Below, in pieces: positions 1-64,000 of a DNA stretch of 64,000 nt. The stretch is taken from NCBI GenBank assembly GCA_937920475.1, contig CALEUX010000015.1, forward strand, positions 1 to 64,000, given 5' to 3'. Both the position numbers and the translations under genes were made by a program. This stretch comes from an uncultured Marinilabiliaceae bacterium. GTDB lineage: Bacteria; Bacteroidota; Bacteroidia; Bacteroidales; Marinilabiliaceae. The notes beneath the pieces are model-generated. The model did not search any database. It was not told the DNA's origin and saw only the letters and a list, made by a program, of their open reading frames with translations. Every line of letters begins with the position of its first letter. Within the stretch, counting starts at the first letter, position 1.

Positions 1-250
1 GTAGGTAATTATAAACAGCAGTTATAAGTTTTAGTATAGGAAGATTTAGACAAAAGACATAAGACTTCCAGACTTAAGAATAAATAGTAATAAAAGCTAT
101 ATTTTATATGTTTTTAAAACATCTTAATTATCTATATTTTCTTTTAAGTCTTTTCTATCTGTCTAATCCCGATACTCGGGACTTCGCGTCTAAACTTCTA
201 ACAGTCGGTAATAAATTCAGAATACTAATAAACATCTTCTAGTTTTTTCA

Positions 251-286
251 TTAACCAATGGTCGGTTTTTACTGGCCATTGGTTAA
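251..286. repeat. Perfect 11-bp inverted repeat (TTAACCAATGG / CCATTGGTTAA) upstream of tatD
   Basis: Read directly: ttaaccaatgg at 251-261 and ccattggttaa at 276-286, 14-nt loop. Confidence 0.7.
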
Positions 287-348
287 TTTGATAATTGGCG
301 ACATGCAATGAGTTAAAAAGCCATTCAGCAATTGACTATCAACATATT

Positions 349-1116
349 ATGATGATCGATACCCATTCCCATATTTATCTGGATGCATTTGACCAGGATC
401 GCGAACAGATAATTGAACGCGCTTCCCGTTCCGGAGTTTTTCAGATTATTTTACCAAATATCGACGCCAATAGCATCAATGCTTTGCTGGAAACCGAATC
501 AAAGTTTCCAAATATGTGCAAAGCCCTTATGGGGTTGCATCCAACATCGGTTAAAGCAGATTACAAACAACAACTCGATATTATTGAAAAGCAGCTGAAC
601 TCACGATTTTTTTCAGGAATTGGAGAAATCGGTCTCGACCTTTACTGGGACAAAACCTATTTAAAAGAGCAGAAGGATGCATTGGCTATACAGTTTAAAT
701 GGGCTTGCAAACTCAACCTGCCAGTTGTAATACATACCCGTGATGCATTTTCCGAAATTTTTGATGTATTTGATAAGGTTTATGACCCCCGTCTTAAAGG
801 TGTTTTCCACAGTTTTTCGGGAGATATCAGCGATGCTAAAAAAATCCTTGAATTACCAAATTTTTACCTGGGCATAAACGGTGTGGTAACCTTTAAAAAA
901 TCTTCATTACCAGAAATTTTATCTGAAACAGGTATCGAACGGGTGGTACTTGAAACAGATGCACCTTATCTGGCTCCGGCTCCGCATCGAGGAAAACGTA
1001 ACGAACCAGCCTATCTGACTTTAACACGCGATAAACTGGCAGAAATATCAGGGCTTTCAGTTAATGAGGTAAACCATATCACCACCCAAAATGCCCAAAA
1101 GTTGTTTAATCTATAA
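349..1116 (+). CDS. tatD: TatD family metal-dependent hydrolase
   Basis: MIDTHSHIYLDAFD, GIGEIGLDLYWD, VIHTRDAF, HSFSGD, LETDAPYLAPAPHRGKRNEPAY are TatD motifs; start moved from the ORF start (295) to the ATG at 349. Confidence 0.92.
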   Translation: MMIDTHSHIYLDAFDQDREQIIERASRSGVFQIILPNIDANSINALLETESKFPNMCKALMGLHPTSVKADYKQQLDIIEKQLNSRFFSGIGEIGLDLYWDKTYLKEQKDALAIQFKWACKLNLPVVIHTRDAFSEIFDVFDKVYDPRLKGVFHSFSGDISDAKKILELPNFYLGINGVVTFKKSSLPEILSETGIERVVLETDAPYLAPAPHRGKRNEPAYLTLTRDKLAEISGLSVNEVNHITTQNAQKLFNL

Positions 1117-1218
1117 ACACATGGCATTGAACCAAAATTAATAGTTAACGCTTTTACCTTTAAAACTTTTTCGCAACCGAAGCAAATAGAATTCAATCAA
1201 CGCAAACAACTCATTAAA

Positions 1219-2244
1219 GTGGAAAGAAAAATACTCATTATATATACCGGGGGTACCATAGGGATGCTCAACGACCCAGATTCCAATCTTCTGATACCCT
1301 TCGACTTCGAGAACATCTCCAAAAATGTTCCTGAATTAAGAAAATTCGACTTTCAGGTGCGGAGCATTTCATTCAGTCCGGCCGTTGATTCATCCATGAT
1401 GGATCCGGATATATGGGTGACTTTGGTGCAACTCATTGAGGAAAATTACAACGAATACGATGGTTTTGTAATCCTGCATGGCACCGACACCATGGCCTAC
1501 ACTGCCAGCGCCCTGAGTTTTATGTTGCACAATCTGCAAAAACCAGTCATTCTAACCGGCAGTCAGCTTCCGTTGGGAACCATCCGAACCGATGGGAAAG
1601 AAAATTTGCTTACAGCACTGGAAATTGCAGCCGCTCAAAAAAACAAACAAGCATTGGTTCCCGAGGTATGCATCTATTTTCAAGCCAAGCTGTTCAGGGG
1701 TAATCGCACCACCAAATTCAACGCCGAACATTTCAGGGCCTTTCGGTCCGATAATTATCCGCCATTGGCAGAAGTTGGCATCCATATTAAGTTTAACTAT
1801 CCATATATCAGATACACCACCCTTAGCGGAAACTTCTGGGCTGCAAAAAGAATGGACACATCGGTTGCCCTGTTAAAAATTTTCCCCGGAATCAGCCAGC
1901 CTGTTCTGGAATCGTTATTGCAAGCGCCCGGAATTAAAGCAGTTGTTTTGGAAACTTATGGATCGGGTAATGCACCCACCCATAAATGGTTTCTGGATGC
2001 GCTCAAAAAAGCTGTGGACCGGGGAATTATCATCCTTAATGTAACACAATGCCTTGCAGGAAGTGTGGAAATGTGGCGTTACGAAACCGGCATTCATATG
2101 CTTGAGATTGGAATCATAAGTGGACACGACATTACCACCGAAGCAGCCGTAACAAAATTGATGTACCTGTTGGCCAATTGCAATTCCAACGAAGAAATAA
2201 AAGCCAGTCTCAATAAATCATTAAAAGGAGAAATTAACATCTGA
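1219..2244 (+). CDS. ansA: Type I L-asparaginase
   Basis: IYTGGTIGM near N-terminus and HGTDTMAYTASALSFML motif; GTG start. Confidence 0.92.
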   Translation: MERKILIIYTGGTIGMLNDPDSNLLIPFDFENISKNVPELRKFDFQVRSISFSPAVDSSMMDPDIWVTLVQLIEENYNEYDGFVILHGTDTMAYTASALSFMLHNLQKPVILTGSQLPLGTIRTDGKENLLTALEIAAAQKNKQALVPEVCIYFQAKLFRGNRTTKFNAEHFRAFRSDNYPPLAEVGIHIKFNYPYIRYTTLSGNFWAAKRMDTSVALLKIFPGISQPVLESLLQAPGIKAVVLETYGSGNAPTHKWFLDALKKAVDRGIIILNVTQCLAGSVEMWRYETGIHMLEIGIISGHDITTEAAVTKLMYLLANCNSNEEIKASLNKSLKGEINI

Positions 2245-2690
2245 CCAAATTAACACATACTACTGATTTACTGAACACTATCAAATAATTCGAGCAATTC
2301 AGTAAAAAGCAAACTACTGCATGCTGAGACCTAAGCTTATCTACCTGTTTTAATGCCACTTAAGCATCTAAACAGTAAAAAAAACAAACTCACCATGTGT
2401 ATCGAGGCTGAAATTTTGTTAGTTAATTTTATTTAAATATATCAAACAATAAACAAGGGAAGCAATTTTATTATATATTTACATATCTGAACATTAGGTT
2501 TACCTCTTAACTAAAAAAGCAAACCGGGTAACCCTTAAAAATGTAACAATATTTTAAATTGATTTTGGAAATATTTGTTTTTCGTTTTAGTTCCAATTAT
2601 TTTTGTCTCCTATGTTTAATTTAACATTTACAAAGAAAAATATCTTTGAGTATTAACAAACCAATACAAATCAAAAATTTAGAACAGATT

Positions 2691-3491
2691 ATGAAAAAGC
2701 TATTTGCGTTTTTGGCAGTTTTTGGGATGCTTACTTTTGGTGCATCAGCCACTTTTGCTCAGCAAGACGAAGCGACCGCTGAAACTAAAACCGAGCAGGT
2801 TACAGAAAAAGCTCCAGCCGTTGAGCAGGTTGCAACAGCTGATGGAGCCGAAGAAGTTGGAATTCACAAGCAGATTAAATCAAAATTCATCGAAGGTGGA
2901 GCAGTTTTCATGAGCTTCGTATTACTTGCTTTGATTTTCGGTTTAGCACTCTGTATTGAAAGAATTATTTATTTAAACCTGGCTTCTACCAATACAAAAA
3001 AATTACTTCAGAACATTGAAAACGCTCTTCAGGACGGTGGCGTTGAGGCAGCTAAAGAGGTTTGCCGCAATACCCGTGGCCCTGTTGCTTCAATCTTCTA
3101 TCAGGGATTGGATCGTTTCGACGAAGGTTTGGATGTAGTTGAGAAATCAGTTGTATCTTACGGATCAGTTCAAATGGGTCTTCTGGAAAAAGGTCTTACA
3201 TGGATCTCTCTTTTCATCGCCGTTGCCCCTATGCTTGGTTTCATGGGTACAGTAATTGGTATGATTGACGCCTTCGACAGCATTCAGGCTATGGGTGATA
3301 TCTCTGCTTCAGCTGTGGCAGGTGGTATTAAAGTAGCTTTGATTACAACAGTATCTGGTTTGATCGTTGCCATCATTCTTCAGGTGTTCTACAACTATAT
3401 CGTTTCTAAAATTGACGGTATTGTTAACACCATGGAAGATGCTTCTATCTCTCTGCTGGATATTCTTGTAAAGTATAACTTGAAAAAATAA
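2691..3491 (+). CDS. exbB: MotA/TolQ/ExbB proton channel family protein with signal peptide
   Basis: Three TM segments, APMLGFMGTVIGMIDAF motif; N-terminal signal peptide then acidic segment; ATG at 2691 preferred over 2646. Confidence 0.9.
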   Translation: MKKLFAFLAVFGMLTFGASATFAQQDEATAETKTEQVTEKAPAVEQVATADGAEEVGIHKQIKSKFIEGGAVFMSFVLLALIFGLALCIERIIYLNLASTNTKKLLQNIENALQDGGVEAAKEVCRNTRGPVASIFYQGLDRFDEGLDVVEKSVVSYGSVQMGLLEKGLTWISLFIAVAPMLGFMGTVIGMIDAFDSIQAMGDISASAVAGGIKVALITTVSGLIVAIILQVFYNYIVSKIDGIVNTMEDASISLLDILVKYNLKK

Positions 3492-3499
3492 GACCAATC

Positions 3500-3946
3500 A
3501 TGACCAAACTAAATAGCATTTTAAACATTGTATTATATGCCCTGCTGGCTATTACACTGTTTTTTGCCGGTTTGTTCTATTTTGGCGGTGATGTAGCTGG
3601 TCAGGTTTACTATACCCCCACCTACACCGAGCCTTTTCTGAACTGGGGAAAAGCACTTGTTATTGCCACTGCAGTTATTGCAATCCTTTTTGAAATTGTG
3701 TTTCTTATACTGCGTCCTAAAAACGCTGTTCGTACATTGATTTCAATTGTTGGACTTATTGTAGTAGTTGCCATAGCCTACTCGTTGGGCGATGGAACAC
3801 CTTTAAACCTTGTTGGTTACGAGGGAAAAGATAATGTGCCAAGCATGTTGCTCATGTCGGATACATTCCTGTATACCATGTACTTTTTATTTGGTATTGC
3901 AATATTGTCTATTGCATACAGTGAAATTTCAAGGTTGTTCCGATAA
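3500..3946 (+). CDS. Conserved integral membrane protein of the ExbB/ExbD cluster, unknown function
   Basis: Four predicted hydrophobic segments; lies between exbB and exbD in the same orientation. Confidence 0.75.
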   Translation: MTKLNSILNIVLYALLAITLFFAGLFYFGGDVAGQVYYTPTYTEPFLNWGKALVIATAVIAILFEIVFLILRPKNAVRTLISIVGLIVVVAIAYSLGDGTPLNLVGYEGKDNVPSMLLMSDTFLYTMYFLFGIAILSIAYSEISRLFR

Positions 3947-3992
3947 TTAACAGGATTGGGATTTAAGTCTCATCCTAAAAAATAAATTTTCT

Positions 3993-4577
3993 ATGGCAAA
4001 AAGAGATATACAGGAAGTAAACGCAGGGTCGATGGCCGACATCGCCTTTCTGCTGCTTATTTTCTTCCTTATGACTACCACCATGGATACGGATAAGGGC
4101 TTATCGAGGATGTTACCTCCTCCAATTACAGAAGAGCCTAAAGATCAACCTCCCGTAAAAGAACGTAACGTTTTTGAGGTATTGATTAACTCCCGTAACC
4201 TGCTGCTTGTTGAAAACCAGTACATGGATTTGAGAGATTTGAAAGAAGCTACCAAAGAGTTTCTTCAAAACCCGATGAACTTGTCAACACTTCCTGAAAT
4301 TGAAATGATGGAAGTACCTTATTTCAATGTTTATCCGGTTACCAAAAATGCAGTTATTTCGTTGCAAACCGACAGAGGTACCCAGTACCAGATGTACCTG
4401 AATGTTCAGAACGAACTTCAGGCTGCCATCACTGAATTGCGTAACGAAATATCCATGAAACAATTCAACAAGCGATACGACGATTTGGACAAGGACCAAC
4501 AGGAAGCTGTTCGTATGATTTATCCGCAAAGGATTTCTGAGGCAGAACCACGTAGCGTAGGTGCTAGAAAACCATAA
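3993..4577 (+). CDS. exbD: Biopolymer transporter ExbD/TolR family
   Basis: VNAGSMADIAFLLLIFFLMTTTMDTDKGL ExbD N-terminal motif. Confidence 0.9.
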   Translation: MAKRDIQEVNAGSMADIAFLLLIFFLMTTTMDTDKGLSRMLPPPITEEPKDQPPVKERNVFEVLINSRNLLLVENQYMDLRDLKEATKEFLQNPMNLSTLPEIEMMEVPYFNVYPVTKNAVISLQTDRGTQYQMYLNVQNELQAAITELRNEISMKQFNKRYDDLDKDQQEAVRMIYPQRISEAEPRSVGARKP

Positions 4578-4592
4578 AGAAAGAGAAACAAA

Positions 4593-5069
4593 ATGGCAAA
4601 GTTTAGAAAAAAGAAAAGCGGCGGACAACAGGCTATTAATACCGCCTCCCTTCCTGACATTGTTTTTATGCTTCTGTTTTTCTTTATGGTTACCACAACC
4701 ATGAAAGAAGTTAGTTTGAAAGTTCTTAACAGGGCTCCCGAAGCCACCGAACTCACCAAACTTGAAAGGAAGTCGCTTGTTACCTATATTTATGTAGGCG
4801 TTCCTTTGAAACAATATCAGGGAAGATATGGTACCAATCCTCGCATTCAGCTCAATGATGCGTTTGCAACTGTGGATGATATCCAAAGCTACATTGTTCA
4901 GGAGCGGGAATCCATGAAAGAACAAGACCGTCCGTTAATGACTGTTTCTATTAAAGCTGACCATGAAAGTCCCATGGGCGATATCACAGATATCAAACAA
5001 GCTTTAAGAAAAGCTCAGGCATTAAGGATTAACTATTCGGCCCGCCAGGTTGAAAAACTCAAATACTAG
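4593..5069 (+). CDS. exbD: Biopolymer transporter ExbD/TolR family (second copy)
   Basis: NTASLPDIVFMLLFFFMVTTTM motif; 15 nt after the first ExbD. Confidence 0.9.
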   Translation: MAKFRKKKSGGQQAINTASLPDIVFMLLFFFMVTTTMKEVSLKVLNRAPEATELTKLERKSLVTYIYVGVPLKQYQGRYGTNPRIQLNDAFATVDDIQSYIVQERESMKEQDRPLMTVSIKADHESPMGDITDIKQALRKAQALRINYSARQVEKLKY

Positions 5070-5093
5070 GCTGGTTAATAGATGCACAATTAT

Positions 5094-5128
5094 AAAAAAG
5101 CTGTTCCAATTGGAGCAGCTTTTTTTTT
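5094..5128 (+). terminator. Rho-independent terminator after exbD cluster
   Basis: AGCTGTTCCAATTGGAGCAGCT hairpin followed by T8. Confidence 0.8.
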
Positions 5129-5223
5129 GAATTATAGTGAGAACTTTAAAATTCAAAGTTTTTTAGACAGAATAATGTTCTTATTTTTATACTCTCGGTA
5201 ATAACCTCATTAACAATTGCCCG

Positions 5224-8196
5224 ATGCTCGATAAATTAACGCAGATACCCCAGGAGTTTTTGGTTGAAACCGCATTCGACCTGTTAATGCAGAAACGCAT
5301 TCATAAAGTTTTGCTCATTTGCAGTTCGTATGATGCTTTTATGCTGGAAGAGGACGGACGAATTGATGAGCAGATTTTTAACGAATATGTTTCGCTGAAC
5401 CTGCGCCACCCGCCCCAGTTTATTCAGGTTTCGTCTGCCGAGGAGGCTTTTGAGGTTTTAAAAACAACAAATATCGATTTGGTTATTACCATGCTGAGCG
5501 TTGGTGGCATGGATCCGTTTTCTCTCTCGAAAAAAATTAAGCATAACTACTCACAAATTCCAATTGTTGTTTTAACACCCTTTTCGCGCGAAGTTACGGT
5601 CAAACTCAGTCATGAGGATACCAGTGCCATCGATTATGTTTTTTGCTGGCTGGGAAATACCGATTTGCTGCTGGCCATTATTAAACTAATTGAGGACCGG
5701 ATGAATGCCCCTCATGATGTAAACGAAGTAGGCGTTCAGTGTATTATATTAGTTGAAGACTCGGTACGCTTTTATTCGAGCTATCTTCCCATTATTTACA
5801 AAATAGTTTTTAAGCAATCGCGCAAATTTATGACTGAGGGCCTCAATGCCCATCAACAGATGATGCGTATGCGCGGACGCCCAAAAATACTGTTGGCCCG
5901 AAACTACGAGGAAGCGCTGGAACTCTATACAACCTATCAGAACAATACACTGGGTATCATTTCCGATGTTTCATTCAAACAACATGGGAAAAAAGACTCA
6001 CAGGCGGGCATTGCATTAGCCAAAAAAGTTAAGGAGGATAATCCATACTTGCCGTTTTTATTGCAATCGTCGAACAGCCAAATGATTGCCATCGCCAAAG
6101 AGTTACGGGTTGGATTTATTCATAAACACTCCAAACTCCTGCTTCAGGAGCTAAAAGATTTTATCAATAATTATCTCGCTTTTGGCGATTTTGTATTTGT
6201 AAACCCTGAAACTGGCGAAGAGGTTGCCCGTGTTAGCGACCTAAAAGAACTCCAGGAGAAACTTTTATCCATCCCCAACGAATCGCTGAAATACCACTTC
6301 TCGCGCGACCATGTTTCAAAATGGCTAACAGCAAGGGCACTTTTCCCCATTGCCAATGTGGTTAAAGAGTTTAAGGTTGACGATAATACCGATATTGATA
6401 AGGCCAAAGTTCACCTACACCAGATGATTGGTATTTTCAGAATGAGCAAAGGACGTGGAGTAATTGCAACCTTTGAACGTGAGCGGTACGACGACTATGT
6501 TACGTTTTCAAGAATTGGCGAGGGCTCGGTAGGGGGAAAAGCCCGGGGCCTGGCATTTTTAAGTACGCTCATAAAAAAATATCCTGTATTTAAAAGTTTT
6601 CCGGATGTGGTCATAACCATTCCGCGAACGGTAGTGTTAGGCGTGGATATTTTTGAAGCATTTATGGAGAACAACAATCTCTATCCTATTGCCCTTTCTG
6701 ATGCTTCTGATGAGGATATTTTAAACGCTTTTGCTGCTGCCCGTTTACCCGGTCATCTGAAAAAAGACCTGAAGCGGTTTACCGCCGTGGTTCAAAGGCC
6801 TGTAGCTATACGCTCGTCGAGCTTACTGGAAGACAGTCATCATCAGCCTTTTGCAGGTATATACTCAACCTACATGATTCCGAGGGCTGAGGATGACGAA
6901 ACCATGGCCGATGAAATTGGAATGGCTATAAAATGTGTATATGCATCGGTTTATTATAAATCGAGTAAAGCGTACATGACCAGCACCATGAACCTGATTG
7001 ATGAAGAAAGGATGGGCATTGTGCTCCAGGAAATAGTGGGGCAACCGCACGAAAACCGCTATTACCCAACTTTTTCGGGCGTAGGCCGCTCGGTTAACTT
7101 CTACCCCATTCCGCCCGAAAAATCGGAAGAAGGCGTGGTTAATGTAGCCCTTGGGCTTGGCAAACACATTGTGGAAGGAGGAACGTCGTTAAGATTCTCC
7201 CCGGTTTATCCCCAAAAAGTAATTCAACTATCTTCTCCGGAAATGATAGTGAGGGAAACCCAGAAAGATTTTTACGCCCTCGATTTAAACGCAGGAAGAT
7301 TTGAACCCACTGTTGACGACTCCATAAACCTGATACGCCCCGACCTTAGAGATGCCTTGAAAGATGGCTCATTGCGTTGGATTGGTTCGCTGTTCGATTT
7401 TCAGAACCAGATGATTCGCGATGGCGTAATGGGTGGCGATGGTTATCCACTCGTAACTTTTGCCAACATACTGAAATATGATGTTTTCCCATTGGCCGAA
7501 ATCATGAAATCAGTTCTGGAAATTGGTCAGCTTGAAATGAACCAGCCGGTGGAAGTTGAATTTGCTGTTGATATGCAAACCCCGGCCAATATGCCCTCTA
7601 TTTTTTATCTTTTGCAAATACGGCCCATTGTTGATAGCCGCACATCACTCGGACCCAGTGTTGAAATTACCGACGATGAGCATTCTTTTATCTACTCAGA
7701 ATCGGCGCTTGGTAACGGAATTATTAATGATATTGCTGATATTGTTTATGTTAAAACCCAGGATTACAGGCCTGGCTTGAATGCTGACATAGCCCGTGAA
7801 GTGGAGAAAATGAACGATATGCTTCAAAAGCAAGTTCGTCCATATCTTTTAATTGGCCCGGGGCGATGGGGTTCGCAAGACCCATGGCTGGGCGTGCCTG
7901 TTCGCTGGGGGCAGATTTGCGGTGCACGCGCCATTGTGGAAATGGGATTGGAAAATTACAATGTGGAACCCAGCCAGGGCACACATTTTTTTCAGAATCT
8001 TACATCGTTGCGTGTTGCCTACATATCGGTAAATACCCACTTGAATCAGGGGAAATTGGATATGGAATGGTTAGACCGGCAAACGGCCATCAATGAAACA
8101 GAAAAAATCAGGCACGTGCGTCTCTCGTCAGGGTTGTCGGTCAGTATTGACGGGCGACATGGTAAATGCAAGATTAACTACCCTGAGAAACAATGA
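5224..8196 (+). CDS. PEP/pyruvate-binding (PPDK N-terminal-like) domain protein with two N-terminal receiver-like domains
   Basis: GEGSVGGKARGLAFLSTL, VAIRSSSLLEDSHHQPFAGIYSTY, FYLLQIRPI match PPDK_N blocks; N-terminus has receiver-like folds (ILVEDSVRF); no GGxTSHAAI phosphohistidine motif. Confidence 0.8.
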   Translation: MLDKLTQIPQEFLVETAFDLLMQKRIHKVLLICSSYDAFMLEEDGRIDEQIFNEYVSLNLRHPPQFIQVSSAEEAFEVLKTTNIDLVITMLSVGGMDPFSLSKKIKHNYSQIPIVVLTPFSREVTVKLSHEDTSAIDYVFCWLGNTDLLLAIIKLIEDRMNAPHDVNEVGVQCIILVEDSVRFYSSYLPIIYKIVFKQSRKFMTEGLNAHQQMMRMRGRPKILLARNYEEALELYTTYQNNTLGIISDVSFKQHGKKDSQAGIALAKKVKEDNPYLPFLLQSSNSQMIAIAKELRVGFIHKHSKLLLQELKDFINNYLAFGDFVFVNPETGEEVARVSDLKELQEKLLSIPNESLKYHFSRDHVSKWLTARALFPIANVVKEFKVDDNTDIDKAKVHLHQMIGIFRMSKGRGVIATFERERYDDYVTFSRIGEGSVGGKARGLAFLSTLIKKYPVFKSFPDVVITIPRTVVLGVDIFEAFMENNNLYPIALSDASDEDILNAFAAARLPGHLKKDLKRFTAVVQRPVAIRSSSLLEDSHHQPFAGIYSTYMIPRAEDDETMADEIGMAIKCVYASVYYKSSKAYMTSTMNLIDEERMGIVLQEIVGQPHENRYYPTFSGVGRSVNFYPIPPEKSEEGVVNVALGLGKHIVEGGTSLRFSPVYPQKVIQLSSPEMIVRETQKDFYALDLNAGRFEPTVDDSINLIRPDLRDALKDGSLRWIGSLFDFQNQMIRDGVMGGDGYPLVTFANILKYDVFPLAEIMKSVLEIGQLEMNQPVEVEFAVDMQTPANMPSIFYLLQIRPIVDSRTSLGPSVEITDDEHSFIYSESALGNGIINDIADIVYVKTQDYRPGLNADIAREVEKMNDMLQKQVRPYLLIGPGRWGSQDPWLGVPVRWGQICGARAIVEMGLENYNVEPSQGTHFFQNLTSLRVAYISVNTHLNQGKLDMEWLDRQTAINETEKIRHVRLSSGLSVSIDGRHGKCKINYPEKQ

Positions 8197-8244
8197 AGAA
8201 ATAAAAGATTAGTACAAAGGTTGCAGGCAGAAACTCTTTAATAG

Positions 8245-8399
8245 ATGAGGCTGTCTAAAAAGTTATCAAACTTAATCTTTTTTCTTTGTGCTCCTTTGCG
8301 TGTACTTTGTTTACTTTGTGGTTCAATTATCTAAGTTTTACCACAAAGAACTCAAAGGTTATCACAAAGTCGCACTAAGCACTTTTTAGACAGCCTCAT
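8245..8399. mobile_element. MITE-like element, 155 bp, perfect 19-bp terminal inverted repeats
   Basis: atgaggctgtctaaaaagt at 8245-8263 and its exact reverse complement at 8381-8399; interior also partly palindromic (ctttgtggt...accacaaag); no ORF. Confidence 0.75.
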
Positions 8400-8412
8400 T
8401 GAAGATCAATTA

Positions 8413-9069
8413 CTACAGCCCTATAAACCTGTAGCCCAAGGTAAACATTAAAGCATTGCTTTTACGCTCAAGCTCTGTTTTGGAAACATCGTTTAAACCC
8501 CACTCGTATCGTACATCCAGATTGAGTTTCCACACCTCAACACCAGCGCCCAATTGGAAATTCCAGTTGGTGCTTCTAAGTTTATCATTATTTAAATCGT
8601 TGTTCAGGCTTGAGAACCTCGACTTGTCGTTCACTTTAAAGGACGCCACAGGGCCAGCGACACCATACAGATTGAATATTTTCAGATCGACTACCTTTAA
8701 GTGGGCTAAAATTGGCAAGTCCCAGCTATAATACGACACCTTTTCGGATACAGCCACATCGGTGCTGCCCGATTTAAGATAAAAATCGGTTACACCACTT
8801 TTCTTGGTAAAATAAAACTCGGGCTGCAGCGAAAGGTTTCCTATCAACCCAATTCTCGAATAAGCGCCAATGAGATAACCGCTTCTAAAATCGTCGCGTG
8901 CTTTGGAAAAATTATACCCTTCCAGGCCGGAAAGTATGCTGGATCCATTGTCGGTATTGAAACTGGTGGAATTATACCCCAACTTTAACCCAAGCTGAAA
9001 ATGACTCTGGGCATTGGTTGTTAAAGCAATACCGGAAATAATAAACAGAATTAAAATAAGCTTTTTCAT
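8413..9069 (-). CDS. Outer membrane beta-barrel protein (PorT-family-like)
   Basis: Signal peptide MKKLILILFIISGIALTTNAQ, FQLGLKLGYN, LQPEFYFTKK, LGYRF ending. Confidence 0.8.
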   Translation of the reverse strand: MKKLILILFIISGIALTTNAQSHFQLGLKLGYNSTSFNTDNGSSILSGLEGYNFSKARDDFRSGYLIGAYSRIGLIGNLSLQPEFYFTKKSGVTDFYLKSGSTDVAVSEKVSYYSWDLPILAHLKVVDLKIFNLYGVAGPVASFKVNDKSRFSSLNNDLNNDKLRSTNWNFQLGAGVEVWKLNLDVRYEWGLNDVSKTELERKSNALMFTLGYRFIGL

Positions 9070-9317
9070 ACCTTGCATATTAGATTATACCGGACAAAAT
9101 CCGCATGATGAATTTTCAACCGTGTTTGTGTTAAACGAATCATGCTCGTATCAGTTCAACATAAATTTATAAATCGTTAGTATTCTTGCCAAATATCGTA
9201 CCAAACAAAACTACATAAATTTTCCATTAACGGAGACCTAATAACGACCAATGATTTGGTTGGTTGGCCGTAAATAGTGAACTTTACTAGGTGTCAAAAA
9301 AACAGGTTCCTGCAAAA

Positions 9318-11669
9318 ATGGATTATTTTCTTAAACTGCTATTTATAAGTCTCATCTTTACTTTCGAACATCATTTCTCCTTAGGGCAGGAACCGGTTAA
9401 AACATTTGTTATAAGCGGCTTCGTAAAAGATATAACAACCGGAGAAATGTTACCTGGGGCTTCCATTCAATCGGTTGAAGCCGGACTTGGAACCATTGCC
9501 AATAATTATGGTTTTTATTCGTTGGCACTACCAGAGGGCAAACATACACTAGTTTGCGGCTATCTGGGATTTCAGCAATACTCGCTGGTTCTCGAATCTA
9601 ATAAAAACATGCGTATTAACCCTGAACTTACGCCGCAATCGCATAATTTATCGGAAATAGAAATCATTGGCCTTTCCAAAGAAGAACAACGTCGTTTGCC
9701 TGTTATGGGTTTGGAAAAGCTGGAAGCCTCAGAATTGAGAAAATTACCGGTGCTGTTTGGTGAAACCGACCCGCTTAAAACCATTCAGCTTCTTCCGGGC
9801 ATAACCTCGACCAGTGAAGGCTCTTCCAATATTTCGGTACGAGGTGGGAATCCCGACCAGAATTTGTTGCAGTTTGATGAGGCTGTAGTTTACAACGGTG
9901 GACATTTATTGGGCTTTTTCTCAGTTTTTAATAACGATGCTATAAAAGAAGTTCAAGTTTACAAAGGTGACTTACCGGCCTGGACTGGTGGGAGACTGGC
10001 TTCGCTCATCGACATCAGAAGCCGCGATGGAAACATGCACGATTTGTCAGGCGTTGCTGGTATTGGTATTATTTCGAGCAGAGTAACATTGGAAGGCCCT
10101 GTAAAGAAAGGCAGCTCCTCATTCCTCATAAGTGGCCGACGTACTTATCTGGACATGTTTCTGCCCCTGTCAACCGACAGAGATATTCGCGACAACCGGC
10201 TTTACTTTTACGATACCAATTTAAAACTCAACTACATTATTAACGAAAACAACAGGGTTTTTATAAGCGGATATTTTGGAAGAGATGTTTTGAAAAATGA
10301 GATGATTGGTCTTGGGTTTGGCAACAGTACCTTCACCTTGCGATGGAATCACTTATTTTCGCACAAACTATTTAGCAATGCCACATTGGTTTATAGCCGC
10401 TACAATTATTCACTTGGCAGCACAGGTGATGCATTTGAACCCATCAACTGGAATTCCAGACTCAATGATTGGTCATTCAAATATGCTTTTTCCTATTATC
10501 CTAAAGCTGGCGATTTGATTGAGTTTGGCATTCATTCCATTTTTCATTCCATTAAACCAGGCAATATTTCATCGTCAGACGACAACCCAACCATTAAAAA
10601 TATTAAAATAAAAGTTGCCAACTCATTGGAACATGCAGCCTATATCAGCCACACAAAAAGCCTGAATGACTTTTTTACCATCAGATATGGAATGCGACTT
10701 TCAATTTTCCAGAATATAGGCGAAGGCCGAACCTTTAAGTTTGATGAGAATTTCGAACCTGTAGATACAATCGACTATGCACGAGGCTCTATTTTTAATC
10801 AATACACAGGATTGGAGCCTCGCCTTGGATTTTCGTGGCTAATATCGCCCTTCCTAACCATGAAAGGCAGCTACTCCAACACCCGGCAATACCTTCACCT
10901 GGCAAGCAATTCAAATTCAGCAACCCCATTGGACATATGGTTTGTTTCATCGCCAAACATTAAACCTCAGATTTCAAATCAGTTTTCATTGGGTTTCAGT
11001 CTTTCAGAATCAAAAAAAATATGGGAGCATTCCATTGAGTTTTATTGGAAAAAAAATAAAAATGCCATCGATTTCAGGGAGCATCCCGATTTGATACTGA
11101 ATGAAGCTCTGGAAGGAGAAATCAGAACCGGCACTGCCACTTCAAAAGGAATTGAATGGCTTACCAAATACGAGCAGTCGAATTTCAGTGGATGGGTGGC
11201 TTATACTTTGTCGCGTTCGGAGCGCCAAAGTAAATGGATAAACAACGGAGAGAAATATTTATCGCCTTACGACCATACGCACGATTTATCAATTGTGGCC
11301 AATTATACCATAAACCCAAGAATGACCATAACCGGCAACTGGGTGTATTTTACCGGATCACCAGTTACCTTACCGGTAGGACGTTTTGATTTTCAGGGAG
11401 GTGTTATACCAGTTTATTCGAAAAGAAATGCAGAACGTTTGCCCGATTACCACCGAATGGATGTATCGTTTACACTTCAGGGGAAAAATCCGCCATCCAG
11501 AGCATGGAAAGGCGAGTGGAACTTTTCTGTTTACAATCTTTACGGCCGTAAAAATGCATGGATGATTGGTTTCACAAGCGACGATGATGTTGACCCGTAC
11601 TTAAAAAAAGCCGAAAAAACATATTTATTTTCAATAGTACCATCGGTAAGTTACGTTATAAGGTTTTAA
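9318..11669 (+). CDS. TonB-dependent receptor with carboxypeptidase-regulatory-like N-terminal domain
   Basis: ISGFVKDITTGEMLPGASIQ, plug motifs KTIQLLPGITSTSEGSSNISVRGGNPDQNLLQFDEAVVYN; beta-barrel ending; ATG at 9318 preferred over GTG 9291. Confidence 0.9.
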   Translation: MDYFLKLLFISLIFTFEHHFSLGQEPVKTFVISGFVKDITTGEMLPGASIQSVEAGLGTIANNYGFYSLALPEGKHTLVCGYLGFQQYSLVLESNKNMRINPELTPQSHNLSEIEIIGLSKEEQRRLPVMGLEKLEASELRKLPVLFGETDPLKTIQLLPGITSTSEGSSNISVRGGNPDQNLLQFDEAVVYNGGHLLGFFSVFNNDAIKEVQVYKGDLPAWTGGRLASLIDIRSRDGNMHDLSGVAGIGIISSRVTLEGPVKKGSSSFLISGRRTYLDMFLPLSTDRDIRDNRLYFYDTNLKLNYIINENNRVFISGYFGRDVLKNEMIGLGFGNSTFTLRWNHLFSHKLFSNATLVYSRYNYSLGSTGDAFEPINWNSRLNDWSFKYAFSYYPKAGDLIEFGIHSIFHSIKPGNISSSDDNPTIKNIKIKVANSLEHAAYISHTKSLNDFFTIRYGMRLSIFQNIGEGRTFKFDENFEPVDTIDYARGSIFNQYTGLEPRLGFSWLISPFLTMKGSYSNTRQYLHLASNSNSATPLDIWFVSSPNIKPQISNQFSLGFSLSESKKIWEHSIEFYWKKNKNAIDFREHPDLILNEALEGEIRTGTATSKGIEWLTKYEQSNFSGWVAYTLSRSERQSKWINNGEKYLSPYDHTHDLSIVANYTINPRMTITGNWVYFTGSPVTLPVGRFDFQGGVIPVYSKRNAERLPDYHRMDVSFTLQGKNPPSRAWKGEWNFSVYNLYGRKNAWMIGFTSDDDVDPYLKKAEKTYLFSIVPSVSYVIRF

Positions 11670-11680
11670 TTGCACCAAAT

Positions 11681-12565
11681 ATGAGAACTGCCACACAAAA
11701 AATTTCCAATTGGATACCACTGGTATTGCTGGTGCTTGCAGGATGCACTGAACCAATTGACCTCAGCCTTAAAACCAATCCCAAAAGACTGGTCGTGGAT
11801 GCCATCATTTCCAATGATCCCTATGTACAAGTTGTACGATTATCGTGGTCGGTTCCCTACTTCAGCACCACGCCATCACCGCCGGTTTCGGGAGCTACTG
11901 TTACCATTCATGAGGAAGAGTCGGTTTACTTTTTGCGGGAATCAACGGAACATCCGGGTTATTACTTTATTTTGCCTGAAGTGTTTTTACCACAACCCGG
12001 AAAAACCTATACTTTAAAAATAGAAGGCGTGCAAAATTTGGATGACGATGTAGAAACTACCGTATACACGGCAACCACCGTTATGCCAGAGGTGGTTCGT
12101 GTTGATTCATTAACCCTCAGATATCAATATTTTAATAAAGACTGGGTTATATGGCAAGTGCTGGCGTTTTATCAGGACCCTCCTGATGAGACAAACTACT
12201 ATATGTTCAGAATAAGCCAAAACAACAATCGTGTAACCAGCCGCCCTTCTGACATACGCGTATCGAGCGACAAATATTTTAACGGCAATTATGTAAACGG
12301 ATTATGGGTTCAATCCATTGATGCCAGAGAAGGGCGCCGGGTTTTAAATGAAGGCGATTTGATAACACTTGAAGTGGCCTCGATTACCAAGGAATTCTAT
12401 AAATTTTTGGAAGCCATTAAGATGGACGAACAAGGCTCCGACCCGCTATTCAGCGGTCCGCCTGCCAATATACCGGGAAATATCAGCAACGGAGCACTTG
12501 GATTTTTTACAGCCATACATACCAGTACGGCAACAATTGTCTACGACCCGGCAAAACACGATTAA
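11681..12565 (+). CDS. DUF4249-like lipoprotein
   Basis: Lipobox LVLAGCTEPIDL; LVVDAIISNDPYVQVVRLS; 11 nt after a TonB-dependent receptor. Confidence 0.75.
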   Translation: MRTATQKISNWIPLVLLVLAGCTEPIDLSLKTNPKRLVVDAIISNDPYVQVVRLSWSVPYFSTTPSPPVSGATVTIHEEESVYFLRESTEHPGYYFILPEVFLPQPGKTYTLKIEGVQNLDDDVETTVYTATTVMPEVVRVDSLTLRYQYFNKDWVIWQVLAFYQDPPDETNYYMFRISQNNNRVTSRPSDIRVSSDKYFNGNYVNGLWVQSIDAREGRRVLNEGDLITLEVASITKEFYKFLEAIKMDEQGSDPLFSGPPANIPGNISNGALGFFTAIHTSTATIVYDPAKHD

Positions 12566-12573
12566 AAAATCGT

Positions 12574-13197
12574 TTAATGCAATTTTGAACCAATAATATT
12601 AAAAAATTCTTCTCTTGTAGCCAGGTTTTTAAGAAAGGCGCCCGTGAAATCGCTTGTGGTAGTTACCGAGTGCTGCTTCTGAACACCACGCATTTGCATA
12701 CACATGTGTTGGGCTTCAATAACAACTGCTACTCCCAAAGGATTCAGAGTATTTTGAATACATTCCTTAATTTGGGTGGTAAGGCGTTCCTGAACCTGCA
12801 ATCGTCGTGCAAAAGCTTCCACCACGCGGGCAATTTTACTCAACCCGGTAATGTGATGCCTTGGAATGTATGCAACGTGGGCCTTTCCAAAAAACGGCAG
12901 TAAATGGTGCTCACACATAGAATACAGCTCAATATCCTTAACCACCACCATTTGCTGATAATCTTCGCGAAACATGGCCGAGCGAATAATTTCGTCGGGT
13001 TTCATATTGTACCCCTGTGTTAAAAACTGCATGGCTTTGGCTACCCGCAGTGGCGTTTTCTCAAGCCCTTCGCGTGTAACATCTTCACCTAGTAAAGAGA
13101 GGGTTTCTTTATAGTGTTCCGATAACTTTTGTGTGGTTTCGTCATCGTAATTCTCTACTCTGGAATATCCGTTATTACCATTCAGCGTAAACTCCAT
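12574..13197 (-). CDS. folE: GTP cyclohydrolase I
   Basis: [42 protein letters not shown] motifs. Confidence 0.95.
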
Positions 13198-13326
13198 ATG
13201 CGATTATTAAAATGAATAGATTCGATATCAATTAACAGTTTATGATGGAATGAGTTCAAAAAAGAAACGATAATCCATTGGTGAATTCTACCAAAGGATT
13301 ATCGTGAACAAAGTTAAGCGGAATTT

Positions 13327-13902
13327 CTACAAATCAACAATCAATTCGTCTAATGGGCGTTTGGGTACATGGTGAACACCATTAGCATCGCGATAATATT
13401 TTATATTACCATCTTTTGCTTCTTCCAGCACCACTATTTCTTTAGGTTTTCCAAGTGCCACAACCTGAATTATTTTGAAATGCTTTGGTATTTTTAATGC
13501 CTGTTGAAGTTTCAATCGTTCAACCGAGCCTACAATGCAGCCACCTAAGCCCTTTTCTGTAGCCCCCAATAGAATATTATTGGCAAAAATACCCTCATCG
13601 CAAAAGTAATTGTCGGTAACGCGCGTATCACTCAACATAACCAAATAGGCTGATGGGCGCTCACCTTCAACCGGCCCGTTCCAATCTTTCAAATAGCCTG
13701 CCCATGAAAGCTGAGGAAAAATCAAGGCGTTTTTCTCAGGAGTATTCGAAATAATGTACTTTATAGATTGGGAATTGCGAGCCGAAGATGATATTCGTGC
13801 CAAATCAATCAACTCCTTAATAGTTTCAACAGGTATGGCAACATCCTGATAAAACCTGCGATAGCTTCGATTTTTTAAAATCAGCTCTTTTAAACTGCTC
13901 AT
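13327..13902 (-). CDS. Nitroreductase family protein
   Basis: RSYRRFYQDVAIPVETIKELIDLARISSSARNSQSIKYIISN; GLGGCIVGSV. Confidence 0.88.
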   Translation of the reverse strand: MSSLKELILKNRSYRRFYQDVAIPVETIKELIDLARISSSARNSQSIKYIISNTPEKNALIFPQLSWAGYLKDWNGPVEGERPSAYLVMLSDTRVTDNYFCDEGIFANNILLGATEKGLGGCIVGSVERLKLQQALKIPKHFKIIQVVALGKPKEIVVLEEAKDGNIKYYRDANGVHHVPKRPLDELIVDL

Positions 13903-13966
13903 ATATCATAGATTTAAACTGTTAACTTCAACAGACGGTAATCCCCTTTGAGAAAAATATGGACAC

Positions 13967-14542
13967 TTAATAACGCTTGCCAACAATTTCCCAATCAACA
14001 CAATTCCAGAAACCCTGAATATAATCGGGACGACGATTTTGGTAATCAAGATAATAGGCATGCTCCCAAACATCGCAGGTTAAAATGGGTGTTAATCCAT
14101 TGCGTAACGGATTGCCTGCATTGCTTTCTTTAATAATATCCAGTGAACCATCGGGTCGTTTTACCAACCATGCCCATCCTGAGCCGAAGAGTGTTGCTCC
14201 TGCCTGTGAAAACAATTCTTTAAATTTATCAAACGAACCAAAGGTTTTATCAATGGCTTCAGCCAGCTTACCTTTGGGCACCCCACCGCCACCCGGAGAA
14301 AATGACATAAAATAAAAGGTATGGTTCCAAACTTGTGCCCCATTGTTAAAAATGGATCCTTCGGCTTTAAGAACTATGGTTTCGAGGTCAGCATTTTCAA
14401 ATTCAGTTCCCAGAACAAGATTATTCAGGTTGGTGGCATAAGCCTGATGGTGTTTACCGTAATGGAATTCAAGCGTTCTCTTGGAAATATGCGGCTCAAG
14501 CGCATCCAGCGTGTAAGGCAATTCGGGTAATGTAAATTTCAT
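13967..14542 (-). CDS. sodB: Superoxide dismutase, Fe-type signature
   Basis: [55 protein letters not shown]. Confidence 0.92.
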
Positions 14543-14695
14543 GGCTGATATTTTTGGTTATTATTAACAAATTTAACCAAAAATTGATGAAAAATGTAAG
14601 TCTGTGAGATTTTAATATAAGTAAATTCCGAGTATTGGCAGTTATAGAAATCATCCATTGCAACTTTATGAAGAATCTCCTATTTGGAGGTAATC

Positions 14696-14730
14696 AAAAA
14701 AAAGAGGGAAGCTGACTATCAACTTCCCTC
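14696..14730 (-). terminator. Rho-independent terminator of the downstream sod gene
   Basis: On minus strand: GAGGGAAG - loop - CTTCCCTC followed by T8. Confidence 0.75.
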
Positions 14731-14760
14731 ACATTATTATGGAGTTTACAAATGGTACTA

Positions 14761-15357
14761 TTAAAATAATGAAGCAACTTCGTTCCAGTTAACAACATTC
14801 CAGAATGCCTGAATATAATCGGGACGACGGTTTTGATATTTCAGATAATAGGCATGTTCCCAAACATCCAGTCCCAATAAGGGTTTTCCTTTTAACTCAG
14901 AAATATCCATTAAAGGGTTATCCTGATTCGGTGTTGACCCAATTACCAATTTCCCATCGGGTTGTTTTACCAGCCAGGCCCAGCCTGAGCCAAAGCGTGT
15001 TGCTGCTGCCTTGGAAAATTCTTCTTTAAAAGCATCAAATGAGCCAAAACTCTTTTCAATAGCTGCAAGAAGTTCTCCGGAAGGTTTTCCACCACCGTTA
15101 GGACCAATTAATTTCCAGAAAAGTGAGTGGTTATAATGCCCGCCGCCATTGTTACGAACTGCAACCGGATATTTGGATATTTCGGCCATCAATTCTTCAA
15201 GTGTTTTTTGTTCACCAGCACTACCTGCAATGGCTGCATTTAAATTATTAACGTAGGCGGCATGGTGTTTGGTGTGATGAATTTCCATGGTTGCCGCATC
15301 AATGTTAGGCTCCAAAGCATTATAAGCATAGTCGAGTTTAGGTAATTCAAAAGCCAT
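14761..15357 (-). CDS. sodA: Superoxide dismutase, Mn-type signature
   Basis: [60 protein letters not shown]. Confidence 0.92.
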
Positions 15358-15552
15358 AATTCTATTGTTTTTTAGTTATTTATACATTTTAGTGTCTAAA
15401 TACTGTTTTTATTTAGACTTATTCTACTTAAAAAACAAAAGAAAAATGAAAAGGTTTAGTAGCTCTTTATAATTTAAAAAAGATTATTTGATTGAAGATG
15501 CTTTGAAGGATAGAGAAGATGATTAGACTTTGGTTGAAGAAAAATTAAAGAC

Positions 15553-16854
15553 TCAGGAAACGATTCGCTTCAATACTTTCGGATACATCCACATGAGCAA
15601 AACACTTCGACATAACATAAACAAAATCATCGCCAGCCAAATGGCATGATTACCAATAACAGGAAACAACAAATAAAGGGGTAAAAAATAAAAGAAAACA
15701 GCAGATATTATTACCGCGTTTCTCATGGCTTTAGCTGCTGTTAAACCAATAAATACACCATCCCAGATAAACGTTCCAAAACTTGCAAAAGGTACCAATA
15801 TTATCCAAAATAAATAATCGGCACCTTGGCTAATAACCGTTTCCTGCTTTGTAAAAAAGTACAAAAGTTCATCGCCAAGCAGAAAATAAACCGAGGTAAA
15901 AAGTGCAGCAAAACCGGCCCCCCACACCAATAGTTTATTAACCGAAATTTTCAGATTAATATAATCTTTGGCGCCTACAAACTTTCCTACCAGGGCCTCG
16001 CCGGCATAGGCAAAACCATCGAGAAAATATGAAAACAAAAACAGATATTGTAACAAGGCACTGTTAATGGCTAAAGTAACATCATCGATTCCGGCTGAAC
16101 GGGATGTAAAAAACGTAAATACAGCAATAACACAAAGGGTACGAACAAAAATATCAAGGCTTACATTTAAAAAATGCCTGAGTTGGCTTAAAAGTGGGGC
16201 CAATTGTGTTGTAAAACTAGCAGCAACCCATTTATACTTTTTAAAAAAGAATCCAATGGAAAGCACTAATCCTGTGTATTCCGCAATTACTGAACCAAGC
16301 GCCACACCCTCAGCCTTCAGGTTAAAGTGAAATACCAGAATAAAACTGATTGCAATATTAATCAGGTTAACTGTTACAGCAATTATCATCGGATAAATGG
16401 CATTCTGCATCCCCAGAAACCAACCGTAAAAAACCATCAGGGCTATGGAGGCAGGTGCTGCCCATATGCGAATAAAAAAGTATTGCCGTGAAATTTCTTT
16501 TACCTCAGGACTTCCTTCTAAAAGCCAAAAACTAAATTCGGCCAGCGGCTTTTGCAATATTAGCAGCAAAGAACTTCCAATGAGCGCAATGAGCAAGCCT
16601 CGTTCCAACACCATGGCCATTTCAAACCTATCGTTTCGACCATAAGTTTGAGCAGCTACGCCACTCATACTCATCCTCAGAAAGGCAAATCCCCAGAAAA
16701 CAAAATTAAAAATAACACTCCCCAAAGCCACCGCTCCCATAAAATGAACCGATTCCTGATGTCCCATCAGGAACATATCAGTCATCCCAAGTAACGGAAC
16801 TGTTAAATTGGTGAAGATATTGGGTAATGCCAGTCGTACTATTTGCCGATTCAC
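15553..16854 (-). CDS. MATE family efflux transporter (DinF/NorM type)
   Basis: RQIVRLALPNIFTNLTVPLLGMTDMFLMGH start, about 12 TM segments; GTG start at 16854 preferred because the longer ORF overlaps the next gene. Confidence 0.88.
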   Translation of the reverse strand: MNRQIVRLALPNIFTNLTVPLLGMTDMFLMGHQESVHFMGAVALGSVIFNFVFWGFAFLRMSMSGVAAQTYGRNDRFEMAMVLERGLLIALIGSSLLLILQKPLAEFSFWLLEGSPEVKEISRQYFFIRIWAAPASIALMVFYGWFLGMQNAIYPMIIAVTVNLINIAISFILVFHFNLKAEGVALGSVIAEYTGLVLSIGFFFKKYKWVAASFTTQLAPLLSQLRHFLNVSLDIFVRTLCVIAVFTFFTSRSAGIDDVTLAINSALLQYLFLFSYFLDGFAYAGEALVGKFVGAKDYINLKISVNKLLVWGAGFAALFTSVYFLLGDELLYFFTKQETVISQGADYLFWIILVPFASFGTFIWDGVFIGLTAAKAMRNAVIISAVFFYFLPLYLLFPVIGNHAIWLAMILFMLCRSVLLMWMYPKVLKRIVS

Positions 16855-16912
16855 TTTTTTTTGGCAAAAATAGCATTTTAAACGGTTAACGAAAGAACAC
16901 TTTAAATTGAGG

Positions 16913-17824
16913 CTAACCCCTATAAAATAATGCTTTAATAATATGTCCTGCAATACTTGGGTTTTCTTTCAATCGCCTTGTTGAATAACCAAACCAGTCT
17001 TTACCAAATGGCGTGTAAACCCGCATATGATGTCCCTGACTAACAATTTCGGAGCGAAGTTCGGGCGTTACACCATATAGCATCTGAAACTCATAACTCT
17101 TATTGGAAAGGTTGTATTTACTGATTAATTCTCGGGCGCCATCAACCAAAAACTTATCATGCGTGGCAATTCCAACATAAATTCCATGTTTGAGCAAGGC
17201 ATCCAGATGCTCCATAAATTTTTGGTTGATTAACTGGCGACCTTTATAGGCTATGGAATGATTCTCCCTGTATATTCCTTTGCAAAGGCGAATGTTCACT
17301 GGTTTGGTTGGCGAATGCCATCGTATAAGTTCCTGAATGTCGCCTTCGGTGCGTTTTAAATAAGCCTGTATAACAATGCCCACGTTCAAAGGAAACTCCA
17401 TCAACAGTCGTTTATACAACTCAAGTTCCATGTCAACACATTTCGAGTCTTCCATATCAATCCGCACCAGGTGGCCTGTTTCAGCAGCTTTGGCAACTAC
17501 GTCCTTAACATAGCGATAACACTTTTCAAAATCGATGAGCAACCCAAAGCTGGTTGGTTTTAACGAAAATGTTACATTAAGCGGCTCCTGACGGAACTTT
17601 TCAATTATTTCAACGTATTTATGCTTGTTTTCCAAAGCCTGATCCATATTGGTAATAAATTCGCCAAGCAAATCTACCGTAACCCAAACTCCGGCATTAT
17701 TTAACTCATGCGATATGCGAATGGCATCGTCTAAGGCTTCTCCAGCGATATATCTTTTAGAGAAGAGCCATATGAATTTTTTAGGAAAATATGGAATTAG
17801 TGATGCAATGAGTTTATTAATCAT
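16913..17824 (-). CDS. Proline dehydrogenase family protein
   Basis: RIDMEDSKCVDMELELYKRLL, GIVIQAYLKRTEGDI, RLCKGIYRE, IATHDKFL, YEFQMLYGV, VYTPFGKDWFGYSTRRLKE. Confidence 0.9.
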   Translation of the reverse strand: MINKLIASLIPYFPKKFIWLFSKRYIAGEALDDAIRISHELNNAGVWVTVDLLGEFITNMDQALENKHKYVEIIEKFRQEPLNVTFSLKPTSFGLLIDFEKCYRYVKDVVAKAAETGHLVRIDMEDSKCVDMELELYKRLLMEFPLNVGIVIQAYLKRTEGDIQELIRWHSPTKPVNIRLCKGIYRENHSIAYKGRQLINQKFMEHLDALLKHGIYVGIATHDKFLVDGARELISKYNLSNKSYEFQMLYGVTPELRSEIVSQGHHMRVYTPFGKDWFGYSTRRLKENPSIAGHIIKALFYRG

Positions 17825-18207
17825 ACGTTATTGTTTTAAACAAGGAAAATATTGATTAAATTGAGTATTAATTATCAATAGATCATTCATTTTCATACTC
17901 GAACCTCAACCCTGAAGGCCATTTAATTCGCTGAAATAAAGCATTATAAATATCATCCTATAATGCAACATAAAAAATGATGAATCTCATTTTTTCCAAT
18001 AGAATCGGCCACTCTGACAAAAATCATACTATCAGAGGTTTTTGAAGCTCTTTCGATTTATCATTTTGTTAAAAGCAGAATAATAAATTGGTCAGGAAGA
18101 AATTGTCGGTTTTTGAGCTTAAATAAAACCATGGAATTTGTATGGGTACAATTTCGGCACTTTAATATAAATATCATTATAAATCATTCATCCCAAATCA
18201 TTTGCGA

Positions 18208-21200
18208 ATGAAAATATGGGTTAAAATACTAACCGTTGTTACCTTTTTGATATTGAGGCAAACATTGTTGGCCCAGGATGAATGTAATTTTTCATCGAAG
18301 GGTAATAACATGATACCTGATAAGTATTGTGCACCTGTTACAGCCAACTGGCATGTGGGTTATGGCGGTATTACCTACCCGGGGCCAGGGCCCATTCAGA
18401 TTTATTTCGACTGGGACGATGGCACACCTCCATCAATAGTGAATGCAACTTTTAACGGAGCAACCGGCCAATGGGAAGCCTCTCAATCGCATGTTTATCC
18501 CAAAGGTGGCGATAAGTGTAACTACCGGCCTACAACCATGCTGGTGGTTAACGGCATTTTATGCACCAGCTCAGCCCAAACGCAAATTGTTACCGTATGG
18601 GATGTTGACGATCAAAACGGTGGTCAATTGGTAGTTTCTCCTGTGGTTTTCCCAATCTGTTTTGGGAATGATGGTTCCACCTATTTTTGGGACACCAGCC
18701 AATGGAACTGTGTACCTCCTATTGAATATGACAACCGAAACAATCCACGCCGATGGATTCAATGGATATACGGAACCGGCGCAACCACTATCCCTACAGC
18801 TCAGGTTGGAGGCGTTGTCCGGTCGTATCCATATGCCGGCCCGGTAGAAGCCACCACGCAACCCATTGAAGGTCCCCAGGCTCCCATGAACCAAAGCATG
18901 TTGGTGTATATTCCCAATGGATACAATGTTGGCGATTATTTTGAAGTAACCTTACGCAACTGGAATTATTGCAATCCTTACGACGATCCCGCTATTCCGG
19001 GTCCACCGGCCGACCCTATTAACGGCGACAATCCGCCCATTGAAATAACTGCCATGGCACTTATTGTTGCCCTCCCTGATGGAACCATAACCGCCGTAGG
19101 GCCGTTTTGCGAGAATAATGCTTCCATTAACCTTACTGCCGCAACACCAGGGGGAACATGGAGCGGACCGGGTATTACAAACCCTGCCACCGGGCGCTTT
19201 AATCCGGCTGTGGCAGGGCCAGGCCTACATACCATTCAGTACAACGTGACCGATCCCAATGGTTGCTCAGCCACCGGTGTTACCCAAATTGAAGTTTGGG
19301 ATTCACCCGATGTGGCGCTTTCGGTAGCCGACCCGGTTTACCTATGCCCGGGTATCAGTCAGCCAATTACTGCCACCGTAACCAACGGCTCACCCCCCTA
19401 CACCATTGAATGGCTGGGGGATACAGGCCCACTCAATTTTACCAATATATTAAGCCCGATTTTTGAAACAACAGTTACAGGTATTTATAACCTTCAATTC
19501 AGAGCTACCGATATACGTGGTTGCCGAAGGTCTGCCCCACTGAGCATTGAGGTTTCTCCGGTTACGGTCGATTTCAACCCATCGGCCATTGAAGTTTGTC
19601 AATTCAGTTCAGTAATACTTGAGCCCATTGCCTCTGGTGGTTCCCGAAACTATATCCTTCACCAGTGGAGCGGCCCTCATATTGCAAAACTATCGGCAGT
19701 TAACATTCCCAACCCTACTCTCGACACCAATGAAACCGGTATTTTTGTTTTCACATACAGAGTAACCGACGATCAGGGTTGTAGCGACGAGAGTACCATT
19801 ACCGTAACCATTAAAGAACAACCAACTGCCAATGCAGGTACTGATGATGCTACCTGCAACCTGAGTTACAACCTTAATGCCAACACCTGGCCTGGAGCAA
19901 CCGGTTTGTGGAGTGTTGTTTCAGGGCCTGGCAATACTACCCTTTCGAGCACTTCAGCCTCAAATGCAACCATATCTGTTGACCAAACTGGCATATATGT
20001 ACTAAACTGGAGTCTTGATTTAAATGGATGTATCGCTAATGATGAAGTGGCAGTTACATTTTCTCCGTTGCCAAATCCTCAGGTAATACCTAACTTCTCT
20101 ATTTGCGGCATAACTGCTCAGCTTGAAGCTATGCCCGATTTGCCAGGAGGACAATGGATGGTAGCATCTGGCCTTGGAACCGCCAATATTACAGACACAT
20201 CTCAACCAATAACCAACGTAACGGTTGACCAGCCAGGCACCTATGTGTTTACATGGCAGGAATCAGCAGGAGCTGGATGCCAGGGCGAAGCCTCTCTCGA
20301 AATCGTATTCATGCCACAGGCACAAGCCATTGTAGACCCGCTTCCAGCATTGGGATGCTCCCCTTATACAGTTACATTTCCAAACAATTCGGTAAATGCC
20401 GACTATTATCAATGGAACCTTGGTGGTGGCCTTATTTCAGCCGATGTCAACCCGGTGCAGGTTTACGAAAACTTTACAACTTCATTACGCACCATTGCAA
20501 TAACACTTGTAGCCGGAAATAGCTACGGTTGCAACGATTCTTTTACCTTTGATTTGCAAATTGCTCCAAAACCCAATGCATTGGCTATGGCTGTACCACC
20601 AGCAGGATGCTCTCCGCTACAAACCTCATTCATTAATAATTCGATTGGGGGCTCATTTTATAGATGGGATTTTAAGGATGATTCGGCTGTATCAAACGAT
20701 TTTGAGCCGGTTCATACATTCATCAACAATAATAATTTTATAGTTGCCTATCCAGTAACTCTTGAAACCGAAAATTTATTTGGATGTATTGCCTCTGCAA
20801 CTACTTATGTAACTGTTTATCCATCTTCACCAATCGCTCTGAATGTTTCTCCGGTTGAAGGATGTCACCCGCTGAATGCAACCCTTACAGCTACTCCGGG
20901 ATCAGTTTCCTATATTTGGGATTTTGGAGATGGAACTATTGAAACAGGAGGATTTCAAACCACACACCAATTTACCAATACAACCAACAGCGATATTGTG
21001 TATAACATATCACTCACAGCCACGAACCCCTTTAGCTGTGCAGCATCGGCAACAGCCCAGATAACAGTATTTCCGGCACCTGAGGCTGACTTTACAGCCA
21101 CTCCGGAAGAACAACAAATGCCCAACCGAACAGTAACCATCAATAACCTAACCCCAGGTTCAGGTTGGAGCTATTTGTGGAACTTTGGTGATGGGGCTTC

Positions 21201-22125
21201 ATCAACAGTTAGAGACCCGGGTACACATTCCTATCTAAATTCAGGTAATTATACCATCCAATTGGAGGTTACTGATGGCAGGTGTAGTGATGTGGCCACC
21301 CAACCCATCCGGATTTCCCCAATGGTTCCGCAAATTAACTACGGCGCCAACCCTGCCAGAGGCTGTCCTCCGCTTTCAGTAACATTTATAAATAACACGT
21401 TAGATGCCACCAACTACCTCTGGGAATTTGGCGATGGAATTATGTCGCAACAAGTAACCCCCACTCATATCTATAATATACCGGGAACCTACATGGTTAA
21501 GCTGACTGCCACAGGGCCGGGAGGCATTGCCATATCGGATAATCTACAAATCGTGGTTTTTGAACGACCTTACGCATTGTTTGATGTAATTCCCAAGGTT
21601 ATTTATATTCCAGGCGAAAAGCCAGTATTCATTAATCGATCGATAGGCGCATCACGATATTTATGGAATTTTGGAGATGGCAATACCTCCGAAGATTTCT
21701 CACCATCGCACCAATACCAATCACCAGGGGTTTACTCCATTTCGCTATGGGTAGTTAACAACGATGGATGCGAAGATACTTTTGTCCTTCCTGAAGCGGT
21801 AAAAGTAGAACAGGGTGGCGACATAAAATTCCCCAACGCCTTCACCCCCAACCCATCAGGCCCATCAGACGGGCGCTATGTGTATGGCGACCCACGAAAC
21901 CATATTTTTTATCCATTTGTTCAAAAAGGAATTGTTGAGTACCAGTTGCAAATATTTACCCGCTGGGGAGAGTTGATTTTTGAATCGCACAACATTGAGG
22001 TAGGTTGGGATGGATACCACAAAAACAAGCTGGCTCCGCAAGGCGTTTATATTTGGCGCGCCAAGTATAAAACAGCCAACGGTAATGTGGAAATAAAAGC
22101 TGGCGATGTAACGCTGATAAGGTGA
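18208..22125 (+). CDS. Large secreted PKD-repeat protein with T9SS type B (gliding motility-associated) C-terminal sorting domain
   Basis: Repeated YxWxFGDG PKD motifs; C-terminus IKFPNAFTPN...YQLQIFTRWGELIFES...GWDGYHKNKLAPQGVYIWRAKY. Confidence 0.9.
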   Translation: MKIWVKILTVVTFLILRQTLLAQDECNFSSKGNNMIPDKYCAPVTANWHVGYGGITYPGPGPIQIYFDWDDGTPPSIVNATFNGATGQWEASQSHVYPKGGDKCNYRPTTMLVVNGILCTSSAQTQIVTVWDVDDQNGGQLVVSPVVFPICFGNDGSTYFWDTSQWNCVPPIEYDNRNNPRRWIQWIYGTGATTIPTAQVGGVVRSYPYAGPVEATTQPIEGPQAPMNQSMLVYIPNGYNVGDYFEVTLRNWNYCNPYDDPAIPGPPADPINGDNPPIEITAMALIVALPDGTITAVGPFCENNASINLTAATPGGTWSGPGITNPATGRFNPAVAGPGLHTIQYNVTDPNGCSATGVTQIEVWDSPDVALSVADPVYLCPGISQPITATVTNGSPPYTIEWLGDTGPLNFTNILSPIFETTVTGIYNLQFRATDIRGCRRSAPLSIEVSPVTVDFNPSAIEVCQFSSVILEPIASGGSRNYILHQWSGPHIAKLSAVNIPNPTLDTNETGIFVFTYRVTDDQGCSDESTITVTIKEQPTANAGTDDATCNLSYNLNANTWPGATGLWSVVSGPGNTTLSSTSASNATISVDQTGIYVLNWSLDLNGCIANDEVAVTFSPLPNPQVIPNFSICGITAQLEAMPDLPGGQWMVASGLGTANITDTSQPITNVTVDQPGTYVFTWQESAGAGCQGEASLEIVFMPQAQAIVDPLPALGCSPYTVTFPNNSVNADYYQWNLGGGLISADVNPVQVYENFTTSLRTIAITLVAGNSYGCNDSFTFDLQIAPKPNALAMAVPPAGCSPLQTSFINNSIGGSFYRWDFKDDSAVSNDFEPVHTFINNNNFIVAYPVTLETENLFGCIASATTYVTVYPSSPIALNVSPVEGCHPLNATLTATPGSVSYIWDFGDGTIETGGFQTTHQFTNTTNSDIVYNISLTATNPFSCAASATAQITVFPAPEADFTATPEEQQMPNRTVTINNLTPGSGWSYLWNFGDGASSTVRDPGTHSYLNSGNYTIQLEVTDGRCSDVATQPIRISPMVPQINYGANPARGCPPLSVTFINNTLDATNYLWEFGDGIMSQQVTPTHIYNIPGTYMVKLTATGPGGIAISDNLQIVVFERPYALFDVIPKVIYIPGEKPVFINRSIGASRYLWNFGDGNTSEDFSPSHQYQSPGVYSISLWVVNNDGCEDTFVLPEAVKVEQGGDIKFPNAFTPNPSGPSDGRYVYGDPRNHIFYPFVQKGIVEYQLQIFTRWGELIFESHNIEVGWDGYHKNKLAPQGVYIWRAKYKTANGNVEIKAGDVTLIR

Positions 22126-22176
22126 AAAGGGAGACTGGAGAAGGGAGGCCGGAAACCGGAAAAGGGAGACCGGAGA
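22125..22176 (+). repeat. Purine-rich direct repeat, aaaagggagac(t/c)ggaga, two copies
   Basis: aaaagggagactggaga at 22125 and aaaagggagaccggaga at 22160. Confidence 0.55.
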
Positions 22177-22346
22177 CGTAACGCAGTGGAGTTGAGCCAA
22201 GCGGAAAAGGGAAAAAGGCTGAAGGCAGAAGATGCTAATAAAATTAAAATTTACAAAACCAAGTGTCTGTTACAGCGTTGTTTCGCTTGGCGAGAATAAA
22301 AATGAAGTTGAGAGCAATATTTTAAAAGAAAAAGAATTGATATTCC

Positions 22347-23438
22347 ATGTCAACAGTCAATAAAATATCAGGATTCAGAAAATACATTCACCATATCATA
22401 TTGATGATTTTTGGCTGTTTTCTTGGATTGAAAGGGTTGGCACAGGATGTTCATTTTTCTCAGTTTTATGCTGCACCGCTGTATTTAAGTCCCTCCTTAG
22501 CCGGCTCCACCGATGGAGCCCGACTGGCCATGAATTATCGTAACCAATGGCCCGGTATCAGTAAAGCATTTACAACTTCGGCGGTTTCGTTCGATAACTA
22601 TTTTGCCCCGTTCAACAGTGGAGTAGGCATTCAGATTGTTCAGGATAAAGCAGGAAGTGCCGATTTAACATTTACACATGTTGCGCTTCAATATTCTTAT
22701 AATGTGCGGCTAAATAGCGATTGGCAGTTTGTACCAGGTATTCAGTTTGCCTATGGCAGCAGGGCTCTTGATTTTAGCAGATTGATTTTTGCCGATGAAG
22801 AAATTGGTGGGGGTGCTTCCGGCTCCTGGGAGCGACTTACTAACGAAAATACAGAGTTTATTGATTTTGCAGCATCGGCTCTTGTTTACAGCCAATTTTT
22901 CTGGGGCGGCATTACCATTGACCATCTGGCTCAACCAAACCACTCTTTTTTAGGCGAAGAAATTAAACTCAACCGAAAGGTAACATTGTTTGGAGGAACC
23001 AATATCTGGACAGAAAAGCGGCGCCGACTTGGCCTCGACAGAGCCTTTTCCATGAGTTTCAGGTACCAGCATCAGCAAAATTTTAAACAATTAGATGCCG
23101 GGTTTTACTGGTTAAACCATCCTATAGAAGTGGGTATTTGGTACCGGGGGATTCCGTTTTTCAGCAATATTGATAAACGTATCAACCACGATGCCATTAT
23201 CCTTTTGCTGAGTTACAAATATGGGGCGTTTCGAATAGGTTACAGTTACGATATTACCATCTCGAACCTTGGACTTCAAAGTGCGGGAGCTCATGAGTTA
23301 TCACTAATCTTTGAGTTTAACCAGAAATCCCATCTGCGCCTTGGTGGTCGACGGCCCGCAGTACCATGCAGCGACAGCGCCGACCCACTCAATGTGGATG
23401 CTTACAAGTACAGTAAAAAACCAAAGAAATTGTTTTAA
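22347..23438 (+). CDS. PorP/SprF family type IX secretion system membrane protein
   Basis: QDVHFSQFYAAPLYLSPSLAGS; SVSFDNYFAPFNSGVGIQIVQDKAGSADL; IGYSYDITISNLG...GAHELSL. Confidence 0.92.
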   Translation: MSTVNKISGFRKYIHHIILMIFGCFLGLKGLAQDVHFSQFYAAPLYLSPSLAGSTDGARLAMNYRNQWPGISKAFTTSAVSFDNYFAPFNSGVGIQIVQDKAGSADLTFTHVALQYSYNVRLNSDWQFVPGIQFAYGSRALDFSRLIFADEEIGGGASGSWERLTNENTEFIDFAASALVYSQFFWGGITIDHLAQPNHSFLGEEIKLNRKVTLFGGTNIWTEKRRRLGLDRAFSMSFRYQHQQNFKQLDAGFYWLNHPIEVGIWYRGIPFFSNIDKRINHDAIILLLSYKYGAFRIGYSYDITISNLGLQSAGAHELSLIFEFNQKSHLRLGGRRPAVPCSDSADPLNVDAYKYSKKPKKLF

Positions 23439-23465
23439 AAAAAGGCGCCTCTTGAATGAGACGCC
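23436..23465 (-). terminator. Terminator hairpin downstream of hsp20 (possibly also acting on porP/sprF)
   Basis: GGCGcCTC ttgaat GAGaCGCC with A8 on the plus strand (T8 on minus). Confidence 0.65.
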
Positions 23466-23484
23466 CATTTGGTTAATGTTCAAT

Positions 23485-23925
23485 TTATTTAATTTCAATC
23501 ATTCTGACAGGTTTGGGCTTTACCTCTTCACGCTTGTGAAGTGTAATTTGCAAAATACCATCCTTATAAGAAGCATTAATTTTTGATTCGTCCACTTCGT
23601 TGCGCGGGATGGCAAATGAACGACGGAAAGCTGAATAACAGAACTCCCTGCGGGTATAACCCTTTTCGTTTTCTTCTTTTTTATCCTCTTGCTCGCACGA
23701 GATGGTTAACACATTGTTGTTAACTTCAACTTTGAAATCGTCCTTTTTCATGCCGGGAGCAGCCACTTCAATCAGGTATTCATCCTGAGTTTCTTTTACA
23801 TTAACAGCAGGTACTGACCTTCTGCTTTGTGATACCGGATTCAAAAAGAAATCGCCGCCAAAAAAATCATCGAAAATATTGGCAATGTCCGGTGTTTGAT
23901 TGTTAAAACGTCTTACAAGTGTCAT
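23485..23925 (-). CDS. Hsp20/alpha-crystallin small heat shock protein
   Basis: VPAVNVKETQDEYLIEVAAPGMKKDDFKVEVNNNVLTIS; AFRRSFAIP; ASYKDGILQITLHK. Confidence 0.93.
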   Translation of the reverse strand: MTLVRRFNNQTPDIANIFDDFFGGDFFLNPVSQSRRSVPAVNVKETQDEYLIEVAAPGMKKDDFKVEVNNNVLTISCEQEDKKEENEKGYTRREFCYSAFRRSFAIPRNEVDESKINASYKDGILQITLHKREEVKPKPVRMIEIK

Positions 23926-24023
23926 AATTAAATCCTCCATTATTTTGGTTAAACTTTAAATCTGTTTTTAAATGTTCTATACCAAAACTTACAAAGGAAA
24001 TACCAATTAGCTAAATCGGTAAA

Positions 24024-24095
24024 TATGACATATTTAGCATGTCGGCAGCGCCATATTGGCACAATAAAACACCCGCACAAATGCCAATATGTCAT
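24024..24095. promoter_or_regulatory. Nested inverted repeats upstream of hsp20 (putative operator)
   Basis: ATGACATATT (24024) / AATATGTCAT (24086); CATATTGGCA (24052) / TGCCAATATG (24082). Confidence 0.55.
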
Positions 24096-24206
24096 AAAGC
24101 GTGCTAATCAAATCTTAATTTAGTGATAACACCAGCGTAACAAAAGACTAATGCTAAAAGAAGATATTTGTGCCGGGATAATTTATTTCCTCCCAACAAT
24201 TCCTGT

Positions 24207-24243
24207 GTGTAAAGAGTCGCCCCTAACGAGGTGCGGCTCTTTT
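24207..24243 (-). terminator. Terminator hairpin downstream of aroA
   Basis: aaagagtcgcccctaacgaggtgcggctcttt hairpin adjacent to the aroA stop. Confidence 0.55.
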
Positions 24244-24244
24244 A

Positions 24245-25480
24245 TTATTTACCCTGCTCCTTAATGCAAAAACCAACAGTCTCCAAATCTTTCCAAAAAC
24301 CTGGATACGACTTGGTTACCACCATCGGGTCGGCAATATTAAAGGCTCCAAACACCAGCGATGCAGGCGCAAATGCCATGGCCATACGATGGTCTTTATA
24401 GGTATATACTTCTATTTCTGAATGTGGCGTAATTCTTCTACCCTTCCAAACAAGATTATCTGCACCATTGGTTTCAACATCAAACCCAAACTTAGCCAGC
24501 TCGTTTACCAACGCTGTAATTCGGTCGGTTTCTTTAATTTTAAGAGTATGCAATCCTGTTAAATTAAAGGGTATATTTAAAAAAGCACAGGTTACCGCAA
24601 AAGTTTGAGCCAAATCGGGCTCTTTGCTGAAGTTGTGATTAAATTGTGGGGCTGGCTCTCCCACTTTGGTCAACACCAACCCTTTCGCCGAAAATTTTGA
24701 TTGCACACCAAGCTTTCGAAACAAATCGGCTACTGCAGCATCGCCTTGCCAACTGTAGCGGTCGAGACCTTTTAAGCATACCGAATCGCCTACTTTTCCC
24801 AATGCCACCATCTCAAACCAATAGGAAGCTGCGCTCCAATCACTCTCCACTTTGGCCTGATTGGGTTTATAATTGGTTGACGGCACTGAAATAACATGTC
24901 CTTCCCATTGGCATTTAATGCCAAACTGCTCCATCAGCTTTAGAGTAAGATGGATGTAAGGCCTTGACGTTATTTCTCCCTTCAGGTTTAAAACCAAACC
25001 ATTCTCCATGGTTGGGCCTATCATAAGCAAAGCCGAAATATATTGACTGCTTACGTTACCGGGCAATTCAATGGTTCCTCCCTTTAAAGAGCTGCCAAAA
25101 ATGCGCAGTGGCGGAAAGCCTTCATTTTCTACATATTCAATTTTGGCTCCCAACTCATTCAGCGCATCAACCAACACGTGAATAGGGCGCTGTTTCATGC
25201 GCTCGCTGCCGGTTAAAACCCATTCGCCAACTATTTTCGATAAATAAGCAGTTAAAAAACGCATGGTGGTTCCGGCAGCCCCAATATCGAAGTGATTGCT
25301 GTTCGAATTGAAAACCTGAAGCATAGCCCGGGTATCGTCGCTATCGGACAAATTTTTAATGGCATAAGGACTGTAACTTAATGCGTTTAAAATGAGTAAT
25401 CGGTTGCTGATGCTTTTTGATGCCGGAAGATTAATTTCTGCATATTGCAACTGCCCGGGGGCCTGTATGGTTATTGACAT
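24245..25480 (-). CDS. aroA: 3-phosphoshikimate 1-carboxyvinyltransferase
   Basis: LPASKSISNRLLILNAL, GAAGTTMRFLTAYL, LPGNVSSQYISALLM, KETDRITALVNELAKFG, DHRMAMAFAPASL. Confidence 0.94.
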   Translation of the reverse strand: MSITIQAPGQLQYAEINLPASKSISNRLLILNALSYSPYAIKNLSDSDDTRAMLQVFNSNSNHFDIGAAGTTMRFLTAYLSKIVGEWVLTGSERMKQRPIHVLVDALNELGAKIEYVENEGFPPLRIFGSSLKGGTIELPGNVSSQYISALLMIGPTMENGLVLNLKGEITSRPYIHLTLKLMEQFGIKCQWEGHVISVPSTNYKPNQAKVESDWSAASYWFEMVALGKVGDSVCLKGLDRYSWQGDAAVADLFRKLGVQSKFSAKGLVLTKVGEPAPQFNHNFSKEPDLAQTFAVTCAFLNIPFNLTGLHTLKIKETDRITALVNELAKFGFDVETNGADNLVWKGRRITPHSEIEVYTYKDHRMAMAFAPASLVFGAFNIADPMVVTKSYPGFWKDLETVGFCIKEQGK

Positions 25481-25517
25481 GATGATGCTATTGAAAATAC
25501 AAGTATCAAACTGTTAG

Positions 25518-26591
25518 TTATTTCTGACTGCTCCTGAAGAACTCAAGGGCTGTTTCTACCTCATTACGTTCGCAATGTATATTGATGGCCACCTCTCCCG
25601 GTTGTTTAAGCAGTGTAAAATTAATTCGTCCGCTGCGGTTTTTTTTATCGTGGGTCATGGTTTCATAAAGGTAATCATAATCGCTCTCTGTGTAATGAAA
25701 TGCTCCATAAACAGAATGAACATATTGGGCATACCGGCTAACAATATCCATATCGAACCCCAGTTTCAGATGAGCCAGATACAACTCAGGCACCATTCCG
25801 TAAGCAACGGCAAAACCATGCAAAACCGGCTGATGCCGCTTCAGCGCCAGACTTTCAAATGCATGGCCAACAGTATGCCCCAGATTTAGGGCTTTACGTA
25901 TATTTTTCTCGAAAGGGTCGGCCGTAACATAGTAGTCCTTAATTAAAACCGATTCGGCCACCAATTGCCCCAAAGCTTTCATATCGGGATTAAGAATATT
26001 AAAATCGAGGGTGCGGTTTAGCATTCCCGGGCCTTTAAGGAAGGCATGTTTAATCATCTCGGCAAATCCCGACAGCAAATTATCCCCATCGAGCGATTGC
26101 AGAAGCGATGTGTCGAGCAACACTTTTTCAGCTTGTTTAAACGAGCCTATTTCATTTTTAAAACCTTTGAAATTAATGCCGGTTTTTCCGCCCACCGACG
26201 CATCTACCTGAGCCAGCAAAGTAGTGGGGATATTAATAAAGGGAATCCCCCGCTTAAAAGTAGCAGCGGCAAATCCGCCCAAATCGCAAGGCATTCCGCC
26301 TCCCAGGTTAATTAACAACGAATGCCTGTCGGCCCCGTTCTCAACCAGAAACGCCCATACTTTTATTAGAGTATCCGTATTTTTATGCACATCGCTGGCG
26401 CCAATTACGATAACCCGCTCGGGGTTGATACCCGGTACTTTGGCAATTAACGGAAAGCACAACTGAAAGGTATTGTCGTCGGTAAGAACAAAAATTTTCT
26501 CACTTTTATATGACTCCAGTAATTGAGCAAGGTCGTTGGCCAAATTATCGGCTAAAACAACGCTGGTTTCTTTGGTGTTGAGTTCTTGCAT
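25518..26591 (-). CDS. aroB: 3-dehydroquinate synthase
   Basis: NLGGGMPCDLGGFAAATFKRGIPFINIPTTLLAQVDASVGGKTGINF; LNLGHTVGHAFESL; DKKNRSGRINFTLL. Confidence 0.95.
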   Translation of the reverse strand: MQELNTKETSVVLADNLANDLAQLLESYKSEKIFVLTDDNTFQLCFPLIAKVPGINPERVIVIGASDVHKNTDTLIKVWAFLVENGADRHSLLINLGGGMPCDLGGFAAATFKRGIPFINIPTTLLAQVDASVGGKTGINFKGFKNEIGSFKQAEKVLLDTSLLQSLDGDNLLSGFAEMIKHAFLKGPGMLNRTLDFNILNPDMKALGQLVAESVLIKDYYVTADPFEKNIRKALNLGHTVGHAFESLALKRHQPVLHGFAVAYGMVPELYLAHLKLGFDMDIVSRYAQYVHSVYGAFHYTESDYDYLYETMTHDKKNRSGRINFTLLKQPGEVAINIHCERNEVETALEFFRSSQK

Positions 26592-26697
26592 AAGCTAAAA
26601 TTCTATCAGTTTACAAAAATACTCTTTTTTTCGAGCTTCATAGAGTTGCATTTTCCCTGTTAATTTCGTTTTTTGCATTCTCATAACATAAACAACT

Positions 26698-27153
26698 ATG
26701 AACAATAAAAAAAATGCCGCTATTATTACTAGATTTTTCGCAACTACCTGGTTGTTAACACTTATTTTGTTGGTAGTTTCTCTTTTATGGGAGATAGGAC
26801 TGGGTCAAATTGCCCAAATCGGCTTAATTGTGTTTCTGCTGCTATCGGCCATAGTTTTTTATGCCGGTGGCTTTTTTTACATTGAGGTAGAAGCCGACAA
26901 ATCTTCCTTTAAAATTAAACATTATAATCTGTTCCCTTTTTGGCAGGAGTATAAGATTTACCAAATTGCAACCGACAGGTATTCAAAATATCAGGTAAAA
27001 AAGAGTTTTGCGGGCATGTTCTCCTGGTTGTACCTTTTTGAACAAACCAGCAGGGGTTTGGCTAAATATCCTGCCATTGGTATATCAGCACTATCTTCCT
27101 CGCAACTTAAAACACTTACCGATTACTTAGAAACCATTAAAAAGAATCCATAA
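26698..27153 (+). CDS. Hypothetical membrane protein
   Basis: Two N-terminal TM segments then soluble domain; family not recognised. Confidence 0.6.
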   Translation: MNNKKNAAIITRFFATTWLLTLILLVVSLLWEIGLGQIAQIGLIVFLLLSAIVFYAGGFFYIEVEADKSSFKIKHYNLFPFWQEYKIYQIATDRYSKYQVKKSFAGMFSWLYLFEQTSRGLAKYPAIGISALSSSQLKTLTDYLETIKKNP

Positions 27154-27197
27154 TCGGTCTACAAAAACCCAAAACCTTCCCTTTTCAGCCAACTTCA

Positions 27198-28340
27198 ATG
27201 AGCAGCAGCCCAACCCCTCAATTAATAAACGCCAATCTTCAATATCAGATTGCCTTAAGTCTGATAAAAGGGATAGGTCCGGTGCTGGCGCGCAACCTTA
27301 TTGCTTACCTTGGCTCAGAGAAAGCCCTGTTTGAAGAAAAAAAACATGCCTTTGAAAAAATACCCGGCATAGGCACCAATCTTTCCACATTATTAAAAAA
27401 AATTGATAAACCGGCATTACTCAAAAGGGCTGAAACGGAAGTTGCTTTTATTGAAAAGCATAAAATAACAACCCATTTTTTTACCGACGAGCATTACCCG
27501 CGCAGGTTGTCATTTTGCGAAGATGCACCGTTGTTTATTTTTAGCAAAGGAAATGTGGATTTTGATACGGCTAAAATAATTGGCATTGTGGGTACCCGTC
27601 GGCCTTCGGACTACGGGCTTTCGCAATGTGAAAAGCTGATTGCCGATTTGGCTCAGCGGCACCCCAGCACCATCATTGTAAGTGGTCTGGCTTACGGTAT
27701 TGACATTTGCGCCCATCGTGCTGCCTTACGCAACAATTTACCAACCATGGCGGTGCTGGCACATGGGCTCGACCGTATTTATCCGGGCACCCACAGTCAA
27801 ACCGCCCGCGAAATTATGAACAATGGTGCCCTCGTAACCGAATTTATGACCGGCACCAATCCCGACCGCCAGAATTTTGTAAAACGCAACCGCATTGTAG
27901 CCGGATTGTGCGATGCAATAGTAGTAGTAGAATCGGCCACCAAGGGAGGTGCACTAATTACTGCCGATATTGCGGCCAGCTACAACCGCGATGTAATGGC
28001 TTTCCCAGGCCGCGTTGGCGACGACACCTCATCGGGATGCAACCGGCTGATTAAAACCAATGTGGCCGCTTTAATTGAATCGGTTGAAGACCTGGAGTAT
28101 GCCCTAAGCTGGGAAAGTGCCACTAAAAGCCAGGCCGTTCAGGGTTCTTTATTTGCTGTTGCCGATACACCCGAAGAAAAAGCCATTATGAACATTCTTT
28201 TGGTTGAAAAAGAGATGAACCTCAACCTGCTTGCCCTCAAATGTGCCATGCCTGTTGGAAAAGTTTCGGCCACCCTGCTCGATTTGGAGTTTAAAGGATT
28301 AATTAAAAGCAGGCCCGGAGGTATTTATAAAATAATATAG
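27198..28340 (+). CDS. dprA: DNA-processing protein DprA/Smf
   Basis: IGIVGTRRPSDYGLSQ, IVSGLAYGIDICAHRAAL, VLAHGLDRIYPGTH, NPDRQNFVKRNRIVAGLCDAIVVVESATKGGALITADIA. Confidence 0.95.
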   Translation: MSSSPTPQLINANLQYQIALSLIKGIGPVLARNLIAYLGSEKALFEEKKHAFEKIPGIGTNLSTLLKKIDKPALLKRAETEVAFIEKHKITTHFFTDEHYPRRLSFCEDAPLFIFSKGNVDFDTAKIIGIVGTRRPSDYGLSQCEKLIADLAQRHPSTIIVSGLAYGIDICAHRAALRNNLPTMAVLAHGLDRIYPGTHSQTAREIMNNGALVTEFMTGTNPDRQNFVKRNRIVAGLCDAIVVVESATKGGALITADIAASYNRDVMAFPGRVGDDTSSGCNRLIKTNVAALIESVEDLEYALSWESATKSQAVQGSLFAVADTPEEKAIMNILLVEKEMNLNLLALKCAMPVGKVSATLLDLEFKGLIKSRPGGIYKII

Positions 28341-28341
28341 C

Positions 28342-31266
28342 TTACACCAACGCATCGTACAATACTTCTACAGTATGCATGGCGTCCCGTTGTGTCCCGT
28401 CTTTTATCTGGTGCCGGCACGAATGCCCCGTTGCTACCAGCAAGGTTGTTTCGGGTGCTTTTCGGATGGCAGGGAAAAGCGTTAATTCACCAATTTTCAT
28501 CGATAAATGATAATGTTTCTCCTCGTAACCAAAGCTGCCGGCCATTCCGCAACAGCCCGAAGGGATTTCAATGGCTGTATAATTCCTGGGAAATGATAAT
28601 ACTCGCTCAATAATTTTGGTACTCGACAATGATTTTTGATGACAATGGGCGTGAAAGCGAATCTCTTTCGTTTCAACGGTAAACGACTCTTTACGGATTT
28701 TGCCATTCTGCATCTCTCTGTCCAAAAACTCTTCCAGAGTAAATGTGTATTTGGCGATATTGGTGGCTGCTTTTATCAGTTTCCTGCTTACCAAAACCGG
28801 GTATTCATCGCGAAAGGTTAGAACGGCCGAAGGCTCCATACCTACCAACGGCATGTTATCAGTAACCTTTCCGGTAAGTTGCCTGATATTGTGATTGGCA
28901 ATACTTTTAGCGCTGCGCAAAAATCCTTTCGAAATTTGTGTACGGCCGCTTTCCTTAACGGGAGCTAAAACCACACCGTACCCCAGCTTATGTAGTAGTC
29001 CTACTGTTTTAATGCCAATTTCAGAGTCGTAAAAATTGGTAAACTCATCGGCCAGCAACATAATAACGCCATTTGGATGCTCATCAATAACGCCACCTTT
29101 TTTATTGAACCATTTATCAAATCTGGTTTTACTGAACAGCGGCAAATTACGTTCTGCACTGATGCCACCATACTTTAATAAAAAACCTTTAACCCAAGCT
29201 ACTCTGGAAAACTTATTGTACAAAACTGAAAAGGGCGATAAAAATCGGTTAACTCTTGGAAGATTGGCGATTATCCTGGTTTTAAAATCTACACCATGCT
29301 TATCGTGAACATGTTGCAAAAATTCTGCTTTAAGGCGTGCCATATCAACCCCCGATGGGCATTCACTTTTGCATGCCTTACAACTCAGGCACAAGTCGAG
29401 GGCTTCAACCACATCGGTTAAGGATAATGATTTAAAATCGGTATGGTTTTGTAAAAAGGACCTTAACAAATTGGCTCTTCCCCGGGTAGAATGCAGCTCC
29501 TCACGGGTTCCCATATAGCTTGGACACATGGTTCCTCCTGCTAAACTGCTTTTTAAACAATCGCCCGAACCGCTGCATCGTTCCGAAGCCCGGGAAAGGC
29601 CATCCTCGTCGCTCCAGTTAAAAAAAGTGCGCGAAAAAACTTCCTTATCAACATTCAGATACCTGAACGACTTATCCATGGGCGGAGTACCTGTAATTTT
29701 CCCGGGATTAAAAATACCTTTTGGGTCGAAAACCTTTTTAACGCGTTTCATCAACTCAAAATTGGCCGCTCCCACCATCAACGGAATAAATTCGCCACGC
29801 AACCGGCCATCACCATGCTCACCACTCAAAGAACCATTAAATCGTTTAACAATACCAGCTGTTTCTTCAGCAATGATTCTAAACAGCTTAACATCAGCAG
29901 AATTTTTTAAATTTAAAACGGGCCTGATGTGTAGTTCTCCGGTTCCAACATGGGCATGATAAACGCAGGTTTTACCATATTTAGAAAGCATTTCATTAAT
30001 GGCATCCACATATTCGGGCAAATCGGCTGGCCTTACTGCCGTATCTTCAATTAAAGAAACCGGCTTGGCATCGCCTTTCATATTCGACAGCACGCCCAAT
30101 CCGGCTTTACGTAAAGCCCAAACTTTCGATATGTTTTTACCCTCAACCACCGGAAAAGCATACCCCATTTGCAAATTTTTAAGCTCCTCGGCTAAACGTC
30201 CGGCCTTTTGCAAAGCCTCATCAGTCTCATCGGCCGAGAATTCGATAAGCAACAAAGCGGCCGGGTCGCCCTCAACAAAATAACGATTGGTTCGCTGTAA
30301 CGGATTATCGAGGGTAAGGTCCAGAATATTTTTGTCCATCAGCTCAATGGCATCGGGAGCATGGTTTAAGGCAATAAGGTTGGCCTTTAGCGACTCGTGA
30401 AGCGATGAAAAATGTGCGCAAAGCAATACTTTTACCGGCTTAGGTATGGGCACCAGGGCCAGCTTTACCGAGGTAATAAAAAGCAAAGTGCCTTCAGAAC
30501 CTGCAATAAGCTTTGCCAGATTAAAAGGATCGCCTTCGGGTTTAAACGGGAGTGTATCTAATAAAACATCAATGGCATACCCTGAATTGCGCCGTTTAAT
30601 ATCGGGGTGTGGAAATTCCTTTCTGATTTGTTTTCGAACCGGCACATCGGTATAAATTTCGCGCATCAGCCGGTAAATATCGCCTTCGTGCCCTTCTTCG
30701 CGGCACTTTTTGTCGAACTCCCATTTCTGCATGGGTTTAAAAGTTACCTCCTCGCCACTGCTTAAAAAGCCGGTAACTTCTAATATATGGTCGCGGGTGC
30801 TGCCATAAATAAGAGAATGCGACCCACAGGAATTATTTGCCACCATGCCGCCCATAGTACAGCGGTTCGAAGTGGAAGTTTCGGGTCCAAAAAACAATTG
30901 GTGATTGGCAACCACGCGGTTTAAATCATCCAATACTACACCTGGTTCTACCAATGCCCATGCCTCACGCGCATTAATCTCAATAATATGGTTCATGTAG
31001 TGCGATACATCCACCACCATACCGTTTCCCACTACCTGTCCGGCCAAAGAGGTTCCTGCTCCTCTTGGTATAAGAGCAACTCCGTGTTTAGCGGCAAACC
31101 TCACTATCATAGAAACATCAGTAACATCGCGCGGTTGCACCACTGCCAAGGGCAGCTCGCGGTAAACCGATGCATCAGTAGCATATAAAACTCTGGTTCT
31201 TAAGTCGGTGAGAATTTCACCTTTAATTAATTTATGTAGTTCCCCGAGGGGGTATGGGTCTTCCAT
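28342..31266 (-). CDS. FAD-linked oxidase / Fe-S / cysteine-rich domain fusion (GlcD-GlcF or YdiJ-like)
   Basis: IPRGAGTSLAGQVVGNGMVVD, NNSCGSHSLIYG, HAHVGTGELHIRP, CLSCKACKSECPSGVDMARLKAEFL, HCHQKS, SGCCGMAGSFGYE. Confidence 0.88.
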   Translation of the reverse strand: MEDPYPLGELHKLIKGEILTDLRTRVLYATDASVYRELPLAVVQPRDVTDVSMIVRFAAKHGVALIPRGAGTSLAGQVVGNGMVVDVSHYMNHIIEINAREAWALVEPGVVLDDLNRVVANHQLFFGPETSTSNRCTMGGMVANNSCGSHSLIYGSTRDHILEVTGFLSSGEEVTFKPMQKWEFDKKCREEGHEGDIYRLMREIYTDVPVRKQIRKEFPHPDIKRRNSGYAIDVLLDTLPFKPEGDPFNLAKLIAGSEGTLLFITSVKLALVPIPKPVKVLLCAHFSSLHESLKANLIALNHAPDAIELMDKNILDLTLDNPLQRTNRYFVEGDPAALLLIEFSADETDEALQKAGRLAEELKNLQMGYAFPVVEGKNISKVWALRKAGLGVLSNMKGDAKPVSLIEDTAVRPADLPEYVDAINEMLSKYGKTCVYHAHVGTGELHIRPVLNLKNSADVKLFRIIAEETAGIVKRFNGSLSGEHGDGRLRGEFIPLMVGAANFELMKRVKKVFDPKGIFNPGKITGTPPMDKSFRYLNVDKEVFSRTFFNWSDEDGLSRASERCSGSGDCLKSSLAGGTMCPSYMGTREELHSTRGRANLLRSFLQNHTDFKSLSLTDVVEALDLCLSCKACKSECPSGVDMARLKAEFLQHVHDKHGVDFKTRIIANLPRVNRFLSPFSVLYNKFSRVAWVKGFLLKYGGISAERNLPLFSKTRFDKWFNKKGGVIDEHPNGVIMLLADEFTNFYDSEIGIKTVGLLHKLGYGVVLAPVKESGRTQISKGFLRSAKSIANHNIRQLTGKVTDNMPLVGMEPSAVLTFRDEYPVLVSRKLIKAATNIAKYTFTLEEFLDREMQNGKIRKESFTVETKEIRFHAHCHQKSLSSTKIIERVLSFPRNYTAIEIPSGCCGMAGSFGYEEKHYHLSMKIGELTLFPAIRKAPETTLLVATGHSCRHQIKDGTQRDAMHTVEVLYDALV

Positions 31267-31439
31267 TACTAACAAAACTTGGTTAACAAGTGCGAATTTA
31301 GTAAACTTATTGATTCTAAGATAAAACGAATTCGTATAATTATTTTGGCCAACTTGATTGCCAAGGTAAACTAATTGTAAAATAGTTGATAATCAAATCA
31401 TATTTTTCTAAATTTGATTAACCGATAACTTTTACACCC

Positions 31440-32189
31440 ATGACTTTAAAAATCAGGAACTTTTACCTGCGCGATATTCGTCACCAGGTAGGTGCCACAC
31501 CCATTTGGCCCATTAATGCCCGCTATAATTTGGGCGATTATGGTTACTACACCCGTCGTACCGGCCATTTCTCAGTAAGAGGAAATTTGTTCGATAATCT
31601 GGGAGTACCGAAAAAAGGAGTTCTTGAACCGCCGGCAAATCCGCCTTCACTGCTATATAAAATGATAAACAGCAGCAATACTGTTAAAAATGAGTTTGTG
31701 GCAAACGTAGATGCAACGCCACAAACCGGCAAACTGGAACTGGCATTTGAAGGCGAAAAATCTTATGTTTTCCATCTTTATAAAGCCAGGGTGTCGTATT
31801 TAAAATTAAACGAAATTGTTCGCAGCAAACTTTCTGAGGCCATTAAAAAGGGGAAGTGGGATTACCGCTATCGGATTATTGAGATGATTTACGACAGTCC
31901 GGATGTACGCTTCTCCTTCTCACTCTCGCGCACAGCATCTATCATACTGGCAGGGAATGTGGAACCCGGCCAGTTGCCCGCCAAAGGCAATATTAACTAT
32001 GCCATTCAATCGTCATCCAACATGGATGGCAGTTTTTGGATTGAAGATGCTCCATCGACACCATTTGTAAAACTGGCCAGTTTTAAGCGGCGCGAGTTGC
32101 GGTTTATAGATGAGAAATTGTTGGTTGGAGCCGATTGGTACCTCGAAGCTGATGAGAGCGACTCGTTCGATGATAATAACGAAACTTAA
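31440..32189 (+). CDS. Hypothetical protein
   Basis: Intact 249-aa ORF with a clean intergenic upstream; no family recognised. Confidence 0.6.
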   Translation: MTLKIRNFYLRDIRHQVGATPIWPINARYNLGDYGYYTRRTGHFSVRGNLFDNLGVPKKGVLEPPANPPSLLYKMINSSNTVKNEFVANVDATPQTGKLELAFEGEKSYVFHLYKARVSYLKLNEIVRSKLSEAIKKGKWDYRYRIIEMIYDSPDVRFSFSLSRTASIILAGNVEPGQLPAKGNINYAIQSSSNMDGSFWIEDAPSTPFVKLASFKRRELRFIDEKLLVGADWYLEADESDSFDDNNET

Positions 32190-32264
32190 TAAATCTGGCA
32201 AGACATTCTTCCAATCTGACAAAATGCCCTGTTTACCGAATTTAATATTAACCACTCTGGCAAA

Positions 32265-32765
32265 CTAAAACATATGTCCCTTTTTAATATTATCAATGCG
32301 CTCCTGAGCCTTCTTTCTGTGCCATTCCACTTTTGTTGAACTCTTTATTATTCTTAGATCTTCTTGTTTTACAAGTTTCAAATCAAGCACATCATAAGCA
32401 TAATTACTTGAATTAACATCAATTAATTCATCTTTAGTTTGTTCTTCGAGCATCAGCGATTCCCAATACTTATCAATTTTATCAATATTATTGGCATACT
32501 TATTTAATTCGGCTACTTCAACTTTGTTAACACTAACTATTTCAGTTTCATTTATACATTCAATAAAATAGTTGTCAGAGGTTTCCTTTATAACAATAAA
32601 TCTGCAATCCTCTGTATGTATATCATTAAAAAGCAGGTAATTCTCCCTTTCAATCTGGTCTATTGTATCGCCAACACTTGGGTGCAGAATATAAATATTC
32701 TGAGAAAACACCGAAACAAAACTAAAAAGGAAAAAGCTGGTAAGAATAGTTAAGTTTTTACACAT
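32265..32765 (-). CDS. Hypothetical secreted protein
   Basis: Signal peptide MCKNLTILTSFFLFSFVSVFSQN. Confidence 0.6.
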   Translation of the reverse strand: MCKNLTILTSFFLFSFVSVFSQNIYILHPSVGDTIDQIERENYLLFNDIHTEDCRFIVIKETSDNYFIECINETEIVSVNKVEVAELNKYANNIDKIDKYWESLMLEEQTKDELIDVNSSNYAYDVLDLKLVKQEDLRIIKSSTKVEWHRKKAQERIDNIKKGHMF

Positions 32766-32894
32766 AATTATTTATAGTTTAAGGTTAGGCAATTACTACA
32801 ACAAAAAATATTCCAATAAAAATATTTGATTTCTTTTAAAAATCGCTCATAAGAAATTTAAACATAACAAATCCGGGTCTTTTGCTTTTCTCAG

Positions 32895-33848
32895 TTAGTT
32901 TCTAAAACCAATAAAAACCATATAACCCACATAAATCGCTATGAAAATGGCAGCCTCCCATCGGTCTAACCGGCGTTTAACACCGGTAAACATGGCCAGC
33001 AATAGCAATAGTGTTCCAAAAATCAGCAGCAGCACATCCTGGTTAAAAAGAGATGAGTAAGACATGGGTTGAATAACGGCTCCGGTGCCCAGTATGAGAA
33101 AAATGTTGAAAATATTGGAGCCAATCACATTCCCAATGGCCATATCGCTGCTCTTTTTGCGCATGGCAACCAGCGATGTAACCAGCTCGGGTAGCGATGT
33201 TCCTGCGGCTACAATGGTTAAACCTATTACCTTTTCGCTAACATTAAACATCCGTGCCAAGTCAACCGCCGATGAAACAACAAAACGCCCGCCAACAATT
33301 AATGCTGCCAGTCCACCAACAATCATTAATACCGATTTGATGGTTTTAATGTTTTCGGCATTATCAACCTGAACTTGCGCTCCCTGCTTCATACTTTGCC
33401 AAACGTAATAGAGAAATCCGGCAAACATCAGAATCAAGATAACACCATCAAGGCGACTTAACATATTATCATTCCCCAATAGCGAATCATTGGTCAAAAC
33501 CAATAATAACACAGCAGCCAGTAAGGATAGTGGAATCTCTTTGCGAATGGTAACCACTTGCACGGTAAGAGGTGCAAACACACCTGACAAACCCAGTATT
33601 ACAAAAAGATTAAAATTATTGCTGCCAATAACATTACCCAAAGCAATTTCGGGGTGTTTGCCAATAGCGGCCAAAACACTTACAACCAACTCGGGTGCCG
33701 ATGTACCAAAAGCTACAATGGTTAACCCAATTACCAATTCGGAAATACCATATTTCCGGGCTATGGATGAAGAACCACTCACCAGCCAGTCGCCGCCTTT
33801 TAAAAGCAAAAGAAGCCCACCGCCTAAAATTAAGATTGATAGCAACAT
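32895..33848 (-). CDS. Calcium/sodium antiporter (YrbG/NCX family)
   Basis: Two internal repeats: GTSAPELVVSVLAA...GNVIGSNNFNLFVILG and GTSLPELVTSLVAM...GNVIGSNIFNIFLILG. Confidence 0.93.
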   Translation of the reverse strand: MLLSILILGGGLLLLLKGGDWLVSGSSSIARKYGISELVIGLTIVAFGTSAPELVVSVLAAIGKHPEIALGNVIGSNNFNLFVILGLSGVFAPLTVQVVTIRKEIPLSLLAAVLLLVLTNDSLLGNDNMLSRLDGVILILMFAGFLYYVWQSMKQGAQVQVDNAENIKTIKSVLMIVGGLAALIVGGRFVVSSAVDLARMFNVSEKVIGLTIVAAGTSLPELVTSLVAMRKKSSDMAIGNVIGSNIFNIFLILGTGAVIQPMSYSSLFNQDVLLLIFGTLLLLLAMFTGVKRRLDRWEAAIFIAIYVGYMVFIGFRN

Positions 33849-34016
33849 ATATTTTTCAATTTTGCAATAAAAATATACCTTCTTAACTATTTAAATTACT
33901 AACACCTAGCAACTAAGAGCTAAGAGCTTAAAACCATCTGGCTTACCCTGCAAACTTATGCAAGATAAACTAGATTTTTATTTATTCTTTTAAACTGTTA
34001 AAACTGCTGACGTCAT

Positions 34017-34529
34017 TTAGCTGGCTCTTTTAATATGATTGCTGCCAATGGCATCTTTCACTTTCTGCTCCCATGCCTGTGCAATTAAAATTTCACCATT
34101 CATGGTTAAACCGTCAACTTCATTATCATAAAAAAGAATTACTTCATTGGCTATTGATTTGTTCTGATGCTCAAAAACCAATGCAATGGTATCAACCACT
34201 TTGTATTTTTCCTTTTTAAAACCTGAAGTGTGCCTGGTTGTTATAACCCGACAACCAATAACATCAGCCAAACTAATCACTTTTTCATACGCTTGATTTT
34301 CTGACTTATAGACATAAAACACCATTTGCTTATTCGTATCAATGGCAATGGCCGAATTGTTCCATAGCTCCTTTTCGCCAATGTCGCTATTATTATTGGA
34401 TGCAAGAACTTTTAGTCCTTCAACCAGATTTTTCTCTTTTGTTTTTCGTTTTGTATCTCTGAAAAATATAAAAGGAGACACAAAAAGCAGGGTTAATATA
34501 ATCCCTAAAACAATCATTCCCGTATTCAT
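34017..34529 (-). CDS. Hypothetical protein, one N-terminal TM helix
   Basis: MNTGMIVLGIILTLLFVSPFIFF start; ATG at 34529 preferred. Confidence 0.55.
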   Translation of the reverse strand: MNTGMIVLGIILTLLFVSPFIFFRDTKRKTKEKNLVEGLKVLASNNNSDIGEKELWNNSAIAIDTNKQMVFYVYKSENQAYEKVISLADVIGCRVITTRHTSGFKKEKYKVVDTIALVFEHQNKSIANEVILFYDNEVDGLTMNGEILIAQAWEQKVKDAIGSNHIKRAS

Positions 34530-34666
34530 AATTCTAAAATTTAAATGTTTTATTTCGGATAGACACACCGGATGTTAATTCTGATTTTAATAAAAGCATA
34601 TGTATGCTATTACTGATAACCCTCAGGCTATCGGCAAAACAACAACAATCATTCAAAATCAGATAA

Positions 34667-35044
34667 TTATGAATAGTAATGGAAGGGGAATAAAATATCG
34701 AAAATTTGGGGTTGTATCAGGATGCTATTAAAGCGATGAATATAAGCCATCGTCTTTGATTTCAGAAAAAACTCGGCTGTTTTTGAATAAACAGACGCAA
34801 AAGCACCAAACTGATTTTTTTGAGATATGACATTGAAGGTATTCTGGCCGGAAGTCAGATTTTCGGTTTGAACGGCATTGAGCGAACCATCAATTCCCGA
34901 CGACAGAAAGAAACTCTCTTCAATTGAAAATTTTTTATGCGATTCTGCATCAGGCTTCACACCAGTCCAGTTGCTCCCAACCAGAAACAACAATACCAGA
35001 CTGGTAAAACATAAACCTGCAATATGTCGCATTTTATTTTTCAT
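34667..35044 (-). CDS. Hypothetical small secreted or membrane protein
   Basis: Signal-like N-terminus MRHIAGLCFTSLVLLFLVGSNWTG; no family recognised. Confidence 0.4.
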   Translation of the reverse strand: MKNKMRHIAGLCFTSLVLLFLVGSNWTGVKPDAESHKKFSIEESFFLSSGIDGSLNAVQTENLTSGQNTFNVISQKNQFGAFASVYSKTAEFFLKSKTMAYIHRFNSILIQPQIFDILFPFHYYS

Positions 35045-35172
35045 GCTGCAAAGTTAAGTGGTTTTTCAGTCGATTGTTCTCAAAATCAGTTTTTTATTTT
35101 ATTTTAACAATAGCTGTCACATTAACATTTAAAACTTGGTACATTTATGACTGCTAATTTTATGCTACTTTT

Positions 35173-35396
35173 AGTAACTGTTTAAATTTAATAGAGAAAT
35201 TAGTATTAAGATGATTAGAATTGAAGTTTACGGAATCCCGAGTATCGGGATAAGATAATTAACGGATAGGTAAGTATTGAAAGATGCTAATACATCTATA
35301 AAAACTTACAAGACTTCTCTATCCATCTTATCCCGATTCTCGGGACTACGCGATGCTTAGCTTCTAAATATCTTTTATCTAATTTAAACAGTTACT
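35173..35396. repeat. Inverted-repeat element, 224 bp, containing two TCCCGAN3TCGGGA hairpins
   Basis: agtaactgtttaaatt (35173-35188) and exact reverse complement aatttaaacagttact (35381-35396); internal hairpins at 35236 and 35331. Confidence 0.65.
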
Positions 35397-35441
35397 TAAT
35401 GATAAAAATTTCCATGATAAAAACTTTAATACTATGCCTTT

Positions 35442-36581
35442 ATGAAATATAAATTGCGAAAATCAGCAGTATTATTCAAAGGTTTGTTTGGGGTGGGAAG
35501 TATGCGTAAAATTCAACGAAAACCGCCTGGACAGCCGCCTGGCACCTTGTTTCATACTGGCATTAAAAAACTGGAAGAGGTTCTGATATCGGTACACGAT
35601 TATGATGAACAGCATTACGACTATATCCCCATCCAAAACATTGAAAATTCAGCACCCTATTTAAAAGATGCTTCAAAAACATGGATTCAGGTACGGGGAT
35701 TGCATGATATTGATAAACTAAAAAAAATATGGGATTATTTTGAACTTCATCCTCTTATTCAGGAAGACATTGTAAGCATTAACCAACGACCAAAAGTTGA
35801 ACCTTATCCCAATATGGTTTTTATTGTTCTGCGTATGATTACCGGTAAAAATAACGGCCATTTAGAAGAACTTAAAACCGAACAGATAAGCATAGTGGTG
35901 GGCCAAAACTTTGTTTTATCTTTCCAGGAAAGCGACGAACCTCTTTTTGACCCGATTATTCGCCGACTTGAACTTCAAAACACACGATTGCGAAATTTGG
36001 GAGTAGACTATTTAGCTTATGCTCTGCTCGATAACGTGGTTGACCATTACTTTTCGGTTCTGGATTTAATGGGTGAAACCATTGAATCTATTGAGGAAAA
36101 GTTAATCGAAAACCCAAAGTCAATTCATCTGTCAAGTATTTACGCTCTGCGCCGCGACCTTATTTACTTCCGAAAATCCATATGGTCGCTGCGTGATGGA
36201 GTTAATACACTGCTTCGCGACGATTCAACAATGTTCAGCAGAGAAGTAAAAATATTCCTGCGCGATGTTTACGACCATGTTGTTCAGGTCATCGACAGCA
36301 TTGAGAATCATCGGGAAATGGTTTTCAGCCTTTATGATATGTATATGTCGTCCTTGAGTAACCGAATGAATGAAATTATGAAAGTTCTCACAATAATTTC
36401 AACCATTTTTATACCACTTACATTTATTGTAGGAGTTTATGGGATGAATTTCAATACGCAGGCCGGCCCTTTTAATATGCCCGAACTAAACTGGAAATGG
36501 GGATACCTTGCAACATTAAGCGGAATGCTTGTCATTACAACAGGAATGATATTGTTTTTCAGAAAAAAAGGCTGGTTATAA
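35442..36581 (+). CDS. corA: CorA family magnesium/cobalt transporter
   Basis: C-terminal FIVGVYGMNF motif (variant YGMNF) and two TM segments. Confidence 0.94.
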   Translation: MKYKLRKSAVLFKGLFGVGSMRKIQRKPPGQPPGTLFHTGIKKLEEVLISVHDYDEQHYDYIPIQNIENSAPYLKDASKTWIQVRGLHDIDKLKKIWDYFELHPLIQEDIVSINQRPKVEPYPNMVFIVLRMITGKNNGHLEELKTEQISIVVGQNFVLSFQESDEPLFDPIIRRLELQNTRLRNLGVDYLAYALLDNVVDHYFSVLDLMGETIESIEEKLIENPKSIHLSSIYALRRDLIYFRKSIWSLRDGVNTLLRDDSTMFSREVKIFLRDVYDHVVQVIDSIENHREMVFSLYDMYMSSLSNRMNEIMKVLTIISTIFIPLTFIVGVYGMNFNTQAGPFNMPELNWKWGYLATLSGMLVITTGMILFFRKKGWL

Positions 36582-36604
36582 TTAACAGCATAGCTAAATA
36601 TCAA

Positions 36605-37276
36605 TCAAACACCCACATCGTCTCTTTCAAACAGTTCAATCATCTCTCCTGCAATGCTGATGGTGGGTGGATGGTTTGGTAATTGTCCGCGTTTAAACCA
36701 GGCAGCATCTGTTATCTCTTTATTATCAATACAAATTTCGCGTGAATGTACCACCTCGGCAAAAAAGCCAATCATCATCGACGAAGAAAAAGGCCACGGC
36801 TGACTTTTATAATACATGATATTATGTACCTCCAAACCAACTTCCTCCTTTACCTCACGTTGAACGGCTTCCTCCAGCGATTCTCCAATATCGGCATATC
36901 CGGCAATTAGCGAATACCAGTTATGTATAAAATTTGAATTGCGGGCCAATAAAATTCTATCTCCATCTATTATGGCCACTATAATGGCAGGCGATATTTT
37001 AGGATAAATAGTTGTCTGGCAATTGGTACAAACCAATGCTCGTTCATTCTTCTTCTCTAGGGTAATGGCACCACAGCTGCCACAAAACCTGTTTTGGGCA
37101 TACCAGTTCATCAACTGATACCCCACCACAGCCGCCCATGCAAAACCCGGTTGTGGAAATGTTCTAAAAAAACTAATATCCTTGTAAACAAATTCATCGC
37201 CACTGGCAATGTTATCATCCCAAACCAGAAAACAGGCAATTCCATTTAGTGAAAACAGATAAGTGGTTTTCATCAT
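36605..37276 (-). CDS. nudC: NADH pyrophosphatase, NUDIX hydrolase (NudC-like)
   Basis: FCGSCGAI...LVCTNCQTTIYPKISPAIIVAI; Nudix box GYADIGESLEEAVQREVKEEVGLE; N-terminus may extend upstream (see findings). Confidence 0.9.
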   Translation of the reverse strand: MMKTTYLFSLNGIACFLVWDDNIASGDEFVYKDISFFRTFPQPGFAWAAVVGYQLMNWYAQNRFCGSCGAITLEKKNERALVCTNCQTTIYPKISPAIIVAIIDGDRILLARNSNFIHNWYSLIAGYADIGESLEEAVQREVKEEVGLEVHNIMYYKSQPWPFSSSMMIGFFAEVVHSREICIDNKEITDAAWFKRGQLPNHPPTISIAGEMIELFERDDVGV

Positions 37277-37493
37277 CGAAAGATGATTCCCAACCTCTAT
37301 TCTCGTTGGAATTGCCAGATTATGGTCTTCTGTTTTTAGTAACAGACTATTATTGGAGTAATGAAGGATATAATCAGAGTCCCCTACTCCACGTGTCTCA
37401 ACAAATTCATTGCTAAACCGCTAAGGGAATATTTCATGCAGCATACCGGTTATTTTTTTGCAAATGTAAACAGATTATCAATGTCATAATTTG

Positions 37494-37904
37494 CTACAGG
37501 TTAAAATCTCCAGCTGCTTCAGGTTGATAAATTATCTCATCTATTTTAATTTTAGTAAGTCCCGTTGGCACCATCCACTCAATTTCACTGCCAACAGTAT
37601 AACCAATGAGCGCAGTGGCGATGGGCGAAAAAATGGAAATTTTGTTCTCTTTTAAACTGGCCTGAGCAGGGTAAACAATCTGAAATTGTAACTGCTTGCC
37701 GGTATTTAAGAAACTAATTTTAACAATACTGTTCATAGTAACAACGTTGCCCGGAATTTCTTCAGGCTCAACAATTTTGGCATTATTCAGCTCGCTGATA
37801 AGATTTTTTGCCTCATTTACATTTATTGAACCCGACTGCCGTGCATTGGTAATGTAATTTTGAATTCTGGAATAATCCAGACGGCTTAAAATAATTTGAC
37901 TCAT
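37494..37904 (-). CDS. GreA/GreB family elongation factor, Rnk-like
   Basis: LNNAKIVEPEEIPGNVVTMNSIVKI; ISIFSPIATALIGYTVGSEIEWMVPTG. Confidence 0.85.
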   Translation of the reverse strand: MSQIILSRLDYSRIQNYITNARQSGSINVNEAKNLISELNNAKIVEPEEIPGNVVTMNSIVKISFLNTGKQLQFQIVYPAQASLKENKISIFSPIATALIGYTVGSEIEWMVPTGLTKIKIDEIIYQPEAAGDFNL

Positions 37905-38189
37905 AATAAAAAATTTAAGTTTGTTGAAATAAAGATATTGCAGAAACCAGGCTCAGCCTCTCTGCATGAAATAAAATAATAATGAAATTAAATTCTGAAG
38001 AGTGGCTTAGACGGTTAAATCCAATTTTGATTTTCTAAGCAGGAAAAATGCAAGGAATGCGCAACTCTTCCAAAAAGTCAATGGCAGAGCAACCCACGTC
38101 TTTAAAACTGTAGACTGTAGGTAAAACAAAGATTTAAAAAACAGTAATATGTTTGTTCTTTTACGCATTAAAAAAAATAAAAAGCAGTA

Positions 38190-38220
38190 ACGCCTTACAG
38201 AATAATAGTCTGCAAGGCGT
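38190..38220 (-). terminator. Terminator hairpin downstream of tRNA-Arg
   Basis: ACGCCTTaCAGA ... TCTGcAAGGCGT hairpin; T-rich stretch follows on the minus strand. Confidence 0.65.
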
Positions 38221-38237
38221 ATAAAATTCTAATACAG

Positions 38238-38309
38238 TGGTCCCAACGGGATTCGAACCCATATCATCAGAACCGGAATCTGACATTCTATCCATTGAAC
38301 TATGGGACC
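38238..38309 (-). tRNA. tRNA-Arg(CCG)
   Basis: Minus strand GGTCCCATAGTTCAATGGATAGAATGTCAGATTCCGGTTCTGATGATATGGGTTCGAATCCCGTTGGGACCA; acceptor GGTCCCA/TGGGACC; anticodon loop TTCCGGT; GGTTCGAATCC T-arm; CCA not encoded. Confidence 0.93.
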
Positions 38310-38434
38310 ATTAACAGGCTGCAAAATTAGCCAAATAAGTTTATTGAACCAATCTTTTTAATATTCATTTTTATTATTTGCATTAACCCGATGAATTTCT
38401 GCTAATTACCCCATTTTGACTTATCTCTTATCTT

Positions 38435-38657
38435 AGTAACTGTCTAAATTTAGTGTTCTAATTTAATCAAAGACTATTAGAAGTTTAGACCAGCCTACCG
38501 GCAGGCAGGCAAACAAGATTATTAAGTTATTTTGCAGATTTTAAAAATTTTACGTTTTATGTCTATTTCCGATGAACCGGAACACGTGTCTTAAATTCTT
38601 TTCCCGATACTCGGGACTTCGCGTCTATTGTCTTAAAATAATTTTAAATAGTTTCTT
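38435..38657. repeat. Degenerate copy of the ~224-bp inverted-repeat element
   Basis: agtaactgtctaaatt at 38435; imperfect inverted copy aattttaaatagtttct at its right end; TCCCGATACTCGGGA hairpin at 38602; similar length to the 35173 copy. Confidence 0.5.
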
Positions 38658-38861
38658 AGTCTCTATAGACACTAATCAGTTAACTTATTACTTGATTTAA
38701 CAACCATTGTTATTGTAAATTTGTATTGAACAGCATTTCCACAAACTGTCGACCTGCGCACTTCTACAATAAGAGTCTCTGATTTGGACTGAATGATTGA
38801 CCCCTCATAATCTATTCAGGTTCTGCGCCCAAAAAAGATGCAAACTTTAAACTAAAACATT

Positions 38862-39332
38862 ATGCCGGTTAAAATTTTAAAAGATTATCTGGATACCCAC
38901 GGTATTCGTTATCTGAACATCATCCATTCAAAAGCCTATACCATGCAGAAAATAGCAGCACTCTCTCATATTTCCGGAAAGGAAATTGCTAAAGCTGTGA
39001 TGGTTATGGTGGATGGAAAAATGATTATGGCTGTATTACCTGCTTCTACCAGAATAAATTTTTCGGCGTTGAAAAATTTATTGGATGTCCACGAAATAAG
39101 GTTGGCTCACGAAGACGAATTTAAAGATGTTTTCCCCAACTGCGAAGTAGGAGCCATGCCGCCATTTGGAAATTTATGGAACATTCCGGTTTACGTGGCC
39201 GAAAGCCTTACCCGACAGGAGCAGATAGCTTTCAATGCAGGCAATCATCTTGAACTGATTCAGCTGGATTACAAAGACTTTGAGAAATTGGTTCAGCCAA
39301 AGGTTCTGCGCTATTCTTACCAAACTGTTTAA
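38862..39332 (+). CDS. YbaK/EbsC aminoacyl-tRNA deacylase family protein
   Basis: SGKEIAKAVMVMVDGKMIMAVLPASTRINFSALKNLL; CEVGAMPPFGNLWNIPVYV; FNAGNHLELIQLDYKDFEKLVQP. Confidence 0.88.
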   Translation: MPVKILKDYLDTHGIRYLNIIHSKAYTMQKIAALSHISGKEIAKAVMVMVDGKMIMAVLPASTRINFSALKNLLDVHEIRLAHEDEFKDVFPNCEVGAMPPFGNLWNIPVYVAESLTRQEQIAFNAGNHLELIQLDYKDFEKLVQPKVLRYSYQTV

Positions 39333-39422
39333 AAGATAAACATGGAGCCTTCTTAACGGTAAGAAACTAAAAATCATAATTATAGTTTTTTAACCGAACT
39401 TAAGTAATGCTATCGCTCACCT

Positions 39423-39480
39423 TTAATTCCCCTATGGGATGCCAACCTAAGCGTATGGGTTTCCTCCCATGGGGGATTAA
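39423..39480. repeat. Imperfect inverted repeat upstream of leuS
   Basis: ttaattcccctatgggat ... tcccatgggggattaa. Confidence 0.5.
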
Positions 39481-39614
39481 TGGGTAGAGAGAAGAAAAGA
39501 TACCTTAACTAAACCACATTGTTACTCCTAATAAAACAAATTATAACAGATGAAAAACTTTTCCTAAATTCGCGAACTGCAAATAAAGTGGAACGTTTTA
39601 CATTATAACCGGTT

Positions 39615-42401
39615 ATGGAATACAATTTTAGCGAGATTGAAAGTAAATGGCAAAAGTACTGGATTGACAATAAAACCTATAAAACAGAAATCGACGCATC
39701 GCGACCCAAATTTTACGTGCTCGATATGTTTCCATATCCTTCGGGAGCCGGCTTGCATGTAGGGCATCCACTTGGATACATCGCCTCTGATATTTACAGC
39801 CGGTATAAACGACTGAAAGGTTTCAACGTTTTACACCCAATGGGGTACGATGCCTATGGCTTACCTGCCGAACAGTACGCCATACAAACAGGTCAGCACC
39901 CGGCAGTTACCACCGAAAAAAATATTGCCCGATATCGCGAACAACTCGATAAAATTGGATTCTCATACGATTGGGAACGCGAAGTAAAAACCTGCGACCC
40001 TGAATACTACAAGTGGACTCAATGGGCTTTCATAAAAATGTTTGAACATTATTACGATAACGATGCCCAAAAAGCGCTCCCCATCGACCATCTTATTAAG
40101 CGCCTGTCTGATAAAGGAACCTCAGGGCTGAATGCATCGTGCTCAAAAGAAATATCCATAACAGCCAGCCAATGGAACAGCAAAAGCCAAACCGAGCAGC
40201 AGGAAATCCTGTTAAATTACCGTTTGGCTTATTTGGCCGATACAATGGTTAACTGGTGCCCTGCCCTTGGCACTGTACTGGCCAACGACGAAGTAAAGGA
40301 TGGTTTCTCCGTTCGTGGCGGGCATCCGGTTGAGCAAAAACTCATGCGCCAATGGTTACTAAGGGTTTCGGCCTATGCCGAGCGTCTGCTGAATGGGCTC
40401 GACACCATCGATTGGAGCGATTCGCTAAAAGAAATTCAGCGCAACTGGATTGGCCGTTCCGAAGGTGCCGAAATGGTTTTCCCCATCAAAAACTCTGATG
40501 TTAAAATGGAGATTTTTACCACGCGTGCCGACACAGTTTTTGGCGTTACTTTTATGGTTTTAGCTCCCGAAAGTGAGTTGGTATGGCAAATAACCACGCC
40601 CGAACACAAATCAGAAGTAGAAGCGTATATTGAAGAAACCAAAAAACGAACCGAAAGAGAGCGGCAATCGGAAGTTAAACGTGTTACCGGCGTTTTTACA
40701 GGAGCATACGCAATTAACCCCCTTTCGAACGAAGAAATTCCGGTTTGGGTAAGCGATTATGTACTGGCGGGCTATGGAACAGGTGCCATTATGGCCGTTC
40801 CCGCGCACGACAGCCGCGACTTTGCTTTTGCCCGAACTTTTAATCTCCCAATTCCACAGGTTGTTGTTCCAAAGGGCGAACAACCTGCCGATACCTCTAA
40901 ATGGGACGATTCTATTGATTCAAAGGAAGGCTATATGATAAATTCCGGTTTTATTAATGGACTGGAAGTGCCCGATGCCATTGAAAAAACCAAACAATAC
41001 ATCACCGAAAAAGGCATAGGAAAAGTAAAAGTTAATTATCGCTTACGCGATGCCATTTTCAGTCGCCAAAGATATTGGGGCGAGCCGTTCCCGGTTTATT
41101 ATAAGGACAACCTCCCCCAAATGCTTCCCTATAACGAATTGCCATTGGAGCTGCCCGAGGTAGATAAGTACTTACCAACCGAAAAGGGTGAACCACCACT
41201 TGGACGCGCCAAAAACTGGCAAACAAAAGATGGTTATCCGCTCGAACTCAATACCATGCCCGGTTTTGCAGGGTCATCGGCCTACTATCTGCGTTATATG
41301 GACCCAAAAAACAACGATGCTCTGGTAAGCACCGAAGCCAACCAATACTGGCAGGATGTTGACCTTTATATTGGTGGTACCGAACATGCCACCGGCCACT
41401 TGGTTTATTCGCGTTTCTGGAATAAATTTTTATTCGATATTGGTATTGTTTCTAAAGATGAGCCTTTTAAAAAGCTTGTTAACCAAGGAATGATTCAAGG
41501 GCGCTCCAATTTTGTTTACCGCATAAAAGGCTCCAATAAATTTGTATCTCTGGGATTAAAAGACGGGTACGACACAACTCCTATTCATGTGGATGTTAAC
41601 ATAGTACATAACGATGTATTGGATTTGGATGCCTTTAAATCGTGGAACCCGGAATATAAAAATGCCGAGTTTATTCTCGAAAACGGCAAATACATCTGCG
41701 GATGGGCCGTTGAAAAAATGTCGAAATCGATGTTCAATGTGGTGAACCCCGATACCATTGTAGAACAATATGGGGCCGACACACTTAGGCTTTACGAAAT
41801 GTTTCTTGGCCCCCTGGAGCAATCAAAGCCCTGGGATACAAACGGCATTGACGGGGTTCATAAGTTTCTGCGAAAAACATGGCGGTTATTTGTCGATAAA
41901 GACAATTCCTTAAGATTAACCAACGAGCAACCAACATCAGAAGAACTTAAGGTGCTTCACCGTACCATTAAAAAGACGGCCGACGACGTAGAGCGTTTCT
42001 CATTTAATACAGCCGTGAGCTCGTTTATGATTTGCGTAAACGAATTAACCGACCTGAAATGCAACAAACGGGCAATTCTTGAGCCACTTCTGGTTTTATT
42101 AGCACCCTTTGCCCCGCACATGGCCGAGGAACTATGGCATCGGGTTGGCAACAGCAACACCGTTTGCGATGCTCAATGGCCAACACTCAACGAAGCTTTT
42201 CTTGTTGAAAACAGCTTTATGTACCCAGTTTCATTCAACGGAAAAACAAGGTTTAAACTTGAGTTACCAGCGAATTTGGCAGCACCTGAAATTGAGAAAG
42301 CCGCCCTCGAAAATGAGCAAACCCAAAAATGGACTGAGGGTAAACAGATGAAAAAAATCATTGTTGTACCCGGAAAAATCATCAATATTGTAATCGGATA
42401 A
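39615..42401 (+). CDS. leuS: Leucyl-tRNA synthetase
   Basis: [32 protein letters not shown] (KMSKS); editing domain [20 protein letters not shown]. Confidence 0.97.
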
Positions 42402-42471
42402 AATACTGAATCTTTTCAGGTTATAAAATCTGAAAATCAATTCGTTAGTTTCTTTTCGAGTAATGATTTCC

Positions 42472-42502
42472 AAGAGCTAAAGGCCTACTGCTTTTAGCTC
42501 TT
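42472..42502 (+). terminator. Hairpin after leuS, weak T-tract
   Basis: AAGAGCTAAA ... TTTAGCTCTT. Confidence 0.45.
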
Positions 42503-42512
42503 GTTACATTGA

Positions 42513-43394
42513 ATGATTTTAAATCTCAAAAATATGACCTTTACACAAGTGCGTAAGGAATTCCAATCCTACTTTATGATTACCCTCGGATTGGGTATCA
42601 GCTCAATAGGATGGGCTGGCTTTATTATTCCATCAAAAATTATTGGCGGTGGAATAACCGGAGTTTCCACAGTAATATACTATCTGGCCGGCTGGGACAT
42701 AGGTTTAATGTCGTTTATCATGAACTCCATCCTTATTTTGCTTGCAATTAAGGTTATTGGAGCATCTTTTGGATTTAAAACCATTTATGCAGTGGTTATT
42801 TTCTCACTATTACTTTCGTTAATTACCCGATATTTTCCGGAGCCTCTTCTGGCAGAAAAAATGATGGCTACCCTTACCGGAAGTATTCTGGCTGGGTTCG
42901 GCGGAAGTCTTGTGTTGCTAAACGGCGGAAGCACCGGTGGCACTGAAATCATTGCCCTGATGATTAACAAATACAAAAACATTAGTTTAGGGCGATTGCT
43001 GCTAACGCTCGATTCCATCGTTATTGCTTCATCATTTCTATTGTTCCAATCCATTGAAACTATGGTATATGGATTTATGACTATGGCTATTTTTGCTTAC
43101 ACTATCGATTTGGCCATCAGCGGAACCAAGCAAACTGTTCAGATTTTTATCTTCTCGAAAAAACATGATGAATTGCAACATCATATCATTCATATTGCCA
43201 AACGAGGGTTAACCATTCTTCCTGGTCAGGGTGGGTATACCGGCGAACCGGTTAATGTACTAATGGTTATAGCCCGAAAAAATGAGTCTCATATTATTCT
43301 TCGAATTATTAAGCAAATCGACCCGGAGGCTTTTATCACCATGGGCAACGTAATGGGAGTTTATGGCAAAGGTTTTGATTCCATAAAAGGATAA
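42513..43394 (+). CDS. YitT family membrane protein (DUF2179)
   Basis: GLGISSIGWAGFIIPSKIIGGGITGVSTVIYYL; GGSLVLLNGGSTGGTEIIALMINKY; ITMGNVMGVYGKGF. Confidence 0.9.
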   Translation: MILNLKNMTFTQVRKEFQSYFMITLGLGISSIGWAGFIIPSKIIGGGITGVSTVIYYLAGWDIGLMSFIMNSILILLAIKVIGASFGFKTIYAVVIFSLLLSLITRYFPEPLLAEKMMATLTGSILAGFGGSLVLLNGGSTGGTEIIALMINKYKNISLGRLLLTLDSIVIASSFLLFQSIETMVYGFMTMAIFAYTIDLAISGTKQTVQIFIFSKKHDELQHHIIHIAKRGLTILPGQGGYTGEPVNVLMVIARKNESHIILRIIKQIDPEAFITMGNVMGVYGKGFDSIKG

Positions 43395-43531
43395 ATAAAA
43401 CCTAAAACCATTCAAAAGCTTTGTCCAAACTGACTTTTTTTTTATTTTAGGCGGTTGGAACTCCGGTATCCAAAAAAAATCATGTTTAACCGGAGTAATG
43501 AATTGTCATTTTCAAAATATCAAACCCGCTG

Positions 43532-44842
43532 ATGAAGAAGATTTTAATAACACTTGGCATATTAGTACTGATAATTATTGCTTCAACATTATACGTAAGG
43601 CATTGGAAGGCTGTTAATGATCTGGATGCTGCCTTGTCGGACTCCTTGTTGATGGTCGATTTTCCGCCGCCACCGCCGCCAGCAAGGTTATATGGTTTTA
43701 TCGAAGACTCTTTTCATATTGAACGTGATATCGTTGGACGAAACCAGAATCTGGCCTCCATTCTGCTGTCTCAAAAAATCGAATATGCCGTTATTCATCA
43801 ATTGGCCGAAAACAGCAAGGATGTTTTTGATGTAAGACGAATCCGCTCCGGTAATAAAACCACCATCTTTTTCAACAGAGATTCACTGCAAACACCCGCC
43901 TATTTTGTATATGAAATTGACAATACCGATTACCTGATAATGTCGCTTCAGGGAAATTTGGAGGTAACCCGTCACCAAAAATCAATTGAAATTATCAGAA
44001 AAGAAGGCGGCGGTATTATTAATTCTTCACTTTGGAATGCCATCAGTCAGAATAATCTGAACCCAATGCTGGCCATCGAACTCTCAGAAATTTATGCTTG
44101 GACAGTCGACTTCTTTGGCATTGAAAAAGGTGATAATTTTCGCGTCATTTACGACGAATCGTACGTTGAAGGAACCTCCATTGGTATATCAACCATTCAT
44201 GCAGCCCTTTTTAATCATCGCGGCCAGTCGTTTTATGCATTCCGTTATAAGGAAGACAGTACCTGGAACTTTTTCGACGATAAAGGCCTAAGTCTGCGAA
44301 AAGCATTTTTAAAAGCGCCACTAAAGTTTGCCCGTATCAGCAGCCGTTTTAGCCATAACAGGTTTCATCCGGTGCTGAAGATAAACCGGGCCCATCATGG
44401 AATTGATTATGCTGCCCCCGAAGGAACACCTGTTTATGCCATTGGAGATGGACGTATTACTCACCGGGGATGGGACCCTAAAGGTGGTGGTAACTTTATT
44501 AAAATTACCCATAACAGCGTGTATTCAACAGTTTACATGCACCTTTCAGGCTTTGCTAAAGACATTGCCAAAGGACAAGCTGTAAAACAGGGCCAATTGA
44601 TAGGCTATGTTGGGAAAACTGGTTTGGCCACAGGCCCACATCTCGATTTCAGAGTTTATAAAAACGGTAGTCCCGTTGACCCTTTAAAAATTGAAGCCCC
44701 CCCCGTTGACCCGGTAAAAGAAGAGAATATGCCTCAATTTCTATACTTTATCGCACCTCTGAAAGCTGAAATTGATACGGTAGCCATTGAACCAATTAGT
44801 CAGAGTAACGAAATTATTGAAGTCCAAGAAGTTTCAGAATAA
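43532..44842 (+). CDS. M23 family peptidoglycan metallopeptidase
   Basis: HHGIDYAAPEGTPVYAIGDGRIT; GGGNFIKITHNSVYSTVYMHLS; GLATGPHLDFRVY. Confidence 0.93.
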   Translation: MKKILITLGILVLIIIASTLYVRHWKAVNDLDAALSDSLLMVDFPPPPPPARLYGFIEDSFHIERDIVGRNQNLASILLSQKIEYAVIHQLAENSKDVFDVRRIRSGNKTTIFFNRDSLQTPAYFVYEIDNTDYLIMSLQGNLEVTRHQKSIEIIRKEGGGIINSSLWNAISQNNLNPMLAIELSEIYAWTVDFFGIEKGDNFRVIYDESYVEGTSIGISTIHAALFNHRGQSFYAFRYKEDSTWNFFDDKGLSLRKAFLKAPLKFARISSRFSHNRFHPVLKINRAHHGIDYAAPEGTPVYAIGDGRITHRGWDPKGGGNFIKITHNSVYSTVYMHLSGFAKDIAKGQAVKQGQLIGYVGKTGLATGPHLDFRVYKNGSPVDPLKIEAPPVDPVKEENMPQFLYFIAPLKAEIDTVAIEPISQSNEIIEVQEVSE

Positions 44843-45383
44843 CTGTGGGATAATATTCATATTCCAGCTTGTGAACTTTTTGCGCCAATGATGAAGCATC
44901 ATCACTTGATGTAACTTCGCATCTGGCCTGATGAATAATATCACCTTCATCATAAGCCTCATTCACATAATGAATGGTTATTCCCGATTCCGTTTCTGTA
45001 TTTTCAATAACGGCCTTATGAACATGTTCGCCATACATTCCTTTGCCGCCGTACTTAGGCAATAAGGCAGGATGTATGTTAATAATGCGCCCTGGAAATG
45101 CTTTTACTATTTTTGATGGCACCAACCATAAAAAACCTGCCAAAATAATTAAATCGGGTTGACAAGTTGTTAAAAAATTCAGAACTTCATTTGAGTGATA
45201 AAACGCATTTTTATCGAATACTAATGTTTTGACATTCAATGACTCAGCACGTTTCAACACATACGCATCCGGGTTATTGGATACCACACATGAAACCTTT
45301 GCCCCCCCATTTGCGTTTATTACCCGGATAATATTTTCGGCATTGCTTCCGGAACCCGATGCAAATATTATTATATTTTTCAT
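44814..45383 (-). CDS. purN: Phosphoribosylglycinamide formyltransferase
   Basis: IIIFASGSGSNAENII; IILAGFLWLVPSKIVKAFPGRIINIHPALLPKYGGKGMYG; start at ATG 45383 rather than 45509. Confidence 0.94.
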   Translation of the reverse strand: MKNIIIFASGSGSNAENIIRVINANGGAKVSCVVSNNPDAYVLKRAESLNVKTLVFDKNAFYHSNEVLNFLTTCQPDLIILAGFLWLVPSKIVKAFPGRIINIHPALLPKYGGKGMYGEHVHKAVIENTETESGITIHYVNEAYDEGDIIHQARCEVTSSDDASSLAQKVHKLEYEYYPTVILKLLGLQ

Positions 45384-45555
45384 TTTTAATACATTACAGC
45401 TGCTTACCAGCTCGTTTTCAACATCAAAAATAGAAAAAAACACCCCCTGATCACAATTTCCTTCAAGGAATATTTGATTTATTATAGGCAAATCTTTTTC
45501 TTTGCACAATTATTTTTAAAACCAAAATTGAATTATTAACTTAAAATTTAAAGCT

Positions 45556-45792
45556 ATGTCAGACATTGCATCAAGAGTAAAAGCAATTATTGTAGACAAG
45601 TTGGGAGTTGACGAAACCGAAGTTACTCCAGAGGCTAGCTTCACCAACGATCTGGGTGCTGACTCTCTTGACACTGTTGAACTGATCATGGAGTTCGAAA
45701 AAGAATTCAACATTGCTATTCCCGACGATCAGGCTGAAAACATCGGCACCGTTGGTGACGCAATCGCTTACATCGAAGAGAACGCCAAGTAA
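45556..45792 (+). CDS. acpP: Acyl carrier protein
   Basis: [26 protein letters not shown] 4-phosphopantetheine site. Confidence 0.97.
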
Positions 45793-45822
45793 GACAGTAA
45801 GTTAAATTTCTGAAAAGTAATT

Positions 45823-47073
45823 ATGGAGTTAAAAAGAGTAGTAGTAACGGGATTAGGAACCATTTGCCCCATAGGCAAAACCATTGATGAGTATTGGACC
45901 AGCCTAGTAAATGGTGTAAGTGGTGCCGCACCGATCACTCGATTTGACACCACCAATTTCAAAACAAAATTTGCTTGCGAGGTAAAGGATTATAATCCTG
46001 TGGATTACTTCGATCGTAAAGAAGTAAAAAAACTTGACTTGTTTGCTCAGTTTGCCATGATAGCAGCTGAGCAGGCAATTCAGGATTCCGGATTAAGCCT
46101 TGAAAACGTTGACCCTGATGAGGCTGGCGTTATCTGGGGAGCCGGAATTGGCGGGATTATTACATTCCAGGAAGAAATTAAAGGATTTGTTGAAAATAAT
46201 GGGGTTCCCCGTTTCAGCCCGTTCTTTATACCCAAAATGATTTCCGACATTGCCGCCGGCCAGATTTCTATGAAATATGGATTTCGCGGACCAAATTACG
46301 GAACCGTTTCAGCCTGTGCTTCTTCAACCCATGCCATTGCCGATGCTTTTAACCTGATTCGTTTAGGTAAAGCAAAAGTGTTTATTACCGGCGGGTCAGA
46401 AGCAGCCATTAACGAGGCTGGAGTTGGAGGCTTTAATGCCCTTCAGGCTCTTTCTACCCGCAACGACGATCCCACAACGGCCTCCCGTCCGTTCGACAAA
46501 GATCGGGATGGTTTTGTTATGGGCGAAGGTGGCGGTGCGCTTATTCTAGAAGATTACGATTACGCTGTAAGCAGAGGTGCTAAAATTTATTGTGAAATAG
46601 TTGGTTCTGGCATGACTGCCGATGCCCATCACCTCACAGCGCCACACCCCGACGGACTGGGTGCTGCAAAAGTTATGGAAAACGCTTTGCGCGATGGAAA
46701 CATTGCGCTTGAAGAGGTTGACTATATTAACGTACACGGCACTTCAACGCCATTGGGCGATATTGCTGAGCCAAAAGCCATTCAAAAAGTTTTTGGCGAT
46801 CATGCTTACAAATTGAATATCAGCGCCACAAAATCAATGACTGGTCACTTGTTGGGTGCCGCTGGCGCTGTTGAAGCTATTGCTTCCATTCTCGCAATCA
46901 AGGACGGTATAGTGCCTCCTACAATCAACCTGTTCGAAATTGACCCTGAATTGGATAGTAAACTCAACTTTACTTTCCATAAAGCTCAAAAAAGAACAGT
47001 GAAGGTTGCATTGTCAAATACTTTTGGATTTGGTGGACACAACGCATCTGTTGTATTTAAAGCAATTGAGTAA
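45823..47073 (+). CDS. fabF: Beta-ketoacyl-ACP synthase II
   Basis: RVVVTGLGTICPIG; TVSACASSTHAIADAF; NVHGTSTPLGD; TKSMTGHLLGAAGAVEA; NTFGFGGHNASVVF. Confidence 0.96.
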   Translation: MELKRVVVTGLGTICPIGKTIDEYWTSLVNGVSGAAPITRFDTTNFKTKFACEVKDYNPVDYFDRKEVKKLDLFAQFAMIAAEQAIQDSGLSLENVDPDEAGVIWGAGIGGIITFQEEIKGFVENNGVPRFSPFFIPKMISDIAAGQISMKYGFRGPNYGTVSACASSTHAIADAFNLIRLGKAKVFITGGSEAAINEAGVGGFNALQALSTRNDDPTTASRPFDKDRDGFVMGEGGGALILEDYDYAVSRGAKIYCEIVGSGMTADAHHLTAPHPDGLGAAKVMENALRDGNIALEEVDYINVHGTSTPLGDIAEPKAIQKVFGDHAYKLNISATKSMTGHLLGAAGAVEAIASILAIKDGIVPPTINLFEIDPELDSKLNFTFHKAQKRTVKVALSNTFGFGGHNASVVFKAIE

Positions 47074-47101
47074 CACTGTGTTTAAACACATTCTGATATC
47101 T

Positions 47102-47827
47102 ATGAAACTTCTTCCTCACCCGGGGAAGAAGTTTTATAGTTTGGTAAAAAAGATAACAGGAGTTAAGCCAAAGAATATCTCCTACTATCATCTGGCTTTC
47201 CAACATAAATCCTTAATGCGAAAAGACCAGAGCGGACAACCTGTGAACAACGAGCGGCTTGAATTTTTAGGCGATGCCGTTTTGGGGTCGGTTGTAGCAC
47301 ACGAGCTTTTCAAACGATTTCCTCATCTCGACGAAGGTTCGCTTACCAAAATGCGATCGCGGATTGTTAACCGCAATAATATGAATCGAATCGCATTAAA
47401 AATGGGACTCGATAAGGTTATCAAAACCCAGCCCCTCAACGATATGGCTCAAACCCATATCCCCGGTGATGCCCTTGAAGCCTTAATTGGGGCCATTTAC
47501 ATGGATCTGGGGCACGAAAAAGCCACAACATTTATTTATCGTAAAATATTATCAGAACAAACCGACTTCTCTGTAATAGCAGAGAATGATACCAATTATA
47601 AATCCCTGCTCATTGAATGGGGACAAAAGAATCGGTGCTCGGTTCATTTTGTAACCGAAGAATACCCCGACCAGTTACCTGGAGGTTTGGGTTTTATTGC
47701 GCGTGCACTCATTAACCATCAGATAATGGGAGAAGGTAAAGGCGCTTCGAAAAAAGAAGCCCAGCAAAATGCAGCCTGCCAGGCTCTGGATAATGTGGCT
47801 AAATTTCAGGGGATATCTTTCAATTAA
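47102..47827 (+). CDS. rnc: Ribonuclease III
   Basis: NERLEFLGDAVLGSVVAHELF; PGDALEALIGAIYMDLG; dsRBD C-terminus GASKKEAQQNAACQAL; ATG at 47102 avoids overlap with fabF. Confidence 0.93.
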   Translation: MKLLPHPGKKFYSLVKKITGVKPKNISYYHLAFQHKSLMRKDQSGQPVNNERLEFLGDAVLGSVVAHELFKRFPHLDEGSLTKMRSRIVNRNNMNRIALKMGLDKVIKTQPLNDMAQTHIPGDALEALIGAIYMDLGHEKATTFIYRKILSEQTDFSVIAENDTNYKSLLIEWGQKNRCSVHFVTEEYPDQLPGGLGFIARALINHQIMGEGKGASKKEAQQNAACQALDNVAKFQGISFN

Positions 47828-48045
47828 AAATTGACTTAGCACAGGCTTTAACGCTGATTTTTAGGGTCATTTCATACTCTACATCAACCATAATCACCCA
47901 ATCCATCTATAAATTTTAATAATTCGAAATGATTGTTGGCAATTTTTAAATGTTAAACAAATTAAAACTGCTGATAATCAATAGAATCGAGTTAATTAAT
48001 GTTAAATAGAGTGTTTATTATTGCCAAGCAATTATTTTTGCATTT

Positions 48046-49644
48046 ATGAGCAGAAGGTTTATTCAGATTTTAATAGTTGTAATATCCATAACACTGGTAG
48101 GATTAATCTATATCCAAACCATGTGGATTCATAATGCAACGCGTATAAAAGAAGAACACTTTGATCAAATGGTTCGGCAAGCCATTGATCAGGTTGTGAC
48201 ACGCCTTGAAATGAATGAAACTTCCATGTTGGGTGCCCAACTGGATTTGAATCCGTTTATCAATCTTCCCCCTCAATTACAAAAAGAAAATAAATACTTT
48301 TCGGGTAAGCAAACGCCATCTGAAACCAACCTTCTACAATACGATATATCGGTTGATTTTTCCATTCAAGGGGCACACATGAGTACCCGCCTGTCGACTT
48401 ACCAGAGTGATACTCTTGTTTTTAGCTACCAGGAGCGTACGCCAATGGTTTTTAACCCTCAGGATAATGTAGATCCGCTTTCGCATGCACTTAACAACAT
48501 GCAGAAACAACTACGGAATAAATTGGGTGAACAGGGTGGGCGTATTATGAAAGATATACTGATTAGCGACAAGCCTATACAAGAACGTGTCAATCGTGAC
48601 ATGCTGGATGTATCACTTTTGCAAGCATTTGAAGACCGAGGTATCAAGCTCCCCTTCGAGTTCGGAGTTTATGATTCGCGTGGGATTTTAGTAACCTCCA
48701 CCACTTCGTTTAAGAAGGATGATGCCTCCACCGCTTACCAAAAGCAACTTTTTCCCAACGATGTGCATCCAAAAGCCAACCACATATTGGTTTATTTCCC
48801 TAAAAGACCTAACTTTATCATGGAGTCGATGGGGATGGTGCTGCCCACTGTGGTGTTTACGCTGGTGATGATTTTGTCGTCGATATTAACACTGGTTATT
48901 ATTGTTCGGCAAAAGAAACTTGATGAAATTAAAAACGATTTCATCAATAACATGACCCACGAGTTTAAAACACCCATATCAACCATTTCGCTGGCATCGC
49001 AAATGCTAAAGGATTCAACGGTATCCAAAACACCATCTACTTTGCAGCATATATCAGGTGTAATACAGGACGAAAGTAAAAGACTTAGTTTTCAGGTTGA
49101 AAAAGTGCTACAAATGGCTATCTTTGACAAGGGAAAAGCCAGCCTGAAAACCAAGGAGCTTGACATTAACGAATTGGTGCATGGCGTTGTTAACAGTTTC
49201 CGGATAAAAGTGGAAACCAAAAACGGAAAAATTATTGAGAAATTAGAAGCAAAAAATGCAATTGCGCATGTTGATGAGGTGCATTTTACAAATGTTATTT
49301 TTAACTTGCTTGATAATGCATTGAAATATCGCCGGGGCACTCCAATTTTCCACATTAAAACCTGGAACCGCGGCTCAGGATTGGTCATTACAGTTCAGGA
49401 CAATGGTCTTGGCATATCAAAAGATAACCTGAAACGGATTTTTGAGAAGTTTTACCGGGTGCCCACCGGAAATATTCACAATGTAAAGGGATTTGGACTT
49501 GGCTTGGCTTATGTGAAAAAAATAGTTGAAGATCATAGTGGCACCATAAAAGTAGAAAGCGAACTGAATGTTGGAACTAAATTCGAAATATTTATACCCC
49601 TTAAAAGCAACAAGGAATGGAAAAAGAATATAAGATTCTCCTGA
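48046..49644 (+). CDS. Sensor histidine kinase (RprX-like)
   Basis: NDFINNMTHEFKTPISTISLASQML H-box; VIFNLLDNALKYR N-box; GFGLGLAYVKKIVEDHSG. Confidence 0.94.
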   Translation: MSRRFIQILIVVISITLVGLIYIQTMWIHNATRIKEEHFDQMVRQAIDQVVTRLEMNETSMLGAQLDLNPFINLPPQLQKENKYFSGKQTPSETNLLQYDISVDFSIQGAHMSTRLSTYQSDTLVFSYQERTPMVFNPQDNVDPLSHALNNMQKQLRNKLGEQGGRIMKDILISDKPIQERVNRDMLDVSLLQAFEDRGIKLPFEFGVYDSRGILVTSTTSFKKDDASTAYQKQLFPNDVHPKANHILVYFPKRPNFIMESMGMVLPTVVFTLVMILSSILTLVIIVRQKKLDEIKNDFINNMTHEFKTPISTISLASQMLKDSTVSKTPSTLQHISGVIQDESKRLSFQVEKVLQMAIFDKGKASLKTKELDINELVHGVVNSFRIKVETKNGKIIEKLEAKNAIAHVDEVHFTNVIFNLLDNALKYRRGTPIFHIKTWNRGSGLVITVQDNGLGISKDNLKRIFEKFYRVPTGNIHNVKGFGLGLAYVKKIVEDHSGTIKVESELNVGTKFEIFIPLKSNKEWKKNIRFS

Positions 49645-50300
49645 CCGAAGACGATGAAAACCTGGGCATGTTGCTCAGAGAATATCTGGTGGCCAAAGGT
49701 TATGAAACCGACTTAATGCCCGACGGAGAAGCGGGTTATGAGGCCTTTATGAGCAAGAAATACGACGTCTGCATCTTTGATGTGATGATGCCCAAGAAAG
49801 ACGGGTTTACCCTTGCAAAAGAGATTAGAATGGTGAACACCGAAGTGCCCATCATTTTCCTCACTGCAAAATCGATGAAGGAAGATATCTTTCAGGGATT
49901 TAAAATTGGTGCCGATGACTATCTCACCAAACCCTTCAGTATGGAAGAGTTATTGTTCCGCATAGAAGCCATCCTGAGGCGTACCAAAGGAACACTAGCC
50001 AGTCAGGATATTTTCCAGATTGGAAAATATAAGTTCGACACACAGAAACAGCAACTCTCTGAAGGCGATCAGGTGGTTAAGCTTACCACTAAGGAATCGG
50101 AACTTCTGAAGCTTTTGTGCAACAATGCCAACAAAGTACTGGAGCGTAACTTTGCCTTAAAAACCATTTGGGTTGACGATAATTACTTTAATGCCCGCAG
50201 TATGGATGTTTATATCACTAAACTGCGCAAACATCTTAAAGACGATGCATCGGTTGAAATCCTTAACGTTCACGGTAAGGGTTATAAGCTGGTGATGTAA
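49617..50300 (+). CDS. OmpR-family response regulator (RprY-like)
   Basis: ILLTEDDENLGMLLREYL; CIFDVMMPKKDGFTLA; winged-helix C-terminus SMDVYITKLRKHLKDD. Confidence 0.94.
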   Translation: MEKEYKILLTEDDENLGMLLREYLVAKGYETDLMPDGEAGYEAFMSKKYDVCIFDVMMPKKDGFTLAKEIRMVNTEVPIIFLTAKSMKEDIFQGFKIGADDYLTKPFSMEELLFRIEAILRRTKGTLASQDIFQIGKYKFDTQKQQLSEGDQVVKLTTKESELLKLLCNNANKVLERNFALKTIWVDDNYFNARSMDVYITKLRKHLKDDASVEILNVHGKGYKLVM

Positions 50301-50405
50301 TTAGTTTTTCCTGTCAGAAAGGAACAAGGTAGATTTTTTGCGTGCCTGAACATGCTTTTAGTATAAGCGCTGACTATTGATTTGCGATAAACTCATAAAA
50401 TAAGG

Positions 50406-50442
50406 AAAAGGGGCTTCATTCATAATGACAGTCCCTTTTTTT
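50406..50442. terminator. Terminator hairpin between response regulator and lepA
   Basis: AAAAGGGGCT ... AGTCCCTTTTTTT. Confidence 0.6.
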
Positions 50443-50467
50443 ATGATTGAATGGGTAATTTCTCTGA

Positions 50468-52255
50468 TTAATCCAACTTTAGCACAGCGAGGAAAGCTTT
50501 TTGTGGGACTTCAACATTACCAACCTGTTTCATTCGTTTTTTACCTTTTTTCTGCTTCTCAAGCAGTTTGCGTTTACGGGTAATATCGCCACCGTAACAT
50601 TTGGCGGTAACATCCTTCCGAAGTGCTTTAACTGTTTCGCGTGAAATAATTTTAGCTCCAATGGCAGCCTGAATAGCCACATCGAACTGCTGACGTGGTA
50701 TCAACTCTTTTAGTTTCTCGCACATGCGCTTACCAAGATTATAGGCATTGTCAACATGCGTGAGGGTTGAAAGAGCGTCAACACTTTCGCTGTTGAGCAA
50801 TACATCGAGCTTTATCAGTTTAGAAGGACGAAATCCGGTGGTATGATAGTCAAAAGAAGCATATCCTTTAGAAATGCTCTTCAACTTATCGTAAAAATCG
50901 AATACAATTTCGGCCAAAGGCATGTCAAACTCCAGTTCCACCCTATCGGTGGTAAGATAGTGCTGCCTGATTAATTCTCCTCTTTTCCCCAGGCAAAGCG
51001 TCATAATATTTCCAATATAGTCGGATTTGGTAATAACCTGAGCCCGAATGTAAGGCTCCTCAACGTAATCGAGAACTGCGGCATCGGGTAACCCGGATGG
51101 ATTATTTACCTCAATTTTTTCGCCCTTTTTGGTATAAGCCCAGTATGGAACGTTAGGCACGGTGGTAATAACATCCATATCGAACTCGCGGTCGAGTCGT
51201 TCCTGGATAATTTCCATGTGCAAAAGACCCAAAAAACCGCATCGGAAACCAAAACCAAGGGCTGCCGATGATTCCGGCAAAAAGGTTAATGACGCATCGT
51301 TGAGCTGCAATTTTTCGATTGATGCCCGTAAGTCCTCATAATCCTCAGCATCGATTGGATAAACACCGGCAAACACCATGGGTTTTACCTCTTCGAAACC
51401 GGCAATTGCATTACTGCAAGGACGCTTGACGTGTGTAATAGTATCGCCAACCTTCACCTCCTTACTCGATTTAATTCCTGATATGATATATCCAACATCT
51501 CCGGTTTTAACCACCTCACGTGGAATTAAACCCAAACCTAGAATACCAACCTCATCGGCATAGTATTCATGCTCGGTGTTTACAAACTTTACCTGTTCGC
51601 CCTTCCTGATTTCGCCATTAACCACCTTGAAATAGGCAATAATGCCGCGAAAGGAATTAAAAACTGAATCAAAAATAAGAGCTTGAAGCGGTGCTTCAGC
51701 ACTGCCCGACGGCGGCGAAACCCGATCTACAATGGCTGCCAGAATTTCTTCAACGCCCATACCGGTTTTTCCACTGGCATGAATAATGTCACTCCGTTCG
51801 CATCCAATAAGGTCAAGAATCTGGTCTTCAACTTCCTCGGGCATGGCACTTGGCATATCCATTTTATTCAGAACAGGTATGATGGCCAAATCGTGATCAA
51901 CAGCCTGGTACAAATTACTAATGGTTTGAGCCTGAATACCCTGAGTAGCATCCACAATGAGCAAAGCACCTTCGCAGGCAGCAATGGAACGCGATACTTC
52001 GTACGAAAAATCCACGTGGCCGGGGGTGTCAATAAGGTTTAAAGTATAGTTCTGCCCTTCGTAGCTGTATTGCATCTGAATGGCCTTGCTTTTGATGGTA
52101 ATACCTCGCTCGCGCTCCAAATCCATGCTATCGAGCACCTGATTTTGAAGGTCTTTTTCCGACACCGTTTTGGTAAATTCAAGCAAACGGTCGGCCAGGG
52201 TACTCTTACCGTGGTCAATATGAGCAATAATACAGAAATTACGAATATTCTTCAT
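50468..52255 (-). CDS. lepA: Elongation factor 4 (LepA)
   Basis: [37 protein letters not shown]-terminal [24 protein letters not shown]. Confidence 0.97.
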
Positions 52256-52465
52256 GTAAAAATGGTTTCAGCCTCTATACAAACCTATTGAATAACAACC
52301 CAAAACAAATCTGGTTCGGGCAGTTATTTTGTGGTGCAAATATATCGAATTCCTGTTAATTTTCTTAATGATTACGTTTAGCAGAGACACCTATTTTTAC
52401 ATAATGGTAAGGGCTGTATTTTTGCAAATAAAACCCTTACCTAAAACCATCTGGATTAAACCACA

Positions 52466-54418
52466 TTATTCATTAACAACCAACTGTTTATTTAGCGTTT
52501 CAGCTGTTTTAATCAAGCGTATCATTTCAGCTTTAAAACCATCTTCATCTTTACCCCGGGCGTTTCTGGCCATTTCCTGAACAAACGAATAAGATAAATC
52601 TCCTTTAAATTCCGAGTTTCGCAACAACATTCCAAAACCTGCAACCGATGCAGCAAATCTGAAATTATCGGTGGCTTCATTAAAGGTCTTAACCTTACCA
52701 TTAACAGGAGTTTCTATTAAAGAACTCTGTTCGCCATCGGGTTGTTTATATCTGAGTTTAAGAGTTAGCCACTCATCAGATGCCGACGCATTTGACTGAA
52801 TTGGTTTTTGATATTTCAATGGGTCAATTTGCTTAACCCAGGTTGCAGCATCAGAAGCACCCACCGGAATAATTTCGTATAAAGCAGTAACCGTATGTCC
52901 AGCACCAATTTCCCCGGCATCTTTCTTATCATTATTAAAATCTTCGGCATTCAACATTCTGTTTTCATAACCTATTAACCTGTATGCCAAAACCTTTGAT
53001 GGATTGAATTCAATTTGAAACTTCACATCTTTAGCTATGGTAAACAACGTACCTCCAAACTCCTGAACAAGTGTTTTTTGAGCCTCCTGAAGATTATCAA
53101 TATAAGCGTAATTGCCATTTCCTTTATTGGCAATCAACTCCAGACGGTCGTCCTTGTAATTACCCATTCCAAACCCGAGTACGGTAATAAAAATGCCCTT
53201 GTCGCGCTTGTCGGTTACCAAACGCTCCATCTCGGCATTGGAACTAACGCCCACATTGAAATCGCCATCGGTGGCCAAAATAATACGGTTGTTGCCACCC
53301 TTAATAAAACTCTCTTCAGCTTTTTGATAGGCTAATTTTAGCCCGGCTCCACCGGCAGTTGAACCGCCTGCCTGTAAACGGTTAAGTGCATCGAGTATGG
53401 TCTGCTTCTGATTGCCCGGGGTTGGCTCTAAAACACAACCCGAAGCACCGGCATACACCACAATAGAAACCTTATCCTGCGGACGCAATTCTTCCACCAG
53501 TAAATGAAAGGCCGATTTTAATAAAGGTAATCGGTTAGCAGGACTCATGGATCCTGATACATCAATTAAAAAAACAAGATTGGATGGCGGTAAATTGTCT
53601 TTAGGAATATCTCTGCCCTTCAATCCTATTTTCATTAAATAATGTTCCTTGTTCCAGGGACAAGCCGCCATTTCGTGGTGAACTGCAAAAGGATGATTAT
53701 TTGTAGGGCCATTATATTCGTAATTAAAGTAGTTAATCATCTCTTCAATACGCACGGCATCAACCGGGGGCAGTTGCCCTGAATTTAAAAAACGGCGTAC
53801 GTTCGAATAAGCAGCCCGGTCAACATCCACCGAAAAAGTTGACAAGGGGTCTTTGGCAACCTCTTTATATCCATTTTCGTGAATGGTGGCATAGTTCTCA
53901 GTGTTGTAGTCCATATCGGCAACAATAAAAAGATTAACAGGATAACTGGTCATCTCGTTGCTAACCTTTTGCTTGGATTGTCCGCGTACTCTAATGCCCG
54001 GAGCAACATGCTGAGTGGCATAGCCTGTTACTACAACAACCTCCTCTAAATTAACAGCATCATTCTCTAAAACAACATCAATACGGGTGCTGCTTTTTAT
54101 CTCAACAGTCTGTGGAGCCATGCCAATAAAGCTAAATACCAAAAATTTATCGGTCGGCTTTACCTCAATTTTATAATAGCCATTGATGTTGGTGATAACC
54201 CCGCGGTTAGTGCCTTTAACAACCACAGTGACACCTGCAATGGGTTGTTTGACGCTATCTGTAACCACACCTTTAATAAATCTATCAGTGGTCAGTGTAA
54301 ACGCAAGGGTAGTAAATAATAGAGTCAGGCTGAAAAAAACAACCATGATTTTAAATGAATCCTGGATAGATAAAAAATCTACCAAATTCTGTTTGATGTT
54401 AAAAGTTATTCGTTCCAT
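52466..54418 (-). CDS. vWA domain (YfbK/DUF3520-like) protein with N-terminal carboxypeptidase-regulatory-like domain and SusC-like motif
   Basis: IKGVVTDSVKQPIAGVTVVVKGTNRGVITNINGYYKI; LEEVVVVTGYATQ; YSNVRRFLNSGQLPPVDAVRIEEMINYFNY; VFLIDVSGSMSPANRL. Confidence 0.88.
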   Translation of the reverse strand: MERITFNIKQNLVDFLSIQDSFKIMVVFFSLTLLFTTLAFTLTTDRFIKGVVTDSVKQPIAGVTVVVKGTNRGVITNINGYYKIEVKPTDKFLVFSFIGMAPQTVEIKSSTRIDVVLENDAVNLEEVVVVTGYATQHVAPGIRVRGQSKQKVSNEMTSYPVNLFIVADMDYNTENYATIHENGYKEVAKDPLSTFSVDVDRAAYSNVRRFLNSGQLPPVDAVRIEEMINYFNYEYNGPTNNHPFAVHHEMAACPWNKEHYLMKIGLKGRDIPKDNLPPSNLVFLIDVSGSMSPANRLPLLKSAFHLLVEELRPQDKVSIVVYAGASGCVLEPTPGNQKQTILDALNRLQAGGSTAGGAGLKLAYQKAEESFIKGGNNRIILATDGDFNVGVSSNAEMERLVTDKRDKGIFITVLGFGMGNYKDDRLELIANKGNGNYAYIDNLQEAQKTLVQEFGGTLFTIAKDVKFQIEFNPSKVLAYRLIGYENRMLNAEDFNNDKKDAGEIGAGHTVTALYEIIPVGASDAATWVKQIDPLKYQKPIQSNASASDEWLTLKLRYKQPDGEQSSLIETPVNGKVKTFNEATDNFRFAASVAGFGMLLRNSEFKGDLSYSFVQEMARNARGKDEDGFKAEMIRLIKTAETLNKQLVVNE

Positions 54419-54521
54419 ATTTCGCAGTTTTAATTGTTATTTCCCAAAGGATGCAACGAAGGATTAAATTCCATAAAAGAATTTCAATTATCTTTAAAGC
54501 TCAATAGAAACTAAGCCATTA

Positions 54522-55109
54522 ATGCCATTGCGTTTATTACCCCGAAAACCACTTTCTGATGATGAACTTCTGGAGAAATTCAGGAAGGATGGTGATATGG
54601 ATTGGCTTGGGCAATTGTACAAGCGGTACATGCATTTGGTATATGGCGTGGCGCTAAAATATTTGAAAGACCGCGACCGGGCGCAGGATTGTGTCATGGA
54701 AATATTTGAGAAACTGGTAAAAGAATTACCTGGTAAAGAAATTAGCAGCTTTAAACCCTGGTTACACGTTGTTACCAAGAATTATTGCCTGATGGCGCTG
54801 CGCCACGATAAATCAGTTCAAAACCGTGAAGCCGTGTATAAAAATAATCAGGTTTTATTTGTGGAAAATGATTACGACTGGCATCCTTTTGATAGTAACG
54901 GGCACGATGATTTGGAGGCGAAGCTGAAAGGTTGCCTAGAAAAATTAAAAGCTCAACAAAAATCATGTATTGAACAATTCTACCTTGAAAAAAGATGTTA
55001 TAAAGAAATTAGCGAATCACTAAATTTAGATATAAAAAAAGTGAAAAGCTTTATTCAGAACGGAAAGCGCAATTTAAAAATATGCCTTGAAGCAACATAT
55101 GAAGGATAA
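54522..55109 (+). CDS. ECF-type RNA polymerase sigma factor
   Basis: LGQLYKRYMHLVYGVALKYLKDRDRAQDCVMEIFEKL region 2; C-terminal sigma-4-like helix QQKSCIEQFYLEKRCYKEISESLNLDIKKVKSFIQNGKRNLK. Confidence 0.88.
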   Translation: MPLRLLPRKPLSDDELLEKFRKDGDMDWLGQLYKRYMHLVYGVALKYLKDRDRAQDCVMEIFEKLVKELPGKEISSFKPWLHVVTKNYCLMALRHDKSVQNREAVYKNNQVLFVENDYDWHPFDSNGHDDLEAKLKGCLEKLKAQQKSCIEQFYLEKRCYKEISESLNLDIKKVKSFIQNGKRNLKICLEATYEG

Positions 55110-56451
55110 TCGCAAAATAAAGGGAAAACCCATTGGTTTAAAAGCCTTCATTGCATATCTGGAAGGAAGGCTTTCGGGAAGCGAACGGCACCAGTTTGAA
55201 CATTCTGTTATGTCGGACCCTTTTGAAGCCGATGCTTACGATGGTTTTTTACAACTTTCGGCCAATGAGCTCAGGCAGGATATGGATGCTTTAAACAGGC
55301 AACTTGATAGCAAAAAAAACAATAAAAAACTTTGGTTATGGATTGGGGCTGCCGCATCGGTTGCCATTGTGGCAGGACTGTTTTCTCTGTTGTTTTTAAT
55401 TATCCCCCACTCGCCTAACGAACAAATGGCAATATTAAAGCCATCGGACGACACGTTATTTGTTAAGGAAGCTATAAAACCTGAAATGGCCAGACAAAAG
55501 GCAATAGATTCTTTACCTGCAAAACCATCTTTAGCTGCTCCCCCTAAGCCCGTTGTTACAGATATTATTATAGTAGATGACAATTTTGTAACCGACAGTG
55601 ATTTGGATTATGAGCCTTCCGCCCCACTGGCAATCGTTTCATCTGAAGAAGAACTCAACACCGAAGATTCTACCCCCAAAAAAGTCCCGGTTATTTCAGG
55701 TAATGCTATGAATTTGGCTGAGATGCCCGAACGTTCAAGCAATATCCGAATAAGAGGCATTTCGTCGAGAACTAATACTCCCCCTCAGGATACCTCAGGT
55801 GAGAAAATACTTCAGGGAAAAGTAAGTGGTGTAAAAATCACTATGGATAAAATGGATACAGGGGCTTTAATTGTAAAAGGCTACGTCATGGATGATAACC
55901 GCCATCCTTTACCTGGTGCCAGTATTGTGCATAATAAATCGAAAAAAGCAACCATAACTAACATTAATGGTTATTTTGAGATAGCCATACCAACCGATGA
56001 GAAAGAAAATGATAAATTGACAGCATCTTTTATTGGTTTCGATAATTTTGAATTTGATGCCCGAAAGGATACTACTAAAATTATTCTTAATCCAAACCTG
56101 CTGGCTCTTGAAGAAGTGGTGGTAGTGGGCTATGGCGTTCAAAAGGAAGAGACCCAAAACTATGAATACATTCAGTCTAAACCTCGAATGGGGTATAGTG
56201 CCTATCGAAAAAAAGTATTAGAACAGATAAAATCGCTTAATCTGCCAGAGAACAGTGAAAATCGCCTGATAGTAAAAATCACCATTTCGTCATTTGGAGA
56301 GGTTGAACTGGTGGAGGTAATAAGGTCTCCATACGAACCGCTTAATGCCGAGATTATACGGATTATTCAACAGGCTGACCGATGGGAACCTGCCAGGAAA
56401 AACAATTCTCCCGTTAAAGAAACCCAACGATTATCTTACAGGATTAAATAA
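55099..56451 (+). CDS. Putative membrane anti-sigma factor with SusC-like plug motifs, carboxypeptidase-regulatory-like domain and TonB C-terminal-like tail
   Basis: One TM helix LWLWIGAAASVAIVAGLFSLLFLII; NIRIRGISSRTN; ILQGKVSGVKI; IVKGYVMDDNRHPLPGASIVHNKSKKATITNINGYFEI; LEEVVVVGYGVQK; TonB_C-like GEVELVEVIRSPYEPLNAEIIRIIQQADRWEPA; overlaps the sigma gene by 11 nt. Confidence 0.75.
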   Translation: MKDNRKIKGKPIGLKAFIAYLEGRLSGSERHQFEHSVMSDPFEADAYDGFLQLSANELRQDMDALNRQLDSKKNNKKLWLWIGAAASVAIVAGLFSLLFLIIPHSPNEQMAILKPSDDTLFVKEAIKPEMARQKAIDSLPAKPSLAAPPKPVVTDIIIVDDNFVTDSDLDYEPSAPLAIVSSEEELNTEDSTPKKVPVISGNAMNLAEMPERSSNIRIRGISSRTNTPPQDTSGEKILQGKVSGVKITMDKMDTGALIVKGYVMDDNRHPLPGASIVHNKSKKATITNINGYFEIAIPTDEKENDKLTASFIGFDNFEFDARKDTTKIILNPNLLALEEVVVVGYGVQKEETQNYEYIQSKPRMGYSAYRKKVLEQIKSLNLPENSENRLIVKITISSFGEVELVEVIRSPYEPLNAEIIRIIQQADRWEPARKNNSPVKETQRLSYRIK

Positions 56452-56547
56452 TAATATCCTGATTTTATCATGTTAAGAATATATGAAGGTTTTGTTATTT
56501 TTGCGGCCATATAACTGAGGCTGCGACCAAACAAAACATCCTAATTT

Positions 56548-58626
56548 ATGGCATATATTTACCAGAACTTTCAGAAATTCAGAACCTCCCTTCATCATTT
56601 AACCCTGATTTATATTTTACTGCTTTTACTGTTACTTCTGTTTCGGGTGGCATTATTCATAATGCTGGGAGGGCTTTCAACTACCGGGAGTGATGTGTTT
56701 GAACTAGGTTTGGCGTTGTTTACAGGGTTCAGGTTTGACACCCTGGTGGCGCTGGCCGGAATGACACCTTTAATTCTAATATCGTTCACAGAACTTTTAT
56801 CTCCATCCAGTTCTATCATTTCTGCCATAAGAAAAAAACTATTTCGCTATTTCACCCCGGTACTATTATCTATTTACCTGATTATTTCAATTGTAAACCT
56901 GTTTTTCTTCGAGTTTTTTCAAAGCCACCTCAATATTCTGTTTTTTGGCTTTTTTGAAGATGATACCACTGCACTTTTGTTTGCCATGTGGGACGACTAT
57001 CCTGTAATCTGGATATTGCTTGGATTAACAGCCTCAGTCATCTTTTTTAATTACATCATAAAAGCAATTCTAAAAACCTCACCTGTTATTAATATCAGCA
57101 ACCTGGCATTTAATACCATAGTGCCGCCAGTTGTGCTGATTTTAGTATTCATTGGCATAAGAGGAACCATATCGGACAACCCGTTAAGGATGGACGCAAC
57201 CACCATAACCAATAACGACCACATTAATGCTTTGACATGTAACGGCATTTATGCTTTGAAAGATGCCATATCTGTTAAAAAGAAAAGCCGTGTTACAGTA
57301 GATATCCATCGAACCATTAATAGTGCTGGTTTTGTGTCGCTCGATGAAATTCAATCGTTTATTAACCGTGGCTCAATGTTAAACACCACAGACGATGAGG
57401 GAATGAGTCATTTTTTTGATACTACTCATGACAATGAGTTCCTGAGGAAAAATCCACCCAATGTTATATTTATCCTGGCTGAAAGTATGAGCAGCTACTA
57501 CATGTCGCTCCATAAAAGTGACAGTTTTAATCTTTTAGGCCAACTGGAAGATGTGCTGCCCGAATGTATCGTTTTTGACCGCTTTCTGGCTTCAACCCCA
57601 TCTACCATTGGCTCATTAGAAAACCTGATGGTAAATACAGTGCAGTTTCCGCTTTCGCAATCGCCTTATTTAAATGTATCGTTGAACACCTCGGTGGCCT
57701 ATCCATATAAACAATCAGGTTATTCAACTACATTTCTAACTGGGGGGGATTTAGGCTGGCGAAATATGGGTTCGTTTATAAAACGCCAATACTTCGATAA
57801 AGTAAAAGGTTATGCTGCTATAAAGGAAACAGTAGCAATTAACAGCAAACACCAGTATGGAGCTTACGATGAGTATCTGTTCAATTATCTTTTTTCAGAG
57901 CTTGAAGCCAATCCAAACCAACCTCAGTTTATATTTGCTTTAACCATCGCCAATCATACCCCTTACACCATCCCTTCGCATTATAAGCCATATACTTTAG
58001 TGATAGATGAAACATTTAAAGCAAAAATAAAAACAGATGCTGAATATACCCATAGGAGTCTGCTTTCGTTTCAATATGCCAACGATTGCCTTGGAAGGCT
58101 CATTAAAAGAATTAAAGAAAGTTCGTTTGGGCAAAACACCATTGTTGCCATAACAGGCGACCATAACATCCGGAAAATTATGGATTTCCCGGGCGAAAAT
58201 CTCCTTCAAAAACATGGTGTTCCATTTATTCTGTATATCCCCAAACAATATCAACCAGCACCCGACAGCATTCAAAAACAGCACTTTGGCTCGCACAAAG
58301 ACATATTTCCCACCTTATACCATCTTTCACTATCGAACACTGCTTTTCTCAAATCAGGGGCTAATTTGCTTTCGCCTGCTGAAGCCCGACAAAACTTTGC
58401 AGTTTCGGAATGTAATATTTTTATGAATCACGATGGATGTGTAGTGGTTAGCCCAAAAGAGCAGTATTATATCTGGAAAGATACAGTTAACAACATACTT
58501 TCACCAATTGAAGCATCAAAAGCCACTGATGAACTTAGGTTTTTATTGAAGAGAGGGAAGGCCCAGGTGGCAGCCATGGATATTGCAGTTCAGAAAAACC
58601 TCACAAAAAAAGGCTACTCAAAATGA
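56548..58626 (+). CDS. LTA synthase / sulfatase family (alkaline phosphatase superfamily) membrane protein
   Basis: Five N-terminal TM segments; NVIFILAESMSSYYM; STPSTIGSLENLMVN; FALTIANHTPYTIP; VAITGDHN. Confidence 0.88.
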   Translation: MAYIYQNFQKFRTSLHHLTLIYILLLLLLLLFRVALFIMLGGLSTTGSDVFELGLALFTGFRFDTLVALAGMTPLILISFTELLSPSSSIISAIRKKLFRYFTPVLLSIYLIISIVNLFFFEFFQSHLNILFFGFFEDDTTALLFAMWDDYPVIWILLGLTASVIFFNYIIKAILKTSPVINISNLAFNTIVPPVVLILVFIGIRGTISDNPLRMDATTITNNDHINALTCNGIYALKDAISVKKKSRVTVDIHRTINSAGFVSLDEIQSFINRGSMLNTTDDEGMSHFFDTTHDNEFLRKNPPNVIFILAESMSSYYMSLHKSDSFNLLGQLEDVLPECIVFDRFLASTPSTIGSLENLMVNTVQFPLSQSPYLNVSLNTSVAYPYKQSGYSTTFLTGGDLGWRNMGSFIKRQYFDKVKGYAAIKETVAINSKHQYGAYDEYLFNYLFSELEANPNQPQFIFALTIANHTPYTIPSHYKPYTLVIDETFKAKIKTDAEYTHRSLLSFQYANDCLGRLIKRIKESSFGQNTIVAITGDHNIRKIMDFPGENLLQKHGVPFILYIPKQYQPAPDSIQKQHFGSHKDIFPTLYHLSLSNTAFLKSGANLLSPAEARQNFAVSECNIFMNHDGCVVVSPKEQYYIWKDTVNNILSPIEASKATDELRFLLKRGKAQVAAMDIAVQKNLTKKGYSK

Positions 58627-58637
58627 GCAGCCTTTTT
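58605..58637. terminator. Bidirectional terminator between the LTA synthase-like gene and groL
   Basis: AAAAAAGGCTaCTCA AAA TGAGcAGCCTTTTT; the stop codon TGA lies in the 3' arm. Confidence 0.8.
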
Positions 58638-58658
58638 GTATTTAGGAATGAAAATTGA

Positions 58659-60317
<1,659 letters not shown>

Positions 60318-60326
60318 TTATTACAA

Positions 60327-60605
60327 TTAGGCAATGTAAAGAATGTCAGTTTGTGAAATTAAAAGATAGTCCTCACCATCGATGTTAAGCTCAGTACCGG
60401 CATATTTTCCGTAAAGAACCAAATCACCAGCTTTTACTTCCATTGCTTCATCTTTTTTGGCAGCACCAACAAGCACAACCACCCCTTTTAATGGTTTCTC
60501 CTTGGCAGAGTCGGGAATAATAATACCGCTGGATGTTTTTTCTTCGGCAGCCTGAGGTTTAACTAAAACCTTTCCGGCCAAAATTTTACCTTTTAAAGTC
60601 GACAT
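60327..60605 (-). CDS. groS: Co-chaperonin GroES
   Basis: [45 protein letters not shown]. Confidence 0.97.
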
Positions 60606-60658
60606 TTCTATTTAATTTTTAATGTTAAACATTTTAGATTTTACGGGTTGTGCATGTT

Positions 60659-60731
60659 CAGAAACTGTGCCAAAGCCCGAAAACCGGCTTATTCGGCATG
60701 TTTCCCGACAAAATTACAGAACTGTGCCAAA
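60659..60731 (-). promoter_or_regulatory. Direct repeat CAGAA(A)CTGTGCCAAA upstream of groES
   Basis: cagaaactgtgccaaa at 60659-60674 and cagaactgtgccaaa at 60717-60731. Confidence 0.45.
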
Positions 60732-60793
60732 CTGATTCTGATATTATAATTAAAGATAATCATATAAATCAGCATTATAACTGATATATGACC

Positions 60794-60825
60794 AAAAAAA
60801 AGAGTGTCAGGAAACCTGACACTCT
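60794..60825 (-). terminator. Strong Rho-independent terminator after secG
   Basis: AGAGTGTCAGG AAA CCTGACACTCT, perfect 11-bp stem, T8 on the minus strand. Confidence 0.88.
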
Positions 60826-60853
60826 GACATTTTTTATAAGTAAAATCCGTGAT

Positions 60854-61201
60854 TTACTCTTGGGTAGAATCCTCAGAAGCTCCGGTTTCTTCGCCCGGAA
60901 TTGGGAAACTTGGCATTCCTGATGGTGTGGGAATGTTTTGGATTTGCTCATCTATAACAGACTGAGATCCCATTTGTTCCTTGGGTAAGGTCATAACAGC
61001 CACAAATGATAAAACCAAAAGTGCTCCGGCCAAAGTCCAGGTGGCTTTTTCTAGAAAATCGGTTGTTTTACGAACACCCATAATTTGATTGGATGCTGAA
61101 AAATTGGATGCAAGTCCACCACCTTTGGAATTCTGTACCAATACAATTAAAATTAACAACAGGCTTACCAGAATCACCAAAACTGAAACAATAGAATACA
61201 T
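60854..61201 (-). CDS. secG: Preprotein translocase subunit SecG
   Basis: LLLILIVLVQNSKGGGLASNFSASNQIMGVRKTTDFLEKATWTLA. Confidence 0.93.
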   Translation of the reverse strand: MYSIVSVLVILVSLLLILIVLVQNSKGGGLASNFSASNQIMGVRKTTDFLEKATWTLAGALLVLSFVAVMTLPKEQMGSQSVIDEQIQNIPTPSGMPSFPIPGEETGASEDSTQE

Positions 61202-61212
61202 ATCGCTTATTA

Positions 61213-62178
61213 TTACTGATTATTAATTTGTTCTTCCAACTCTTTGATTCGACGTGCAAAGTAAATGTTTTTTTCGGGATATTTCAAACGTAATCGTTCG
61301 AATATCTCCATAGCTTTAGAAAAATGCTTCTGCTTTATATAAATATTAGCCAGCGTTTCTGTCATCAGGTCTTCGCTCTCCTGTAAACTTTTCAGAGAAA
61401 TATCTTCATTTTCATTGTTTTTCGATGCATCGGCCACAACTCTGATTCTTCCCTTAGTACCTTTTTGCAGAAAATTATCGATTAAATCGCGCTTGGCACC
61501 TTTGCCATGGACTACAGGTTTTTCTTCAGTTGTCTCGTTTTCAGGCAATGGATGCTGACGAAGCACCTTTAGCCAGGCCGAAAATGAACGGTATTCATCC
61601 AATTGAAGCTCCTCATCATCGGCAATGTAAAAAAAACCGGTATCAGCTCTTTCGTAATCGAGTAAATCAGCGGTGGGCAAAACCATATTTTCATCGCTCT
61701 GAGGGTAGGCATATTTAATCACATCCTCATCGTCATGATTCTTAAGCTGCAAGGTTGAGAAATCAATTGATTCACCCGAGTCCATTTCAACGGTATCATC
61801 CACATTGAAATAATCAGAAGCCACATCCCGTAAAGGTGACTCCTTCATTAAGTCACCGACATCATCCTGTTCTATTGTGTCAGGTTCAGCTATTGACGCT
61901 TTTGAAGTGTGAATCTCAGTTGGTAAAGCCTCTTTCTCTGAAGTCTCTGTATCGAACAAAAGATTGTACAATCGAGCCCGATCGTTAATATGTACTGCGG
62001 CCAATTTTAACTCATTGTTATAGCGAATATGGTCGAGGGCATGCAGATTTTTAATCCATAACATTCGTGCTGCCTGAAAAAACGGATATTCGTCTAGAAT
62101 AACCTTAATCTCGGACATTGTTTGTTCGTTAAGCAACGCGGGTTGCCGCATTATATCTATAATCTGATGCCTGTTCAT
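61213..62178 (-). CDS. Hypothetical protein, TPR-like C-terminus
   Basis: LANIYIKQKHFSKAMEIFERLRLKYPEKNIYFARRIKELEEQI; located between lptE and secG. Confidence 0.75.
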   Translation of the reverse strand: MNRHQIIDIMRQPALLNEQTMSEIKVILDEYPFFQAARMLWIKNLHALDHIRYNNELKLAAVHINDRARLYNLLFDTETSEKEALPTEIHTSKASIAEPDTIEQDDVGDLMKESPLRDVASDYFNVDDTVEMDSGESIDFSTLQLKNHDDEDVIKYAYPQSDENMVLPTADLLDYERADTGFFYIADDEELQLDEYRSFSAWLKVLRQHPLPENETTEEKPVVHGKGAKRDLIDNFLQKGTKGRIRVVADASKNNENEDISLKSLQESEDLMTETLANIYIKQKHFSKAMEIFERLRLKYPEKNIYFARRIKELEEQINNQ

Positions 62179-62181
62179 GGT

Positions 62182-62694
62182 TTACCAGTCGGCGAAGGCC
62201 TTATTAAAAATATTTTCGGTAAGCTCGTCGATAATTTGTTTAACCAGCTCGTCTTCAATGGCAGTAATATTCTGCTCACTGGGAAAATCCTGATATGCTG
62301 AAAACGTTGACTCCCAGTTCTGTCTTGGATTTTTGAAATTCTGATATCTGACCTTAATACTCACCGTTAGTCGCGTCTCCTGCGACAAGGCATTGGCCTG
62401 TATGGCCATGGGGCGGGTATCATATCCTACAATTTCACCTGAAAAATCAACATCGCCAACGCCGGGCCTGACAATTAACCGTGACTCGCTGGTTATCCGG
62501 TCTTTTAAAGCTTCGGTAAAATTCTGACTTAATGCCGGGTTAATATAAGGTGCTCTGTTCTCGAAATATTGCACTGATGCAATTCTGACATTATCGGGTA
62601 CGGACGAACCTTTAAACGTAACCCTGACAGAACATCCTGCCAAAAACAAAATCATGGCTAAACCAACAACCAAATGCCTGCCATATCTATCCAT
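62182..62694 (-). CDS. lptE: LPS assembly lipoprotein LptE family
   Basis: Lipobox LFLAGCSVRVTFKGSSVPDNVRIASVQYFENRAPYINP; start re-assigned to 62694. Confidence 0.85.
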   Translation of the reverse strand: MDRYGRHLVVGLAMILFLAGCSVRVTFKGSSVPDNVRIASVQYFENRAPYINPALSQNFTEALKDRITSESRLIVRPGVGDVDFSGEIVGYDTRPMAIQANALSQETRLTVSIKVRYQNFKNPRQNWESTFSAYQDFPSEQNITAIEDELVKQIIDELTENIFNKAFADW

Positions 62695-63934
62695 TAATAT
62701 CATATTCTTTAATTTTTCGATAAAGTGTGCGTTCCGAGATACCCAACTCGTTGGCAGCGCTTTTTCTTTTGCCATTGTGTTTTTCAAGAGCCTTTTCAAT
62801 CAATTCTTTTTCTTTTTCCTCTAATGATAAGGACTCCTCTATAAACTCTTCTGTATCTTCGATGGTATGCTCATCATGCCGCGGCGTAAAAGCAACTGTT
62901 GGTGCAGCTGTAGCTGCTGGCTTTAAAATTTCACCTTCCCCATTATAAAGGTTCCTGATAATCTGAGCATGTTCTCCCTGCATGTTGACTTCACCTCCAT
63001 GCTGTAGCATTTCCAGTACCAGTTTCTTCAGGTCGTTCATATCGCGCTTCATATCAAACAAAACCTTGTAAAGAATCTCTCTTTCGTTAGAAAAATTACT
63101 ATCGCCTCTGGGCTCCTGGGTACCTAAAAGCGCTGGTAAATTTTCCCCCGCATGGGATGGAAGGTACTGCTTTAATAATTCGGCTGATAAAACCCGTTGT
63201 TTTTCAATAACCGATATTTGCTCTGTAATATTTTTAAGCTGACGAATATTCCCCGGCCAACGGTATTTCTCAAGCAACATGCGCGCCTCATCGTCGAGCC
63301 GCACAGCTGGCATTCGGTACCGGTCGGCAAAGTCGTTGGCAAATTTCCGAAACAAAAGGTGAATATCTTCAATACGCTCTCTTAATGGCGGAATTTTTAT
63401 GGGAATACTGTTTAGCCTATAAAAAAGGTCTTCCCTGAATTTGCCATCGCGAATGGCCTTTTCGAGTTCAACATTGGTGGCACCAACAACCCTAACATTG
63501 GTTTTTATAATTTTAGAGGATCCAACCCGGATAAATTCGCCAGTTTCAAGTACGCGTAACAACCTTACCTGTGTTGACATGGGCAGTTCACCTATTTCAT
63601 CAAGAAAAATGGTTCCGCCATTGGCTTCTTCAAAATACCCCTTTCTATCGGATAAAGCTCCGGTAAAAGAGCCTTTTTCGTGCCCAAACAACTCGGAGTC
63701 GATCGTTCCTTCAGGAATGGCACCGCAGTTTACAGCTATATAAGGCCCATGCTTACGTGCACTATGCTGATGAATTATTTGAGGAAATACTTCTTTCCCA
63801 GTTCCACTTTCGCCGGTTATAAGAACAGATAAATCGGTGGGAGCTACCTGAACAGCCACATCAATTGCCCGGCTAAGGGTATAAGAATTACCAATAATTC
63901 CAAACCGTTGCTTTATTTGCTGAACATCCATCAT
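62687..63934 (-). CDS. Sigma-54-dependent Fis family transcriptional regulator
   Basis: LITGESGTGKEVFPQIIHQHS; GAIPEGTIDSELFGHEKGSFTGA; C-terminal HTH AANELGISERTLYRKIKEY; GAFTGA loop appears as GSFTGA. Confidence 0.93.
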   Translation of the reverse strand: MMDVQQIKQRFGIIGNSYTLSRAIDVAVQVAPTDLSVLITGESGTGKEVFPQIIHQHSARKHGPYIAVNCGAIPEGTIDSELFGHEKGSFTGALSDRKGYFEEANGGTIFLDEIGELPMSTQVRLLRVLETGEFIRVGSSKIIKTNVRVVGATNVELEKAIRDGKFREDLFYRLNSIPIKIPPLRERIEDIHLLFRKFANDFADRYRMPAVRLDDEARMLLEKYRWPGNIRQLKNITEQISVIEKQRVLSAELLKQYLPSHAGENLPALLGTQEPRGDSNFSNEREILYKVLFDMKRDMNDLKKLVLEMLQHGGEVNMQGEHAQIIRNLYNGEGEILKPAATAAPTVAFTPRHDEHTIEDTEEFIEESLSLEEKEKELIEKALEKHNGKRKSAANELGISERTLYRKIKEYDING

Positions 63935-64000
63935 TAAAAACTGCTAAAATTTCAGTTACAACTGCCAAAGTTACAATTTCCCCTCCGATTTTTCCGTTTT

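Follow-up and report, generated by a model that had tools for sequence, protein, structure and literature searches.

Displaced pieces of a SusC-type plug in a probable membrane anti-sigma factor co-inherited with a YfbK-type protein in Bacteroidota

Why would a membrane protein encoded next to a sigma factor carry pieces of the plug of a SusC-type receptor? The question is raised by a locus in the window (the whole stretch of DNA that we analysed, 64,000 nucleotides from an uncultured Marinilabiliaceae bacterium), in which an ECF sigma factor gene is followed by a gene for an anti-sigma-like protein. A first-pass annotation of this protein claimed that three landmarks of the receptor plug lie after its transmembrane (TM) helix, in rearranged order. 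The sigma factor gene and the features of the protein (aa, amino acids) are:

54522..55109, + strand: ECF sigma factor gene (Sigma70_r2, 7.3e-12; Sigma70_r4_2, 9.8e-8; TIGR02937, 9.5e-22)
55099..56451, + strand: anti-sigma-like membrane protein, 450 aa, with a degenerate ZAS-type N-domain, one TM helix, a disordered periplasmic linker, an N-terminal extension (NTE) of the SusC type, a TonB box and a TonB C-terminal domain
55135..55263, + strand: anti-sigma N-domain, aa 13-55, a relative of zf-HC2 in which the zinc ligands are replaced (from the alignment with orthologues)
55330..55401, + strand: TM helix LWLWIGAAASVAIVAGLFSLLFLI, aa 78-101 (from the sequence; the model has a helix at 55-101)
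55735..55767, + strand: plug-like piece 1, SSNIRIRGISS, aa 213-223 (plug-model positions 45-63; pLDDT <50)
55810..55839, + strand: plug-like piece 2, LQGKVSGVKI, aa 238-247 (plug-model positions 26-49; pLDDT <50)
55873..56124, + strand: SusC-type NTE (PF13715, or CarboxypepD_reg), aa 259-342 (6.7e-14)
56107..56136, + strand: TonB box LEEVVVVGYG, aa 337-346 (spanned by a TIGR04056 match at aa 259-353)
56194..56442, + strand: TonB C-terminal domain, aa 366-448 (Pfam match at aa 389-447; PF03544, 5.2e-6; PDB TonB matches; pLDDT mostly >90)

The anti-sigma-like gene probably starts at the ATG at 55099, not at the TTG at 55087, and the 3' end of the co-directional sigma factor gene overlaps this start. 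Although Pfam finds no zf-HC2 domain (PF13490) in the target protein, its N-domain aligns with those of orthologues that retain the zf-HC2 (ZAS) zinc finger, with the zinc ligands replaced in the target. In one orthologue (L091), zf-HC2 scores above the cut-off (27.6 vs. 22.2 bits), which supports the anti-sigma identity. The protein is probably the membrane anti-sigma factor of a sigma/anti-sigma/YfbK cassette; that it inhibits the sigma factor is something that we infer.

The CarboxypepD_reg domain and the TonB-C-like tail that were first proposed are both confirmed by Pfam (PF13715 and PF03544). Furthermore, Foldseek searches with the structural model gave two SusC NTEs as the top matches (9hfj and 6ytc) and TonB C-terminal domains as weaker ones (6i97_D). 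A Pfam search of the target found no STN domain; the NTE is present instead. At 450 amino acids, and with the TonB domain at its end, the protein lacks the 22-strand C-terminal barrel. Given its TonB_C domain, it might be an ordinary energised transducer of the TonB family that has a sigma factor gene beside it by happenstance. We consider this very improbable: the N-domain is related to zf-HC2 and the adjacency to the sigma factor gene is conserved. The TM helix of TonB has an S-x3-H motif for ExbB/ExbD, and aa 78-101 of the target contain no histidine, so this motif is missing. (About 50 kb from the cassette, the window also contains, by eye, an ExbB/TolQ-like gene and two ExbD-like genes, at 2646-5069 on the + strand.)

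The three motifs lie at the coordinates at which they were first reported, but they are not all of one kind. In the SusC protein Bt1763, the TonB box was identified by mutation as DEVVV, and it follows the NTE (PMC7782687), so EEVVVVGYG is the TonB box rather than a landmark of the plug. Because an NTE followed by a TonB box is the usual order in SusC, the claim of a rearranged order stands only for the other two pieces. These lie upstream of the NTE, out of their SusC position, and they are also inverted relative to SusC, as plug-model positions 45-63 come before positions 26-49. (Another gene in the window, at 9291-11669 on the + strand, encodes a TonB-dependent-receptor-like protein that has an NTE and no canonical EEVVVVGYG.)

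The two displaced pieces are indeed plug-like. Using a hidden Markov model (HMM) of the plug that we built from 37 SusC receptors, with the TonB box left out, LQGKVSG scored 8.9 bits, which none of 2000 shuffles equalled. IRIRG scored 5.8 bits, or 4.6 bits with its half of the linker alone (7 of 2000 shuffles). When the linker was shuffled 200,000 times, the exact motif of the IRIRG piece arose once and that of the LQGKV piece never did.

However, the pieces do not rebuild a plug, a point that the first-pass annotation had proposed to check by structure prediction. The Pfam Plug family (PF07715) had no match in the target up to E = 1. AlphaFold models the NTE and the TonB domain with confidence and leaves residues 152-253 and 341-352 with pLDDT below 50; these ranges take in the two plug pieces and the greater part of the TonB box. 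This predicted disorder speaks against a plug that is reassembled in the isolated protein. It is still compatible with a role in binding, as the isolated NTE, in a structure solved by NMR, has a flexible Ton box (PMC7782687).

We also considered whether the pieces had been copied recently from a SusC gene of the same genome. The best codon-level match for IRIRG has 18 of 30 identical bases and the best match of LQGKV to SusC genes has 19 of 27, and neither piece has a significant DNA match in the target's own genome. Since their DNA has diverged from the genome's SusC copies, we rejected a recent insertion.

Displaced plug-like pieces are found in other homologues as well. Among 48 orthologues (the target excluded), the linker before the NTE scores above 4 bits on the plug HMM in 5 cases and above 8 bits in 3, where 0.44 and 0.03 cases were expected. 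Of 31 further linkers, taken from named genomes, 5 were above 6 bits (0.11 expected). Regular expressions gave a similar picture, with 5 IRG-type matches in the orthologues' linkers vs. 0.018 expected and 5 LxGxVxG-type matches vs. 0.013 expected. As a natural-sequence control, we scored 1148 segments of ordinary genes from the same loci. Nine of these exceeded 4 bits, and removing three that are plug-type by sequence (from L269, L244, and the Flavobacterium locus L294) left 6 of 1145. In comparison, 11 of 80 linkers exceeded 4 bits with the target included (p = 4e-10; as the orthologues are not mutually independent, the p-values for the linkers overstate the case). Short motifs in a disordered, low-complexity linker are just where a chance resemblance might be suspected, but both the shuffles and the natural segments disfavour it, and we regard chance as extremely improbable.

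The orthologues differ in what they carry. Most of them have no plug pieces, and both the position and the choice of piece vary among those that do; some anti-sigma homologues even lack the NTE. One orthologue carries IRIRGVASQPAKESPLLIIDGIPV before its NTE, and the linker of L227 (Mangrovibacterium) contains IRIRGISSLP. In L065, SSKNIRIRGVASQPAKESPLLIIDGIPVD lies immediately before the NTE and scores 29.5 bits, with a Pfam Plug match there that is below threshold. In the anti-sigma factor of L234 (Mucilaginibacter), the NTE is preceded by a TonB box and TQKRETVTGSV and followed by another stretch that resembles a TonB box. This layout suggests that SusC-like front ends were duplicated or fused to give the displaced order. 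Thus, the pieces are disordered and their position is not conserved, yet they recur far more often than chance allows.

This variability would be expected if the pieces were evolutionary debris. In that case, the front-end pieces would derive from a fusion or duplication of SusC or YfbK, the pieces in the linker would be decaying, and only the NTE and the TonB domain would work; the remnants would be tolerated because the linker is disordered. The location of the pieces in a linker with pLDDT below 50, their absence from most orthologues, and the differences in which piece is kept all fit this explanation. On the other hand, the motifs in the target protein are close to canonical despite the divergence of their DNA from the genome's SusC copies, and such pieces recur in distant lineages, spanning several families (Mangrovibacterium, Pontibacter, Mucilaginibacter, Pedobacter, and Roseivirga).

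The other neighbour of the sigma factor gene, which is transcribed divergently, bears on both the origin and the possible role of the pieces:

52466..54418, - strand: YfbK-type vWA protein, with an NTE at aa 48-129 (PF12034, or YfbK_C, 4.8e-76; PF12450, 3.2e-42; VWA, 7.4e-19; PF13715, 5.2e-19)
54017..54049, - strand: TonB box LEEVVVVTGYA of the YfbK protein, aa 124-134 (from the sequence)
53975..53998, - strand: plug-like piece GIRVRGQS of the YfbK protein, aa 141-148, ordered as in SusC (4.4 bits; shuffle p = 0.006)

In this protein, the plug remnant (in context, APGIRVRGQS) and the TonB box fall within residues 122-178, which have pLDDT below 50 in the model. Many YfbK proteins have an NTE, then a TonB box, and then SusC-like sequence in the SusC order, and 24 of 63 of their linkers score above 4 bits on the plug HMM (0.43 expected). 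The YfbK protein of L297 reads LDEVVVVGYG...LLQGKVAGVNV...ILIRGVSPI, with a Plug match above the Pfam cut-off. In L288 (Aureisphaera galaxeae, NZ_JAQQTF010000006.1, locus 6001-8648), a whole Plug domain (73 bits) lies between the NTE and the vWA domain, and judging from these domains, this YfbK protein is a SusC front end without the barrel. Because the NTE, the TonB box, and the plug remnants are in SusC order, YfbK resembles a SusC front end in which vWA replaces the barrel. Across the YfbK proteins, the plugs form a series from complete domains to traces, which is a further point in favour of debris. Weighing this series along with the evidence from the anti-sigma factors, we think it unlikely, though a serious contender, that the target's plug pieces are debris.

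Several other proteins with receptor-like parts turned up near YfbK genes or in related loci. In two Chitinophagaceae loci, small plug-like genes lie directly 3' of the YfbK gene (L269:8092-9135 and L244:4333-5289, both on the + strand; 67 and 46 bits on the plug HMM), and both have a cysteine at the IRxRCG position. In a Flavobacterium metagenome-assembled genome, a TM protein downstream of the sigma factor gene (L294:4552-5568, + strand) has neither an NTE nor TonB_C; its C-terminus resembles the second half of the plug (PLYIIDGKEY...GEKGKNGVIIVTTKNG), without a Pfam Plug match. A membrane protein of the M56/BlaR1 type, identified by eye (L067:595-2526, + strand), combines an NTE with a TonB-box-like stretch and a pair of TonB C-terminal-like domains, and from this make-up it is apparently another regulator-like protein with receptor pieces. 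In genus g6 (G006-G019, including Carboxylicivirga sp.), most anti-sigma factors have a decayed TonB box (LSEVITIE...), and most of their YfbK partners retain theirs.

The three genes form a conserved cassette. A YfbK/vWA gene, in most cases divergent, accompanies the genes for the ECF sigma factor and the anti-sigma-like protein in 17 of 20 loci that we examined. In the window's family, the anti-sigma and YfbK genes are both present in 27 cases, the anti-sigma gene alone in 2, the YfbK gene alone in none, and neither in 42 (p = 1.4e-17). We also collected 80 named loci by a contig search with a YfbK query (the same search with the anti-sigma protein gave no matches). A sigma factor gene was present in 51 of the 69 loci whose YfbK bears an NTE, vs. 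0 of the 11 without one (p = 3e-6). The cassette, its domain make-up, and the non-chance nature of the plug pieces are well supported, and gene linkage and co-inheritance support the proposed functional pairing of the anti-sigma factor with YfbK. We do not use two other comparisons as support: matching the IRG pieces of the anti-sigma factor to those of YfbK within each genome gave no significant result (8 of 120 permutations), and the similarity of their NTEs within genomes (p = 0.0006) is confounded by phylogeny.

Another potential explanation is that the protein is a decoy for the housekeeping TonB-ExbBD system. TonB would be baited by the TonB box and the plug pieces, and occupancy would report on idle receptors. 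The intact TonB box after the NTE, as in SusC (PMC7782687), is a point in favour of this. But the target has a TonB-type domain of its own, the TonB box is mostly degenerate in one genus, and the tight linkage to YfbK would be left unexplained. The adjacent YfbK carries the same elements, and a pairing with it accounts for the evidence better than a free decoy does; we judge the decoy improbable.

Since YfbK carries the same pieces, and carries them in receptor order, the anti-sigma factor and YfbK probably form one little-studied envelope-signalling module of the Bacteroidota. Tentatively, and with a little less confidence than an even chance would warrant, we favour an anti-sigma factor whose periplasmic part mimics a SusC front end and which is paired with YfbK. 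The periplasmic part would copy the NTE, the TonB box, and pieces of the plug, followed by the TonB-type C-terminal domain. This domain and the NTE may bind YfbK by strand addition at its TonB box/NTE region, on the model of TonB binding to receptors and of FecR-type anti-sigma factors binding the receptor's STN domain. The anti-sigma factor's own TonB box and plug-like pieces might act as internal competitors, which would take over once YfbK is engaged elsewhere; this could alter the exposure of the linker to proteolysis and so release the sigma factor. We infer each of these steps, from the anti-sigma activity and the pairing through strand addition to signalling by release. The plug pieces themselves could be extra contacts, competitor elements, or debris, and our data do not separate these.

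A broader proposal, which we think plausible but somewhat less likely than not, is that this is an undescribed envelope-signalling system of Bacteroidota, in which YfbK, as a SusC derivative without a barrel, would be read by a receptor-mimicking anti-sigma factor with a TonB-type domain and the plug motifs would be binding or switching elements. (A search of the open-access literature found no description of the cassette, which does not prove that it is undescribed.) Deleting the NTE from Bt1763 abolishes growth on levan (PMC7782687). Here, the NTE, the TonB box, and plug remnants are found on a co-inherited anti-sigma factor and vWA protein. If the pairing is true, then the cassette is a small barrel-free system for the binding of NTEs and TonB boxes, apart from transport, and the principle of the receptor-like anti-sigma factor reaches from STN domains to the NTE. 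The cassette also offers a testable function for the YfbK proteins of Bacteroidota.

The closest known systems are FecR, PupR, and FoxR, in which, as in the cassette, an ECF sigma factor gene lies beside a gene for a single-TM anti-sigma factor with a periplasmic domain of the receptor N-terminal type (PMC7186176, PMC11637429). In FecR-type anti-sigma factors such as PupR, this is an STN domain that is homologous to the STN-type signalling domain of the receptor, and the anti-sigma factor and the receptor bind to one another (PMC7186176, PMC11637429). In contrast, the domain in the target is an NTE (PF13715), accompanied by a TonB box, pieces of the plug, and a TonB C-terminal domain, and instead of a barrel receptor, a YfbK/vWA protein is linked to it. 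SusC/RagA receptors (TIGR04056) share with the target the NTE followed by a TonB box and the LQGKVxGV and IRIRGxSS sequences, but the target has no signal-peptide start, folded plug, or barrel, and its plug pieces precede the NTE in inverted order. From the TonB family (PF03544), which shares its C-terminal domain, the target differs by its ZAS-like N-domain and its TM helix without histidine. Finally, the neighbour is a clear member of the YfbK family (PF12034, PF12450); the Bacteroidota form adds an NTE, a TonB box, a plug or its remnant, and the link to the sigma and anti-sigma factors, whereas YfbK without an NTE is unlinked in 11 loci.
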